Program-made: the position numbers and the translations under genes
DNA from: Chloroflexi bacterium 13_1_40CM_65_17
GTDB taxonomy: Bacteria > Chloroflexota > Dormibacteria > Dormibacterales > Dormibacteraceae
DNA: 64,000 nt
Assembly (NCBI GenBank): GCA_001917815.1
Contig: MNES01000081.1
Coordinates: 1 to 64,000, forward strand
Reading direction: 5' to 3'
The notes under the pieces: generated by a model
Seen by the model: only the letters and a program-made list of their open reading frames with translations
What the model was told of the DNA's origin: nothing
Databases searched by the model: none
Part shown: piece after piece, positions 1 to 64,000 of the stretch
Layout: the number at the start of each line of letters is the position of its first letter
Numbering within the stretch: the stretch's first letter is position 1

Positions 1-1
1 G

Positions 2-553
2 CAGCGAATGGCTGACGCGTTGGGCGAGGCGATTCATCACGCGATGGACGAAGGCCGGCTGCCTCGCCGCAACGGGGTGAGGCCGCACGTTACAGTGACG
101 ACGACGCTCGAAGGCTTGAAGAACGCAGTCGGCGCACCGCCGGCGGACCTCGAGCTCTCGCTGCCGATCTCGACCAGGACTCTCGAGCGCATCACCTGCG
201 ACTGCACAATTTCCCGAGTGCTCCTGGCCGACTCGATGGTGATCGACGTCGGCCGAGCGACGCGGGTGACCTCAGCTCCGCGGCGCCGCGCGCTGCGAGT
301 GCGCGATCGCGGCTGCCGGTTCCCAGGCTGCGACCGGCCGGCCAGCTGGTCGAACCCGCACCACATCGTCGCTTGGACGCGAGGCGGTCCGACACACCTC
401 GCTAACGAACTTCTCCTCTGCTACTACCACCATCGTCTCGTGCACGAGGGTGGTTGGCAGGTGATCAAAGCCGGCCGCGAGTTCCGATTCCTACCGCCGG
501 AACGCATCGTGACGAGACGAGCGCGAGGACCCGGGATGCGCTGGGCCGCTTAA
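2..553 (+). CDS. HNH endonuclease domain protein (DUF222/13E12-like C-terminal part), 5' truncated by window edge
   Basis: RDRGCRFPGCDRPASWSNPHHIVAWTRGGPTHLANELLLCYYHHRLVHEGGW is a typical HNH C-terminal motif; frame open to window start. Confidence 0.8.
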   Translation, partial: QRMADALGEAIHHAMDEGRLPRRNGVRPHVTVTTTLEGLKNAVGAPPADLELSLPISTRTLERITCDCTISRVLLADSMVIDVGRATRVTSAPRRRALRVRDRGCRFPGCDRPASWSNPHHIVAWTRGGPTHLANELLLCYYHHRLVHEGGWQVIKAGREFRFLPPERIVTRRARGPGMRWAA

Positions 554-555
554 GG

Positions 556-2037
556 TCAGTAAGCCTTCGCCAGCGACACGCGGTACTTCGCGGGCTTTCC
601 GCACACCAGGCACTTGCCGGTGGCCTTCTCGTCCGGGTCAAGAGTGCGGATGGTAACCCCACCCGCGGCGGCCTTGATCTTCGCCTCACACTCCGCGTCG
701 CCGCACCACGTCGCCCATACGAACCCCGCCCGCTCTCTGAAATGCGCGACCACCTCATCCAGGGTGGAGAGCTCGAACGTGTTCTGCCGCTGAAACTCCT
801 GAGCGCGCGCGAAGAGCTTCGACTGATATGCAGTGAGCTCCGTTTGCAAGCGGTCGGCGATTCCGGTAACCGGTAGGGGGCGGCGCTCTCGCGAAAGGCG
901 ATCGACCAGCTCCACCTGGCCGGCGTCGACGTCGCGCGCCCCGACGTTCAGACGCAGGGGGACGCCCTTGAGCTCCCAGTGCGCGTACTTGTCGCCCGGG
1001 CGCTCGTCGCGCCAGTCGATTCGATGACGGATCCCGGCGGCCTTGAGCTGGCGCGCCCAACCGTCGATGAATCCTTCGACCTTGCTGCGGCTCTCGGCGT
1101 CTCGGAAGATCGGTACCACGACCACCTGGATCGGCGCCACCTTCGGAGGGACGAGGAGTCCCGAATCGTCGCCGTGTGCCATTACCAGCGCTCCGACCAG
1201 GCGGGTGCTGATTCCCCACGACGTGGAGTGGCACAGCTCGCGTTCGTTCTCAGTGTTGGAGAACGAGATGTCGTAGGCACGAGCGAAGTTCTGGCCGAAG
1301 TAATGCGATGTGCCCATCTGCAGCGCCAGTCCGTCACGCATGAGTCCCTCGACGGTCAGCGTGTACACGGCGCCGGGGAAAGTTTCGGCGGGCGACTTCT
1401 TGCCGCTCAATACAGGAACCGCCAGCCAGTCTTCCGCGATCGACCTGTAGTAATCAAGGATCAGCTGTGTCTCATCCATCGCCTCCTGCCCCGAAGCGTG
1501 GAACGTGTGGCCCTCCTGCCACCAGAACTCGCGGCTGCGAAGGAAAAGGCGCGAGCGCATCTCCCACCTGACGACGCTGTTCCACTGGTTGGTCAGCTTT
1601 GGCAGGTCGCGATGGCTCTGGATGTAGCGCTTGATCAGTGCCCCGATGATCGTTTCCGATGTCGGTCTGACCGCAAGGGGCTCTTCGAGCTCCTCCATGT
1701 CGCCGCCGGCCCTGGTGACCCACGCGACCTCTGGGGCGAAGCCCTCGACGTGCTCGGCTTCCTTCATCAGGTAGGAGCGTGGGATGAGGAGGGGGAACGC
1801 CCAGTTCTCATGCCCGCTCTCCTTGATCATGTCGTCGAAGGCGCGGGTGATCGCCTCCCACATCGCCCAGCCATAGGGGCGCACGACCATCATGCCGCGC
1901 ACCCCCGACCAATCCGCCAGCTCCGCCTTGCGGACGACGTCGGTGTACCAACGGTCGAAGTCGTCGGACATCTTGGTGATGTCCTTCACGAAGTCCTGCT
2001 GCTCTTCGGTTTCCTGCTTCATGCGTTTCGCTCCCAC
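556..2037 (-). CDS. proS: prolyl-tRNA synthetase, short archaeal/eukaryote-like type
   Basis: Class II motifs (RPTSETIIGALI, RWEMRSRLFLRSREFWWQEGHTFH, GTSHYFGQNFARAYDI). True start may be ATG at 2022, which has an SD-like GGGAG 8 nt upstream. Confidence 0.93.
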   Translation of the reverse strand: MGAKRMKQETEEQQDFVKDITKMSDDFDRWYTDVVRKAELADWSGVRGMMVVRPYGWAMWEAITRAFDDMIKESGHENWAFPLLIPRSYLMKEAEHVEGFAPEVAWVTRAGGDMEELEEPLAVRPTSETIIGALIKRYIQSHRDLPKLTNQWNSVVRWEMRSRLFLRSREFWWQEGHTFHASGQEAMDETQLILDYYRSIAEDWLAVPVLSGKKSPAETFPGAVYTLTVEGLMRDGLALQMGTSHYFGQNFARAYDISFSNTENERELCHSTSWGISTRLVGALVMAHGDDSGLLVPPKVAPIQVVVVPIFRDAESRSKVEGFIDGWARQLKAAGIRHRIDWRDERPGDKYAHWELKGVPLRLNVGARDVDAGQVELVDRLSRERRPLPVTGIADRLQTELTAYQSKLFARAQEFQRQNTFELSTLDEVVAHFRERAGFVWATWCGDAECEAKIKAAAGGVTIRTLDPDEKATGKCLVCGKPAKYRVSLAKAY

Positions 2038-2062
2038 GGATCAATGATCTGAGTTCTGATCG

Positions 2063-2104
2063 CCCCACCGGCCCTTCGGGCCACCTCCCCGCATAGCGGG
2101 GAGG
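2063..2104. repeat. two-hairpin dispersed intergenic repeat, copy A
   Basis: CCCCACCGGCCCTTCGGGCCACCTCCCCGCATAGCGGGGAGG. Confidence 0.75.
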
Positions 2105-2110
2105 CCAGGG

Positions 2111-3241
2111 CTAAGACGGGAGCGGGGCCGGGGCGGGCGCGTGCTCGGCTGCGATCGCGTCGATCTCGGCCAGCAGCACGGTGAGGAGCTCCTCTTGGGC
2201 CACGGTCTTGTAGAGCTTACCTTTCTTGAAGATCACGCCCTTGCCGCGTCCGCCGGTGACGCCGATGTCGGCGTGTCGAGCCTCGGCCGGACCGTTGACG
2301 ACACAGCCCATGACCGCGACCGTGATCGGAATCTTGAGCCTGGCGATGTGTGCCTCCACCGCTTTGACCGTGGGCACCATGTCGTATTCCAGCCGGCCGC
2401 ACGTCGGGCATGCGACCAGCGTGGCACTCTCGTTGCGAAATGCGAGTGTCTTGAGGATCTCGTGCGCAACGCGCACCTCCTCGCAAGGGTCCGAGGTAGC
2501 GAGCGAGACGCGGATCGTGTCGCCGATTCCCTCACCGAGCAGCATGCCCAGGCCGACGGCGCTGCGGATGCTGCCCGCCTCGACCGGACCCGATTCGGTG
2601 ACGCCCAGGTGGATCGGGTACGCACGCGCGGCCGCGAACTTGCGATTCGCCATCACGTTCGTCCAAACGTCGGTCGCCTTCAGCGAGACCTTGATGTAAC
2701 CAGGACCGTAGTCGAGCTCCTCGAGGATCTTGCAGTGACCGAGCGCCACCTCGACCATGCGATCAGCCGTGCGCTCACGATCGTCGCGATCGATCTGGTG
2801 CAGCTCACGGAGGCTCTTGTGCACCTCCTCGGGCAATGACCCGGCGTTGACCCCGATCCGAAACGGGGTCTGACGTTCCTTGGCGGCGGCTACGACCTTC
2901 ACGACCTTGTCGCGATCCGGGATGTTGCCGGGGTTTAGTCGCAGACAGTGCACGCCGGCCTCGATCGCTATCAACGCGAGGGTGTGGTCGTAGTGGATGT
3001 CGGCGATCACCGGCAGGGGCGAGCCCTTGACGATCTCTTTCAGCGCCTCGGCCGCCTCGCGGTCTGGAACCGCCGGGCGCACGATCTCGCAGCCGGCCTC
3101 TTTCAGCTCATGGATCTGGCGCAGCGTCGCTTTGACGTCGCGGGTGTCGGTCTTGGTCATGGTCTGCACGGCGATGGGTGCGGCGCCCCCGATGACCACG
3201 CCGCCCACGTTGACGGGGATTGACTTACGCCGTTCGACCAT
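2111..3241 (-). CDS. ispG: 4-hydroxy-3-methylbut-2-enyl diphosphate synthase (GcpE)
   Basis: GGAAPIAVQTMTKTDTRD, RLNPGNI, CPTCGR and MGCVVNGPAEARHADIG motifs. Confidence 0.95.
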   Translation of the reverse strand: MVERRKSIPVNVGGVVIGGAAPIAVQTMTKTDTRDVKATLRQIHELKEAGCEIVRPAVPDREAAEALKEIVKGSPLPVIADIHYDHTLALIAIEAGVHCLRLNPGNIPDRDKVVKVVAAAKERQTPFRIGVNAGSLPEEVHKSLRELHQIDRDDRERTADRMVEVALGHCKILEELDYGPGYIKVSLKATDVWTNVMANRKFAAARAYPIHLGVTESGPVEAGSIRSAVGLGMLLGEGIGDTIRVSLATSDPCEEVRVAHEILKTLAFRNESATLVACPTCGRLEYDMVPTVKAVEAHIARLKIPITVAVMGCVVNGPAEARHADIGVTGGRGKGVIFKKGKLYKTVAQEELLTVLLAEIDAIAAEHAPAPAPLPS

Positions 3242-4317
3242 CAGTGACCACCCGGAAACGTGCCTGTGGCGAGGCGCTGGATGTCAAGGAAGCTGATGAA
3301 CGCCGCCAGGGCCAGGAGCGCGACAAGACCCCAGCGCTGCACGTTCAGCTCGCTCTTCCGATCGAACGGCCGGCGCCGAATCCATTCGACTACTGCGACC
3401 ACGATGCGACCGCCGTCGAGGGCTGGAATCGGCAGCAGGTTCGTGAAGCCGAGCGCCACCGACAGGATGGCGACCAGGAAGATGTAGTTGATCAGCCCCT
3501 GGTTGACGGACTGCGCCGTGATCGTGGCGATTCCGATGGGGCCGGTCAGCCCATCAGGGCCGAGCAGGCCGCCCTTGACCTGGCCGGTGATGAGCTGATC
3601 GATGCCCTGGACGATGTTGCCGATGGCCACCACGGGGAAGCTAACCCCATCGGTGACGGCGGTCGCGACGGTGCTGATTCTGCGAGGCATCCCGACCCCG
3701 ATCTGACAGGCCGGGGGCGTGTCCGTCGAGCAAATCGGTGTGACTGTCACGGTGAAGGGCTTCCCGTCCGGGTGAATGCCCGTGAGTACCAACGGCGCGC
3801 CATGATGCGCGTGCTCCTCATCCAGGATCTGACCGGTCACGTTCACAGGTTTCCCGTTGACCGCGCGAATGCTGTCTCCCTGCTGGAGGCCGGCCTGGGC
3901 GGCAGGCGAACCAGGCACCACGCTCAGGACCTTGCCCGGATCGCTGTTGAGCTGCGTCAGGCCAAGGCCCGTGATCAGCACGATCGCGACCAGGAAGTTC
4001 ACAGCCGGCCCCGCGGCCAGGATCGCGATCTTCTGGAGGGGCGTCTTGGTGTGGAAGCCGTCGGGTTCGTTGAAATCGCCCGCCTCCATGCCGCCCATCC
4101 GCACATAGCCGAGGATGGGGAGCAGTCGGAGCGCGTACAGCGTGCCGCCGCGGGTGAAGGACACCAGCCTGGTCCCGGCGCCGATCGAGAACTCGATCAC
4201 GCGGACCTTGAACAGTTTGGCGACGACGAAGTGGCCGGCCTCGTGGGGCCCGATCAGGATCAGGAATGCCCCGGCTACGGCAATGACCGACACGACCCCG
4301 TTGAGCAGCTGGTTCAC
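3241..4317 (-). CDS. rseP: RIP metalloprotease, site-2 protease (M50) with PDZ domain
   Basis: HEAGH zinc motif, NLLPIPALDGGR motif, PDZ-like middle; lies between ispG and dxr. Confidence 0.92.
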   Translation of the reverse strand: MNQLLNGVVSVIAVAGAFLILIGPHEAGHFVVAKLFKVRVIEFSIGAGTRLVSFTRGGTLYALRLLPILGYVRMGGMEAGDFNEPDGFHTKTPLQKIAILAAGPAVNFLVAIVLITGLGLTQLNSDPGKVLSVVPGSPAAQAGLQQGDSIRAVNGKPVNVTGQILDEEHAHHGAPLVLTGIHPDGKPFTVTVTPICSTDTPPACQIGVGMPRRISTVATAVTDGVSFPVVAIGNIVQGIDQLITGQVKGGLLGPDGLTGPIGIATITAQSVNQGLINYIFLVAILSVALGFTNLLPIPALDGGRIVVAVVEWIRRRPFDRKSELNVQRWGLVALLALAAFISFLDIQRLATGTFPGGH

Positions 4318-4326
4318 GACTTCAGA

Positions 4327-5451
4327 CTACCGGAGAGTCCCCGCCGAGTTGATCCTTACGAACTCCCGCGCCCATCGATCCGCCGCCAGGATCTCTTCGA
4401 GGGTGGTTCCGCCGCCGGGGAAGGCTTGTAGCGCCGCCTCGACCGTTCGGATGATGCCCGTGAAGGGAATCTCCCGAGCCAGGAATGCGTTCACCGCCTC
4501 CTCGTTGGCTGCGTTGAGCACCGCCGGTCGCCCTTTGCCCGCCTGGGCGGCGCCTCTGGCCAGCCGCACGGCGGGGAAGCGGGCCTCGTCCAGGGGGTAG
4601 AACTCGAGCGGCCCGAGGTCCTCCAACACTGTCGGGGGAACGGCGCCGGCAAGGCGGTCAGGGTAGCCGAGGGCGACAGCTATGGGCAGGCGCATGTCGG
4701 GGACTCCTATCTGTGCCTTCAGCGAGCCATCGACGAACTCCACCAGGGAGTGCACCGCGCTCTGGGGGTGGATGATGACCGACACCTGCGCGAGGGGCAC
4801 TCCGAAGAGGTGGTGCGCCTCGATCATCTCGAGACCCTTGTTCATCAGGGTCGCCGAGTCGATCGTGACCTTGGGGCCCATCGACCACCGCGGGTGGTTG
4901 AGGGCTTCCTCGACGGTCACCTGGTCGAGGTCGAGGTCGGGATGAGCCCAGAACGGTCCCCCGCTGGCGGTGATGACCAGGCGCCGGATGTTCGCCCAGT
5001 CTTCGCCCCACAGGCACTGCCAGATCGCGCTGTGCTCGCTGTCGATCGGCCGGATGCCCATCCTTTCCGGAAGTGCGCCCTGCGCGCGCCCGGCGCCCGC
5101 CGCCTCCATGACGAGGTCGCCGGCCATCACCAGCACCTCCTTGGTCGCGAGCGCCACCTCCTTTCCCGCCTCGAGCGCAGCGAGCGTCGGTGCCAGCGCC
5201 CGCGCGCCGGGAATGGCAACCGCGACGATGTCGCATCGCGGATCGGTGACCATCTCCCTCACGCGGGAATCGAAGTCAGGCTCGCCGGCCTGACCCTGGA
5301 TCACGTATTCGGCCATGCGTTTGGCCGAGCGTCTTCCCTCGGTCAGCCCGAACAGCCGCAGGCGGGCCGGGTTGCGGTCGATGACGTCGAGCGTCTGCTG
5401 GCCGATGGAGCCTGTAGCGCCGAGTATCGCGACGTTGACCGGTCGCGTCAT
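4327..5451 (-). CDS. dxr: 1-deoxy-D-xylulose 5-phosphate reductoisomerase
   Basis: ILGATGSIGQQTLDVI N-terminus, RPIDSEHSAIWQCL, ITASGGPF, HPRWSMGPKVTIDSATLMNKGLEMIEA. Confidence 0.95.
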   Translation of the reverse strand: MTRPVNVAILGATGSIGQQTLDVIDRNPARLRLFGLTEGRRSAKRMAEYVIQGQAGEPDFDSRVREMVTDPRCDIVAVAIPGARALAPTLAALEAGKEVALATKEVLVMAGDLVMEAAGAGRAQGALPERMGIRPIDSEHSAIWQCLWGEDWANIRRLVITASGGPFWAHPDLDLDQVTVEEALNHPRWSMGPKVTIDSATLMNKGLEMIEAHHLFGVPLAQVSVIIHPQSAVHSLVEFVDGSLKAQIGVPDMRLPIAVALGYPDRLAGAVPPTVLEDLGPLEFYPLDEARFPAVRLARGAAQAGKGRPAVLNAANEEAVNAFLAREIPFTGIIRTVEAALQAFPGGGTTLEEILAADRWAREFVRINSAGTLR

Positions 5452-5452
5452 G

Positions 5453-6295
5453 TCAGTGGATCAGATGGAACATGGTCACGTAGAAGTAGACGAGGATCGG
5501 TGGAAAGAGGATCGAGTCGAGGCGGTCGAGGATGCCTCCGTGACCCGGGATCAAGTGGGACGAATCCTTGACCTCTGCGATTCGCTTCATCTGCGACTCG
5601 ACGAGGTCTCCAACCAGCGCGCTGACTCCAACGAGAACGCCGATGACGATTGCGTGCACCGGCGATAGGCCAAGGATTCCGGAGATCCCGATCAACATCG
5701 CAATCACCGAAGCCAGCACGCCCGCGATGGCGCCCTCGACCGTCTTGTGCGGGCTGATCGATGCGAAGAACGGATGGCGGCCGACGCGGCTGCCGATGAG
5801 CAGGGCGGCGGCGTCGTTGGCGATGACGGCGAGGATCGTGAACAGCGTCCACACCATCCCGTGGGGTTGCGATGTATACAGCAGCAGGTAGTAGTTGAAC
5901 GGCATGCCGATGTAGAGCGCGCCGGCCAATCCCATCGCCCATCTGCTGAGGCCCTGCCGGCGGCCGGGCACCACCAGGAACGCGGCGAGACCGCCCACCA
6001 GAGCGAGCGACAGGACGAGCGCCACGTCCACCTGCTTGAGGACGGTGCCGCTGAACGCGAAAAAGGCGCCCAGCGGAAAGAGGAGCCAAGCGGGGGCGCG
6101 GGAGCCCATGCCCTCGGAGAGGCCGAGGAACTCCCACAACGCCAGGCCGCCGAGCAGGATGACGAGCGCGTACACGCCGTAGATGCCGGCATACACGCCG
6201 ATCAGAACTACGCCTAGGAATACCGAGGCGCTGAGAATCCGAACCATCAACGGGCTTGGTTTAGGGAGCGGCAGCGCCGGTGTTCCGGTCGTCAC
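5453..6295 (-). CDS. cdsA: phosphatidate cytidylyltransferase
   Basis: Polytopic protein with C-terminal K(R)xxxVKDSSxxIPGHGGxLDRxDS signature. Confidence 0.93.
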   Translation of the reverse strand: MTTGTPALPLPKPSPLMVRILSASVFLGVVLIGVYAGIYGVYALVILLGGLALWEFLGLSEGMGSRAPAWLLFPLGAFFAFSGTVLKQVDVALVLSLALVGGLAAFLVVPGRRQGLSRWAMGLAGALYIGMPFNYYLLLYTSQPHGMVWTLFTILAVIANDAAALLIGSRVGRHPFFASISPHKTVEGAIAGVLASVIAMLIGISGILGLSPVHAIVIGVLVGVSALVGDLVESQMKRIAEVKDSSHLIPGHGGILDRLDSILFPPILVYFYVTMFHLIH

Positions 6296-7026
6296 TATGA
6301 GACGCTTCCCACGCTGAGCTCATCGGGCCGACCGCCAAAGCGGCGTACCCGCGCGTTGTACTCAGCTATGGCCGCCTTCAGCTCGTCGACTCCAAAGTCC
6401 GGCCAGAGGGTGTCGGTCACCAGCATTTCGGAGTAGGCGGACTGCCACAGAAGAAAGTTGCTCACGCGGCTCTCGCCTGCCGTCCTGATGATCAGGTCGG
6501 GGTCAGGGAGCTCCGGGTTGTAGAGATGCGCGGCGATGGCGGCCTCGTCGATCTTGTCCGCCGGCACTCCTTCCTCCACCAACCTGCGCACCGAGTCCAC
6601 CAGCTCGGCACGCCCACCATAGTTGAGACACACGTTGAGGATTCCGTTGGTGTTGAGCGCGGTGCGCGCCATGGCCTCATCGATACGATCCCGCATCCGC
6701 TGCGACAGCTCGTCTCGCCGCCCGCTGACGACGATCCGCACCCCGCGCCGGTGCATCTCGTCGATCTCCCGCTGCATGGTTTCGTGGAACAGGCGCATCA
6801 GCGCCCGCACCTCCGCCCGCGGCCGAGACCAGTTCTCGGTCGAGAACGCGTAGACCGAGAGCACCTCCACCCCGAGCTCCTCGCAACCCTCAAGCACGCG
6901 CTTGATCGCCCGCACACCCGCCCGGTGGCCGAAGCTGACCGGATGCCTGCGGCGGCGGGCCCAGCGGCCGTTGCCGTCCATGATGATCCCGATGTGGCGA
7001 GGAACTGAGGAGTCCAAGCGCTGCAA
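6295..7026 (-). CDS. uppS: isoprenyl (undecaprenyl) diphosphate synthase
   Basis: HIGIIMDGNGRWARRR, YAFSTENWSRP, DLIIRTAGESRVSNFLLWQSAYSE; TTG start. Confidence 0.95.
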   Translation of the reverse strand: MQRLDSSVPRHIGIIMDGNGRWARRRRHPVSFGHRAGVRAIKRVLEGCEELGVEVLSVYAFSTENWSRPRAEVRALMRLFHETMQREIDEMHRRGVRIVVSGRRDELSQRMRDRIDEAMARTALNTNGILNVCLNYGGRAELVDSVRRLVEEGVPADKIDEAAIAAHLYNPELPDPDLIIRTAGESRVSNFLLWQSAYSEMLVTDTLWPDFGVDELKAAIAEYNARVRRFGGRPDELSVGSVS

Positions 7027-7101
7027 CTGTACCTACGTGGCGGGGACCTGCCGGGTTACGACCGGCCTCACGTAGCCAGCGGCAGGTGTCCTCTCATATG
7101 T

Positions 7102-7659
7102 CTATATCTCCATCACTTCGGCTTCTTTCCGGGCGGCGTGAGCGTCGACGCGTTCGACCTGGGACTCGGTCACCTTCTGCAGCCGCGCGTGGGCGCGCTT
7201 GGCCTCGTCCTCGGCGATCTCGCCCTGCTTCTGCATCGCGTCGACGCGGTGGATCTCGTCACGGCGGACGTTGCGGATCGCGACGCGCGCCTCCTCGGCC
7301 TTGTGGCGTACCAGCTTGACGTACTCCTTGCGGCGCTCCTCGGTCAGGGGCGGGATGGGGACGCGGATCACCTGCCCGTCGTTCGCCGGGTTCAGCCCCT
7401 GCTCGCCGGCGCGCAGCGCTTTCTCCACCGCGCCGATCTGGCTCTTGTCGTAGACCTGCACGACCAGAAGCCTTGGTTCGGGGGCGCTGATCTGGGCCAG
7501 CTGGTTCAGCGGGGTCGGCGTGCCGTAGTACGGAACCATGACCTTGTCGATCAAAGCGGGGTTCGCGCGGCCGGTGCGAATGGTGGCGAGCTCGGCCGCG
7601 AAGTGCTCGACCGATTTGGACATCTTCGACTCCGCCTCGCGCAGGATCGGGTCGATCAT
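7102..7659 (-). CDS. frr: ribosome recycling factor
   Basis: Full-length [41 protein letters not shown]; next to pyrH. Confidence 0.96.
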
Positions 7660-8384
7660 CCCAATGCTCCGACGAGGGTTCCGATCTCCTCACCCAGCAC
7701 TACGCGCTCGATGTTTCCTGGCTCGAGGAGGTTGAACACCACGATGGGCACGTTGTTGTCCATGCACAGCGTCAGTGCGGTGTTGTCCATCACCTCGATG
7801 CCTCGATTCAAAACCTCCAGGTAATCGAGGTGCTGCAGCTTGATCGCCTTTGGGTCGAGCTTGGGGTCGGCCGTGTAGACGCCATCGACCTTGGTCGCCT
7901 TGAGGATGACGTCGGCTTCGATCTCCACCGCGCGCAGCGCAGCTGTGGTGTCGGTGGTGAAATACGGGTTGCCGGTCCCGGCGGCGAGGATCACAACGCG
8001 GCCCTTCTCCAGATGACGCACCGCGCGCCGCCGGATGTAAGGCTCGGCGACCTGCGGCATCTGGATCGCGGTCATCGTTCGCGCCGGGATGCCGGTGCGC
8101 TCGAGCGCATCCTGCAACGCAAGCGCGTTGATCACGGTCGCCAGCATGCCCATGTAGTCCCCCGTCGCGCGATCGAAGCCGCGTTCGCTTGCGGCCAGGC
8201 CGCGGAAGATGTTGCCGCCGCCCACCACCAGCGCGATCTGCACGCCCATCTCATGCACGCGCTTGACCTGACCGGCAATCGTCTGCACGACCTCCAGATC
8301 GATGCCGTAGTCGCGTTTCCCGCCGAGGGCCTCGCCGCTCAGCTTGAGCAGGATGCGGTTGTACTTCGGCGTTCGATCGCCCAT
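7656..8384 (-). CDS. pyrH: UMP kinase
   Basis: [38 protein letters not shown]. Confidence 0.96.
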
Positions 8385-8391
8385 CGGCGAT

Positions 8392-9011
8392 TTACTCGTC
8401 GGCCTCGCGGACGTTGAAGCGGGCGAACCGGCGCACAGTGATGTTCTCCTGCAGCTTTGAGATGTTCTCGGCGATCAGGTCCTTGACCGTGTGCTTCGGC
8501 TCTCGAAAGTATGGCTGTTCGAGAAGGACGTTCTCCTTGATGAAGTTCTCGACCTGTCCGTCGACTCTCTTGGCGAGTGCCTGTTTCGGCGTGCCATCCT
8601 GCTCCGCCTTGCGCTCGTAGATTGCCCTTTCCTCGACGAGCACCTCGTCGGGGATGTCGTCGCGAGAGACCCACCTCGGGTTGGTGGCCGCGATCTGCAG
8701 CGCAATCTCCTTGGCGAGCTTGCGGAAATCCTCGCCCTTGGCGACGAAGTCGGTCTCGCAATCGACCTCGACCAGCACGCCAACCTGAGGCGGGAAGTCG
8801 GGAGTCGTGCGGTGCAGGTAGGCTTCGACCAAGCCCTGGCCCGTTGCGCGGCCCGCGCGCTTCGCTGCCTTCGCGATTCCTTTCTCGCGCAGGATCGTGT
8901 ATGCCTTCTCGAGGTCGCCGTCAGCTTCCTCCAGCGCGTTCTTGCAATCCATCATGCCTGCGCCGGACATCTCGCGGAGCTTCTTGACAAGCTCCATGGG
9001 GACTGTTGCCA

Positions 9012-9012
<1 letters not shown>
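8392..9012 (-). CDS. tsf: elongation factor Ts
   Basis: [37 protein letters not shown]. Confidence 0.96.
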
Positions 9013-9860
<848 letters not shown>

Positions 9861-9993
9861 GTTCGATTGCCTCCCTGTTCCACTTCCGCCCGGTTCTGGC
9901 CTTCGCTGAAGGACAGGAGCAGTGCCCCGGGCGTGCTAACTCAGTCGACGCCGGGCGCGCGCAGGGCGCCCTTTGATTGGACTGGCGTTTGGA

Positions 9994-9999
9994 AGTATA
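9994..9999 (-). promoter_or_regulatory. candidate -10 element TATACT for the rpsB operon, implying a leader of about 125-130 nt
   Basis: TATACT on the minus strand upstream of rpsB; GC-rich inverted repeat follows in the leader. Confidence 0.45.
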
Positions 10000-10019
10000 C
10001 CCAGCCCTCTGAATTCGAA

Positions 10020-11162
10020 TCAGAGACCGCCCGGGAACCGGCCGGCGCAAACGCCGGTGGCGACGAGAGGGGTCGACGAGGCAGTGACGGTGCACTGGCA
10101 CGGAGAATCGGATGGGAACGAGATGATGGCATCGGGGGCGAGGAGGTGGTCTTCATCGATCCACAGGCAGGCCGAGTGCCCGTCCAGCCTGGCGATGGGG
10201 CCCGGACCCAGATTGACCATCCGCGTGGCAGGCGGCGGCGCACCGATGCCAAGGCCGGTGGCATAGAAGATGCTCCGGCCTGACGGGGACATCCCGGACT
10301 GCAAGTCATCGGGCTGGGCCGGCGCCAATGTCATGAGCTTGCCCGTCCAGTCGTAGACCCTCGCCTGCAGGCCATTTGCGCTTACGCACGCAACGCCGGC
10401 GGGCGACGGCCAGTAGCTGAGGACGCAGCTCCCCTTGATCGTGGCCTTTCGGACGGCGGTCGCCGCGTCCGAGACGTGCCATTCCGCGGGGGTCACGCCG
10501 GCCGGCTCGAACGTGCAGATGGGAACCACCGCCAGCACCAGCATCCCATCGTGCCAGCCCATGGGCCAGAGCGTCGACCCTCCCTTTCCTTTCGGTGTGC
10601 TGGTCGTGAAGACGTCCGCGTGGTGACCCCCGCCGCGCAGGTCCTCGACATAGAGACGCAGATTGGCTGTGGTGGCAGGCGACAGATCCTCGACGAGCAC
10701 CGCGATGCGCTGGTCGTCGGGGCTGACGGAGAAGAAGCTGATCGTCGTCGGGCCACCGGGCACCGTGGTCACGTCAAGTGCGCCAGAGGGCGGCTGCACC
10801 ACGCGGATCTTGGTGTCGCCGTCGCGGAAATAGATCGAAGCGTTCGAGCTGCTCACAGGCGGGGCGAGGAGCGCGCCGTCATGCGCCGATGAGCAGTACT
10901 GAACCGAGGCATTCGCTAGCGCCACAGCGGCGGCGACGCTGGCATCCGGCCTGAACGCATAGAGGGTTCCGGCTGAGAGCAGCAGGCCGAAGTTCCCCGT
11001 CAGCGCAACCGGGCTCGGCGATGCGCCCGCGCTGAACGATGGCGAGACAGTGGCGCCGGCGGACGCAACCGCGCTGGGTCTGGCGGTCGGTGGCGACTGC
11101 TGGCCGCACGTGACCGCCAAGAAGACGCACAGCGCGATCAGGGCGCGGGATCGGATCTCCAC
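10020..11162 (-). CDS. putative lipoprotein, beta-propeller-like, unknown function
   Basis: N-terminal signal with lipobox-like LAVTC; repetitive beta-rich segments; GTG start. Confidence 0.65.
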   Translation of the reverse strand: MEIRSRALIALCVFLAVTCGQQSPPTARPSAVASAGATVSPSFSAGASPSPVALTGNFGLLLSAGTLYAFRPDASVAAAVALANASVQYCSSAHDGALLAPPVSSSNASIYFRDGDTKIRVVQPPSGALDVTTVPGGPTTISFFSVSPDDQRIAVLVEDLSPATTANLRLYVEDLRGGGHHADVFTTSTPKGKGGSTLWPMGWHDGMLVLAVVPICTFEPAGVTPAEWHVSDAATAVRKATIKGSCVLSYWPSPAGVACVSANGLQARVYDWTGKLMTLAPAQPDDLQSGMSPSGRSIFYATGLGIGAPPPATRMVNLGPGPIARLDGHSACLWIDEDHLLAPDAIISFPSDSPCQCTVTASSTPLVATGVCAGRFPGGL

Positions 11163-11197
11163 GCGCTCACAACTCTAACCATTGATCGCAATGGGAC

Positions 11198-11253
11198 CTC
11201 CACACCCGGCCGGGCCCTACGGGCCGGGCCGACCTCCCCGCGAGCGGGGAGGT
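11198..11253. repeat. two-hairpin dispersed intergenic repeat, copy B
   Basis: CACACCCGGCCGGGCCCTACGGGCCGGGCCGACCTCCCCGCGAGCGGGGAGGTG. Confidence 0.8.
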
Positions 11254-11261
11254 GACGCTTT

Positions 11262-13538
11262 TTAGACTTCGACCTTCTTGGCGCCCTTCGGCCCCGGGCA
11301 CTTCGGGTAGTCGGAGCACGACTTGAACGGCCCATACCTGCCCCGGCGCTCGACGAGCGGCTTGCCGCATACGGGGCATGGCTCGTCGAGCACCTTCGGG
11401 CCCTCGCGTGGCTTGCCATCCTTGCCGATGTTCGCGCGGTATTTGCACTCCGGGTAGCGCGAGCACGCCACGAACGGACCGAAGCGCCCGGTCCGCTCGA
11501 CGAGGAGTCCCTCCCCACACTGCGGGCACTTCTCCCCTGTGGGCTTGGCTTCGGCCTGGGAGGCATCGCGCTTGATGTACTTGCAGTCCGGATACCCGGA
11601 GCACCCGACGAACTCTCCATATCGGCCCGTTCTCTGCTGCAGCGGCTTCCCGCACACCGGGCAGGCTTCGTCGAGGAGCTTCGGCTCGGGAACCTCGCCA
11701 TTCGGCGTCATGGCGCGGCGGAACTTGCACTTCGGGTATCGCGAGCAGCCCATGAAAGGCCCAAACCGGCTCGCCTTCAGTACCAGGTGTCCCTCATGGC
11801 ACAACGGGCACACCTCATCCGTATCGGCAGGCATCGCCTTCTCGGCGGCGACGAGCATCTTCTGCAGCGGCCCGTAGAAGTCGCTGACCACCGGCACCCA
11901 TTCCTGGCTGCCCTGCTCGACCTGGTCCAGGCGCTTTTCGAGGGTGGCCGTGTAGTCGTCGTCGGAGATGACCTTGAAGTGGTCGACCATGATCGCGTTC
12001 ACCGCTTCGCCGATGCGGGTCGGGTGGAGGCGGCGTTCCTTGATCTCGACGTAACCGTGGTCTTTCGTGATCGTCTGGACGATCGGTGCATACGTCGAGG
12101 GCCGGCCGATTCCGCGCTGCTCCAGCTCCTTTATCAGCGTCGCCTCCGAGTACCGCGGCGGCGGCTGGCTGAAGTGCTGCTCGGGTTTGATGACGTGGAA
12201 GGTGAGGTCTTCGCCGGCGGCGAGCTCCGGCAGGTCGGTCTCGCCGTTCTCGTCGCGCTCCCACACCTTGTAGAAGCCGTCGAACGTGAGCACAGATCCC
12301 GTCGCCCTGAAGACGTAGTCCCCGCCCTCGATCTCGACCTGGGTCTGGTCGTACACGGCGGGCGCCATGCGACTGGCGGCGAATCGCCGCCAGATGAGGT
12401 CGTACAGCTTGAACTGGTCTGCGGTCAGGTGCTTGCGAATCGAATCCGGCGTGCGGCTGACGTCGGTCGGCCGGATGGCCTCGTGGGCATCCTGCGCGCC
12501 AGGGCTGGACTTCGCGGCTCTCGGGCCGCCTACGTATTTCTCGCCGAACCGATTCCTGACCAGGGCCTTCACCTTCGCCTCGGCCTCCGCCGAGATGCGC
12601 GTCGAGTCCGTGCGCATGTAGGTGATGAGCCCGGTCGGTCCCTCGTCGCCGAGCTCAACGCCCTCGTACAACTGCTGAGCGATACGCATGGTGTTGAACG
12701 GCCTGAAGCGCAGGCGGCTCGATGCGTCCTGCTGGAGGGTGGACGTTATGTACGGCAGATACGAGCTCTTGGTGCGGCGCTTCTTCTCCACGCCAATGAC
12801 CCGGTAGGTCGCGCCCTCCAGCGCTCGTACGATCGCATCGGCCTCGGCCTGGGTCTTGACCTCGAGCTTGGGCTCTGGGTCGGCGCTGCCCGCAACGTTT
12901 CGAGGACGGTTCAGGCGAGCCAGGAAACGGCGCTCGTCGGCAAGCTTGGAGAGCTCGACGTCAACCGTCCAGGACTCGACCGGTACGAATTTGCGGATCT
13001 CCTCCTCACGGTCGACCACGAGGCGAAGGGCGACCGACGAAACCCTTCCGGCCCCGATTCCCTTCTGGACCTTGCTCCACAGGAACGGGCTCAGGCGGAA
13101 GCCGACCAGGCGGTCGACCACGCGGCGTGCCTGCTGCGCGTTGACCAGTCGCATATCGATCTCGCGGGGTGATTCCAGTGCCTTGCGGACGGCCTCTGAC
13201 GTGATCTCGTGGAACTCGATGCGCTTAGGCGTGGTCAGCTTCAGCACCTCCGCCAGGTGCCAGGCGATCGCCTCCCCTTCCCTATCCGGGTCGGAGGCCA
13301 GGATCACGTTGCCTCGGTCCTTCTTGGTCGCGGAGGACAGCTCGTTGATCGTCTTGCGCCGGCTTTCGACCACTTCGTAGTGGGGCTTGAAGCCGTGCTC
13401 GACCTCAACCCCCATCTCCTTTCCGGGGAGGTCCCGGACGTGGCCCATCGAGGCGAGGACGTCGAAACGATCCCCCAGGAACCGCTTCAGAGTCCGCGCC
13501 TTGGCGGGCGACTCGACAATGATCAAACCCTCTGGCAC
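11262..13538 (-). CDS. topA: DNA topoisomerase I with four C-terminal zinc-ribbon repeats
   Basis: LIIVESPAKARTLKRFLG, DPDREGEAIAWHL, GLITYMRTDSTRIS; four CxxC...C(S)xYPxC units. Start at GTG 13538 has SD AAAGGAG (track start is 13559). Confidence 0.96.
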   Translation of the reverse strand: MPEGLIIVESPAKARTLKRFLGDRFDVLASMGHVRDLPGKEMGVEVEHGFKPHYEVVESRRKTINELSSATKKDRGNVILASDPDREGEAIAWHLAEVLKLTTPKRIEFHEITSEAVRKALESPREIDMRLVNAQQARRVVDRLVGFRLSPFLWSKVQKGIGAGRVSSVALRLVVDREEEIRKFVPVESWTVDVELSKLADERRFLARLNRPRNVAGSADPEPKLEVKTQAEADAIVRALEGATYRVIGVEKKRRTKSSYLPYITSTLQQDASSRLRFRPFNTMRIAQQLYEGVELGDEGPTGLITYMRTDSTRISAEAEAKVKALVRNRFGEKYVGGPRAAKSSPGAQDAHEAIRPTDVSRTPDSIRKHLTADQFKLYDLIWRRFAASRMAPAVYDQTQVEIEGGDYVFRATGSVLTFDGFYKVWERDENGETDLPELAAGEDLTFHVIKPEQHFSQPPPRYSEATLIKELEQRGIGRPSTYAPIVQTITKDHGYVEIKERRLHPTRIGEAVNAIMVDHFKVISDDDYTATLEKRLDQVEQGSQEWVPVVSDFYGPLQKMLVAAEKAMPADTDEVCPLCHEGHLVLKASRFGPFMGCSRYPKCKFRRAMTPNGEVPEPKLLDEACPVCGKPLQQRTGRYGEFVGCSGYPDCKYIKRDASQAEAKPTGEKCPQCGEGLLVERTGRFGPFVACSRYPECKYRANIGKDGKPREGPKVLDEPCPVCGKPLVERRGRYGPFKSCSDYPKCPGPKGAKKVEV

Positions 13539-13622
13539 AGCATCTCCTTTATTCCCCATAAGCCGGTTTTCTTCCCCGGGCGGCCTCCCCGCCCCCCGGC
13601 CGGGCTTCTGAGGCGGGCAATC

Positions 13623-14501
13623 CTACGCCCGTTCTTTGCCGCGACGCAATGCCCTTACGTAACCCGTCCCGTGACGGCGCACAGCGCCGTCGAGCTCCAG
13701 CGAGGTCAGCCGGCCAAGCACCTCGGCCACCGGTAAATGAAGCTTTCGGGCCAGCTCCGCGGCGCTGACGGTGAGCACGTCGGAGAGGTGTACGAGCATC
13801 CCGTCGCGGCCCTCCGGGAGCTCAAAACCGAGCCTGGAAGGAGCGCCCAGAGGGTCGTCCAGGACCTCCCTGCCGACACCCAGCGCAGCGAGCACGTCGC
13901 GAGCGTTCTGGACCAGGCCCGCCCCATCCCGGATGAGGGCATGCGTGCCCACCGAAAGCGGCGAGAAGATGCTCCCCGGCACCGCCATTACCTCTTTATG
14001 TAGGTCGAGCGCGGCCTCGGCCGTGATGAGCGCGCCCGAGCCCTGCACCGCCTCCACGACCACCACCGCGTCTGAGAGCGCAGCCATGGTCTGGTTGCGA
14101 GCCGGGAAGTTGTGACGCCGCGGAGCGGTCCCGTCCGCGAACTGGCTCACCAGCGCGCCGCCCGCGGCGAGGATTTCTTCCGCCAGTTGGAAATGCGCCG
14201 CCGGATAGACGATGTCCACGCCCGTGCCCATGACCGCGATCGTGACGCCACCTCCCACCAATGCGCCGCGATGCGCCGCGGCATCGCAGCCCAGCGCCAG
14301 ACCGCTGACGACGATGACGCCGGCTCGCGCAAGGTCGGCGGCCAGCTGCTCGGCGACCGCCTCGCCGTAAGGCGATGGTCGGCGCGATCCGACAATCGCC
14401 ACCCGCGGGCCATCCGGCGGCGGCCACCTACCTCGCGTGTGCAGGCGGGCGGGATCAGGCCGCCGGGCGCGCGCAGGGCGCACCTCAGGCTGCGACGTCA
14501 T
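13623..14501 (-). CDS. dprA: DNA-processing protein DprA, short form without a long N-terminal domain
   Basis: VAIVGSRRPSPYGEA, VVSGLALGCDAAAHRGAL, ARNQTMAALSDAVVVVEA, GSGALITAEAA; C-terminal winged-helix-like tail. Confidence 0.9.
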   Translation of the reverse strand: MTSQPEVRPARARRPDPARLHTRGRWPPPDGPRVAIVGSRRPSPYGEAVAEQLAADLARAGVIVVSGLALGCDAAAHRGALVGGGVTIAVMGTGVDIVYPAAHFQLAEEILAAGGALVSQFADGTAPRRHNFPARNQTMAALSDAVVVVEAVQGSGALITAEAALDLHKEVMAVPGSIFSPLSVGTHALIRDGAGLVQNARDVLAALGVGREVLDDPLGAPSRLGFELPEGRDGMLVHLSDVLTVSAAELARKLHLPVAEVLGRLTSLELDGAVRRHGTGYVRALRRGKERA

Positions 14502-15996
14502 TCAGTCGGTAGCCCAGTGCTTCGAAGACATGGCTGTCATCGATCAGCTCCTCGGCCTCCATGTCGGCGGCGGTCCGCGCCACGCGCCACGCACGGTGGA
14601 AGCCGCGCGCCGTCAAGCCCTTCTGCTCCGCCCAGCGTTCGAGCGTTCGCCTCGACCCGGGCTGCAGGGGCGCACTGTGTCGTAGCCGGCTCCCCTTGAG
14701 CTGGGCGTTCAGGCAACCCTGCCTTTCGAGCTGGCGCGCCCTCGCCGCGAGGACCCGCTCCCGCACGGCGGCCGAGGCCTCGCCTACCGGTTCAGAGGCA
14801 AGCTCCGCCAGCGGCACCCGGCGGACACCCACCTGGAGGTCGATGCGATCCAGCAGTGGGCCGGACAGGCGGCGTTGGTAGGAGTCGATTACGGCGGGCG
14901 TGCAGCGGCATGCGCGAACCGGGTCGCCCGACCACCCACATGGACACGGATTGGTGGCCGCGACGAGGGTGAAGCGAGCCGGGTACGTGACTGAGCCGCC
15001 GGACCTGGTGATCGTGACCCTACCCGACTCGAGCGGTTGCCGAAGCGCTTGCAGCGCGTTGGCCTGAAACTCGGCGAGCTCGTCCAGAAAGAGAACTCCG
15101 TGGTGCGCTCTCGAAATTTCGCCGGGCAGCGCGAAGCCAGACCCGCCGCCGATCAGGCCGGCCATCGAGACGCCGTGATGCGGAGCGCGGAAGGGCCTCG
15201 TCCAGTCAAGCGGACGGCCGGGGACGAGGTCCCCGAGCAGACTCCTGAGCTGCGCCACCTCAAACGCTTCACCCGGCTCAAGGGGCGGCAGGATCCCCGG
15301 CAAGCAGCGGGCCAGCATCGTCTTGCCCGCACCGGGCGGGCCGCTCAACAAGATGTGGTGCCCGCCCGCGGCGGCGACCTCGATCGCCCGGCGCGCCTCC
15401 TCCTGTCCGTGGACCTCGGCGAGGTCGTGCTCCAGGACATCGGACGCCGAGTCAGCGGTCGCCACAGTGAAGGGCTGCGGCACGATCGTGGTGTGGCCCA
15501 GGACATGAGCCACGACCTCAGCCAGGTGAATGCAAGGGATGACCTCGATGCCCTCCACCAGCGCCGCTTCGCTCGCATCGGTCGCCGGCACGAATACGGA
15601 TCGGAACCCGGCCTTCTTCAGACCTCGGACTGCAACGAGAACGCCGTCGACATGCCGGACAGCTCCGTCGAGCGCGAGCTCGCCAAGGAAAGCGCTGTGT
15701 TCGGGCGCTCGCCCGCCGATCTCCGCGAGCGCGATCGCGACCGCGATCGCCAGGTCGAGAGCACTGCCTTCCTTGCGCATCTCGGCCGGAGCAAGGTTCA
15801 CGGTGAGTCGCCTGCGCGGAAAATCCAGTCCGCTGTTCTTGATCGCCGAACGGACGCGCTCACGCGCCTCCTTTACAGAGGTTGCTGCGAGACCGACCAG
15901 TGAGAACTTCGCTTCGCCGTTGGCGCTATCGGCCTGCACCTCGACACGGCGTGCTTCGAGACCGGCGAGCACGCAGGAGTCGACGGCGGCGAGCAC
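14485..15996 (-). CDS. comM: YifB/ComM family Mg-chelatase-like AAA+ ATPase
   Basis: HHILLSGPPGAGKTMLARCLPGILPPL, RAPHHGVSMAGLIGGG, LFLDELAEF; next to dprA; GTG start. Confidence 0.94.
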   Translation of the reverse strand: MLAAVDSCVLAGLEARRVEVQADSANGEAKFSLVGLAATSVKEARERVRSAIKNSGLDFPRRRLTVNLAPAEMRKEGSALDLAIAVAIALAEIGGRAPEHSAFLGELALDGAVRHVDGVLVAVRGLKKAGFRSVFVPATDASEAALVEGIEVIPCIHLAEVVAHVLGHTTIVPQPFTVATADSASDVLEHDLAEVHGQEEARRAIEVAAAGGHHILLSGPPGAGKTMLARCLPGILPPLEPGEAFEVAQLRSLLGDLVPGRPLDWTRPFRAPHHGVSMAGLIGGGSGFALPGEISRAHHGVLFLDELAEFQANALQALRQPLESGRVTITRSGGSVTYPARFTLVAATNPCPCGWSGDPVRACRCTPAVIDSYQRRLSGPLLDRIDLQVGVRRVPLAELASEPVGEASAAVRERVLAARARQLERQGCLNAQLKGSRLRHSAPLQPGSRRTLERWAEQKGLTARGFHRAWRVARTAADMEAEELIDDSHVFEALGYRLNDVAA

Positions 15997-16051
15997 GCGG
16001 CAGACGGTAGGCGGCGGTTGCTGCCTTCGAAACCCAGCCTGTTAAGCGCGA

Positions 16052-16110
16052 CCCCCCACCCGGCGGGCCCGCTTCGCGGGCGCGCCGACCTCCCCGCGAG
16101 CGGGGAGGTG
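16052..16110. repeat. two-hairpin dispersed intergenic repeat, copy C
   Basis: CCCCCCACCCGGCGGGCCCGCTTCGCGGGCGCGCCGACCTCCCCGCGAGCGGGGAGGTG. Confidence 0.8.
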
Positions 16111-16118
16111 ACTTACCG

Positions 16119-16955
16119 CTAGGTCAGGCGAGGTTCGGGGCGCCAGCGGCCGTCTTCCTCGAGATACCCCGCCGGCTGATCGGGCTCGTGGCTCAACACG
16201 AGCAGCCATCGATGCTTTTGCGCCTCGTCAAGCAGCCTCGCTTTCTGCTCCAGCACGCGTAGCGGCTCGATGTCGGCCGACATCGTCCACGGGACGCGGA
16301 GATGCGGCGTCTGGCAGACGAGGTCGCCGGTCACCGCGCATGCGAGCTCGCCCGACCGCAGCACAAGCACCTGGCTGCCGGGCGTGTGCCCGCCGACATG
16401 ACGGATGTGGACGCCAGGCATCACCTCACCATCACCGTCCAGGAACTCCACGAGGTTGTTTCCGTCCGCCAGCGGAGTGAAGTCGTCCGTCAGGTACGCG
16501 GACTGGCTGCGCATGTCCGGACTCAGAGCGAAGTCCCACTCACTCCGCTGAATGAAATGGCGCGCCTTTGGAAACGTCAGCTCGAGGCAACCGTCGTCCC
16601 ACCGCGTGAGGCCGCCGGCGTGATCCCAATGCAGGTGGGTAGTAATCACCGCATCGACCTCATCCGGTCTAATGCCGAGCCGGCGCAGTGAGTGGAGCAG
16701 TCCTTCGGGCTCGCGCAGCACGACCTGCAGCGCGCGCTTCTCGCTCAGCTTGGTGCCAATGCCCGTCTCGCAGATGATGACCCGTCCATTGATCCGCGCG
16801 ATCAGAGCGACGCAGGCCATGTCGATCATGTTCTGTCCATCGGCGGGCTTCTGCTTTTCCCAGAGCACTTTGGGAACGACCCCGAACATCAATCCACCAT
16901 CGGCCTTCCATCTCCCCGCGATGAGCAGGTGCAACTCCAGGTCTCCCAGCCTCAT
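16119..16955 (-). CDS. MBL-fold metallohydrolase
   Basis: TTHLHWDHAGG motif, GHTPGSQ, GDLV. Confidence 0.88.
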   Translation of the reverse strand: MRLGDLELHLLIAGRWKADGGLMFGVVPKVLWEKQKPADGQNMIDMACVALIARINGRVIICETGIGTKLSEKRALQVVLREPEGLLHSLRRLGIRPDEVDAVITTHLHWDHAGGLTRWDDGCLELTFPKARHFIQRSEWDFALSPDMRSQSAYLTDDFTPLADGNNLVEFLDGDGEVMPGVHIRHVGGHTPGSQVLVLRSGELACAVTGDLVCQTPHLRVPWTMSADIEPLRVLEQKARLLDEAQKHRWLLVLSHEPDQPAGYLEEDGRWRPEPRLT

Positions 16956-16977
16956 GGCTCACTAATATGCAGCGGCA

Positions 16978-17898
16978 ATGGCCGTAGCGGCGATCGGGAC
17001 TTCAAAGCTGTCCAAGGACTACGGCATGGGTCGCGGCCTCTTCGAGCTCGACCTTCGGGTCGAGCAGCAAGAGGTTTTCGGCTTTCTCGGGCCGAACGGC
17101 GCGGGCAAGACCACCATGATCCGCTGCTTGATGGGGCTCATCCGGCCGACCGCCGGCTCCGCCCAGGTCTTCGGTCTCGACTGCCTGCACGACTACGTGG
17201 CTGTGAAGCGAAGGGTCGGTTATGTCCCCGGCGACATGCCGCAGTTCGGCAGCCTTCGCGGCTCTGAGGTGGTGGCGCATCTAGGCGCCATGCGCGGTGG
17301 CGCCGACCTCAAGGTCGTGCGCAACCTCGCGGAGAGATTCAGCCTCGACCTCAGCCGTCGCTACCGCGAATACTCCAGCGGCAACAAACAGAAGCTCGGC
17401 ATCGTTCTCGCCTTCATGCATCGGCCCCCGCTGTTGATCCTCGACGAGCCGACCAGCGGCCTGGATCCGCTGAATCAGCAAGAGTTCTACAAGCTGCTGA
17501 AGGAAGCCCGAGACGGCGGGGCAACGATCTTCCTCTCATCACATATCCTCTCCGAGGTCGAGCACGCGTGTGACCGCGTCGGGATCATCCGCTCGGGCCG
17601 GCTGGTGAGGATCGCAGACCTCGACGAGCTGCACAGCATTCGCTTCCATCACGTCGAGCTGGAGTTTGCTCCCGGCGCCAAGGTGCCCATCGCCGCGATC
17701 CGCTCCGCGGCCGGTGTCGAAGAGGTTGTGGTCGATGGCCACATCGTGAGGTGCACGGTGAGAGGCACCTTCGAGCCGCTCCTCGACGCCATCCGCGGAG
17801 CGACCGTGACCAACCTGGTCAGCCACGAGCCAAGCCTCGAAGAGCTGTTCCTGGAGTACTACCAAGAGAGCGCGTCAACGAAAGCCCTGACCAATTGA
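16978..17898 (+). CDS. ABC transporter ATP-binding protein
   Basis: Walker [21 protein letters not shown] signature, [14 protein letters not shown] Walker B. Confidence 0.93.
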
Positions 17899-19520
17899 TG
17901 GTCATGCTCCTGCTCGCGCTTCGACTGGGACGCTGGGGAATCGCGGGGTTCGGAGCGGTGGCCTTCCTGGTCACTCTGCTCCAATCGGCGGGCTTCTACC
18001 GGGTCGCAGGTCGCACCGAGGCCGAACGCCAGGCATTCGGCCGCTCGATGTCCATCCTCGCGGCTCAGTTCTCAGCAATCGTCCCGCCACCGGTTCGCCC
18101 TGACACGGTGGGTGGCTACGTGCAGTTCCGCGCGTTCGGGTCGCTCGCCATCGCGTTCGCGATTTGGGCTCTCGTCGCCGCGAGCGGCGCCATGCGCGGT
18201 GACGAGGAGCGAGGCATCGTGGAAGCCGTCCTCGCGGCAGGTCTCTCCAGGCCTCGGATGATCACCGCCCGTCTGGCAGGGTTCGCACTCGGCAGCCTTG
18301 TGGCCGCACTGGCCGCGACCGCCGGCCTGCTCGCCGGCGTGGCGAGCGGAGGCGAAACCTTCAGTGCGACGGCCGCGGTCGGCGCCGCGGTCGCGTTGGC
18401 GGCGCTGGGAGTTTGCTGCTACTCGCTCACCACGCTGCTCGTCCAGCTGACGAGCGCTCGCAGCGCAACAGTTTTCGCGGGCATCGTGCTGCTGGCGCTG
18501 TTTCTGATCAACAGCCTCAGCCGGACGTTCGACGGGCTCGCGCGCTGGCGCTGGCTGTCGCCATTCCACTACTACGAGCTGAGCTCGCCTCTTGTCCCCG
18601 GTGGAGGTCTCGACGCGCGCGCCACGTCGATTCTGATCACAATCGCGCTTGCGACCGCCGTTCCGGCCGCCCTCGCGTTCAGCTTTCGCGACATCGGTTC
18701 ACCGCTCTTTCGGTTCCCCGCTCGCGCGCGGCCCGCGAGCTTTGAGATGTCGAGGTCGCCGGTGTGGCGTGTACCGATCGTTCGCGACCTGTACGAACGT
18801 CGCATCAGCCTCCTGGTCTGGGCTGCCGGCCTCGCGGCGCTGAGCGCGGTCTTCGTCGTGCTGACCAAGACGATCGTCCAGCCGCTGCTTGCCATCCCCG
18901 CCCTGGCCGCGTACTTCGCTTTTTTTCTCAAAGGAGATGTCTACACCTCGTTCCTCGGGTACATCTGGTTCGGTTTTGCGCAACTGCTCATGGCGGGCTT
19001 TGCGATCACTCATGTCGCGCGCTGGAGCGCAGAGGATGCCGATGGACGCCTGGACCTCATCCTCAGCAGCCCGATCTCCCGGGTACGGGTGGTTGTCGAG
19101 CGGGTGATCGTGCTCATGCTCGGGGCGCTGCTGGTCGCCGGGGTGAGCGGCGTCGCAGTCGGGGTCGAGGCGCACTACCAGGCCATCGAGCTGGACGGGA
19201 GGCGCCTCGCCCAAGCCACTCTGCTGCTGGTGCCGTTCACGCTTGTGTTCGGAGCTGTCGGCGCCCTACTCGCTGGGTGGATCCCCCGCGCGGCAGTCGC
19301 CCTCCTGGGCGCGTTCGCCTTCGCGAGCTACTTGATCGTCCAGCTCGGACCGATTTTCAAATTACCGGAATGGGCGGAAGACCTATCCGCATTCAAGCTA
19401 TATGGCCAGCCGCTCACAGCCGGAGTGGACCAAACTGGTTTGGTCATCACGCTGGCCATAGTCGTGGGAGGGTTGGCCGCTTCGGCGATCGTGATGCAGG
19501 GAAGGGATATTGGTACCTGA
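17898..19520 (+). CDS. ABC-2 type exporter permease
   Basis: Polytopic protein; start ATG 17898 overlaps the ATPase stop (TGATG). The track ORF start at 17751 is inside the ATPase gene. Confidence 0.85.
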   Translation: MVMLLLALRLGRWGIAGFGAVAFLVTLLQSAGFYRVAGRTEAERQAFGRSMSILAAQFSAIVPPPVRPDTVGGYVQFRAFGSLAIAFAIWALVAASGAMRGDEERGIVEAVLAAGLSRPRMITARLAGFALGSLVAALAATAGLLAGVASGGETFSATAAVGAAVALAALGVCCYSLTTLLVQLTSARSATVFAGIVLLALFLINSLSRTFDGLARWRWLSPFHYYELSSPLVPGGGLDARATSILITIALATAVPAALAFSFRDIGSPLFRFPARARPASFEMSRSPVWRVPIVRDLYERRISLLVWAAGLAALSAVFVVLTKTIVQPLLAIPALAAYFAFFLKGDVYTSFLGYIWFGFAQLLMAGFAITHVARWSAEDADGRLDLILSSPISRVRVVVERVIVLMLGALLVAGVSGVAVGVEAHYQAIELDGRRLAQATLLLVPFTLVFGAVGALLAGWIPRAAVALLGAFAFASYLIVQLGPIFKLPEWAEDLSAFKLYGQPLTAGVDQTGLVITLAIVVGGLAASAIVMQGRDIGT

Positions 19521-20439
19521 AGCGCAGACGGCACCGGAGAGGCTGCGTTCAGCCGGAGACGCCCTATATCGTGCCGCCGGCATAGATGTCGAGCATCACG
19601 AGGACCAGGTCGCCGGACTGCGCACGCACTGGGTCACCGCCGGACGCGCCGAATCGCCTCATGCAGTGCTGCTTCACGGTTCCGGTGGGTCCGCAGCAAT
19701 CTGGTATCCGGCGCTGGGCGCGCTGGCGGAGCGGCGTCACGTAATCGCCGTAGACATGCCGGGCCATGGTGAGACTTCGATCCCGCGCTGGACCAGCCCG
19801 GGGACCATGGAGCGCATGCTCGAGTGGCTTGACGCGTTCCTCGATCGCTTCGACTGGCCGCTGATCGTGGGCCACTCATTGGGCGGATACATGGCGCTGC
19901 TGCATTTCGCGCGCCGGCGTCCCAACGTCGCCGGGATGGTGCTGGTCGACGCCGCGGGAATCGGGCCGAGACCGCCTGCCTTCGTGATGGCCACACGACA
20001 CCCGGTACTCGGTGCGCTGCTCGGTCTCGCCGCCGGCCTGCGTCCGACACGACGGCGGATGGAACGCACCATTCGGCGGCTGACCGTCGACCCGCACAGG
20101 ATTCCGCATGGCCAGCTCGCCCTCGAATACGCTTTGCAGACGGCGAGCCGGCCCGGATTCGGACGATTCCAGTTCGAGGTCTATCGCAGCGTGGCGATTC
20201 GCTACGACGAACCGGGCTACAAACCGTGGGGGCGCCTGCAAGAGATCTCGTGCCCGGCGCTGCTGGTTTGGGGCGACCATGACTACTTCCCGCTCAGCAA
20301 CGCAAAGCAAGCGGCGAGCGAAATGCCCGCCGCGCGCCTCGAGGTGCTGGCCGAAACCGGCCACCTCTCGTACCTGGAAGACCCCTCGGCGTTCAATGAA
20401 GTGCTAGGCAGCTGGCTGCGGGCCACTTACGAAAAGTAG
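19510..20439 (+). CDS. alpha/beta hydrolase
   Basis: LLHGSGGSAAIW oxyanion region, VGHSLGGYMAL nucleophile elbow, TGHLSYLEDP catalytic His; TTG start. Confidence 0.9.
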   Translation: MVPEAQTAPERLRSAGDALYRAAGIDVEHHEDQVAGLRTHWVTAGRAESPHAVLLHGSGGSAAIWYPALGALAERRHVIAVDMPGHGETSIPRWTSPGTMERMLEWLDAFLDRFDWPLIVGHSLGGYMALLHFARRRPNVAGMVLVDAAGIGPRPPAFVMATRHPVLGALLGLAAGLRPTRRRMERTIRRLTVDPHRIPHGQLALEYALQTASRPGFGRFQFEVYRSVAIRYDEPGYKPWGRLQEISCPALLVWGDHDYFPLSNAKQAASEMPAARLEVLAETGHLSYLEDPSAFNEVLGSWLRATYEK

Positions 20440-20475
20440 CCAATGATGGGGCGATAGGAGGTAAACTTCGACGCC

Positions 20476-21318
20476 ATGCCGAGATCGATGTGGAAAGGAG
20501 TCGTCTCGTTCGGAATGGTCTCGATCCCGATCCGTCTCTACAACGCCACCGAATCCAGCGCCAAGGTGTCATTCCGGCAGCTATGTCCTGAGCACCGATC
20601 CCCCATCAGCTATAAGCGCTGGTGCGCGGACGGGGACCACGAGGTTGCGTACGGCGAGATTCTGAAAGGCTTCGAAGTCGGCAAGGACCGGTACGTGATC
20701 ATCGACGACAAGGATCTCGACAATATCCCGCTCGCCACCGCGCACAGCATCGACATCAGCGAGTTCGTCCCCCGGGACGACATCGAACCCGGCCTCTACT
20801 TCAACAGCGCCTACTACGTGGAGCCCGAGGAGCTCGGCAAGAAGCCGTACCACCTGTTGCGCGAGGCGCTCGAGGCAACCGGGAAGATGGCCATCGCGAA
20901 GATCGCGCTCCGCGACCGCGAGCACCTGGCCGCCCTTCACCCCACCGACAACGCGCTGCTCATGAACACGCTGCACTGGCCCGACGAGATTCGCTCCGCG
21001 GAAGGGCTGAAGGGGCTCGAGGGTGAGGTGAAGATCAATCCCAAAGAGCTCGAGATGGCCAAGGCCCTGGTCGAGAGCCTCGCCGATTCGTTCGACCCGA
21101 GCCGCTACAAGGACGAGTATCGCGAGGCTGTGATGAGGGTCGTCCAGGCCAAGATCGACGGCGAGGTCATCGAAGCCCCGCCCGCTCCGCAGACTGCCAA
21201 GGTAATGGACCTGATGGAGGCGTTGAGGGCGTCGGTCGACGCGGCCAAGAAGTCTCGCGCCGCCCGCGAGAAGGCGCAACCCGCGGAAGCAAAGAAGGCC
21301 CGTAGAAAGGCCTCCTAA
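20476..21318 (+). CDS. ku: Ku protein (non-homologous end joining)
   Basis: MWKGVVSFGMVSIPIRLYNATES, KGFEVGKDRYVIIDDKDLD, Lys/Ala-rich C-terminal tail. Confidence 0.95.
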   Translation: MPRSMWKGVVSFGMVSIPIRLYNATESSAKVSFRQLCPEHRSPISYKRWCADGDHEVAYGEILKGFEVGKDRYVIIDDKDLDNIPLATAHSIDISEFVPRDDIEPGLYFNSAYYVEPEELGKKPYHLLREALEATGKMAIAKIALRDREHLAALHPTDNALLMNTLHWPDEIRSAEGLKGLEGEVKINPKELEMAKALVESLADSFDPSRYKDEYREAVMRVVQAKIDGEVIEAPPAPQTAKVMDLMEALRASVDAAKKSRAAREKAQPAEAKKARRKAS

Positions 21319-21321
21319 AAC

Positions 21322-21434
21322 CGCCTCCCTCTCCCTTTGAGGGGGGACTCCCCCCTCAAGGCGCCGGGCCTGGCAAAGCCAGCTCCCGGCGCACCCCCCT
21401 GCCAGCCCTCTCCCCGGAGGGGAGAGGGAGAGGC
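21322..21434. repeat. complex palindromic element with three hairpins between ku and ligase genes
   Basis: TTGAGGGGGGACTCCCCCCTCAA; GCGCCGGG..TGGCAAAGCCA..CCCGGCGC; CCCTCTCCCCGGAGGGGAGAGGG. Confidence 0.8.
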
Positions 21435-21454
21435 CTCGCGGCTAATCTGGAGCC

Positions 21455-22483
21455 GTGGAATCGGACCAGCTCCAGATCGAGCTCGAGAGCTTCCCCAACG
21501 AGCTGCGTCCGATGCAGGCAGCGTCGGCCGAGGCGCCGTTCAGCTCGCCCGAGTACATCTTCGAGGTCAAATGGGATGGGCTCCGCTGCATGCTGTTCCG
21601 CGACCCCGAAGGCAAAGTGCACCTTCAGGATCGGGGTCTCAACGACCTGACCGCGGACCTGCCGGAGGTGACCGCGGCGGCGGCCCGCGTGCCGCCTGGG
21701 AGCGTGATCGACGGCGAGCTCGTCGCCACCGATCCGGACGGCCGGCCGGACTACCCTCGGCTGCGTGAGCGGCTGACAGCCGGCGCGGCGCGCCGAGAAG
21801 AGATCCCTGTCGCCTACCTCGCTTTCGACGCCCTCTACCTCGAGGAGAAGCCTTTGCTGCGCCAGCCGGTCGGTCGCCGGCGCTCCCGCTTGCGCAAGGC
21901 GGTGGAGGCAGGCGGCCACATCTTCGTACCCGACCACATCGAGGAAGACGGAGTCGAGCTATTCGAAGCCTGCCTCGAGCGCGGCCTCGAGGGTGTGGTT
22001 GCGAAGCACAGCCTCAGCCCGTACGTGCCAGGCCAGCGCAGCCCGTTCTGGTTGAAGGTCAAGGCTGTGAAGTCAGACGACTTCGTTGTCATCGGCTGGA
22101 CCGGAATCGAGCCGTTCGATGCCCTGCTCGTCGGCTACCACGAAGATGGACGCTTGCTACCGTGCGGCACCGTCGGCGGAGGCTATGACGGTCCGGCGAT
22201 GGAAGCGATCAAAGAAAAGCTGGCCGACCTCGCGAGCGATGCCTCTTCGCTCGACCCGCCGCCCATCATGACCAGGCCCGTGCAATGGGTGCGACCAGAG
22301 CTGGTCGTCAGTGTCCGGTACTCGGAGTGGTCGCCCGATGGCACGCTTCGCTTCCCGATCTTCAACGGGCTCCGGCCGGAGGTGCACCCGGCGGAAGCCG
22401 TGAGGCACCGGCCCCGCGTCGTCATCCTGGGACACGTGAAGCCGGGATCGGCGGCCTACGACCTCACGCGATTTCCGTTTTGA
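21455..22483 (+). CDS. stand-alone ATP-dependent DNA ligase (LigD ligase-domain family)
   Basis: Motif I EVKWDGLRC, DGELVA, EGVVAKHSLSPYVPGQRSPFWLKVKAV; adjacent to ku; GTG start. Confidence 0.92.
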   Translation: MESDQLQIELESFPNELRPMQAASAEAPFSSPEYIFEVKWDGLRCMLFRDPEGKVHLQDRGLNDLTADLPEVTAAAARVPPGSVIDGELVATDPDGRPDYPRLRERLTAGAARREEIPVAYLAFDALYLEEKPLLRQPVGRRRSRLRKAVEAGGHIFVPDHIEEDGVELFEACLERGLEGVVAKHSLSPYVPGQRSPFWLKVKAVKSDDFVVIGWTGIEPFDALLVGYHEDGRLLPCGTVGGGYDGPAMEAIKEKLADLASDASSLDPPPIMTRPVQWVRPELVVSVRYSEWSPDGTLRFPIFNGLRPEVHPAEAVRHRPRVVILGHVKPGSAAYDLTRFPF

Positions 22484-23406
22484 CAGACAGAAACCTCGAC
22501 GCTGTAACGGGTGCTTTCAGCTTCACGGGCGGTTTCATCGCCCGCCGCCTGCTTGCCGCGGGCCGCCGTGTGCGAACGCTGACGAATCACCCACATCGCC
22601 CCGGCGCCGAGGAGATGGAGGTGGACGTCACGCCCCTTCAGTTCGAGGACCGGGAGGCGTTGATCCAGAGCCTCCGGGGAGTCGACGTCCTGTACAACAC
22701 GTACTGGATCCGCTTCCCGCATGCGGGCATCGGCTTCGGTGATGCGGTCGCCAACACGCGAAGGCTGATCGGCGCGGCCGCCGAGGCCGGGGTGCGCAAG
22801 GTCGTCCACATCAGCGTCAGCAATCCATCGGCCGATTCGCCGCTCGATTACTACTCGGGCAAAGCGCGCGCCGAGGCCATCGTGCGTGAATCGGGGCTGG
22901 CCTGGGCGGTGGTGAGGCCCACGCTCATCTTCGGCCAGGGCGACATCCTCCTCAACAACATCGCGTGGCTGTTGCGCCGGATGCCGGTGTTTCTGGTCCC
23001 CGGAAACGGCGCCTACCGGTTGCAGCCTGTCGCCGGCGATGATGTGGCAGACATCGCGATCTGGGCCGCCGGCCTGACTGACAGCGTGACGGTGGATGCG
23101 GCCGGCCCCGACATCATGTCGTACGCGGAGCTCGTAGACAGCATCGCCATCGCCATCCATCACACGCGGCGGATCGTCTTCACTCCACCTGCCCTGACCC
23201 TTCTTGCCGCGCGAGTTGTTGGCAGGTCGGTGAACGACGTAGTCCTCACACCTCAGGAGCTCGACGGCTTGATGGACGAGCTGCTGGTCTCGAAAGAGCC
23301 CCCTCGTGGCACCTCTAGGATCGACGACTGGCTGCTGCGAAATTCGGACACCCTGGGCACGAAATACGCGTCGGAACTCGACCGCCACTTCCGCCGACCC
23401 CTGTAA
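22480..23406 (+). CDS. NAD(P)-binding atypical SDR / epimerase-like protein
   Basis: VTGAFSFTGGFIARRLLAAG Rossmann motif, YYSGKARAEAIVRESGL; TTG start at 22480 overlaps the ligase stop (TTGA). Confidence 0.85.
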   Translation: MTDRNLDAVTGAFSFTGGFIARRLLAAGRRVRTLTNHPHRPGAEEMEVDVTPLQFEDREALIQSLRGVDVLYNTYWIRFPHAGIGFGDAVANTRRLIGAAAEAGVRKVVHISVSNPSADSPLDYYSGKARAEAIVRESGLAWAVVRPTLIFGQGDILLNNIAWLLRRMPVFLVPGNGAYRLQPVAGDDVADIAIWAAGLTDSVTVDAAGPDIMSYAELVDSIAIAIHHTRRIVFTPPALTLLAARVVGRSVNDVVLTPQELDGLMDELLVSKEPPRGTSRIDDWLLRNSDTLGTKYASELDRHFRRPL

Positions 23407-23417
23407 CCTCAGGGGAG

Positions 23418-24218
23418 ATGATGACGCCACTCGACGGAGGAGTCGCGGCCGTCGAGGCTCGACAGCTGGTCAAGCGCTTCGGCGTGGTGACGGCGGTCGA
23501 CGGAGTCAGCTTCCAGGCGATGCGTGGCGAGATCTTCGGCTTCCTGGGCGCGAACGGTGCCGGCAAGACGACAACATTGCGCATGCTGTGCGGCCTTCTG
23601 AGGCCGACGTCGGGCACCGCTCTGATCGATGGGATCGACATCATGGCAGCGCCCCTTGCCGCAAAGGCGCGTCTTGGATACCTGGACGAGGAGCCCTTCG
23701 TTCATCCGCACCTGACAGGACGAGAGTTCCTCGACTTCGTCGCCGATCTCTACAGGATGCCGAGCGGCCGGCAGCGCGAAGAAAGGATGGCCAGGCTTCT
23801 CAACCTGTTCGACCTTGCGGACAAGAACGGCGAGCTGATTGGCGGCTACAGCCACGGCATGCGGCAGAAGATCGGCCTCGCTTCCCTGCTCATCCGTGAG
23901 CCTTCGGTGCTGCTGCTGGATGAGCCCACCAACGGCCTGGACCCACGATCCGCCCGCTTGGTCAAAGACCTGCTCGAGGAGCTCGCGGCGCGCGGCACGA
24001 CTGTCCTCCTGTCGACTCACATCCTCGAGGTCGCCCAGGCGCTGTGCCGTCGGGTCGCGATCATCGACCATGGCCGGATCGTTGCCGTCGGGACGATGGA
24101 CGAGCTTCGCATCCTCGCCGGGAGCGAAGGCGCGAACCTAGAGGATCTCTTCCTCAAGCTCACAGCGGGTCCCGAATCACGGGAGATGATCGAGCGCTTG
24201 CTGGAGGGCGCTTCGTGA
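23418..24218 (+). CDS. ABC transporter ATP-binding protein
   Basis: GANGAGKTTTLRML, YSHGMRQKIGLASLL, LLLDEPTNGLDPR. Confidence 0.93.
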   Translation: MMTPLDGGVAAVEARQLVKRFGVVTAVDGVSFQAMRGEIFGFLGANGAGKTTTLRMLCGLLRPTSGTALIDGIDIMAAPLAAKARLGYLDEEPFVHPHLTGREFLDFVADLYRMPSGRQREERMARLLNLFDLADKNGELIGGYSHGMRQKIGLASLLIREPSVLLLDEPTNGLDPRSARLVKDLLEELAARGTTVLLSTHILEVAQALCRRVAIIDHGRIVAVGTMDELRILAGSEGANLEDLFLKLTAGPESREMIERLLEGAS

Positions 24219-25882
24219 GCCGGCCAGGCGCCCTGTGGGTGATCCTGCGCTCACAGCTCGTCGCTCAGCGCAACCGGCTCTTCAAGCGCAACCGGGCGGG
24301 CCTCATCGCGGTGACGCTCGTCACGCTCTTGTTCGGAGGGTTCGCCGCCGGCGGCATCTTCAGCGTGGGCGCTACAGCCGGCCATTTCTTGACCTCCAGC
24401 GTCGATCCGCTGCTCAGCGCCACCGTCACGGCGCTTTCGCTGCTCATGCTGCTGCTCGGCTTCCCAACTGTGATCGCCTCGTTATTCGTCGGCCGTGACC
24501 TGCTGCAGCTGGTCGTTGCGCCCGTCCGCACACGGGACATCTTTTTCGCGCGGCTGCTGCTGGCAATGAATGCCAACCTGCTCATCAGCGCGATCTTCGC
24601 CGCGGGGGTTGTGGGAGTCGGCATAGGCGCCGGCGCGCAGCCCGTCTATTACCCGACGGCATTGCTCCTGATCGCGGCCCAGGTGGTCGCTGTCACATCC
24701 CTGCAGGCGATCCTGATGACCGTTATCGCGCGATGGGTGCCGGCGCGCCTGGCCCGCGACGTCGCGGCCGGCGTGGCGGGGCTTACAGGCGTCGGTCTCT
24801 ACCTGGCGTGGAACCTCAGCCTCCGGCAGACATTTGGCCGGAGGGGGCGTCCTGATGTGTCGAGCCTCACCTCGTTTGTCCGGCCGATCGACTGGCTGCC
24901 CACGACCTGGCCCGCCCATGCGCTGAGCGCGGTCGTGGCGGGGAGCATCGGAACCGCGCTCTTCTGGTCGCTTGCCACACTCGCCTTCGCGGCAGTCCTC
25001 CTGACGATGGCTGGGCTTCTCTACGAGCGGACTCTGCTCTCGGGCCTGGGGATCTTCGGCGGCGCGGCGGTCGTCTGGCGCCGCAGGGTCGAGCGGCCGA
25101 TCCGACCTGGCCGGGCGCGCGGTGCAGGCTCTCCGGCTCTCGCCATCGCGCGCAAAGACTGGCTTGGCTTTCGCCGTGACGTGCGGCGCCTGACACGCCT
25201 GCTGCCGGCGGTGCTCTTGCCGTTGGGTTGGGTCGTCGCGTTCAGCCAGCAGGGTCGGATCCTGAGCGGCTTCTGGTCGAGCGTGGCGCTGGTCACGTTT
25301 CTCTCCATTTTCATGTCCTCGGCTCTTGCTCTTCCTTCCATTCCTGGCGAGCGCCGGGGATTCCAGCTCCTGCGCATGGCACCGCTCACGATGTGGCAGG
25401 TGCTGCGAGCGAAGGTGCTCACGGCGCTGCCTCCGGTCCTGGCGATCATCCTGGTGTTCAGCGCCGTGGTCGTACTTACCGGTAAGGACGGCCCGGGCCA
25501 GCTTCTCGAGCTCTTGATTCTCGGGCTTTGGCTGGCGGTGGGTTTCGTATCGATCTCGGTTTCCGGCGGAGCCATCGATCCACGTTTCGACGCCACCGAT
25601 GACCGAAGGTCGGTGGGAGTCCTCGGGTCGCTCGTCTCGCTGGCCGCGTCGCTTGCTTTCTCCGTGCTCAGCATCGGAGCACTGGCCCTTTTCGTCTTCG
25701 GCGCGCAGGCGACGACAGGTACCATCGATATCGGACCGATCATCTCGACGCCGGAATTGGGCGTGGCCATGCTCGGCGGCGGCGTGATGCTCGTCGCCGC
25801 AGCCGGCGTGCTGGTCGGCTCAGCTCTCTGGATTGCGAACGCACGCCTGCGCTCGTTCGAAGGCACCATCGCCGCGACCTAA
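24215..25882 (+). CDS. ABC exporter permease
   Basis: Polytopic; GTG start at 24215 overlaps the ATPase stop (GTGA). The track start at 24044 is internal to the ATPase. Confidence 0.82.
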   Translation: MSRPGALWVILRSQLVAQRNRLFKRNRAGLIAVTLVTLLFGGFAAGGIFSVGATAGHFLTSSVDPLLSATVTALSLLMLLLGFPTVIASLFVGRDLLQLVVAPVRTRDIFFARLLLAMNANLLISAIFAAGVVGVGIGAGAQPVYYPTALLLIAAQVVAVTSLQAILMTVIARWVPARLARDVAAGVAGLTGVGLYLAWNLSLRQTFGRRGRPDVSSLTSFVRPIDWLPTTWPAHALSAVVAGSIGTALFWSLATLAFAAVLLTMAGLLYERTLLSGLGIFGGAAVVWRRRVERPIRPGRARGAGSPALAIARKDWLGFRRDVRRLTRLLPAVLLPLGWVVAFSQQGRILSGFWSSVALVTFLSIFMSSALALPSIPGERRGFQLLRMAPLTMWQVLRAKVLTALPPVLAIILVFSAVVVLTGKDGPGQLLELLILGLWLAVGFVSISVSGGAIDPRFDATDDRRSVGVLGSLVSLAASLAFSVLSIGALALFVFGAQATTGTIDIGPIISTPELGVAMLGGGVMLVAAAGVLVGSALWIANARLRSFEGTIAAT

Positions 25883-25883
25883 C

Positions 25884-25950
25884 CCCCTCTCCCCTTCGGG
25901 GAGATACCTCTGGGGTCCCCGCGCTGAAGGCGCGGGAGGGGCCGAGAGAA
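25884..25950. repeat. palindromic intergenic element between convergent ABC permease and yraN
   Basis: CCCCCTCTCCCCTTCGGGGAGATACCTCTGGGGTCCCCGCGCTGAAGGCGCGGGAGGGG; related to the CCCTCTCCCC family. Confidence 0.6.
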
Positions 25951-25956
25951 GGTCAG

Positions 25957-26331
25957 CTACTCGAACGGGTCGAGGGTTAGCTCGCTGTCGAAGCCGCCAT
26001 CAGGTCGCGCGATGAGACCCACGACCGCATAGCGGATCGGTCCCTTCCAGCCTGCCAGCAGCCGGTACTCCGCGGCGGCGGCCGCGAGCGCTCGGCGCTT
26101 GCGCTGGCCGACGGCCTCGGCAGGCGTGCCGAACGCGTCGGTCGTCCTCGTCTTGACCTCGACGATCACCAGCTCGACCCCTCGGCGACAGATGAGGTCG
26201 ATCTCTCCGCGGCGTGCGGTGAACCCCGCTCCGACCACCTCGTAGCCTCGCCGCTTCAGGAGCTCGGCCGCCGCCTTCTCACCGGCTCGACCGAGATCTA
26301 GTTTGCGGCGAACCCTCGAAACGGCGCCCAT
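25957..26331 (-). CDS. YraN/UPF0102 family endonuclease-like protein
   Basis: GRAGEKAAAELLKRRGYEVVGAGFTARRGEIDLICRRGVELVIVEVKTR. Confidence 0.92.
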   Translation of the reverse strand: MGAVSRVRRKLDLGRAGEKAAAELLKRRGYEVVGAGFTARRGEIDLICRRGVELVIVEVKTRTTDAFGTPAEAVGQRKRRALAAAAAEYRLLAGWKGPIRYAVVGLIARPDGGFDSELTLDPFE

Positions 26332-26912
26332 GATGTGCGATGGATCGGGCTTGGGCCGAGTCGTCTAATGGCCGCGCGATGGGCGGGCGTGGCATAGCCC
26401 TTGTGCCAGGCGAACCCATAGCCGGGATACAAGCGGTCGTACTCGATCATGGTCTGGTCGCGCGCGACCTTGGCGACGATGCTCGCGGCCATGATCGACG
26501 CACAGATGCGATCTCCCCGCACGACCGCCATCTGCGGGAGCGGCGCCTCGGGCACGTCCCAGGCGTCGACGAGCAGGTATTCCGCCGGAATCGTGAGCCC
26601 GGCCACCGCCCCGGCGGTCGCCAGGTGGCGCGCGCGGATCAGGCCCAGCCGGTCGACCTGGGCGTGGTCGACCGCGCAGACGGAAACCGCGAGCGCGCGA
26701 CGCCGGATGATCCGGTCCAGCCGCTCGCGCTCTTCCGCGGTGAGCAGCTTGGAATCGTCGAGCCCTGGGATCCGAGTGCCGATCTCGAGCACTACGGCAC
26801 CGCCGACCACCGGGCCGGCGAGCGGGCCCATCCCCACCTCATCGACGCCCGCGACCACGGTGTACCCCATGGCGCCGGCCATGCGCTCGTAGCGCCACAG
26901 CTTCGGTCTCAC
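26298..26912 (-). CDS. rnhB: ribonuclease HII (GRG motif is GMG)
   Basis: VAGVDEVGMGPLAGPVVGGAVVL, DDSKLLTAEERERL, SIVAKVARDQTM. Confidence 0.94.
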   Translation of the reverse strand: MRPKLWRYERMAGAMGYTVVAGVDEVGMGPLAGPVVGGAVVLEIGTRIPGLDDSKLLTAEERERLDRIIRRRALAVSVCAVDHAQVDRLGLIRARHLATAGAVAGLTIPAEYLLVDAWDVPEAPLPQMAVVRGDRICASIMAASIVAKVARDQTMIEYDRLYPGYGFAWHKGYATPAHRAAIRRLGPSPIHRTSWAPFRGFAAN

Positions 26913-26967
26913 AATCCGAGATTAGCGAGGAAGGGCATCGGGCACCAGATCCCTTAACAGGCTGCTT

Positions 26968-27381
26968 CTACTCCTCGGACTCTTCCTCGGTTTCGGCTTC
27001 TGCTTCGGCTTCGGGCTCGCCTTCGGCCTCGCGGATCAGACGCCTCCGCTCGCGGATGCGGGCCTCCTTGCCGACCTTGCCGCGGAGGTAATACAGCCTC
27101 GCCTGGCGGACATCGCCGTGGCGCAGCACCTCGATCTTGTCGATGCGCGGTGAGTGGATCAGGAACGTGCGCTCGACCCCCACGCCATGCGTGACCCGCC
27201 GCACTGTGAAGTTCTGGCGCAGGCCGCCGCCGGTCACGCGGATGACGGTGCCTTCGAAGACCTGGATTCGCTCTCGCGTGCCCTCGACGACCTTGGCGTG
27301 CACCTTGACCGTGTCGCCCGCGCGAAGCGCCGGGACCTTCTCCTTTTGCTGCTCCTTCTCGAGCTGCTGGATGACGTTCAT
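26968..27381 (-). CDS. rplS: 50S ribosomal protein L19 with Glu-rich C-terminal tail
   Basis: [11 protein letters not shown]..., [40 protein letters not shown]; start corrected to 27381. Confidence 0.95.
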
Positions 27382-28052
27382 GACTCTTTCAACTCCTTGG
27401 TATGCATGGAAGATCTCTCGACCGCCTGACGGCGGCGCCATCGCTCGATGCGCGCGTGGTCACCGGAAAGGAGCACGTCGGGGACCGCGAGTCCCCGATA
27501 TTCGGCCGGGCGCGTGAACTGCGGCCACCCGGCGGGTTCGTCCGAAAAGCTGTCGTGCGCCAGAGACGCCGGATCGCCGACAACGCCCGGCACGAGCCGG
27601 GCCACGGCGTCGATGAGCACCATCGCGGGGATCTCGCCGCCGCTCAGCACATAGTCGCCGATGGAGATCTCACGCGTCGCCAGGGCCGTCCGGACGCGGT
27701 CGTCGATGCCTTCGTATCGACCGCACACGATGATGAGACCCGGCTCCGCCGCGAGCTCCGTCGCAAGGCGCTGATCGAGGCGCTCCCCCCACGGCTCGAG
27801 CAGGACGACCGGGCCGGCGTTGTGGGGCCGGATCGACTCCACCGCCTCGAACACCGGCTCGGGCTTGATCACCATGCCCGGGCCGCCACCGAACGGCACA
27901 TCGTCCACCTGCCGGTGGCGATCATGGGTGTGCTCGCGCAGGTCGTGCGTGTGGAGCTCGATGATCCCACGGTCGATGCCACGACCCACCACACCGTGCT
28001 CGAACACAGGGCCGAACATGGCCGGGAAGATCGTGACGACGTCAAATCTCAT
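27378..28052 (-). CDS. trmD: tRNA (guanine-N1)-methyltransferase
   Basis: [47 protein letters not shown]. Confidence 0.96.
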
Positions 28053-28059
28053 GGTGTGG

Positions 28060-28554
28060 CTACGCTTCCTCGACCTCGAGCAGCCAATCGGCGACGACCA
28101 CGCGCCGTGCTTCGAGGCTCACCTCCAGCACCGCGTCGCGCGTGGCTGGAATCAGGTGCTCGACCTTGCCGTCGCGGCTCACCCACACGTCGTTGGCGGG
28201 CCGCTCGAGGACTTCGGCAATAGTGCCCAGCTGCCGGCCCGAACCGGTCTGGACCGCCAGCCCGACCACCTGATGGTGGTAGAAGTGACCGTCGTCCAGC
28301 GGCCTGGCGGCGCCGTCGGGGATCTCGAGGTACCGGCCGCGGAACAGTTCCGCGAAGGTGCGGTTGTCGACGCCTCGCAGCTTGACGACCAGGCCGGCGG
28401 GCTGCCCGGCGCGGCTCCACTCAACCAGTCGTTCGCAGCCGTCGAGCATTACCGTAGCGCCCGCACTGAACCGATCTTGAAAGTCTGTCAAGGGAATCAC
28501 CTTGACGGCTCCATCGACCCCGTACGCTCCCGTCACCTGTCCGACGCGGATCAC
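28060..28554 (-). CDS. rimM: ribosome maturation factor RimM
   Basis: [54 protein letters not shown]; syntenic with trmD. Confidence 0.94.
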   Translation of the reverse strand: MIRVGQVTGAYGVDGAVKVIPLTDFQDRFSAGATVMLDGCERLVEWSRAGQPAGLVVKLRGVDNRTFAELFRGRYLEIPDGAARPLDDGHFYHHQVVGLAVQTGSGRQLGTIAEVLERPANDVWVSRDGKVEHLIPATRDAVLEVSLEARRVVVADWLLEVEEA

Positions 28555-28955
28555 GTAGGCGAGCCCCCGCCCTGCTGCCGGCGGTCGCGCGGCGAGGAAT
28601 GCGCCAGCGATGGATTAGCCAGGTCGACGAAGACGCGCTTGCGATCGCGCAGCGATGCGACTCGGACCAGGGTTCGCAGCGCCTCGATGTTGCGTCCGGC
28701 CTTGCCGATGAAACGGCCGACGTCCGCATCCGCGAGCTTGACCTTGATGGCCACGGTCCCGCCGCCGCGCTCGAACGCCTCCACGAGCACCTCCTCCGGC
28801 TTCTCTGCCAGGGAGCGCGCTACGTACTCGACGAGCGCGCGGTAGTCGACCCCGGGCCCCGCGGGTCCGGGAGGACCTTCACGCCGGAAGCCTCGGTTGT
28901 ACCCGCCGCGCCGCTGGTCACGCCGTATCGGTCGACTTCTCTGCGCGTCGCTCAA
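28551..28955 (-). CDS. KH-domain RNA-binding protein (KhpA-like) with Arg/Gly-rich N-terminal extension
   Basis: [24 protein letters not shown] motif; between rpsP and rimM; N-terminus [20 protein letters not shown]. Confidence 0.88.
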
Positions 28956-29190
28956 GAATCCCCTCCCGCTTCAAAAGGCTCCTAGCGGCTTCGCTCGGCT
29001 GAGCGCCCTGGTGGAGCCAGCGCACGACTTTGTCGACGTCGATCTTCACCTTTACCGGGTCTGTCATCGGATCGTAGTACCCGAGGTGTTCGATGAACCG
29101 GCCGTCTCGCGGCGAGCGCGAGTCCGCCACCACAAGGCGGTAGAAGGGATGCTTCTTGCCTCCCATCCGCCTCAGTCTTATCTTGACCAA
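28918..29190 (-). CDS. rpsP: 30S ribosomal protein S16
   Basis: [41 protein letters not shown]. Confidence 0.96.
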
Positions 29191-30530
29191 CCCGTACCTC
29201 CTTGTCCAAGGAGCCGGCTCAAGCCGGCCCTGCCTCCGCGATTTCCGTTTCCGAACTGCTTGGCAAGCTTCTGCATCGTGTCCCTGGCCTTCAGAACCCG
29301 ATTCACGTCCGCCGGTTGAAGGCCGCTGCCGCGCGCGATGCGGCGCCGGCGGGCGCCATCGATGATCTCCGGATGAGCCCGTTCTCGCGCCGTCATCGAA
29401 AGTATCACTGCTTCCATGCGGCGGACCTGGCGCTCGGTGTCTGCGCCCGCGACCTGGCCTTTCAACGCGGCCCCTCCGGGCACCATCTCGAGGATGCCCT
29501 CCAGCGAGCCCATCTTGCGCAGCTGGCGCACCTGGACGAGGAAATCGTCGAACGTAAGGTGACCCGAGCGCAGATGGCTCTCAACCTCCTTCGCAGCCTC
29601 CTGATCGATTGATTGCTCGGCTCGCTCGATGAGGCTCAGAACGTCGCCCATGCCCAGGATTCGCGAGGCCATGCGCTCGGCGTGGAACACCTCGAGGTCT
29701 TGCGGTCGTTCGCCGGTTCCGGCGAAGCGGATCTGCTGGCCGGTGGCCAAACGCAGCGACAGCGCCGCGCCGCCGCGCGCGTCGCCGTCAAGCTTGGTGA
29801 GGATCACGCCGTCGAGCCCGATCGCCGACGCGAATGCCTCCCCCACCTTGACCGCCTCCTGTCCGGTCATCGAGTCGGCGACCAGCAGGGATTCCGTCAC
29901 CGGCACGGCGGCCTTGAGCCGTTTCAGCTCTTCCATCAGCTCGACGTCGATGTGAAGCCGGCCGGCGGTGTCGAGGATCACCACGTCGTGGCCGAGCCTC
30001 GAAGCCTCCTTGATGGCCGCGCGCGCGATGTCCTCGACGTCGCCCTGGCCGGAGTGGAACGGCACCCCCTCGCGCTCGGCCAGCAACCGCAGCTGCTCGA
30101 TGGCCGCCGGGCGGCGAAGGTCGAGCGCGACCAGCATCGGTCTGTGCCCCTCGCGCCGCGCGAGCAGGGCGAGCTTCACCGCGGTGGTTGTCTTGCCCGA
30201 TCCTTGCAGACCGGCCAGCAAGATGACGGTCGGGGGAGCCGGCGCATATCTGAGGCCTTCGGAGTTGCCACCCAGCAGCTCGACAAGCTCGGCATCGACC
30301 GCCTTGATGACCTGCTGTGGCGCCGTCAGGCCGGGCGACACCTCGACGCCGACCAGTCGGGCACGCACCCGATCGACGAACTCCTTGACGACCTTGAAGT
30401 TGACGTCCGCCTCGAGGAGCGCCAGACGAACCTCGCGTAGGCCCGCTTCAACCTCCTCGGGACGTAGGACGCCGCGTCCGGAGATCTTCTTCAGCGCCGC
30501 CGCCAGTCGGTCGCCCAATGCCTCAAACAT
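29178..30530 (-). CDS. ffh: signal recognition particle protein
   Basis: [50 protein letters not shown]-terminal M domain. Confidence 0.96.
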
Positions 30531-30534
30531 CTGG

Positions 30535-30852
30535 CTAGCGCTCCAACTCGGCGACGCGCTGCTTCAAGCCCGCCAGCTCGCGCTCCAGCGACGCCACCTT
30601 GCGGCGGCGCCGGCCCGCTTCCGCAAGCAGGCCCAAGCGACGCTCGTACTCCTCCAGCGCCTCGGTCGAGCGCCTCACGATGTCGTGCACGGCCGCCCGC
30701 GAGGTGCCCTGGTGATCGGCGATCTCGGCCAGCGACCAATCGCTCCGCAAGGTGAGGTCGAGAACCTCGTGCTGATGCTCCGTGAGGAGCGCTCCATAGC
30801 GCTCGAAAAGGGCCAGATGGCGACTCCGAGTGGTCAGGGTGTCAAGGCGCAT
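30535..30852 (-). CDS. ylxM: YlxM/p13-like DNA-binding protein (SRP-associated regulator)
   Basis: LTEHQHEVLDLTLRSDWSLAEIADHQGTSRAAVHDIVRRS; upstream of ffh; start corrected to 30852. Confidence 0.9.
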   Translation of the reverse strand: MRLDTLTTRSRHLALFERYGALLTEHQHEVLDLTLRSDWSLAEIADHQGTSRAAVHDIVRRSTEALEEYERRLGLLAEAGRRRRKVASLERELAGLKQRVAELER

Positions 30853-30889
30853 GCCTTGACAGCTTATCAGCCTTACAATCGGGGGCGTC

Positions 30890-31396
30890 ATGGAGCCTTT
30901 GCTGGTCGAGGCGTTCCGTTACAACAAATGGGCCAACCTGCATCTCCTCGACGTTTGCGGATCATTCACCGACGAGCAGCTCCAGATGACCGCGCCCGGA
31001 ACGTACGGAACGATTGCGTCAACGTTCTTCCACCTGGTCGCCGCGGAGCAGAGATACCTCAAGCGTCTGGGCCGAGGGGAACCGCAAATCAACGAGCGGA
31101 ATGACCCCTTCCCTGGAATCGCAGCCTTGAGGCAGCACGCTGCCCGTAGCGGCGACGAGCTGATCGCAATCGCTCCGAACGTATCGCCCGACGAAGCTCA
31201 TGAATCGCACACCGGCCGCGAGGGGGCGGTCAAGCTCTACTCAGGCGTCGTGGTCATCCAGGCGCTGCATCATGGCAACGACCACCGGACCCACATCTGC
31301 ACGATCCTCGGCCACAACGGCCTGACATACGGAGACATGGACGTTTGGGCGTACGGTGATGCCACGGGTGGGATCGTGCGCACCGGAGCGACTTAG
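30890..31396 (+). CDS. DinB-family protein
   Basis: LLVEAFRYNKWANLHLLDVCGSFTDEQL, FFHLVAAEQRYL, HGNDHRTHICTIL. Confidence 0.85.
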   Translation: MEPLLVEAFRYNKWANLHLLDVCGSFTDEQLQMTAPGTYGTIASTFFHLVAAEQRYLKRLGRGEPQINERNDPFPGIAALRQHAARSGDELIAIAPNVSPDEAHESHTGREGAVKLYSGVVVIQALHHGNDHRTHICTILGHNGLTYGDMDVWAYGDATGGIVRTGAT

Positions 31397-31399
31397 TCG

Positions 31400-31696
31400 A
31401 TGCTCACCGCTGTGATCCTCGTGAAGTCCACTCGCGATGCGCTCACCGATCTCGGGCCCAAGCTCGCCGACGTTCCGGGCGTGGCCGAGGTCTATACGGT
31501 GACCGGCGAGTGGGACTTCGTCGCGATCGTGAGGGTGCGGGAGCACGATGATCTGGCTGAGGTGGTGACCCAACGTCTCACGAAGCTGGATGGCATCGAG
31601 CGCACTCAGACGATGGTCGCCTTCCAGCAATTCTCAGCCCATGACCTGGAGGCGATGTTTGGCCTGGGGCTCGAGGACACCGGCCTCAACCGCTAG
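31400..31696 (+). CDS. stand-alone Lrp/AsnC ligand-binding (RAM) domain protein
   Basis: LTAVILVKSTRDALTDLGPKLADVPGVAEVYTVTGEWDFVAIVRVREHDDLAEVV; no HTH. Confidence 0.9.
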   Translation: MLTAVILVKSTRDALTDLGPKLADVPGVAEVYTVTGEWDFVAIVRVREHDDLAEVVTQRLTKLDGIERTQTMVAFQQFSAHDLEAMFGLGLEDTGLNR

Positions 31697-32397
31697 ATCC
31701 GACCACTCAGCCGGCGCAGCGGCAGCTCGACCATTGCGCGCCACTGCTGGCGCAGCGCGATGTCTCGCGGCACAGTTCGCTTCGCCTTCCCTCGACGCGG
31801 GGTCGTCCGGCGCCGCAAGATGGCGGTCCTGAAGTCGCCCTCGTATGCGGTGACGACCTGCGCGATGTCATGCAGGCCGAAATGGCAGTCGCTGGCCCCG
31901 ATCGAAGCGCCGAGGCGTTCGCGATTGGCACTGATGAACTGGTCGAGCATCCTCCTGCGGCGCGAGCCGGCCGGCGCCGTGAACATGACCTCGATTCCAT
32001 CGACCGGCTCCTTCTCGATGAGGCGGCTCAACATGGCGGGCTGAATCGACCCGAAGTAAACCGGCATGAAGGGGTGCGGGATGATCACCAGCCCGCCCTG
32101 GTCGTGAATCGCCGCCACCGTGTCGGCCACTGACATCCCGCGTTTGATTGGCTTCTCGAGGAACCATCCGAGTATGTGTGTCTGCGCCGGCCAGCCCGTG
32201 GTGACCTCCTGGCCGGCCACGACCGCAAGTCCGGCCGCGTCCCCACGCTCCACGACTTCCTGCGCGGCGGCCATCGTGTCGTGGTCGGTGATGGCGATGA
32301 GATCGAGTCCCGCGCCGACGGCAGCCTCGACCAGCTCCGCCGGCGTCACCATCCCGTCGGAAGCCAGCGTGTGGCAATGAGGATCCGCGATTGGCAC
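31693..32397 (-). CDS. PHP-domain metal-dependent phosphoesterase
   Basis: DPHCHTLASDGMVTPAELVEAAVGAGLDLIAITDHDT. Confidence 0.93.
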   Translation of the reverse strand: MPIADPHCHTLASDGMVTPAELVEAAVGAGLDLIAITDHDTMAAAQEVVERGDAAGLAVVAGQEVTTGWPAQTHILGWFLEKPIKRGMSVADTVAAIHDQGGLVIIPHPFMPVYFGSIQPAMLSRLIEKEPVDGIEVMFTAPAGSRRRRMLDQFISANRERLGASIGASDCHFGLHDIAQVVTAYEGDFRTAILRRRTTPRRGKAKRTVPRDIALRQQWRAMVELPLRRLSGRI

Positions 32398-32399
32398 CT

Positions 32400-33287
32400 C
32401 TAGTCCTCGACGAACAGAGAACGCACGAAAGCCTCCGGATCGAATGGCTCGAGATCCTCGATGCCCTCCCCCACACCGGCGAGCTTGACCGGGACGTCGA
32501 GCTCTGACTCGATCGCGATCACCGCGCCGCCCTTAGCGCTTCCGTCGAGCTTCGCAAGCACGAGTCCAGTGATCGGGATCGCTTTATGGAACGCGCGCGC
32601 CTGCGCCAGGCTCGAAAGCCCGAGCACGGCGTCGAGCACGAGCAGCGACTCAAAGGCCCCGCCGTCGAGAGCCTTCGTCGCCACGCGTCCGACCTTCGCT
32701 AGCTCCTGCAGCAGGTTGTGCTGCGTCTGGAGGCGGCCGGCGGTATCGACGAGCACGACGTCGTGGCCCCGGCGGCGCGCGTGGCGAACACCGTCAAAGA
32801 CGACGGCTGCCGGGTCACCGTCAGGCGCTCCGGCAAAGCTCGCCGCACCTGCGCGCTCGGCCCACGCAACCATCTGCTCGATCCCGGCTGCCCGGTACGT
32901 GTCCGCCGCCACAACCAGCGGATTCCTCCCCTGCGTGCGAAGGCGATATGCCAGCTTTCCAATCGCCGTCGTCTTCCCCGCGCCGTTGATCCCGTAAAAG
33001 AGGACGCACGCCGGGTCGCCGTAGAGAACCAGCTCGCGCGGTTCCTTAGACATCACCGACAGCACCGCATCGACGAGTGCCGCGACGGCCTCGTCTCGAG
33101 TCCGTGGGCTACGCGCGCGAACAGAGCCCGCAAGGCGCTCCGCCATCGCCGGCCCGATGTCGCCCGCGACCAAGAGCGCTTCGAGCTCGTCGTAGTACCC
33201 GGGCGCCAGCGGCGGGTTCAGGGCACGAATCCCGGCGGCGAATACCTTCCGCGTTCGGCCGCTGACGCGGCTCCAAACGCTCGTCAC
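32400..33287 (-). CDS. ftsY: SRP receptor FtsY
   Basis: FYGINGAGKTTAIGKLAYRL, VAADTYRAAGIEQM, LVDTAGRLQTQHNL, LAKLDGSAKGGAVIAI. Confidence 0.95.
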   Translation of the reverse strand: MTSVWSRVSGRTRKVFAAGIRALNPPLAPGYYDELEALLVAGDIGPAMAERLAGSVRARSPRTRDEAVAALVDAVLSVMSKEPRELVLYGDPACVLFYGINGAGKTTAIGKLAYRLRTQGRNPLVVAADTYRAAGIEQMVAWAERAGAASFAGAPDGDPAAVVFDGVRHARRRGHDVVLVDTAGRLQTQHNLLQELAKVGRVATKALDGGAFESLLVLDAVLGLSSLAQARAFHKAIPITGLVLAKLDGSAKGGAVIAIESELDVPVKLAGVGEGIEDLEPFDPEAFVRSLFVED

Positions 33288-33296
33288 GTGCGTGGC

Positions 33297-36200
33297 TCAG
33301 CCCGCCTGGGCAGTCGTTGTGGTGGCGCGAGCTGCGGGCTTGCGAATGTCTTCCAGGCGCACGGAGACGATGCTCGAGGCGCCGCTCTCGTCGAGGTGAA
33401 TTCCGTACAGGGTGGATGCATGAGACATCGTGACGTGGTTGTGGGTGATGACGAGGAACTGCCGCTGCGTGCCCAGCCGCGCCACCATCTCGCCGAAGCG
33501 GCCTACGTTTGCGTCGTCGAGCGCGGCATCGACCTCGTCGAGAACCGTGAATGGGCTGGGGTTGACCTCATCCAGCGCGAGCACGAGGGCGAGCGCCGCA
33601 AGTGACCTCTCACCAGACGACAGGAGCGTGACGTTCTGCAGCCGCTTGCGCGGTGGCTGGACCAGGATTTCGACTCCCGATCGCGGACCCTCGTCGCCGT
33701 CGGCGTGCCGCAGCGTGGCGCGGCCGCCGGGCGCCAGCTGCGAGAAGTACTCGTGGAAGTTGGCCGCGACTGCGCCGAACACCGCCTCGTATCGCGATTC
33801 CTCCTCCGCTCGCAGCTTGCCGATGAGCTGCTCCAGGTCGCCGCGGGCGGCCGCGATGTCTTCGAGCTGGGTCCGCATGGTTTCGAAGCGCTCTTCCAGG
33901 TCTCGACACTCGGCTTCGGCGAGAGCGTTCGTCGGACCGATCTCCTCGAGACGGCGCTCCAGGGCACGCATCTCTCTCTCGCGTGCCTTACCACCGGGAA
34001 TCTCCTCCGGCGCCACTCCGTCCGGCATGCGCTGGCGGATCTCCTCCATCCGGGCAGATAGGAGCTCTGCTTCGCGCGTGATGAGCTCGAGATTGCCCTC
34101 GAGCGTGCCGGCCTTCAGCCGAGCATCGATTCGTGCTTCCTCCAGCGCCACGAGACGGCGTGCACCTTCCGCCATCTCGGCCTCTTCGCCGGGCGATTCG
34201 TCCTCGGCCGCCTCGAGGCGCGCCTTCGCAGCCTCGGCCTCGCCGCGGAGCCGGGGCACCAGGTCGGCCGCCCCCGCGGCGCTCGTCTCCGCATCCGCCA
34301 CCCGCCCGGCTCTTTCCTGGGCTGTCTGGCGATGTCGAGCCAGGTCTTCGTCAACGGCGTGCAACCGATTCTGGAGGTCTTCGCGCCGGTCGTGCCACCG
34401 CGCCCGTTCCAGCTCGATGTGCTGGATCGCCGACCTGTGCGTTGCGACAGCGTCAACCCTTTGGGCGGCGGCGGATGCCGCATCTTCGGCGTCTTTCACG
34501 ATCCGCTCCAGGTCGGGCAGCTTGGCCGCATCGAGCCTCTCCGCCTCCCGGGCGGCTTCGAGAAGGCGCCTCGACTCGTCGAGGCTGGTGGCTCCTGCGG
34601 CGCGCCTCCGTAGGTCGTCGAGCGCCGATTCGGAAGTCCTGACTCGGGCTGCTGCGTCCCGCGCCTCCGCGGCTGCGGGCGCGAGCTCATCCATTTCCTC
34701 CCGGAGCCGCGCCCGGCGCGCGTCGATCTCCAGCCGGGGGTCGGAACCGGCGCGCACGAGACCCGGTTCGCGATAGACGCCGGCGATGGTCACGTCCACG
34801 CCGACGACAACTTGTCCGAGCAGGCGCTGCGCGACGAGCTGATAGCCGGGACGGATGCGAACGTGATGGAACATCGATCCGGGCTTGGGCGCCGGCGCTG
34901 TTTCGATCGGGTAGAGGACCGTGCGCTGCGAACCTTGGACCTCGCCCGCTCGACCCGCCGCGTCTTCATCGCCGGCGACAAGCGCGTCCGCCAGAGGACC
35001 GAGGGCCGCCGTTAGAGCGCGCTCGTAACCTGGCTCGGCCGTCACCACCTCGCCGAGGCGCAGCAGTCCCGCCCCGTCCGTTGAAGGCCGCAAGGATTCG
35101 AGTCCCTCGAGCTCTGAACGCAGCCTCGTGATGGAGACCGCGGCGGCGTCCGCGGTGGCTGCAGCCGACCTCGCTTCGGCAAGAGCCGCTTCGGCAGCGG
35201 GGATCCGGCCGGCGGCATCAGCCCCGGCCTCGAGGCGGGCCACCTGCTCTTCGAGGAACTCTCGTCGCGTACGAAGCGCGGCCAGCGCGGAGGCTGCGAT
35301 CGCCACCGAGCGCCGCGCCTGCTCAGCGGCGCGCTGAGTGTGTTGAACCTCGAGAGGGTCGACGTCGACCGGCGCGTCAGGAAGCGGTGCCAGCTCTTCG
35401 AGCGCGCGAGCGGCGTGTTCGGTGTCGGCCTGGAGCTGGCCCCGAAGCGCCTCAGCGGCCACCGCCTGCCTGGCGTTCTCAATTTCGTCGCGCCGCAGCG
35501 CCTCGGCCAGCGCCCGATGGCTCTCGGCCCGTGCCTCGCTCAGCTCGAGCGAGTGGTGGGCGGCCGCCAGCTCCAGCCTCAGCCGGCCAAGCGTGTTCTG
35601 GCGGCTGAGTCTGCGGTCCTGGGCGGCCTGCATCTCGGAGCGCCAGCCTGCGAACTCGGCCTCCGCCGCCTGCGCCTGCTCGCGGGCTTCGATCAGCCGC
35701 CGTTCCAGCGACTGCGCCTGCACACTCGCCCGGCGGTGCGCATCTCGCGCCTCGCGCCACTCCTCCCACACCATGCTTCCGCGCAGGAGCTCGAGCCTCG
35801 CCAGCGCCTCCGCCGCCTCCCTGGCCGAAGCGGCCTGGGCGCGCACGACCTCCAGCCGAGGCTCGATCTCGGATCGCAAGTCCTCGAGGCGGAGCAAGTT
35901 CTGAGCGAGCTCGGTCAGGCGCTGCACGGCCTCCTGCCGCCGAGCTTTGACGCCACGAACCTGTGCCGCCTCTTCGAGAAGCGCCCGGCGCTCCGCCGGC
36001 GAGCACACGACGATCGTCTCGATATCGCGCTGGTCGATGATCGCGTACGAATCGACGGTGAGACCGGTCGAGGCGAGGAGGTGGATCAGGTCGCGACGCC
36101 GGACCCGCGTGCCGTTCAGGAAGTAGTCGCTCTCGCCGTCCCGCTCGACCCGGCGCTTGATGGCGACCTCGTGATAGTCGACCGGAAGCCGCCCCGCGGT

Positions 36201-36458
36201 GTTGTCGAACACGACCGTGACCTCGGCGTAGGCCGCCCGTGAGCGGCGCTCCCCGCCGGCATAGATGACCTCTTCCATCTTCTTCCCGCGAAGATCCCGA
36301 GCCTGGCCCGAGCCGAGAACCCACTTTATGGAGTCGACGATGTTGGTCTTGCCCGAGCCGTTCGGACCCACGATGGCGGTGACGCCGCCTTCGAATCGGA
36401 TCTCGGTCGGCCGGGCGAACGTCTTGAAGCCCAGCAGGCTCAGCGAGCGGAGGAACAA
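33297..36458 (-). CDS. smc: chromosome segregation protein SMC
   Basis: MFLRSLSLLGFKTFARPTEI, GPNGSGKTNIVDSIKWVLG, long coiled coils, LLSSGERSLAALALVLALDEVNPSPFTVLDEVDAALDDANV. Confidence 0.95.
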   Translation of the reverse strand: MFLRSLSLLGFKTFARPTEIRFEGGVTAIVGPNGSGKTNIVDSIKWVLGSGQARDLRGKKMEEVIYAGGERRSRAAYAEVTVVFDNTAGRLPVDYHEVAIKRRVERDGESDYFLNGTRVRRRDLIHLLASTGLTVDSYAIIDQRDIETIVVCSPAERRALLEEAAQVRGVKARRQEAVQRLTELAQNLLRLEDLRSEIEPRLEVVRAQAASAREAAEALARLELLRGSMVWEEWREARDAHRRASVQAQSLERRLIEAREQAQAAEAEFAGWRSEMQAAQDRRLSRQNTLGRLRLELAAAHHSLELSEARAESHRALAEALRRDEIENARQAVAAEALRGQLQADTEHAARALEELAPLPDAPVDVDPLEVQHTQRAAEQARRSVAIAASALAALRTRREFLEEQVARLEAGADAAGRIPAAEAALAEARSAAATADAAAVSITRLRSELEGLESLRPSTDGAGLLRLGEVVTAEPGYERALTAALGPLADALVAGDEDAAGRAGEVQGSQRTVLYPIETAPAPKPGSMFHHVRIRPGYQLVAQRLLGQVVVGVDVTIAGVYREPGLVRAGSDPRLEIDARRARLREEMDELAPAAAEARDAAARVRTSESALDDLRRRAAGATSLDESRRLLEAAREAERLDAAKLPDLERIVKDAEDAASAAAQRVDAVATHRSAIQHIELERARWHDRREDLQNRLHAVDEDLARHRQTAQERAGRVADAETSAAGAADLVPRLRGEAEAAKARLEAAEDESPGEEAEMAEGARRLVALEEARIDARLKAGTLEGNLELITREAELLSARMEEIRQRMPDGVAPEEIPGGKAREREMRALERRLEEIGPTNALAEAECRDLEERFETMRTQLEDIAAARGDLEQLIGKLRAEEESRYEAVFGAVAANFHEYFSQLAPGGRATLRHADGDEGPRSGVEILVQPPRKRLQNVTLLSSGERSLAALALVLALDEVNPSPFTVLDEVDAALDDANVGRFGEMVARLGTQRQFLVITHNHVTMSHASTLYGIHLDESGASSIVSVRLEDIRKPAARATTTTAQAG

Positions 36459-36515
36459 ATTCGCCTCAAGGTAGCAGATGTGGGGCCCATCTGAATCCCG
36501 GATACAACCTGTGCG

Positions 36516-37466
36516 CTACTCCAGGGGTTCTCCGAACTGGCGACTTCTTACGGGCGGCTGTTCGGATTCACGCCCCTCTCCCTGACCCTCTCCCTGACCC
36601 TCTCCCAGATGGGGAGAGGGGATTGGGTCCGGCACGACGGTGAGGGTCGTGGCGGTGGATGCCTCCGCGTCGTTGGGGGCGGAGGGGACCGAGCGAGCGC
36701 GGGAGGGGCGGCGCTGACGCGGCCTTGGCGACCTGGCCGGCTTGGTTGCGTTCACCGGCGCCGCCGGCTGAGCACCCAGGCTCCGCAAGGCCGCCCTCGC
36801 GGCCTCTTGCTCGGCCTCCTGCTTGGTTGCACCGTGGCCCGTGCCGAGGGGCTCTGAGCCGGCGAAGACGACCGACGTGTACTCGCGCTGACTGCCCACG
36901 CGTGCACCCTCGCTGTCGTAGAACGGGGTCTGGCCGAACCGCTCCTGAGCGACCTGTTGAAGCCGACCCTTGAAGTTCTCGTCCTGAACCGGAGACGGCA
37001 GCGATCGGTAGCGGTTCAGGTAGTAGTGGTACGCGGCGTCATAGCCCGCATCGAGGAACACGGCGCCCAGCACCGCCTCAAACCCGTTCGCGAGGAGCGA
37101 TTTCAAGTTTCGCCCCCCACCCTTGGCGATGCCCTTCCCGAGATTCAGGTAGCTCCCCAGGTCGAGCTGCTCGGCCATCTGGGCCAGGGTGTTCGTGTTG
37201 ACCATCGCCGAGCGTGTCTGCGTCAGCTCACCCTCGGTCGCGCCGGGGTGATGCTTGTACAGGTACTCGGCGGTGATCAGCTGCAGGACCGCATCCCCGA
37301 GGTATTCGAGACGCTCGTTGTCCCGCGGCGACTGCTGCGGGTTCTCGTTGGCGAACGAGCTATGAGTTACCGCCTCGAGTAAAAGGTTCGGATCTCGAAA
37401 ATGAATCCCGATCTTCTGCTGGAGCTGCTGTAACGACTGCGCGAGAGGAGCTGCGCTCTGTGCTAT
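36516..37466 (-). CDS. rnc: ribonuclease III; conserved N-terminal half lies upstream of the track ORF, proposed ATA start at 37466
   Basis: Manual translation upstream of 37205: [88 protein letters not shown], including the RNase III signature [12 protein letters not shown]. No ATG/GTG/TTG in frame in this region. Confidence 0.85.
36571..36620. repeat. CCCTCTCCC-type repeat inside the 3' end of rnc
   Basis: CCCCTCTCCCTGACCCTCTCCCTGACCCTCTCCCAGATGGGGAGAGGGG; encodes [18 protein letters not shown]. Confidence 0.75.
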
Positions 37467-37711
37467 GAGCCGGCCTTCTCCTGTATGTATTCCCAGGCCT
37501 GACCGACGGTCGTGATCTTTTCGGCGTCCTCGTCGGGAATCTCGAGACCTGTGTTCTCTTCGAATGCGTAGATCAGCTCGACAAGATCGAGCGAGTCGGC
37601 GTTCAAGTCCTCCTGGAAGGAGGCGTCCATCGTCACCTGCTCGGGCTCGCAGCCAAGTCGCTCGACCACGATGTTCTTGAAGTCTTCGAAGCTCAGTTTC
37701 TGGGTTTCCAA
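37463..37711 (-). CDS. acpP: acyl carrier protein
   Basis: [48 protein letters not shown] start with SD GGAGG. Confidence 0.96.
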
Positions 37712-37832
37712 TCTCGCCTCCAGCGCCGCATCGGTTGTTGGGGGTTTGCCAATCTACTCTACCAGCACTCGCAAACGCCCGCCCCCGCGGGGGGCCCGGG
37801 CTCCAGCGGCCCGAGCCCCATCCAGCGAATCG

Positions 37833-38561
37833 TTATGCGGTGGACTTGGCGCCGGCAGGTGCCATGCCCAGCTGGGTCATGATCTCGACCTGGTCGTACA
37901 TCAGCGAGTTTCTCTTCACGAGGCCGCGGTCGATTTCGAAGACCTGCACGAACTCCCCACTAAGCCTGCGGCCGGTCGGCGGCACCTCACCCATCGGGGT
38001 CTGCAGCGGCCCTGAGTGAGTACCCGTGAAAACGCCTTCCACGACGGCGGACTTGCCCTGGATGATGATGTTCTTGGCCTCGATCCGCGCGTCGGGAAAC
38101 GCCTTGATCCAGGTCTGGTTGTACTGCTTCACCGCCTGCGGTCCCTGGAGTTTGATGCCGCCGGGGGCCGTGGCGACGATGTCCGGCGCAGCGTCGCGCG
38201 ACACCGCCTCGAGGTCGTGCGCATTGAAATTCTTGAAGCCCCGCTCGATAAGCGCCTTGGTCTCGAGCAGCGTCGAGGCGGCAATCTCGAAGAGCTCACG
38301 CTTCGGATCGCTGGCGTCACTTCTGTACTTCTTGAAGGACTCAAGCAGCTTTTCTGCTTTGGGGCCGAATGCCTTGGCCGAGGCCTCGTCGTCGTAGATC
38401 GCGATCGAGATCGTGTCGCCGTTCTCGCGATCTACCAGAAGCATCCCCGAGCGATTGCCCGGGTGAGTGGCGAGGGCAGGAAGGGCTGTCTCCTTGTAGT
38501 CCTTGACCGCGTTGTTCAACTCAGTCTTCTTGTTCTTGGATCGAATTACGCCTACATGCAT
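37833..38561 (-). CDS. N-terminal ABM-like domain fused to SnoaL-like (ester cyclase/NTF2-fold) domain
   Basis: ALIERGFKNFNAHDLEAVSRDAAPDIVATAPGGIKLQGPQAVKQYNQTWIKAFPDARIEAKNII; SD GGAGGTG upstream of start. Confidence 0.7.
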   Translation of the reverse strand: MHVGVIRSKNKKTELNNAVKDYKETALPALATHPGNRSGMLLVDRENGDTISIAIYDDEASAKAFGPKAEKLLESFKKYRSDASDPKRELFEIAASTLLETKALIERGFKNFNAHDLEAVSRDAAPDIVATAPGGIKLQGPQAVKQYNQTWIKAFPDARIEAKNIIIQGKSAVVEGVFTGTHSGPLQTPMGEVPPTGRRLSGEFVQVFEIDRGLVKRNSLMYDQVEIMTQLGMAPAGAKSTA

Positions 38562-38752
38562 GTCTCACCTCCATGAGGAAATGTGTTTGGAATGGCTGTG
38601 ATCAGAAGGAGGTCCCCTCTGGGGACCAGGTTCTAGCGGCATCTCCACTCCTGGACACGGGAGGCCGGCTACGGGGCCAGTCTGCGCCTTTCCCAGGCCG
38701 CACGGTCAAGGCACGATGAGTGGGTAAGCAACCAATCACCGCTTGGCTGTAC

Positions 38753-39670
38753 CTAGACGGGGATGGCTAGCTCGCTGCAGGCTGCCGGCGTGGACACCGC
38801 CACCGCGTTCTTGCCCGGCGCGAGCTCTCTCATCATCCCGGTCAGGGCGCGCTTGGGCCCGACCTCTATGAACGTGTCGCAGCCCATCTCGAGGAGCGAT
38901 CCGACACAGGCGGCCCAACGGACGGGCGAACGCAGCTGCATCTCCATCACGTGCGGGATGCGATCGCCCCCCTGGTGCTGACGCCCGGTGAGGTTTGCCA
39001 TCACCGGCACGCGCGGCGAGCGCCACTCGATGCGCTCGAGCGCAGTCCGCAGCCGCTCCGCGGCGGGAGCCATCAAAGGTGTGTGAAAAGCCGCGCTGAC
39101 GTTGAGGGGAATCACACGCTTGGCGCCTGCCTCCTGAAGGCGGCGCGCGGCCACCTCGAGACCTGCGGTGGTGCCTGCGATCACGGTCTGGGTCGGGGTG
39201 TTGTAGTTGGCGGGCCACGCGTCATTCATGCCGGCGAGGGCCACTTCTACAGCCTGCGAGTCGAGGCCGAGCACGGCGGCCATCGAGCTGGTCCCCGCGG
39301 GAACCGCACCGGCCATCGCGATGCCACGCTCGACGACGGCCTTGATGACGTGGGGTGCTCCCACCGCCCCACCGGCCGCCAGGGCCGCGTACTCGCCGAC
39401 CGAATGGCCTGCTGCGGCCGCGGGCTCGATGCCGCGGCGCTGGAGCAGGATTGTCAATGCCACTCCCATGAAGCACAGGGCCGGCTGGGCATTCTGCGTG
39501 AGCCTGAGCTCGTCGTCGTCGGCCCCGATCAGCAGGTGACGCAGGTCCACGTCTGCGCTGCGCGAGCAGCGTTCGCACAGGTCGGCGACCTCGGGATCGG
39601 TGAGGAGCTCGGCCCCCATGTCGGGCGTCTGTGAGCCCTGACCGGGGAAGAGAAAGGCGATCTTCGGCAT
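38753..39670 (-). CDS. fabD: malonyl CoA-acyl carrier protein transacylase
   Basis: IAFLFPGQGSQTPDMGAEL, AAGHSVGEYAALAAGG, FHTPLMAPA. Confidence 0.96.
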   Translation of the reverse strand: MPKIAFLFPGQGSQTPDMGAELLTDPEVADLCERCSRSADVDLRHLLIGADDDELRLTQNAQPALCFMGVALTILLQRRGIEPAAAAGHSVGEYAALAAGGAVGAPHVIKAVVERGIAMAGAVPAGTSSMAAVLGLDSQAVEVALAGMNDAWPANYNTPTQTVIAGTTAGLEVAARRLQEAGAKRVIPLNVSAAFHTPLMAPAAERLRTALERIEWRSPRVPVMANLTGRQHQGGDRIPHVMEMQLRSPVRWAACVGSLLEMGCDTFIEVGPKRALTGMMRELAPGKNAVAVSTPAACSELAIPV

Positions 39671-39705
39671 GGGTCAAGGCTACCCGGCGGTCTGGGTTAG
39701 TGCGA

Positions 39706-39751
39706 CTCCCCACCCGGCGCTTCGCGCCGACCTCCCCGCAAGCGGGGAGGT
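39706..39751. repeat. two-hairpin dispersed intergenic repeat, copy D
   Basis: CTCCCCACCCGGCGCTTCGCGCCGACCTCCCCGCAAGCGGGGAGGTG. Confidence 0.8.
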
Positions 39752-39758
39752 GGGCTCC

Positions 39759-39938
39759 CTACTCCTTCGCTTTGATCACCTCGCGGCCGGCGTAGTGGCC
39801 GCAGTTACGGCAGATCGTATGTGGCCGCGTGAGCTTCTTGCAGTTTGGGCAGGGCTGGAGCTGAACGTGCACCAACGCGAGGTGCGAGCGCCGGCGACCC
39901 TTCTTTGATTTGGAGAGCTTGACCTTTGGCAGAGCCAT
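39759..39938 (-). CDS. rpmF: 50S ribosomal protein L32 (59 aa, absent from supplied ORF track)
   Basis: Manual translation MALPKVKLSKSKKGRRRSHLALVHVQLQPCPNCKKLTRPHTICRNCGHYAGREVIKAKE*; zinc-ribbon Cys pairs; next to fabD. Confidence 0.94.
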   Translation of the reverse strand: MALPKVKLSKSKKGRRRSHLALVHVQLQPCPNCKKLTRPHTICRNCGHYAGREVIKAKE

Positions 39939-39971
39939 GGCTGCCGAATCTTACCGGATGGTGGCAACTCT

Positions 39972-40454
39972 CTACTTGGACGCGGCTTCGTCGTTCTCCC
40001 CGGATTCAGGTTGGCTCGACTGCAGTGCCTCAACGCCGCGGCGCACCGTCGCCAGCGTCCGCCCCAGATGCGCCTCGAGCTGCTTCAGCTGCTCCAAGGC
40101 GTAAGCCTCGGCCTGGCGGATGATCTCGTCGGATTTCGCCTGGGCGTCCTTGACCACCTGCGTGCCGTGGCGCTCCGCTCGCCTGAGTATCTCGTGCTCC
40201 GAGGCGGTCTCCTCCGCCCGCTCGTTGGCGCGAGACATGATGCGAGCCGCCTCCGCATGCGCCTCGGTGATGATGCGCTGCTGCTCCGCCACCGTCCAGT
40301 TCGCCTGCTTGATCTCATCCGGGAGGTTGAAACGGAGCTGATCGATGAGCTCCATGATCTCGTCCTCGTTGACCATGACCTGGGTGGATAGCGGAACGTG
40401 ACGCGCGTTCTGGACCAGGTACTCGAAGCGGTCAAGCAGCTCGTCGACCTTTAT
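39972..40454 (-). CDS. DivIVA/ATPase-like coiled-coil protein; proposed ATA start at 40454
   Basis: Manual upstream extension IKVDELLDRFEYLVQNARHVPLSTQV precedes the track ORF (MVNEDEIMELIDQLRFNLPDEIKQA...), matching the N-terminal pattern I recall for this family; no ATG/GTG/TTG before 40376. Confidence 0.7.
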   Translation of the reverse strand: MKVDELLDRFEYLVQNARHVPLSTQVMVNEDEIMELIDQLRFNLPDEIKQANWTVAEQQRIITEAHAEAARIMSRANERAEETASEHEILRRAERHGTQVVKDAQAKSDEIIRQAEAYALEQLKQLEAHLGRTLATVRRGVEALQSSQPESGENDEAASK

Positions 40455-40936
40455 CTGAACTTCTCCTTCAGCGCCTTGGCGACGGAGGGGGGCACCAGGT
40501 CCGATACGTTCCCGCCGTAGCTCGCGATGTCCTTCAAGATACTTGACGAAACGAAGATGTGGGCGAAGCTCGACATCAGGAAGACCGTGTGGATGTCGGG
40601 CGCAAGCTTGCGGTTCATGAGCGCCTGCTGAAGCTCGGCATCGAAGTCCGAGTATGCGCGCAGTCCTTTCACGAGGGTGGTTGCGCCCCGGGAGCGCGCG
40701 TATTCGACGGTCAGCCCCGTATAGCTTGAAACCTCTACGCGGTCATAGCCCTGCACCGCATCTTTGATGAGCCTTACGCGCTCGTCAACGCTGAACAGAG
40801 GCTGGCGCTTGTCCGGGTTGCCAGCCACGGCGACAATCAAGTGATCGAAGATCCCAAGCGCTCGTTCGACGACATCGAGGTGTCCGTTGGTGAACGGGTC
40901 GAAGCTGCCCGGGTAGACGGCTATCTTGTCGCTCAA
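40451..40936 (-). CDS. coaD: phosphopantetheine adenylyltransferase
   Basis: IAVYPGSFDPFTNGHLDVVERA, KGLRAYSDFDAELQQALMNRKLAPDIHTVFLM. Confidence 0.96.
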   Translation of the reverse strand: MSDKIAVYPGSFDPFTNGHLDVVERALGIFDHLIVAVAGNPDKRQPLFSVDERVRLIKDAVQGYDRVEVSSYTGLTVEYARSRGATTLVKGLRAYSDFDAELQQALMNRKLAPDIHTVFLMSSFAHIFVSSSILKDIASYGGNVSDLVPPSVAKALKEKFR

Positions 40937-41472
40937 ACTCTTAAGACCGTGACCAGGGTGTCGCCGTAGCGACGCTGCCGGTCGACCTGCAAACGCGTCA
41001 GCGACGGGATGGTATGGCGACGCGAGTGCTCGGCGACGACGGTGGCATCGGTAAGCAAGCGGTCCAGTACCTTGAGCGCGCGGTCGAGAACCACGTCTTC
41101 GTAGGGTGGATCCAGGAACACGAGGCCGGCGCGCCCAACCTCGCCGGGCGAGCTTTCGAGCCAGCGGACGACGTCACCACGAACGACGTGCGCTCTCTCC
41201 TTCAGCTCGAGGGCGTCCAAGTTCTGGCGCAGGATAGCAAGACCGCGGGGCTCCCTGTCCACGAAGGTGACCTGGGCGGCGCCGCGCGACAGCGCCTCGA
41301 TGCCGATGGCGCCAGAGCCGGCGAAGAGGTCCAGGACGTGGGCTCCTTCTATGCCCGGACCGACGAGGTTGAAGATGGCTGCCTTGACCATGCCCTGCGT
41401 CGGCCGGATGCCTTTCGGCGCTCTGAGGCGGCGCCCGCGCGCCTCGCCGCCGCCGACGCGAAGCCTCGTCAC
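40933..41472 (-). CDS. rsmD: 16S rRNA (guanine966-N2)-methyltransferase RsmD
   Basis: GEARGRRLRAPKGIRPTQGMVKAAIFNLVG, DLFAGSGAIGIEALSRGA, VFLDPPYE; GTG start overlapping the amidase stop. Confidence 0.94.
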   Translation of the reverse strand: MTRLRVGGGEARGRRLRAPKGIRPTQGMVKAAIFNLVGPGIEGAHVLDLFAGSGAIGIEALSRGAAQVTFVDREPRGLAILRQNLDALELKERAHVVRGDVVRWLESSPGEVGRAGLVFLDPPYEDVVLDRALKVLDRLLTDATVVAEHSRRHTIPSLTRLQVDRQRRYGDTLVTVLRV

Positions 41473-42842
41473 TAGTGAATGTGGGGTCGGCGGCCGCTCC
41501 ACGGCCGGGCCTGCTCGAGCTGGGAGGCCAGGCTGAGGATGAGCGCCTCGCCGCGAGGTGGCCCCACCAGCTGGACCCCGATCGGAAGCCCCGCTGAATC
41601 GACCCCGAGCGGCAGGGAGATCGCGGGCTGGCCGGTGCAGTTATACGGGTAGGTGAACGAGACGAAATCCATGTACTCGTCGCCAGCGGATGCGAGGTCT
41701 GCGCCCAGGGTGTTGAGGCGCGGCGCGGTTCGCGGCAGCGTCGGGGTGACGAGAACATCGTGCGTGTCCCAAAAGCCCACGACCACGCGGCTGTGCATCC
41801 GGATAGCGTCGACCGAGCGGACGTAATCGATCGCGGACAGCTGCCTCGCCAGTGCGAGACCCAAAGCATTGAAAGGCTCGAGCTTGCTCTCATCGCTGAT
41901 CGGCAGCGAGCCGAGGCCGGCCACGACGACGAGCTGCATCGGTGTGCGGAACGGCTCGGTGTCGGGCCCGCCTTCCGTCACACGATGGCCGAGGCCCTCC
42001 AGCAGCCTCGCGACCTCTCGCACGCAGCTCGCCACCTGATCCTCAACGTTCGCGCTGGAACGAACCGTGAAGCCGATGCGCAGCTTGCGATCGGTGGGTG
42101 TCGCCGAGTCGGCAAACCTGCCGTCGGTGTCAGACCAGTACGCATCGCCGGGTAAGTGTCCAACCATCGCGTCCAGGCCGGCCGCCGCGTCGGCGACCGT
42201 CCGGGCGATCGCTCCGTCGGTCGACAGGCCTGCCCAATGCTCACCGAGGAGCGGACCCGCCGAGATTCGACCCCGTGAAGGCTTGAGCCCGACCGTTCCG
42301 CAGCAGCTCGCTGGGATACGGACCGAACCGCCCCCATCGGTCCCGTGCGCGAATGCGCAGAGCCCGGCCGCCACCGCTGCGGCCGCGCCGCCACTGGATC
42401 CACCCGCGGAATGGTCCGGGTTCCACGGATTGTGCGTCGGACCGAAAAGGCCATGCTCGACCGTCGGTCGGGTCCCAAATTCCGAAAGGTTGGTCTTGCC
42501 CAGAATCGGACAGCCCTCTTCCTTGATGCGGGCAACCGGAAAGAAATCCATCGGCAAGGTGTAGTCCTCGAACGCCCGGGATCCAAACGTGATCGGGTAT
42601 CCGGCGAGGGACACGTTGTCCTTGATGGATGTTGGCACGCCGCGCAGCGGATATCCGATGTTCGCCGCGTCCGCCGCCTTGGCCTGCTCGAGCGCAAGCT
42701 CGGGCGTGGTCAGGACGTATGCATTGAGCCTGGGATTGAGCCGCTCGATTCTCTCGATGTACGCTCGGGTGAGCTCTGCCGAAGACACCTCGCGCCGGCG
42801 AACGGCCGCGGCCTGGTCAAGCGCGGATGCGAATGGATCCAT
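41472..42842 (-). CDS. amidase (amidase signature family)
   Basis: GVPTSIKDNVSLAG, NPWNPDHSAGGSSGGAAAAVAAGLCAFAHGTDGGGSVRIPASCCG. Confidence 0.95.
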   Translation of the reverse strand: MDPFASALDQAAAVRRREVSSAELTRAYIERIERLNPRLNAYVLTTPELALEQAKAADAANIGYPLRGVPTSIKDNVSLAGYPITFGSRAFEDYTLPMDFFPVARIKEEGCPILGKTNLSEFGTRPTVEHGLFGPTHNPWNPDHSAGGSSGGAAAAVAAGLCAFAHGTDGGGSVRIPASCCGTVGLKPSRGRISAGPLLGEHWAGLSTDGAIARTVADAAAGLDAMVGHLPGDAYWSDTDGRFADSATPTDRKLRIGFTVRSSANVEDQVASCVREVARLLEGLGHRVTEGGPDTEPFRTPMQLVVVAGLGSLPISDESKLEPFNALGLALARQLSAIDYVRSVDAIRMHSRVVVGFWDTHDVLVTPTLPRTAPRLNTLGADLASAGDEYMDFVSFTYPYNCTGQPAISLPLGVDSAGLPIGVQLVGPPRGEALILSLASQLEQARPWSGRRPHIH

Positions 42843-43839
42843 GGCCGTTAATGGTGCCGATTCTTACCGCGGGGTAGGGAGAGGAGGCCAGCGCGCCCTC
42901 GAATGCCGCGGCGTTCTCGGGCGGAATGGCGGCGAGGATGCCACCGCTGGTCTGGGCGTCGCAGAGCATCAGCTGGTCGAGCTCTGGAAGGCCGCCCCAA
43001 TCGACCTGGTTGCGGAATGCATCGTGGTTGCGCCGGCTTCCCGCGGGAAAGAGATTCCGCTGTGCAAGGTCGCGAACCCCGTCGAGGAATGGCACCGCCC
43101 GCATTTCGATGTCCGCACCTCCGGTCAGGTTGCTCAGGTGTCCGATCAGTCCATAACCGGTGACGTCGGTGGCCGCGGTCGCGCCGGCTTCGAGCATCGC
43201 CTCCGACGCGCGGCGGTTGAGCATCGACATGACTTCGACCGCCTCGCGCTGCAGCGCAGGAGGGCAGAGCCCGCGTTTGATCGCGGTCGCGACGAGGCCG
43301 GACCCCAGCGGCTTGGTGAGGAACAGCACGTCACCCGCGCGCGCTCCCGCGTGGGCGACGATGCGATCCGGGTGGACCTCGCCGATCACCGCATAACCGA
43401 ACTTCGGCTCCGGGTCATCGACGGAGTGCCCACCCACGACCGCAATCCCGGCCTCGGCCATCTTTTTCGCGCCGCCGGCGACGATCTTCTCGAGCAGGCC
43501 GGTGCTCAGCTTCTCCCGCGGGAAGGCCGTGATGCCGAGGGCAAAGAGTGGCCTTGCCCCGACTGCGTAGACATCGCTGACGGCGTTGGCCGCGGCGATG
43601 GCGCCGTAATCGCTGGGGTCGTCGACGATGGGCGTGAAGAAGTCCACCGTCGCAACGAGTGCGCGATCGGGCGCGATTCGATAGACCGCCGCATCATCTC
43701 GTGATGACGTCGCGGTCAGAACATTGGGGTCGATGATCGGGGGCAACGCCCCGAGAACCTGCCCTAGCTCGCTAGGGCTGAGCTTGCAGGCTCAACCGGC
43801 CCCGTGGCTGTACTCCGATAGTCGCAGTGGCTGCTCCAT
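42817..43839 (-). CDS. selD: selenide, water dikinase, predicted selenoprotein with Sec encoded by in-frame TGA at 43792-43794
   Basis: Manual translation from ATG 43839: [15 protein letters not shown][TGA][39 protein letters not shown]..., aligning with SelD YSHGAGCGCK motif; downstream VDFFTPIVDDPSDYGAIAAANAVSDVYAVGARP. Confidence 0.92.
43761..43794 (-). promoter_or_regulatory. candidate bacterial SECIS: in-frame UGA followed 13 nt later by a perfect hairpin
   Basis: UGA-GCCUGCAAGCUCA-GCCCUAG[CGAG]CUAGGGC; 7-bp stem, CGAG loop 21-24 nt after the UGA. Confidence 0.75.
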
Positions 43840-43860
43840 TGGTGCTAAGTATCACGAGAC

Positions 43861-44817
43861 ATGACTTTGGTGTTCGCGGCCATCGCTCCACATGGCGGGC
43901 TTGCAGTCGCCGAGGCGTGCAGACCCGATGAGATGCAGCTCGCACGCGCGACGCGGTCCGGGATGGAGGATCTAGGTCGCGCATTCGCAACCGCTAAACC
44001 GGAGGCGGTCATTGTCGCCACGCCCCACAACGTCCACATCTCCAACTCCTTCGGCGTGGTTGTCGCGGGTCGAATCGCCGGCAACCTGGGCGACGACACG
44101 CCGCAGCGCGTGGCGCTCGACGTCCCTGGTGACACCAGGCTGGCCTGGCTGGTGCTGGAAACGCTCGCCGGTGAAAACCTGCCCGCCGTCGGTGTGAGCT
44201 ATGGCTCCAACGACCCGGCGGCCGCTGTGGCGCCGATGGACTGGGGCGTCCTCATCCCTCTTTGGTTCATGGGCGGCCGCGAGGATCCACCGCTGCCCCT
44301 GGTTGTGGTCACGCCGGCTCGCGATCTTCCTGCTGACGACCACGTCCTTGCAGGCGCCGCCATCGCAGCGGCGGCAGCCGCCTCTGGCCGTCGTGTGGCC
44401 TTCATCGCCAGCGCCGACCACGGCCACGCGCATCGCGCTGACGGCCCCTACGGTTACCACTCAAGCGCCAAGGTCTACGACGACCTCATATGCAGGCTGG
44501 TGCGGGCGGATACGTTGAGTGGGCTGCGGGACATTCCGCTGACCCTCGTGGAACATGCGAAAGCCGACAGCTGGTGGCAGATGCTGATGCTCCTGGGGGC
44601 CACGGGCGACGGCTGGCATGGGCGGTTGATCAGCTACGAGGCGCCGACGTATTTCGGCATGCTCACTGCCGCGTACGAACCGTCATCGGCTGGTGTACCT
44701 CCCCACCCCGGCCGCGTGCCGCGGCCGGACCTCCCCGCGAAGCGGGGAGGTGAAACTAGCCGCGGTACCGCATCACGGCCTCGTACACACACTCGGCCCC
44801 GAACTCGAGCGCGCTGA
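43861..44817 (+). CDS. class III extradiol dioxygenase (LigB-like) family protein; C-terminus runs through an intergenic repeat
   Basis: MTLVFAAIAPHGG..., VIVATPHNVHI, ASADHGHAH; terminal ~40 aa encoded by repeat and antisense to the M20 peptidase. Confidence 0.8.
   Translation: MTLVFAAIAPHGGLAVAEACRPDEMQLARATRSGMEDLGRAFATAKPEAVIVATPHNVHISNSFGVVVAGRIAGNLGDDTPQRVALDVPGDTRLAWLVLETLAGENLPAVGVSYGSNDPAAAVAPMDWGVLIPLWFMGGREDPPLPLVVVTPARDLPADDHVLAGAAIAAAAAASGRRVAFIASADHGHAHRADGPYGYHSSAKVYDDLICRLVRADTLSGLRDIPLTLVEHAKADSWWQMLMLLGATGDGWHGRLISYEAPTYFGMLTAAYEPSSAGVPPHPGRVPRPDLPAKRGGETSRGTASRPRTHTRPRTRAR
44699..44752. repeat. two-hairpin dispersed intergenic repeat, copy E (inside C-terminal coding part of the LigB-like gene)
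   Basis: CTCCCCACCCCGGCCGCGTGCCGCGGCCGGACCTCCCCGCGAAGCGGGGAGGTG. Confidence 0.8.
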
Positions 44818-46063
44818 CGGGGACCCGCTCGTCGGCGGCGTGGATGGTCGGCGAAGAGTTGAAGTCTGGCGGGACGTTGAGGGGAAGGAACCCGTAGGTG
44901 CGGATCCCAAGGCGCGCGAAGTGGCGCGCATCGGTGCCGCCGGTGACAAGCGCCGGCACCGGCACGCACCCAGGATCGGCCTCCGCCAGAACGGAGGCGA
45001 AGAGGTCGAACTGAGACAGGTCGATCTCGGGCTGCGCCGGCCCGACCAGCGTCACCTCGATCTCCTGCTCGGATCCGATCACCTCGCGCAGCTCGCGGAG
45101 CATGTCCTCGGGTCCATAACCCGGCAGGAGGCGCCCGTCGAGCTGCACCCGCACCTCGCTTGGGATCACGTTGACCTTCAGCCCTCCGCTCACGATGGTC
45201 GCGTTTACGGTGTTGTGCAGCGATGCATCCAGGCCGCGGCTCAGCGGACCCAGCTCGTTGAGCGCATCGTCGGCTCGAGAGGGATCGAGGAGGGCGGCGA
45301 TGCGGCCCTGCAGCGGCTCGTCGAGGGCGTCCCGAATCGCCTCGAGCTGGTGGCGGACCGGGGTCGTGATGTGCACCGGCAGCCGGCTGCTATCAAGCTT
45401 GGTGAGCAGCTCCCCGAGCTTGGCCATCGCACCTCCGCGGGCGGGGATGGAACCATGGCCGCCAGGTCCGCGCAGCGTGACCACCATCTGGCAGCCGCGC
45501 TTTTCCGAGACCATGATCGGGTAGAACCGCCGGCCGCCAAGATGGAGCGAAACGCCTCCCGATTCGCCGATCGCGTGACGGATGCCGGCGAAAAGCTGAG
45601 GGTGCGATTCGACCAGCCACCTCGCACCGGCCACGCCACCTGCCTCTTCGTCCGCGAGCACGGCCAGCACGAGGTCACCCGGCGCTCCGCCGTGAGCCTG
45701 GGCGCGTAGCAGCGCACCGACCATCATGGCCACACCGCCTTTCATGTCGAGGGCACCGCGTCCCCACAGGTAACCGTCGACGATGTCTCCGCCAAATGGC
45801 TCGTGGCGCCACTTCTGGTTCACCGTGGTCACCACGTCCACGTGGCCTTGCAGAAGCATCGGCGGAGCCTTACCGCGGCCTTTCACTCGAGCCACGAGGT
45901 TGGGCCGGCCTGGCTCGCTCTCGTACCGAGCGCATTCGACGTGCGCGTCGTGCAGCAAGCGCTCGATCAGCTCGACTGCGATGTGCTCCTCGCCCGGCGG
46001 GTTCGTGGTGTCGAGCCGGATGAGGTTGCGGGTCAGCTCGACCACGAACGGCAGGGCGGCCAT
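44756..46063 (-). CDS. M20 family metallopeptidase
   Basis: LQGHVDVVT, LWGRGALDMKGGVAMMV, VLADEEAGGVAGARWL, VTGGTDARHFARLGIRTYGFLPL. Confidence 0.95.
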   Translation of the reverse strand: MAALPFVVELTRNLIRLDTTNPPGEEHIAVELIERLLHDAHVECARYESEPGRPNLVARVKGRGKAPPMLLQGHVDVVTTVNQKWRHEPFGGDIVDGYLWGRGALDMKGGVAMMVGALLRAQAHGGAPGDLVLAVLADEEAGGVAGARWLVESHPQLFAGIRHAIGESGGVSLHLGGRRFYPIMVSEKRGCQMVVTLRGPGGHGSIPARGGAMAKLGELLTKLDSSRLPVHITTPVRHQLEAIRDALDEPLQGRIAALLDPSRADDALNELGPLSRGLDASLHNTVNATIVSGGLKVNVIPSEVRVQLDGRLLPGYGPEDMLRELREVIGSEQEIEVTLVGPAQPEIDLSQFDLFASVLAEADPGCVPVPALVTGGTDARHFARLGIRTYGFLPLNVPPDFNSSPTIHAADERVPVSALEFGAECVYEAVMRYRG

Positions 46064-46073
46064 CGGCAGCAGG

Positions 46074-48131
46074 CTAGCTGATCGACGTCAACTCGAGGCG
46101 GCGGATGACCGCCGCCTTGAGGAGCGGATGTTGATCGAATCCCGGATCGGCCTCGCGCACCCGCTCCACCTCGGCACGGATCTCGTCGATGAGCGACGGC
46201 TGTTTCAGGGCGTGCATCGCCTCGTCCGACATTCCATGCTGCCGGGCGCCCAGCAGCTCCCCCATCCCCCGAATCCTCATGTCCTCTTCGGCGAGCTTGA
46301 ATCCATCGCGGATTCGCGTGACCAGGTTCAGCCGTTCGAGGCTCGCTTCCGACGGGTCGTCGGCGAGCAGCAGGCAGTAGCTGACCGCCGCACCCCGACC
46401 GACGCGGCCGCGGAACTGGTGCAGCTGCGCGAGGCCGAAGCGATCAGCGCCTTCCACCATCATCACGCTGGCGTTGGGGACGTCGACGCCGACCTCGACC
46501 ACAGCTGTGGCCACCAGGACCTGTATCTCGCCGTCGACGAAGCGCTTCATCACGCCGTCCTTGTCTTTGAGACGCCCATGGATCAGGTCGAGTCTCAGAT
46601 CGGGGAAAACGTCTCTGCGCAGCCTTTCGAACTCTGCGGTCGCGGAACGCGCGATCACCTTCTCCGATTCCTCGATGAGCGGGCATATCACGAACGCCTG
46701 GCGGCCGAGCCGCACCTGCGTGCGCACCAGGTCGTACGCGCGCGAGCGCTCGTCCGGCGGCACCACCTCAGTCTCGACGGCCGTTCGGCCGGGCGGAAGC
46801 TCGTCGATGACTGAGAGCGACATCTCCCCAAACTGTGCGAGGGCGAGAGTCCGCGGGATGGGCGTGGCGGTCATGGCCAGGAAATGAGGCCGGCCCCTCC
46901 CTTTCCCGCGCAGAAGCTCGCGCTGCCGCGTGCCGAACCGGTGCTGCTCATCGACGACAGCAAGGCCGAGATCCGCGAACTCGACCTCCTCCTCTATCAA
47001 AGCGTGCGTCCCGACCACGAGCGCGCAGTGCCCGCTTGCGGCCGCCGCCCGGACACGCCGCCTCTCCGCTGCGCTCTGGCCGCTGACCAGCAGCTCGACC
47101 GTAAGCCCGGGAAAGCTCTCCTCGAGATACGCGCGAAACTTGTGCAGGTGCTGGCGGGCTAGGATCTCCGTCGGCGCCATCACCACCGACTGAAGGCCCG
47201 CCGCGTGAGCCATCGCCGCGCACGCGGCCGCGACCGCCGTCTTGCCGGACCCGACATCGCCGTTCAGCAGCCGGTTCATCGGCGTCGGCCTGTCCATGTC
47301 CTTGAACGCCTCCCACGTCGACCGGCGCTGGGCGGTGGTGAGCTCGAAACCAAGTCCGGCCTTGAAGGCGTCGATCACCTCCTGCCGGTATGGGATCGGG
47401 ACCGCAGGCTCGGCGCCCAGGCTCGCCCGCATCAACGCAAAGGCGGCTTGAAGCTCGAACAGCTCCGCAAACCCCATGCGCCTCCGGGCTTCCGACCACT
47501 CGCCCTGCGTTTCCGGCTTATGGCCGAGCCTGACCGCCTCGGCGAGCGGCAGAAGGCGGTGGCGCTCGCGTACATCCTCGGGCAGCTCGTCCTCCAAACG
47601 GTCCGCCAGCGGCAGTGCCGCGTCGACCCAGCCGGCGACCTTCTTGGAGGTGAGGCCTTTGACCAGGTGATACTTGGGCATGAGGCCGCCGATGAATTTC
47701 GGTCCGGAGCCTCCCCCGCCGTCGAGGCGTTCGTGGTGCGGGTTGCGCATCTCGAGCCGGCCGTAGCGGCCGGCCTTGACCGTGCCGGCAACGGCCACTC
47801 GATCGCCAGTGTGCAGCTGGTTCGCGACCCATGGCTGGTTGAACCAGACGAGGTTCAGAACGTCGTCGGCCGCGTCGGCGAGCGTGGCCTGGGTGAGCTT
47901 GAGCCGTTTGTACCTCGAGATTTTGGGCGAGATCTGGCGGATGGTGCCCACCACGGTGGCCAGCGATCCGTCAGCCAGCTCCGCGACGGGCTTGGGATCG
48001 CCGAACTCCTCCCACCCAAACGGCAGCTGGAGCAGGAGATCGCGCACAGTGCGCACGCCAAGCGCGACGAGGCGCTTCTGATCGGCGGGTTTCACCTTCG
48101 GCAGGGATGCGACCGGCGACTCGAGCGTCAT
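46074..48131 (-). CDS. recG: ATP-dependent DNA helicase RecG
   Basis: LLNGDVGSGKTAVAAACAAMAHAAG, VVDEQHRFGTRQR, MTATPIPRTLAL, MVEGADRFGLAQLHQFRGRVGRG; start likely 48131 rather than 48170. Confidence 0.95.
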   Translation of the reverse strand: MTLESPVASLPKVKPADQKRLVALGVRTVRDLLLQLPFGWEEFGDPKPVAELADGSLATVVGTIRQISPKISRYKRLKLTQATLADAADDVLNLVWFNQPWVANQLHTGDRVAVAGTVKAGRYGRLEMRNPHHERLDGGGGSGPKFIGGLMPKYHLVKGLTSKKVAGWVDAALPLADRLEDELPEDVRERHRLLPLAEAVRLGHKPETQGEWSEARRRMGFAELFELQAAFALMRASLGAEPAVPIPYRQEVIDAFKAGLGFELTTAQRRSTWEAFKDMDRPTPMNRLLNGDVGSGKTAVAAACAAMAHAAGLQSVVMAPTEILARQHLHKFRAYLEESFPGLTVELLVSGQSAAERRRVRAAAASGHCALVVGTHALIEEEVEFADLGLAVVDEQHRFGTRQRELLRGKGRGRPHFLAMTATPIPRTLALAQFGEMSLSVIDELPPGRTAVETEVVPPDERSRAYDLVRTQVRLGRQAFVICPLIEESEKVIARSATAEFERLRRDVFPDLRLDLIHGRLKDKDGVMKRFVDGEIQVLVATAVVEVGVDVPNASVMMVEGADRFGLAQLHQFRGRVGRGAAVSYCLLLADDPSEASLERLNLVTRIRDGFKLAEEDMRIRGMGELLGARQHGMSDEAMHALKQPSLIDEIRAEVERVREADPGFDQHPLLKAAVIRRLELTSIS

Positions 48132-48202
48132 CCGGGGATTGAGAACGACCACCCAGCCAAAATAGGGCACCTCGAGGAGGACACGCGTTAGAGTCGAGGA
48201 TC

Positions 48203-49174
48203 GTGAACGAGGAACCTGACGAGTCGGCGCCCGAGGAAAACCCTCCAGCGGCGCCGGCTCCGGACTACCCGGCGCCGCCGGCTGATTCCCCTCCGCCAGC
48301 TGCTGCCGCCCGCCCTCCGCGCAACATGCTCCCGATCATCGCGGCCGGAGTGGTGGTCGCCGTGCTCGCGGTCGCGGTCATCGGCTATGCCGCAGCCGGC
48401 ATCGCGTTCGCCTCGAGCCGGATCGCCGGCACCAGGACGACGTACAACGCCGTGGTCGCGCACCAGAACACCATCACCGACGAGTTCAACGCTTTTGACA
48501 ACAACCTCACGGGAGTGAACCTGACCAGCGCCACCGCGACACAGTTGAAACAGAGCCGCGCCGCTTACGACACTCTGGTGAGCCAATCTCGAGCCGCGCA
48601 GCCGACGATCGCCGCCGACGATGCATCGCTCGCCTCTGCCCAGGCGCGACTCAACGACAACTCGTGGCTGACGCTCTTCAGCCGATCGAGCCTGAACAAT
48701 GCGTCGGCGAAGATGGGCCACGAGCGCAAGGCGCTGGCGGCCGCGAAGGCGATCACCGGAGACTTGATCCAGCTCGGCACCTTTTACCAGGCCTTCTACG
48801 ACTCGCTGATCGACCTCGACACTCTCAGCACCAAAGCACAGGCCACCGACTTCACCGGAGCGGCGGCTGCCATCACGACGCTCAAGGCCGACATTGCCAA
48901 ATCGATTCAACTCTCGAGTGCGCCCGGCCTGCCGCCCGAGATGAAGCTGTTCTTGACCGATTTTCAGACCCTGGCGGTGGATTTCGGGAAGCTTCTGGAT
49001 GCGGCCATCGCCGGTGACTCGAATGGCGCGTCTGCCGACCTGAAGGCCGTGGACGCCGACATCACGAAGATCGGGTCGTATGACACCGACAAGATGAGCA
49101 GCGAGATCAAGGCCTTCTATCAGCCTTTGATAGACACGTTCAACTCGGAAATCGCCAAAGCCAATAAGGCGTAG
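48203..49174 (+). CDS. single-TM protein with Pro-rich cytosolic N-terminus and helical extracytoplasmic domain (paralog 1)
   Basis: P/A-rich N-terminus, TM LPIIAAGVVVAVLAVAVIGYAAAGIAFASSRI, Ala-rich helical domain. Confidence 0.75.
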   Translation: MNEEPDESAPEENPPAAPAPDYPAPPADSPPPAAAARPPRNMLPIIAAGVVVAVLAVAVIGYAAAGIAFASSRIAGTRTTYNAVVAHQNTITDEFNAFDNNLTGVNLTSATATQLKQSRAAYDTLVSQSRAAQPTIAADDASLASAQARLNDNSWLTLFSRSSLNNASAKMGHERKALAAAKAITGDLIQLGTFYQAFYDSLIDLDTLSTKAQATDFTGAAAAITTLKADIAKSIQLSSAPGLPPEMKLFLTDFQTLAVDFGKLLDAAIAGDSNGASADLKAVDADITKIGSYDTDKMSSEIKAFYQPLIDTFNSEIAKANKA

Positions 49175-49207
49175 GGGCTGCGTCCAGGCGAGAGTAGATT
49201 CTTTCCA

Positions 49208-50158
49208 ATGGAGGTCCCGCCGAGCTACCCGCCGCCACCTGATCAGCCACCCACAGGCTTCGAGCCTGTGCCCGCGATCGATTCACCCGCGCAGCTTCAA
49301 GGCCAGTACCGGGTGTCGCGCAACTTGTGGCTCGTCATCTCGGCGGTTGTCGTCGTCGTCACGTTGCTCGTCGGGGCCATTGGATACATCTTCGCCGGAT
49401 ACGCGTACACGTCGAGCCGTATCTCGAACGCAGCGGGCGCGGTCAGCGCCGTCAATTCGCACCGCAGCCTTGTGAATACGACGTTCGCCCTTCTCGACGA
49501 ACAAGTGGCGTCCCTCGAGACGATGACGGACAACAAGCTCGCAAAGTCGACCTCGGGCAAGATCGTCGCGGAGTCTCAGACCATGAGCACGACCATCGCC
49601 GGCGACGATGATGCGCTGGTGACGGCCCGCTCCCGCTTGCATGACCAGCAATGGTTGACGCGAATCAGCACAGGGCGTCTGACAGCAGAGGCCGGGCGCA
49701 TCGATCGCGCGCGCGAGGCGGTTGCCACCGCACGCTCGGCCGCCCGCGACTACGTGCAGTTCGGCGGGTTCCTCCAGGTCTATTACCAGGCCCTGATCGA
49801 CTGGGACACGATGGTCGCCGATGCCAACATCAACGACTTCGTCGGAACCACGGGCGCTGACAGTGCGCTGCAGGCTGATGCCGCGGCGGCGCTCGGTGTG
49901 TCGAATGCTCCCGGGCTGCCAAAGGAGTTTCACGACTACCTGATCGCTTTGCAGGTCTATGCCGCTGATGTGGCCAGGCTGCTGAACGCCATCAGCACCC
50001 GCGATCAGGCTGCGCTCGATACCGCCAACAAGCTCGTCCTGGCGGACGTCGCCACGCTGAACGCCGTCGACTTCACGGCGACCACCGCCAAGATCAGGTC
50101 CTACTACCAACGCTATCGGGACGATTTCAACGCGCAGATGGACAAAGCCGCCGCGTGA
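49208..50158 (+). CDS. single-TM protein with Pro-rich cytosolic N-terminus and helical extracytoplasmic domain (paralog 2)
   Basis: TM LWLVISAVVVVVTLLVGAIGYIFAGYAYTSSRI; shared SxAPGLPxE...L motif with the upstream gene. Confidence 0.75.
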   Translation: MEVPPSYPPPPDQPPTGFEPVPAIDSPAQLQGQYRVSRNLWLVISAVVVVVTLLVGAIGYIFAGYAYTSSRISNAAGAVSAVNSHRSLVNTTFALLDEQVASLETMTDNKLAKSTSGKIVAESQTMSTTIAGDDDALVTARSRLHDQQWLTRISTGRLTAEAGRIDRAREAVATARSAARDYVQFGGFLQVYYQALIDWDTMVADANINDFVGTTGADSALQADAAAALGVSNAPGLPKEFHDYLIALQVYAADVARLLNAISTRDQAALDTANKLVLADVATLNAVDFTATTAKIRSYYQRYRDDFNAQMDKAAA

Positions 50159-50928
50159 CGGGTATTTACACCGAAGACTCCATAACCAGGCGCATCAATC
50201 GCGAGAACATCCTGCTGCTGGGCGGCGGGCGAGCGCTGCTGATGCAGCTGGCGCACCCGAAGGTCGCGGCGGGTGTCGACGATCATTCGGACTTCCGCCG
50301 GCATCCCATTCGGCGTCTTCGCCGGACTGTGCACATGACGATGGCGATCGTTTTCGGAGAACGTGAGACCGCGCTGGCCGCGGCCCGAGCCGTCAACCAG
50401 GTCCATGCTCGTATCCGGGGTGAGGACTATCGCGCGCTGGATCCCGACCTTCTGCTCTGGGTCCATGCAACCCTCGTCGATTCAGCGCTCGTGACCTACG
50501 AGACATTCGTCCAGGGCCTGACCGCCTCGGACCGTGAGGACTTCTATCAGGAGTCGAAGCTGCTCGGCGAGCTTCTCGGCATCCCCCGAGATCGGTTCCC
50601 AGGGACCCTTTCGGATTTCGAACGGTACGTCCAGGGCATGATCCACGGCGGAGAGGTGCGCGTCTCGCCGCGGGCGAAGGAGCTGGCGCGGCTGGTGCTG
50701 AGGCCGCGACTGCGGCTGGTGCCTGGGCCCGTGATGGTTCCTTTCGAGGTGGTGACCACGGGGTTGCTCCCAATCCAACTACGTGATGACTATGGGCTGG
50801 CGTGGGGCCGCCGGCAGCAACAGGCGTTCAGGCTCGCGGTGGCCGCCGTGCCGCGGATCGTGGCCTTGACCCCGCCCGTGATCCGAGTCTGGCCGCTTCC
50901 CGGCCGCTCGGTCCCGCTTCCCGGCTGA
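50155..50928 (+). CDS. oxygenase MpaB family protein (DUF2236)
   Basis: LLGGGRALLMQLAHPKVAAGVDDHSDFRRHPIRRLRRT, LLLWVHATLVDSALVTYE. Confidence 0.88.
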   Translation: MTGIYTEDSITRRINRENILLLGGGRALLMQLAHPKVAAGVDDHSDFRRHPIRRLRRTVHMTMAIVFGERETALAAARAVNQVHARIRGEDYRALDPDLLLWVHATLVDSALVTYETFVQGLTASDREDFYQESKLLGELLGIPRDRFPGTLSDFERYVQGMIHGGEVRVSPRAKELARLVLRPRLRLVPGPVMVPFEVVTTGLLPIQLRDDYGLAWGRRQQQAFRLAVAAVPRIVALTPPVIRVWPLPGRSVPLPG

Positions 50929-50931
50929 GAG

Positions 50932-51765
50932 CTACTTCTTGATGTAGACGAGGCCCAGGGCTTTCGGCCCGGTGTGCGTGCCGAGCACGCACCCGATCTT
51001 GCCGATCGCGACATCCTGGCCCGGCAGTTCGATGCGAAGGTTCGCGGCCATCGCTTCTGCCTCGTCGGGCGCCTGCGCGTGCATGACTGCTACGTGCTGC
51101 ACTGGAAGGTCGCCGCGAAAGTAATGCACCATCCGGGGAATCGCCCGCGACCGCGTTCGCACGCGATCGACCGGCTTGATCTCGCGATCTTCCACCAGCA
51201 GCAGAGGTTTGAGATCGAGGATAGTTCCGAGCATCGCCTGCGCCCGGCTGAGACGGCCACCCATCTCGAGATAGCGAAGCGTGTCCAGCAGGGCCAGGAC
51301 GCGGCATTTGGGCACCCGCTCCTCGACCGCGGCGGTGGCCGCATCGAGCGTTTCACACTCGGCCGCAACCCTGCAGAGAAACGCGATCGGCATCGTCACG
51401 ATCTGGGAGTCGATGACGGTGACCTTGAAGCCCTCCACCGCCTGAGCGCCGACCCGCGCGGCCTCTACCGTCGCCGAGAGCTGTGCCCCAAGGTGGATGG
51501 AGATGCATCCTTCGTAGTCCTGCGCCAATCGCCTGTACACATCCGCGAACTCACCTGGTGATGGAGCCGACGTGGTCGGCAGCTTGGTCGAGGTACCGAG
51601 CCTGCGGAAGAACTCGTCGTCGGTCATGTCGACCCGATCCCGAAACGTCTCGGTACCGAAGATGACCTTCAGCGGAACGACAGAGATCTCATAAAGCTCG
51701 CGCCACTCATCAGGGAGGTCGGCGGTGGAGTCGGTGACCACCGCGAACCGGCGCTTCGCGCTCAC
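50932..51765 (-). CDS. DegV family fatty-acid-binding protein
   Basis: FAVVTDSTADLPDEW, TKLPTTSAPSPGEF, CISIHLGAQLSATVEAAR. Confidence 0.94.
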   Translation of the reverse strand: MSAKRRFAVVTDSTADLPDEWRELYEISVVPLKVIFGTETFRDRVDMTDDEFFRRLGTSTKLPTTSAPSPGEFADVYRRLAQDYEGCISIHLGAQLSATVEAARVGAQAVEGFKVTVIDSQIVTMPIAFLCRVAAECETLDAATAAVEERVPKCRVLALLDTLRYLEMGGRLSRAQAMLGTILDLKPLLLVEDREIKPVDRVRTRSRAIPRMVHYFRGDLPVQHVAVMHAQAPDEAEAMAANLRIELPGQDVAIGKIGCVLGTHTGPKALGLVYIKK

Positions 51766-51774
51766 CAGGTCGGG

Positions 51775-53403
51775 TTATTCGACAGAGAGGATGAAGGGGT
51801 AGTGCTGTTGGCCGCCCTGTTGGATTTCGACCTCGAGACCGGGAAAGTTGGACCTGATCGCCGACTCGAGGTTTGCCAGCTCGTCATCGCTTGCGCCCTG
51901 GCCCCGGTACACGGTGACGAGCTCGTATGCATCCGGTCCCAGCTTGCCCAGGGCTTTGTTGACGACCTCCGCATAGTCGGTCCCCGCGAACTCGAGACGG
52001 TTGTTGATGAGCCCGATCACGTCTCCCTTCTTCACTTTCAGTCCGTTGGAACGCGTGTCGCGGACCGCGTGGGTGACCTCGATGGTCTGCACTCGCGCGG
52101 CCTCGTCTTTCATGGCTGCCATGTTGGCGGCCCCGCTGCGCTCCGGCCGGAAGGCGACGACCGCCGCCACTCCCTGCGGGACGCTGTGGGTCTCGATCAC
52201 GTGGACCTTCTTCTTGGTAAGGCCGCGGACCTGGCTCGCGGCGAGGATGACATTGCCGTTGTTGGGCAGGAGGATGACCTCGTCGTAGGGCACGCCATCG
52301 ACGGCGGTAAGCATGTCCTGTGTGCTGGGGTTCATGGTCTGTCCGCCCTCGACGATCGCGTCGACGCCGAGCCCACGAAAGATGTCGACCAACCCGCTGC
52401 CGGCGACGACGGCCACCAGGCCGACCCCGTTGGCGCGCGGCGGCCTGCCGGCGGCAGCTTCGCTGTCGAGGATTCGCTTGTGCTGCGTGTCCATGTCCCC
52501 GACGTTGAGCTTCAGCAGCTTCCCAAAATGGCCGGCCTTGGTGATGACGGCCGTCGGGTCGTCTGTATGGACGTGCACCTTGACCAGCTCGGGTTCGCCG
52601 ACCACCAGGACGGAGTTGCCCATCGCCTCGATCTCGCCGCGTATCACGTCCACGTCGAGGTCTTCGCCTTCGATCAGGAACTCCGTGCAGTACCCCCAGC
52701 CGCCTTCTGGAAGGTCGAGCACGACCTGCGCGGCCTTTGGTTTCGCGGCGGTCGTGTCGACGTGGAACGACTCCGCCTCTTCGACTGTTTTCAGCATGCC
52801 TTCGAGGATGAGCTGCAGCCCGAACCCACCCGCATCCACAACGCCGGCTTCGCGCAGGATCTGGAGCTGGCTCGGCGTTTTCAGCACCGCCGCCTTCGCA
52901 CCCGAGGCCGCGGCCGCGATTACGCCGGGAACGGAGGCGTCGGAATCGCCGGCCGCGCTGGCGGCTGCTCGCCCGGCTTCTCTCGCCACCGTCAGGATCG
53001 TGCCTTCGGTGGGCTTGTTGACCGCCCGGTACGCCGCGTTGGCGGCTTCCTCAAACGCGACCGCGAGCTCTCGCGGAGTCAGCGAGCTCTTGCCCTCGAC
53101 CGCCCGCGCGAATCCGCGAAAGATCTGAGACAGGATCACGCCCGAGTTTCCGCGCGCTCCCATCAGGCTGCCGTGCGACGCGAGCTTGGCGATCTTGCTG
53201 ACCTCGGCCGCGTTCGACTCCTTGATGTCTTCGACCGCCGACTGGAGTGTGAGCAGCATATTGGTGCCCGTGTCCCCGTCGGGAACCGGGAACACGTTGA
53301 GACGGTTGACTTCCTCATGGTTGGCCGCCAGCCAGGTGAGGCTGCCGAGCAGCGCCTGCTTGAAGAGAGGCCCGTCTACCCCGGCCGGCCTACGTGAGGC
53401 CAT
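51775..53403 (-). CDS. fakA: DAK2-domain fatty acid kinase subunit A-like (YloV/FakA)
   Basis: EVNRLNVFPVPDGDTGTNMLLTLQSA, GARGNSGVILSQIFRGFA, LPNNGNVILAASQ. Confidence 0.93.
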   Translation of the reverse strand: MASRRPAGVDGPLFKQALLGSLTWLAANHEEVNRLNVFPVPDGDTGTNMLLTLQSAVEDIKESNAAEVSKIAKLASHGSLMGARGNSGVILSQIFRGFARAVEGKSSLTPRELAVAFEEAANAAYRAVNKPTEGTILTVAREAGRAAASAAGDSDASVPGVIAAAASGAKAAVLKTPSQLQILREAGVVDAGGFGLQLILEGMLKTVEEAESFHVDTTAAKPKAAQVVLDLPEGGWGYCTEFLIEGEDLDVDVIRGEIEAMGNSVLVVGEPELVKVHVHTDDPTAVITKAGHFGKLLKLNVGDMDTQHKRILDSEAAAGRPPRANGVGLVAVVAGSGLVDIFRGLGVDAIVEGGQTMNPSTQDMLTAVDGVPYDEVILLPNNGNVILAASQVRGLTKKKVHVIETHSVPQGVAAVVAFRPERSGAANMAAMKDEAARVQTIEVTHAVRDTRSNGLKVKKGDVIGLINNRLEFAGTDYAEVVNKALGKLGPDAYELVTVYRGQGASDDELANLESAIRSNFPGLEVEIQQGGQQHYPFILSVE

Positions 53404-53406
53404 GGT

Positions 53407-53784
53407 TCAGCGCCGCTCTTCCTTGACGCCCTGGACGTTGACGTTGACTTCCGCCACGGGTACGTTCACCGCCCGTTCGACTTCGAATTTCACGGTCTCC
53501 TGGAGGTTGTGGGCCACCTCGGAGATCCGCATGCCGTACTGCACGATCACATAGAGGTCGATGGCCAGCCCGCTCTCGACCTCCACAACCTCAACTCCGC
53601 GATCCACGTTCTCGCGCCGCAGCAGCTCCGCCACCCCGTCGCGGAGACCCCTGGTGGCCATACCGCTGACTCCATAGCAGCTCAAAGCGGCATGCCCTGC
53701 GATGGCCGCGACCGCGGACGGAAAGACTTCGATGCGGCCCCAGCGCTGAGCCTGTCCGAGCGCCGTCGGGATTTTCGAGGCCAT
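53407..53784 (-). CDS. Asp23/YloU family protein
   Basis: AAIAGHAALSCYGVSGMATRG..., VEVVEVESGLAIDLYVIVQYGMRISEVAHNLQETVKFEVE; start is 53784 or 53796, not 53940. Confidence 0.9.
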   Translation of the reverse strand: MASKIPTALGQAQRWGRIEVFPSAVAAIAGHAALSCYGVSGMATRGLRDGVAELLRRENVDRGVEVVEVESGLAIDLYVIVQYGMRISEVAHNLQETVKFEVERAVNVPVAEVNVNVQGVKEERR

Positions 53785-53880
53785 GCGAGAGCCCATGGTA
53801 CAATTCAGAAACGCCCTGGTGAGCTCGGCGAAACCCCGGCGTCCCTCGATCGACCAAATTTCCCCCTCTGAAGGTGACTC

Positions 53881-54060
53881 ATGGCCAAACGCTGCGCGAT
53901 TTGCGGCAAAGAGCCGCAGTTCGGACACCACGTCAGTCATGCCAAGAACCGGGTCAACCGGAGGTTTGAGCCCAATTTGCAGATGGGCCGCGTGACGGTG
54001 GCCGGCCGCTCGTTCCGCGCGCGTGTCTGCACCCGCTGCCTGCGCACGTACTCCGCCTGA
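53881..54060 (+). CDS. rpmB: 50S ribosomal protein L28 (59 aa, absent from supplied ORF track)
   Basis: Manual translation MAKRCAICGKEPQFGHHVSHAKNRVNRRFEPNLQMGRVTVAGRSFRARVCTRCLRTYSA*; SD AAGGTG upstream; divergent from asp23. Confidence 0.95.
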   Translation: MAKRCAICGKEPQFGHHVSHAKNRVNRRFEPNLQMGRVTVAGRSFRARVCTRCLRTYSA

Positions 54061-54386
54061 GCGACAGCGCGTTTCTCAGCGTCGGGGCCCTCGCCTTCCT
54101 TCTCACGTTGTCGGTTCAGTACGGCCTGTACCACTACTTGCTCCGCCGGCAGCTGCAAACGCATGACATTGCTTTGATGCGCCCGGCGATCGGGCGCTGG
54201 TTGAAGGTGGTGCTCTTGTGGCAGGTGCTGGTGGTCGCCGCCGCCGCGACCTATGTGGGCGTGCTCGCGTCCGCGCACACACGAGGCTTCGCTTGGGCTG
54301 TGCCGGCGATCGCGGCGGTCTTCGGCACCGCACTGCCGCTGCAAGTCGCGGTGTTCGCGATCCTGCGGGCAAGCCGGACTCCATGA
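54057..54386 (+). CDS. small membrane protein, unknown; possibly initiated at CTG overlapping the rpmB stop (track start TTG 54108)
   Basis: Hydrophobic helices LSDSAFLSVGALAFLLTLSVQYGLYHYLL and LKVVLLWQVLVVAAAATYVGVLA. Confidence 0.5.
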   Translation: MSDSAFLSVGALAFLLTLSVQYGLYHYLLRRQLQTHDIALMRPAIGRWLKVVLLWQVLVVAAAATYVGVLASAHTRGFAWAVPAIAAVFGTALPLQVAVFAILRASRTP

Positions 54387-54401
54387 CCGGCCGCTGATCG
54401 C

Positions 54402-55511
54402 TCAGCCGAAATCGAGCCCGTGGACCTCGCTGAGCGTCCGGAGGTCCTTGCGCAGAGCCGCCCGCACGCGGTCTTGCACCTCGGCGGCGGGAAGCGGGCT
54501 CGAAGGATCGTTCAGATCCGCGGCCAGGTCCGGGCGCTCGACCATCTCGGCGAAGAACAGCGTCCAGGCCCGTGGCACCACCTCGTAGATCGCGTATCCC
54601 CCACCCCCCAGCGCCAACCACCGGCCTTCGCACAGCTCATGCGCGAGCTCGTGAAACAGCTTTCCTACGCGGGGCCAGATGCGAGTGCTCGCAGCGAGAT
54701 GCGCGAGCGGGTCGAGGTAGTGCGTGTCACAACCATCCTGGGTCACCAGCACCGTGGGCTTGAACCTCCGCAGCAGCGCCGGCACCACCTTCTCCAACCC
54801 CTCGAGCCATGGTTCGTCCCACGCGAACGGCATGAAGGGCAGGTTTGCCGCGGCGCCTTTCCCTTTCCCCGTCCCCGAGTCCTGCGGAAATCCGGTGCCT
54901 GGAAACAGATAGCGCCCGCTTTCGTGGAGGCTGATCGTGAGCACGTCGGGGTCCGAGTAGAAGATGTCCTCGACGCCGTCGCCGTGGTGGACGTCGACGT
55001 CTACGTATGCAACGCGGTGACCGCGGTCCTTAAGCCATTGGCAGGCGATCGCGGGATCGTCGTACGTGCAGAAGCCCGAGGCGCGAGCACGATGTGCGTG
55101 GTGCAGCCCACCCGACGGGCTGAACGCATGAAGCGCAGCTCCGCTCTCGACGGCCTCCGCACCGATGAGCGTGGCGCCGACCACCAGGGCCGCCCCCTCA
55201 TGCAGCTCATCGGAGATGGGATTGTCGGCGGATGCGAATCCGGCAGCATCAACCAGGTCCGGCGGCACACGCCCGCGCTGAGCAGGATCGCTCAGCTTTC
55301 GGACCAGGTCCACGTACTCCGCCGAGTGCACGAGCTGAAGCTCTGCCAGCGCTGCGCTTCGGGGCGGTATGAGGTGCGCGTGTTCGATGAGCCCGGTCGA
55401 ACGGATGAGCTCCACGGCCAGCTTGACGCGAATCGGCTGCAGCGGATGTTGGTCCGAAAGGCGGTGCTTCATCAGCTCCTCGCCGTACACGAGTGCCACC
55501 GCTCCGGGCAT
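54402..55511 (-). CDS. histone deacetylase / acetoin utilization (AcuC-like) family protein
   Basis: HPLQPIRVKLAVELI, GGLHHAHRARASGFCTYDDPAIAC, VAYVDVDVHHGDGVEDIFY, TQDGCDTHYLDPLAHL; start corrected to 55511. Confidence 0.93.
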   Translation of the reverse strand: MPGAVALVYGEELMKHRLSDQHPLQPIRVKLAVELIRSTGLIEHAHLIPPRSAALAELQLVHSAEYVDLVRKLSDPAQRGRVPPDLVDAAGFASADNPISDELHEGAALVVGATLIGAEAVESGAALHAFSPSGGLHHAHRARASGFCTYDDPAIACQWLKDRGHRVAYVDVDVHHGDGVEDIFYSDPDVLTISLHESGRYLFPGTGFPQDSGTGKGKGAAANLPFMPFAWDEPWLEGLEKVVPALLRRFKPTVLVTQDGCDTHYLDPLAHLAASTRIWPRVGKLFHELAHELCEGRWLALGGGGYAIYEVVPRAWTLFFAEMVERPDLAADLNDPSSPLPAAEVQDRVRAALRKDLRTLSEVHGLDFG

Positions 55512-55533
55512 GGCCTCGTAGGCTAACAGGCGC

Positions 55534-56652
55534 ATGGATCCCCACCAGCTCTTCGAATCCGTGCCCAACTTCTCCGAGGGAAGCCGTGCCGACGTCATCG
55601 CTGAGCTTGCCGGCGCCGCTGCCCCTGCGCACGTCCTCGATGTCGACGCGGACGCCGACCACAATCGCGTTGTGATTTCGCTCGCAGGCGAGGGACATCA
55701 CCTGCTCGATGCGCTGATGGCATCGGTCCAGGTGGCGATCGACCGCATCGACCTGAACGATCACGTCGGCGTGCATCCGCGAGTCGGTGCGGCCGATGTC
55801 ATTCCGATCGTGCCGCTGGGCGGCGCCACGATCGCGACTGCCCGCGACCTCGCACATCGGCTGGGAGAACGAATCTGGTCGGAGCTTCACGTGCCCGTCC
55901 ACTACTACGGCGACGGCGAATCGCCCACCCTGGCCGACATTCGCGCGGGTCGCCAGAGCCCGATCCTCGGCGGCCCCGAGCTCCACGTCTCCGCCGGGGC
56001 GATCTCTGTGGGTGCCCGGCGCCCGCTGCTGGCCTTCAACGTCCTGCCGGCCGGGATGGACATCACCGGGGCGCGCGCCCTGGCTCGGTCATTGAGAGAG
56101 TCGGCCGGCGGTCTTCGCGGCGTCCAGGCGCTGGCGTTCGAGCTCTCTCGCGGACGCGTCCAGCTGTCAATGAACCTTTTCCGGCTCGAGGAGACGCCGC
56201 CGGCCGCGGTGGTGGCTGAGCTGGAGCGACGTGGCGTCACGATCGCTGCGCAGCAGGTGATCGGACTCTGCCCGGCCGCGGTGGCGAACGAGGCCGCAGC
56301 CGGCCGTCTCCTCGAAGCCCGACTGGCCGCCGCCGCATCGCGGCGCGGCGCGGCGCGGTGCGCGGCGCTGGGTGACGCCGAGCACATCAAGCTTGCAGGC
56401 CGGCTGGAGCGCGAGGCGGACAGCATCGCCCGCATGGGCATCGGCCAGGGTGAGCTCCTCGGAGGCGCCGAACGTGCGGCGGCGCTTGTTCCGGTTCTCA
56501 AAGCGGCCGGTGTCCTCGGCTCCGAGCTCGAATCGATGCTGGACATCGCGGCGCGCGGCCTGCGGACCGCGCTGCATCCCGAAACGCTGAAGCGACATGC
56601 AGCTCGGACCGACGCCCTGGATCGCCGGCTGAAGACGGCTGGAAACGCCTAG
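55534..56652 (+). CDS. glutamate formimidoyltransferase-like protein (FtcD N-terminal family) with extra helical C-terminus
   Basis: LFESVPNFSEGSRADVIAEL, DADADHNRVVISLAG, LNDHVGVHPRVGAADVIPIVPL, ILGGPELHVSAGAISVGARRPLLAFNV. Confidence 0.9.
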   Translation: MDPHQLFESVPNFSEGSRADVIAELAGAAAPAHVLDVDADADHNRVVISLAGEGHHLLDALMASVQVAIDRIDLNDHVGVHPRVGAADVIPIVPLGGATIATARDLAHRLGERIWSELHVPVHYYGDGESPTLADIRAGRQSPILGGPELHVSAGAISVGARRPLLAFNVLPAGMDITGARALARSLRESAGGLRGVQALAFELSRGRVQLSMNLFRLEETPPAAVVAELERRGVTIAAQQVIGLCPAAVANEAAAGRLLEARLAAAASRRGAARCAALGDAEHIKLAGRLEREADSIARMGIGQGELLGGAERAAALVPVLKAAGVLGSELESMLDIAARGLRTALHPETLKRHAARTDALDRRLKTAGNA

Positions 56653-57563
56653 CCCGTCGGCGCGCTCGAGTCCACGTTGGCGTTCGAGGCGCCGCCGCTG
56701 ACCTGAATCTGATAGCGATCGGTGGCGCTGTCGTAGTCGCTCGTCTGGGCCGTCAGCGTGCCGATGGCATGGCTCTGCCTGCCATCGAATGTCAGATTCG
56801 CGGCCCCGCCAGACACCGTGACCGACACCGCCACACCCTTGGGGCGATGCACGTTGACCGTGACGGCACCTCCGTTGATGGTGATCGGAACTGTGCCTGA
56901 TGGAGCTCCGAGCGTGATGTCCTCTCGACTGGCGCCGGCGTTAATGTCGATGCTCGTGACGTGAATGCCGGACAGATTGAAGGTGTCGGTCGAAGCCCCG
57001 CCGTCGACAGCGATCTTCCACGGCAGCGTCGAGTTGAGCTGCAGGTTGAGCACGAAGCGGCGGCTCTGGAAGAAAAAGCCGGTGGTGTTGGCCTGCGAGA
57101 TGGTCAGCTCACCGGTGGACGTATCCAGCCTGACCTCGGGCTTGCCCCCGGAGTAGTCGAAGTGCGCGCGAAACAGGTCATCGCCGATGTCCCTGCTTCC
57201 CTGCACCGTGATGTTGGCGGCTCCCACCTCGACGTGAACCGTGGCGTGATCCAGGCTCCCGACTTTGCCCGCGGCGTCGAGCTTCTGGCCGCCAGCCAGG
57301 GTTGCAGGGCCGAGCGCTATATAAGCCGCCGCACCTCCGATCGCGAGCAGAACGATCAGCACCGCGGCAAGTTCGGCGGCTCCACCATGGAGAGCGCGCC
57401 TGACCACGATCTCCAGGCCGATCACGATCAGGATCAACGGCCAGAGGTCCAGCAGCCTATCGAGGCGTTCGACGGGAATCACCCTGGCGTTGATCAACAG
57501 GGCGAACACCCCGACGAGGATCAGAGCCGCGGGCCAGAAGAAGCTGCGATACCCGGTCCGCAT
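56649..57563 (-). CDS. membrane protein with LiaI/LiaF-like TM region and toastrack-type C-terminal beta domain
   Basis: FFWPAALILVGVFALLINARVI...LWPLILIVIGLEIVVRR; repetitive beta-rich C-terminus. Confidence 0.75.
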   Translation of the reverse strand: MRTGYRSFFWPAALILVGVFALLINARVIPVERLDRLLDLWPLILIVIGLEIVVRRALHGGAAELAAVLIVLLAIGGAAAYIALGPATLAGGQKLDAAGKVGSLDHATVHVEVGAANITVQGSRDIGDDLFRAHFDYSGGKPEVRLDTSTGELTISQANTTGFFFQSRRFVLNLQLNSTLPWKIAVDGGASTDTFNLSGIHVTSIDINAGASREDITLGAPSGTVPITINGGAVTVNVHRPKGVAVSVTVSGGAANLTFDGRQSHAIGTLTAQTSDYDSATDRYQIQVSGGASNANVDSSAPTG

Positions 57564-57602
57564 CGTGATCAGCCTTGCTTCACGTCGACGACAACCCCAC
57601 CC

Positions 57603-57770
57603 TCAGCGGGCTCGCCGCAGGATGAGCCACGCCCCAAGAGCGATCAAAAGCACCGGCCAGACCAGGTCCCCTCGCAACCAACTCAGAAGCTGGAGGTTGC
57701 TGAGAAGGAAGTAGACCCCGATGACGATCAGCACCGCCGGCCAGAAGTACTCACGGCGCCATAGATTCAT
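57603..57770 (-). CDS. 55-aa two-helix membrane protein (DUF5668/LiaI-like), absent from supplied ORF track
   Basis: Manual translation MNLWRREYFWPAVLIVIGVYFLLSNLQLLSWLRGDLVWPVLLIALGAWLILRRAR*; resembles the N-terminus of the adjacent 56649..57563 product. Confidence 0.82.
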   Translation of the reverse strand: MNLWRREYFWPAVLIVIGVYFLLSNLQLLSWLRGDLVWPVLLIALGAWLILRRAR

Positions 57771-57793
57771 GGCGCCGATTGTGACACGGCGCT

Positions 57794-60736
57794 TCAGACC
57801 GGCGCGACCACCTCGAAGAGCCCCGGCCGCTCCTTGATTGCGGCGTCCACCAGCTCGGGTCCTGCGATCGTGGTTTGGGCATAGCCATCCGGAGACAGGT
57901 AGGTGCTCGCGATCCGGCGAAGGTCCGCCGCCGTGACCTCGAGAAGACGTTTCTTGAACCGTTCACGCTCTACACGCGTGAAGCCGGTGAGCCGGTTGGT
58001 GGCCTCCCGGCGGCCCTTGATGTCGGGAGACTCGAGTGGGTCCACGTCACCGCAAGCGCCCAGGATCGCCTCCTTCAAGGCCTCGTCGACGACTTCGCCC
58101 TCGACCACCCATCGTGTGGCTCGGTCGAAAGCGTCATACGTGCGCGTGACGTATGGATCGCGGTAGGAAGCCATGTAGAAGGTTCCGCCCCCGATGCTCG
58201 CCTGAGCGACCGCCCCGTAGGCGCCGCCCTTCTCGCGAAGCTCACGGTGCAAAAACGTGTCTCGAAGGTAGTTCGCCAGGACCAGCAGCGCTGGAGCATC
58301 GGGATGGGTGTACCGAACGGTTTTGAAACCGCGCACGTTGAATGCCACTTGAAGGGGCGCCGTTCGCGCTTCAGGGACCGCGGGCAGAGGGTCCGGCTTT
58401 TCGACCTTGCCGTCGGCCTGGCCGGCGGGGAGCGCCGCGATCAAAACGCTCAACCGCTCCGCGATCGAATCGACCATCGACTCTTCGCAGGTGACGATGA
58501 TCTGGATCGAATCCTGGCGGAAGAGAGCAGTCCGGATCGCCGCCAGCTTGGCAATGACCTCGGCCAGCTCGGCTTCGCCAAGTCGAGCCAGGCGGCGAAT
58601 CTCGTGGAGCATTCCAATTCCCTGCAGGTAGTCGTTGATTGCGCCTTCGGAGCTGATCTTCGACGTGGCCCTGAGGATCGCGAATTGAAAGCTGAGGCCG
58701 GCGATCGAGCTCTCGAGCCGAGCTGCGCTCTCATCGATGACCTCCTTCAGCCGGCGGGGTTCGATCTCGAGCCGTGCCGTCAGGTCGGTGAGCAGCTCGA
58801 TGAAAGGCTTGATGTTGCGATCCAGGGCCCGGCCCGAGACGAGGAATGACTGGAGGTAGTCGTCCCGCGAAGCGAGTGGCTGCACCGCCGGCGCTGCCCC
58901 GACACCCCCCGTGTACGAGGCGATGCGAGCGGCGATCTGCACGTAGTCCTGCCCAGCGGCACCCATCTGGGTGAACATGCGGCTGAACAACGGCAGCAGG
59001 TCTTTCAAATCCTGGCTCAGCGCTGCGAAGTCCGTCCGGATGTCCAGGTACGTGATGCCGTTGGTGGGTTGCGGAAAGAACTGCACGATTGCGGGGCCGA
59101 TCGCGACCTCCCGGTTGGGAACATCTTCAAATCGCATCGGGATGTCGCTCAACTCGAGCGACGGCAGTACCGCAAGGTCTTGCTGGGCCTCTTGGTCGGC
59201 TTTCAGGCGCAGCGCATCGGCCACGATGCGGGCGCGATCGACGTCGGTCAGCGTGGCCTCGATTGCGGCCAGCCGCTCGAGCTCTTTGCGACGCTTGCGT
59301 TCCTCGAGCTCGGGGTCAGGCTCGAGGATCAGCAAGCCGCGATGCTGGTTGTCCAGCAGCTCGTGTTCGATCAGGTTCTCGAAAAACCGACCTTCCTTCC
59401 GCGCTCGCTCGAGGTGCTCCAGGTCGGCATCGAGGTTGAGGGGTGCGTACGGGTCGCCGCCGTAGTAGTAGGGGCCGATGAAAGTGAACAGGACCTTGAG
59501 TGCATAGGGATAGCCCGCGTTGGAGCGCTCCCTCTTCTCGAACTCGAGCCTGTGGATGGCCGCGTCGACCTGGGTTTGATCCAGGCCGTCCGCTGCAAGT
59601 GTCCGCAATGTCTCGAGCACGACCTCTTCGACCTTCTGCGCGTCGCCCACTGAGATTCCTTTCAGGCCGGCTCCAAAGACGGTCTCTTTGAAGTCGTCGT
59701 GAAGGCCGCTGCCGTCCGCGAGGGCGCTGCCGATCTTCGAGTCGATGAGGGCTTTGCGCAACGGCGAGCCGGGATTCCCGAGCAGCACCTCTGATAGAAC
59801 CCGCATCGCCAGCGCATGGAACGAGTCGGCTGCGGGAACCGTCACCCAGGCGGTTAGTGCCTGCCCCTTTCGCGAGACGTCCTCGCCGGGAACGGCCGGA
59901 AACGGCTCTATGGAGACGACCGGCTTCGTGAACCGTTTCACATTGGGGATGGAGGTGTCGATTGCGGTTCGCGCGAATTGCGACAGAGCGTTGTCCTCGA
60001 TTGCAGCCAGGGTCCTCTCCAGGGGCTGGTCCCCGTAGGTGTAGAAGTAGGCGTTGCTCGGGTGGTAGTGCACAGAGTGAAATCTGCGCAGCTCCTCCCA
60101 GGTGAGATCCGGGATGTGCTCTGGATCCCCGCCGGACTCGTTTGCGTAGGTGAGGCCGGGGAAGAGGGTGCGGCCGAGGTTGCGCTGCATCGCCGCCTGC
60201 GGCGAGGCAAGCGCCCCCTTCATCTCGTTGAAGACCACGCCCTTGAAGCGGAGGCCGCTGGACGAGCTGGCAGGGTCCTCGAACTCCAGGCGGATCCCCT
60301 CCTGCTTGAACGAATCCTCGGTCAGAAGCGGGAAAAACGTTGCGTCGAGGTACACGAGCAGCAGGTTCATGTAGTCCTTGGGATTGCGGGTGCTGAACGG
60401 GTAGGTGGTGGCGTCGGAGCTCGTCAACGCGTTCATGAAGGTCGCCAGCGAGCGGCGGGTCATCGAGAAGAACGGGTCTCGGACCGGGAAACGCTGCGAC
60501 CCCGCGAGCACCACGTGCTCCAGGATGTGGGCCACGCCGGTCGAGTCTTTGGGAACGGTGGGAAAGCAAATTGCAAATGCGTTGTTGTCGTCGGTGCACT
60601 CGATGTGGATGTGCTTGGCGCCCGTGGGCTCGTGAACGAGCTCGATCAACGCGCCCTCGAGCCGGTCCAGGGGCTCGCGCCGCACGATTGTGTAGCCACC
60701 GATTGCTTCAAATCCGCGCGTGCTGACGCTTGCCAT
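57794..60736 (-). CDS. M16C insulinase/presequence-protease-like metallopeptidase
   Basis: HILEHVVLAGS inverted zinc motif; RSLATFMNALTSSDATTYPFSTRNPKDYMNLL; start corrected to 60736 from 61099. Confidence 0.95.
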   Translation of the reverse strand: MASVSTRGFEAIGGYTIVRREPLDRLEGALIELVHEPTGAKHIHIECTDDNNAFAICFPTVPKDSTGVAHILEHVVLAGSQRFPVRDPFFSMTRRSLATFMNALTSSDATTYPFSTRNPKDYMNLLLVYLDATFFPLLTEDSFKQEGIRLEFEDPASSSSGLRFKGVVFNEMKGALASPQAAMQRNLGRTLFPGLTYANESGGDPEHIPDLTWEELRRFHSVHYHPSNAYFYTYGDQPLERTLAAIEDNALSQFARTAIDTSIPNVKRFTKPVVSIEPFPAVPGEDVSRKGQALTAWVTVPAADSFHALAMRVLSEVLLGNPGSPLRKALIDSKIGSALADGSGLHDDFKETVFGAGLKGISVGDAQKVEEVVLETLRTLAADGLDQTQVDAAIHRLEFEKRERSNAGYPYALKVLFTFIGPYYYGGDPYAPLNLDADLEHLERARKEGRFFENLIEHELLDNQHRGLLILEPDPELEERKRRKELERLAAIEATLTDVDRARIVADALRLKADQEAQQDLAVLPSLELSDIPMRFEDVPNREVAIGPAIVQFFPQPTNGITYLDIRTDFAALSQDLKDLLPLFSRMFTQMGAAGQDYVQIAARIASYTGGVGAAPAVQPLASRDDYLQSFLVSGRALDRNIKPFIELLTDLTARLEIEPRRLKEVIDESAARLESSIAGLSFQFAILRATSKISSEGAINDYLQGIGMLHEIRRLARLGEAELAEVIAKLAAIRTALFRQDSIQIIVTCEESMVDSIAERLSVLIAALPAGQADGKVEKPDPLPAVPEARTAPLQVAFNVRGFKTVRYTHPDAPALLVLANYLRDTFLHRELREKGGAYGAVAQASIGGGTFYMASYRDPYVTRTYDAFDRATRWVVEGEVVDEALKEAILGACGDVDPLESPDIKGRREATNRLTGFTRVERERFKKRLLEVTAADLRRIASTYLSPDGYAQTTIAGPELVDAAIKERPGLFEVVAPV

Positions 60737-60781
60737 TCGCTTGCAGTCTACGAGTGGGGTGCCTTTGGCTGCGGCGATAGG

Positions 60782-61096
60782 ATGGGAGTGCCGATGGTTT
60801 TCACAGAACCCGAGCTCGAGTTCCTGCGCTCGCAACGCATCGCCCGCCTGGCGACCGTGGGCCCGACGGGCTGGCCGCATGTTGTCCCGGTGCTGTACGC
60901 GCTCGATTCCAGCGGAGACTTCGAATTCGATGTCGACGGTGTGAAGCTTCGCAATCTTCAAGCGGAGTCGCGCGCGGCGATGGTCATCGATGCGATGGGG
61001 CCCAGGCGAGGTGTAAGCGTGCAGGGGCACGCCGAGCTGACCGGTCCCGAGCGAGCGCGATTGCGGGTGGAGCACAAGTTCAGCTGGGGGCTGTGA
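60782..61096 (+). CDS. PPOX-class F420/FMN-dependent oxidoreductase
   Basis: ELEFLRSQRIARLATVGPTGWPHVVPVLYALDSSGDFEFDVDGVKLRNL, SVQGHAEL; the track ORF from 59978 is largely antisense to the M16 gene. Confidence 0.88.
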   Translation: MGVPMVFTEPELEFLRSQRIARLATVGPTGWPHVVPVLYALDSSGDFEFDVDGVKLRNLQAESRAAMVIDAMGPRRGVSVQGHAELTGPERARLRVEHKFSWGL

Positions 61097-62490
61097 CAAC
61101 CCCTGAGAGCCGGGCCCTGGCCGGCGGCATCGGTCTCGTGCTGGCGTTCACGATCGCGTGCGGCGGAGGATCCATTGGCGACAGCGGTCATTCGTCCTCA
61201 GCTCGTGGCAGCCCGTCGGCAGCGTCGCCATCGCCCGGGCTCGCGTTCGATTGGCCCGAATACCACCAGAATCCAGCCCGCACCGGTGTTGGGCCGAGTT
61301 CGCCTGAAATCGGGAGCCCGCGAGAGGCATGGCGGGCCCCGGTTGACGGCGACGTCTACGCCTCACCGCTCATCGTGTCCGGCCACGTGGTAGTGGCGAC
61401 GGAAAACAACACCGTCTACTCACTCGATCTCTTCAGTGGCGCGGTGGTCTGGCAGCAGCATCTCGGCGATCCGGTTGTGGCATCGACGCTTCCGTGCGGG
61501 AACATCGGGCCGGTGACGGGCATCACCGGAACACCAGCCGCCGACATTCCGAGCAGACGGCTCTATGTGGTGGCGTTCCTCCGCGGTTTCCACCACGTGC
61601 TCTTCACGCTGAGCCTGACGGATGGGTCTGTGATCGGACAGCAGATCGTCGATCCACCTGGATCGACACCGTCGGTGCAGCAGGAGCGGGGCGCTTTGGC
61701 AATCGGATCGGGTCGCGTGTATATCCCGTTTGGTGGCCTCAATGGAGACTGCGGCAATTACCACGGTTACGTGGTGGCGGTTCCGCTGGCGGGCGGATCG
61801 AGCTCGTACTACCGCACCCCAGTCGCAACCGAGGCGGGGATATGGAGCCCCATGGGGCCGAGCGTTGCCGTCACTGGCGCGATCTATGTGGTGACCGGCA
61901 ATGGATCTCCAACGCAGACGTTTGGCTACAGCAACTCGGTTGTGGAGCTGAATCCGGACCTGCAGGTGCGGTCGTTCTTCGCACCCGCCAACTGGAAGAC
62001 GCTGGACGCCGGCGACACCGACCTGGGCTCGGTGGGCGCCGCGCTGGTGCAGTCGATGGAGAGAGTCCTAACCGTCGGCAAGCAGGGTGTGGCGTATCTG
62101 CTGCGGGCCGACCAGTTGGGGGGCATCGGCGGAGAGGTCACGAGCCGCTCGGTCTGCGCCGGCGCATTCGGGGGCACGGCCCTGTCGGGGACGACGGTTC
62201 TGGTTCCATGCGTGGACGGGCTGGTGGCGTTGACCCTTACGCCGACGTCGATCGCCGTCGCCTGGCATGCTGCCCGCCCGCGCACTGGATCGCCCATCGT
62301 GAGCGCCGGCGCAGTGTGGGCGATCGAGCCGGACACCGCGACGCTGTTCGCGCTCGATCCAGCCTCCGGTGCGGTGCTGTTCTCCGCGAGCCTCGGGGGG
62401 GCGCGCCACTTCAATACGCCTGCGGCGTCCGAGGGGTATGTGGTCGCCCCGGCGGGTCAGCAGGTGGTGGCTTACTCGGTAGCCAGCTAG
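61093..62490 (+). CDS. PQQ-like beta-propeller lipoprotein
   Basis: Lipobox-like FTIAC; WPEYHQNPARTGV, DVYASPLIVSGHVVVATENNTVYSLDLFSGAVVWQQ. Confidence 0.9.
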   Translation: MTTPESRALAGGIGLVLAFTIACGGGSIGDSGHSSSARGSPSAASPSPGLAFDWPEYHQNPARTGVGPSSPEIGSPREAWRAPVDGDVYASPLIVSGHVVVATENNTVYSLDLFSGAVVWQQHLGDPVVASTLPCGNIGPVTGITGTPAADIPSRRLYVVAFLRGFHHVLFTLSLTDGSVIGQQIVDPPGSTPSVQQERGALAIGSGRVYIPFGGLNGDCGNYHGYVVAVPLAGGSSSYYRTPVATEAGIWSPMGPSVAVTGAIYVVTGNGSPTQTFGYSNSVVELNPDLQVRSFFAPANWKTLDAGDTDLGSVGAALVQSMERVLTVGKQGVAYLLRADQLGGIGGEVTSRSVCAGAFGGTALSGTTVLVPCVDGLVALTLTPTSIAVAWHAARPRTGSPIVSAGAVWAIEPDTATLFALDPASGAVLFSASLGGARHFNTPAASEGYVVAPAGQQVVAYSVAS

Positions 62491-62612
62491 CCTGAAAGTG
62501 CCGCGCCCTGCGGGCCCTCCCTTCCCATTTGGCTCCCTCCCCCGAGCCGACCGACCGTGCCAGTACCTTAATTTCGTTTTCGAGCCGCCGCCAACCCCGG
62601 TTGTTAAGACGG

Positions 62613-63077
62613 CTAGCCCTGAACGCTCCGGAGCAGGTTGGCCATCTCGATCGCCACCTCGGCCGCCTCGGCTCCCTTGTTGTTCTTCGGGCCTGAACGG
62701 GCCAGCGCCTGGTCCTTGTCGTCGGTGGTCAGCACCCCGAAGGCGACTGGTACCCCTGTGTCGAGCTGAACCTGCATTATTCCCGCGGCGGCCTGCCCAG
62801 CCACCACCTCGAAGTGGAAAGTTTCTCCACGGATGACGCAGCCGAGGCAGACGATGGCGTCGTGCTGGCCCTTCTCGGCCAGGGCCAGCGCTGTGACGGG
62901 CAGCTCCAGCGAGCCCGGGACCCAGTAGACGTCCGGCTCGGCCACCCCCCGCTCCTCGAGTGCCCCCATCGCGCCCCGCAGCAGGCGCTTGGTCACCTCT
63001 TCGTTGTACCGAGCCACAACCACGGCTATGTGGAGGTCCGCACCGCTCAGATCGGGCTGGCTGCCTTTCTCGCCCAA
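62613..63077 (-). CDS. ribH: 6,7-dimethyl-8-ribityllumazine synthase
   Basis: IAVVVARYNEEVTKRLLRGA, VPGSLELPVTALALA, CLGCVIRGETFHFEVV, PVAFGVLTTDD. Confidence 0.95.
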   Translation of the reverse strand: MGEKGSQPDLSGADLHIAVVVARYNEEVTKRLLRGAMGALEERGVAEPDVYWVPGSLELPVTALALAEKGQHDAIVCLGCVIRGETFHFEVVAGQAAAGIMQVQLDTGVPVAFGVLTTDDKDQALARSGPKNNKGAEAAEVAIEMANLLRSVQG

Positions 63078-63089
63078 TCGTCAGCGCGC

Positions 63090-64000
63090 CTACAGCAGAT
63101 GACCGAGCTTGTCTTTCTTGGTCTTCAGGTAGCGCTCGTTGTGCGGGTTGGAAGGGATCTTGATCGGCACGCGCTCGACCACCTCGAGCCCAAAGCCCTC
63201 GAGGCCGTAGATCTTCTTCGGGTTATTGGTCAAGAGCCGGATCTGTCGCACGCCAAGGTCGTAAAGGATCTGGCTGCCGATGCCGTAATCACGCTTGTCG
63301 GCGGGATGGCCGAGCGCCTCGTTCGCCTCTACGGTGTCTAGGCCACGGTCCTGGAGGTTGTACGCGTGCAGCTTTTCGAGAAGCCCGATCCCGCGACCTT
63401 CCTGGTGCCGGATATAGAGGATCACGCCCACGCCGTCGGCGGCGATGATGTCCATCGCCGCATGTAGCTGCGCGCCACAGTCACAGCGAAGGCTGCCGAA
63501 GATGTCCCCGGTCAGACATTCGGAGTGGGCGCGCAGGAGCACCGGCTTACGCGAATCAATTTCGCCGAGAACCAGGGCCAGGTGGTTTTCGTGGCGCAGG
63601 ATGTCTTCGTAGGCGTAGAGCTTCCACTGCCGCGGCTCATCGCCATCGATGGGTATCGTGGCTTCAACGCGGCGCGCGATCAGCTTCTCGTTACGACGCC
63701 GATAGGCGATCATCTGCTCGACCGTGATCACCTTGATGCCGTGCTCCTTCGCGAATGCTTCGAGGTCGGGCATGCGTGCCATCGTGCCGTCGGCCTTCAT
63801 GAGCTCCGTGATCACGCCCGCCGGGTAAAGGCCGCCCAAAATCGCCAGGTCAACCGCGGCCTCCGTTTGACCCGCGCGCGTCAACACTCCTCCGTCGGCC
63901 GCCCGCAGAGGGAACGTGTGTCCCGGCATCGAAAAGTCAGAGGCTTTCGCCGCAGGATCGAGCACCTTGCGAATGGTGGCGGCCCGGTCATAGGCGGAGG
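63090..64000 (-). CDS. ribBA: bifunctional DHBP synthase / GTP cyclohydrolase II, 5' end beyond the window
   Basis: [27 protein letters not shown] (RibB) and [34 protein letters not shown] (RibA); the frame continues to the window end ([15 protein letters not shown]). Confidence 0.94.

Follow-up and report, generated by a model that had tools for sequence, protein, structure and literature searches.

How both members of a divergent gene pair can be transcribed out of a spacer of 22 bp is the question raised by the locus described here, where a gene for a histone deacetylase-like protein (HDAC) and one for a glutamate formimidoyltransferase-like protein (FTCD) start back to back. The source is a soil MAG of Candidatus Dormiibacterota, its named relatives being soil MAGs of Candidatus Dormiibacterota / Chloroflexi; the assembly (84% complete, 98 contigs, 2.52 Mb) has a GC content of ~65% (~35% AT) in the part of the genome analysed. 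The window, i.e. the whole stretch of DNA that was analysed, is 64,000 nucleotides long and contains two other compact divergent pairs, indicated as pairs 1 and 2, while the HDAC/FTCD pair is indicated as pair 3 (Table 1). The evidence collected from the sequence suggests that divergent transcription of the two genes is probably driven by a symmetric box within the spacer, almost without an untranslated leader.

Table 1. Features of the HDAC/FTCD locus and spacers of the two comparison pairs, in window coordinates.
Feature	Position	Strand	Description and basis
Intergenic spacer, proposed bidirectional promoter	55512..55533		22 bp, GGCCTCGTAGGCTAACAGGCGC, read directly; orthologous spacers conserved
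Shared symmetric core TAGGCTA (TANNNTA)	55519..55525		26/26 family orthologs; enriched in compact divergent spacers
Predicted -10 hexamer TAGGCT, formimidoyltransferase gene	55519..55524	+	Sequence and genome-wide TANNNT peak
Predicted -10 hexamer TAGCCT, HDAC-like gene	55520..55525	-	Sequence and conserved 8-nt spacing
Histone deacetylase-like (AcuC/HDAC superfamily), 369 aa	54402..55511	-	Hist_deacetyl PF00850, E 1.1e-78
Glutamate formimidoyltransferase-like, 372 aa	55534..56652	+	FTCD_N PF07837, E 5e-40; FTCD PF02971
Pair 1 spacer, 22 bp, core TAATATG (16963-16969)	16956..16977		Metallo-beta-lactamase-fold (-) / ABC ATPase (+)
Pair 2 spacer, 21 bp, core AAGTATC (43847-43853)	43840..43860		selD (-) / LigB-like (+)

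Direct reading of the spacer confirmed to the letter what the first-pass annotation had described: TAGGCT, on the plus strand, ends 9 nt before the ATG at 55534, and TAGCCT, on the minus strand, 8 nt before the ATG at 55511. Both hexamers are contained within the TAGGCTA core, in which TANNNT is legible on both strands and the -11A of each strand pairs with the -7T of the other. The shortness of the spacer is not an artefact of start choice, since the FTCD frame is closed by a TAG stop at 55519-55521, 15 nt upstream of the ATG with no intervening start codon, the HDAC frame is closed by an in-frame stop 6-12 nt upstream of the start in 23 of 28 orthologs (identity of at least 75%), and the HDAC M1 is invariant in an alignment of 19 sequences.

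The first T of the hexamer is located 15 bp (+) and 14 bp (-) from the start codon, in agreement with the spacing of leaderless genes, where TANNNT is found near 12 bp. A check for Shine-Dalgarno sequences revealed just AGG at -7 to -5 on the plus side; on the minus side GAGG is present here, 2 nt before the ATG, and most orthologs contain AAGTGGCC or similar instead. A strict 7-nt register places a C at 55531 (+) and a C at 55513 (-), where, for starts 18 bp apart, a +1 purine (T at -18 of the other strand) is expected, while with discriminators of 8-9 nt the purine at +1 would be the A of each ATG.

Conservation of the core among family relatives

The divergent arrangement of FTCD and HDAC is found in most members of the family; HDAC-like orthologs are 75-88% identical, and the formimidoyltransferase shows 57-73% identity across family relatives with the compact pair. 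The set used to evaluate conservation comprised 26 distinct family orthologs, with an HDAC identity of at least 75%. TANNNTA is present in all 26 orthologous spacers, where the six specified bases of TANNCTA-N-C are invariant, while middle bases and flanks vary. As a control, 29 fourfold-degenerate HDAC sites were evaluated, which show a mean pairwise difference of 0.56, none of them being invariant. Judged from these alignments, the spacer core is under strong selection. HDAC homologs from two other families of the class were also considered as controls, and were unusable, being just 31-38% identical (full listings).

On the HDAC side, 24 of the 26 orthologs have 8 nt between the core and the start codon and the remaining 2 have 9 nt, while on the FTCD side this distance varies from about 8 to 10 nt. 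Such a near-invariant spacing on one side is in line with a box used in the HDAC direction alone, with the formimidoyltransferase promoter located inside the HDAC gene and the symmetry of the core arising as a by-product of ANNNT self-complementarity. The outer A of the core, which corresponds to the -12T of the opposite strand, is however invariant in the 26 orthologs, a point taken up below with the genome-wide counts. Conservation of this second half-site could also come from one direction alone, if the base after TANNNT matters otherwise.

In four more distant genera (L163, L165, L166, L168) hutI, coding for imidazolonepropionase, is located between HDAC and FTCD. The core of these relatives is TACTCTA, and the HDAC GTG is 6-8 nt away from it; L166 and L168 have exactly 6 nt between the core and either GTG codon, hence a start-to-start distance of 18 bp, while the plus-strand start of L163 and L165 is at least 15 nt from the core, which again favours use of the box by HDAC only. 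The symmetric, putatively bidirectional core is kept across the family regardless of whether hutI or FTCD is the gene on the plus strand, and this argues that its two-way use has been selected, rather than being a mere by-product of the symmetry of a -10 element. The hutI neighbour occurs in genera g5, g7, g10, g12, g13 and g14; the others, source genome included, are devoid of a close homolog. In genera without hutI at this position, the source genome among them, FTCD adjoins the same promoter core in its stead.

Compact divergent spacers across the genome

Genome-wide counts cover about 2.17 Mb of the 2.52 Mb, with genes called by codon usage. Two of the three window pairs were placed wrongly by our gene caller, because of an alternative HDAC ATG at 55535 and of a UGA in selD; for this reason, counts based on start positions were made anew from motif-blind, motif-aware and hand-checked starts.

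A TANNNT peak is found 6-10 nt before start codons in all gene classes, and is strongest at divergent genes. Within divergent gaps <200 bp, TANNNT occurs at 6, 7, 8, 9 and 10 nt with frequencies of 7.3, 7.6, 5.6, 5.6 and 2.3%, and beyond 12 nt mostly at <1% per position. A conserved -35 element or consensus accompanying TANNNT was looked for genome-wide and not found. A TANNNT peak free of a -35 element matches the published signature of leaderless genes (PMC3160421, PMC3898074). The frequent occurrence of TANNNT 6-10 nt before starts, with no -35 consensus, suggests that many genes of this genome may be leaderless.

The symmetric TANNNTA has a density of 3.24/kb in divergent gaps <60 bp and of 1.23/kb in longer ones, compared to 0.38/kb for tandem and 0.29/kb for convergent gaps; 11 occurrences were observed in divergent gaps <60 bp, compared to 3.15 in dinucleotide shuffles. 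The central TANNNTA enrichment anticipated by the first-pass annotation was recovered: among the 10 divergent spacers of 17-23 bp defined by motif-blind starts, 4 contain a centred, shared TANNNTA (shuffle mean 0.08) and 8 contain TANNNT or ANNNTA (shuffle mean 0.71), neither count being matched in any of 20,000 shuffles. By using motif-aware starts and adding the two hand-checked window pairs, the corresponding figures are 7/15 for the centred motif and 12/15 for at least one hexamer. Divergent spacers of 24-30 bp yield 0/10 and 1/10, respectively, and upstream of directional starts both halves are found in 1.4% of windows and one half in 15.8%.

These counts bear on the possibility that chance and genome compaction are responsible, any AT-rich 22-mer in a short, AT-richer spacer looking alike. 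TANNNT is indeed short, and compact divergent spacers are 43% AT, compared to about 35% genome-wide, but composition-matched shuffles contain 0.08-0.11 centred TANNNTA against the 4-7 seen, and the motif is conserved by orthologs, so that this explanation is extremely improbable. TANNNT is followed by A in 9-11% of directional promoters and in 53% of cases in 17-23 bp divergent spacers, the latter figure counting both sides of each pair (per-pair Fisher P = 0.006). Since the outer A is rare in directional promoters, and yet invariant in the HDAC/FTCD orthologs, and since compact divergent spacers are enriched for it as a class, use of the box in the HDAC direction alone is weakened as an explanation and appears unlikely. 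As a separate observation, directional promoters seem to shun A directly after TANNNT, and in tandem and convergent gaps TANNNTA falls below shuffle expectation, as if two-way firing were disfavoured by selection.

The conserved core may also be regarded as a transcription-factor operator, with half sites TTA/TAA, controlling both genes, and an imperfect palindrome TTANNNTAA is in fact present in many orthologs. Its symmetry does not extend past TTANNNTAA, though, and its central bases vary (GGC, CGC, CCC, ACC, CTC). Moreover, TANNNTA is found at promoter spacing also between unrelated pairs, such as gltX/peptidase-like, dehydrogenase genes and transporters. An operator is rendered very unlikely by the presence of the core also at unrelated gene pairs, with differing central bases.

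The compact class is small. Spacers of 17-23 bp separate 10 of 220 divergent pairs when motif-blind starts are used, and 15 pairs with motif-aware starts and the two hand-checked window pairs, compared to a median of 101.5 bp for divergent gaps. The three compact spacers noticed within 64 kb are present, but they overstate the density of the class, which amounts to about 15 in 2.17 Mb. The sharp peak at 21-22 bp predicted at first was not supported, 4-6 pairs being found against about 2.3 expected. Only a broad, weak excess is seen at 19-22 bp, corresponding to 9 pairs against 4.2 with motif-blind starts (P 0.03) and 11 against 4.3 with motif-aware ones (P 0.005); inclusion of the two hand-checked window pairs raises it to 13 against 4.3, with a P of 0.0006 which is biased because hand-checking covered window pairs only. 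Of the initial suggestion of a preferred divergent design, the shared symmetric promoter is strongly supported, but it concerns only 10-15 of 220 divergent pairs: the compact, shared-box design does exist as a class, but only a minority of pairs follows it.

Proposed mechanism and relation to known promoters

The spacer most likely works as one bidirectional sigma70-type promoter, with reciprocal -11A/-7T, yielding two nearly leaderless mRNAs. TANNNTA would be a housekeeping (sigma70-type) -10 element, offering TANNNT on either strand, to which a single RNA polymerase at a time would bind, in one orientation or the other; we infer two-way transcription and mutual exclusion of the polymerases. 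Each transcript would begin either at the A of its ATG or 2-3 nt upstream. Predicted starts are at 55531-55534 (+) and 55513-55511 (-), with leaders of 0-3 nt, so that the HDAC-like and formimidoyltransferase mRNAs would be leaderless or nearly so, and presumably translated as such. Since the hexamers are 8 and 9 nt from the starts, 2-3 nt over the perfect leaderless spacing, short leaders are as likely as none. Any -35 element would have to overlap the initial codons of the divergent partner.

With slightly more doubt than trust, it may further be proposed that Dormiibacterota possess a conserved class of double-leaderless promoters, made of 17-23 bp spacers with one symmetric -10 box, where each RNA polymerase binding event would choose between two proteins and the coupling itself would be selected at many loci.

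Work on bidirectional promoters reportedly goes back to a 2021 paper in Nat Microbiol by Warman, Grainger and co-workers. Such promoters are defined by starts 7-25 bp apart, and a bound polymerase excludes a second one; in E. coli and Salmonella divergent starts are most often separated by 18 bp, because at this spacing -11A and -7T coincide reciprocally, while 10 and 23 bp are also common (PMC10268837, PMC12825309). The symmetric -10 element with reciprocal -11A/-7T is found here as well, as TAGGCTA and in 26 orthologs, and the predicted starts, 18 bp apart or up to 23 if located at the ATGs, are within the 7-25 bp range. Unlike the promoters described by those authors, the present one is predicted to produce two nearly leaderless mRNAs, from an intergenic region containing little beyond the shared -10 element; its core is TANNNTA and not TATAAT-like, and it belongs to a phylum outside their studies.

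In the leaderless, TA-led genes of Actinobacteria and Deinococcus-Thermus, TANNNT lies some 12 bp upstream of the start codon, without a conserved -35 or any need for a Shine-Dalgarno sequence; a 2011 survey of 4 Chloroflexi genomes put the share of leaderless genes at about 4.7% (PMC3160421, PMC3898074). The source genome looks richer than that, though judged by other means than those of the survey, and single genes were dealt with in those studies, whereas here one box would serve two. Ordinary divergent pairs with separate promoters likewise consist of two genes facing apart, but the present spacer is too short for two -10 elements and their leaders, and holds one core for both.

Our literature search, which was incomplete, found no work on leaderless and bidirectional promoters combined, or on Dormibacterota promoters. 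This kind of element is already known, while its conserved double-leaderless version in the phylum appears undescribed in the literature searched. As far as found, Dormiibacterota promoters are unmapped; the sequence yields a testable promoter consensus and a start-codon rule for the phylum.

The two comparison pairs in the window

The start codons are at 16955/16978 in pair 1 and at 43839/43861 in pair 2, and the HDAC/FTCD geometry had been proposed to recur at both (~16.96 and ~43.85 kb). Their compact spacers, of 22 and 21 bp, are real, but a strict TANNNTA is present, in the source genome, in pair 3 only, pairs 1 and 2 having a reciprocal ANNNT core. The ANNNT centre is common to the three pairs, with -11A and -7T reciprocally paired between the two directions, and in most orthologs its distance is 8 nt to the start on the minus strand and 6-9 nt to that on the plus strand. 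This geometry exceeds chance, being almost never obtained from shuffled spacers and conserved in orthologs.

For pair 1, 8 divergent orthologs show spacers of 19-24 bp and CTAATATGC-like cores; the AT core is kept in all 8, and the exact ANNNT in 6, its register being lost in L202 and L203. The core is absent from plus-strand homologs lacking a divergent partner. For pair 2, a (T/A)AGTATC core is kept in 7 orthologs with a compact spacer of 19-26 bp, relatives carrying TAGTATC.

The selD gene of pair 2 (42817-43839, minus strand) contains an in-frame UGA at 43792-43794, codon 16 (HGAGUACK), which is read through, so that selD itself encodes a selenoprotein. The U is retained in 10 of the 11 compared sequences, source included, and replaced by Cys in one (L223). 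Standard ORF calls put the selD start at 43746, missing the true one. The in-frame UGA of LigB-like orthologs was also checked as a possible selenocysteine codon, and mostly corresponds to ordinary reading-frame ends.
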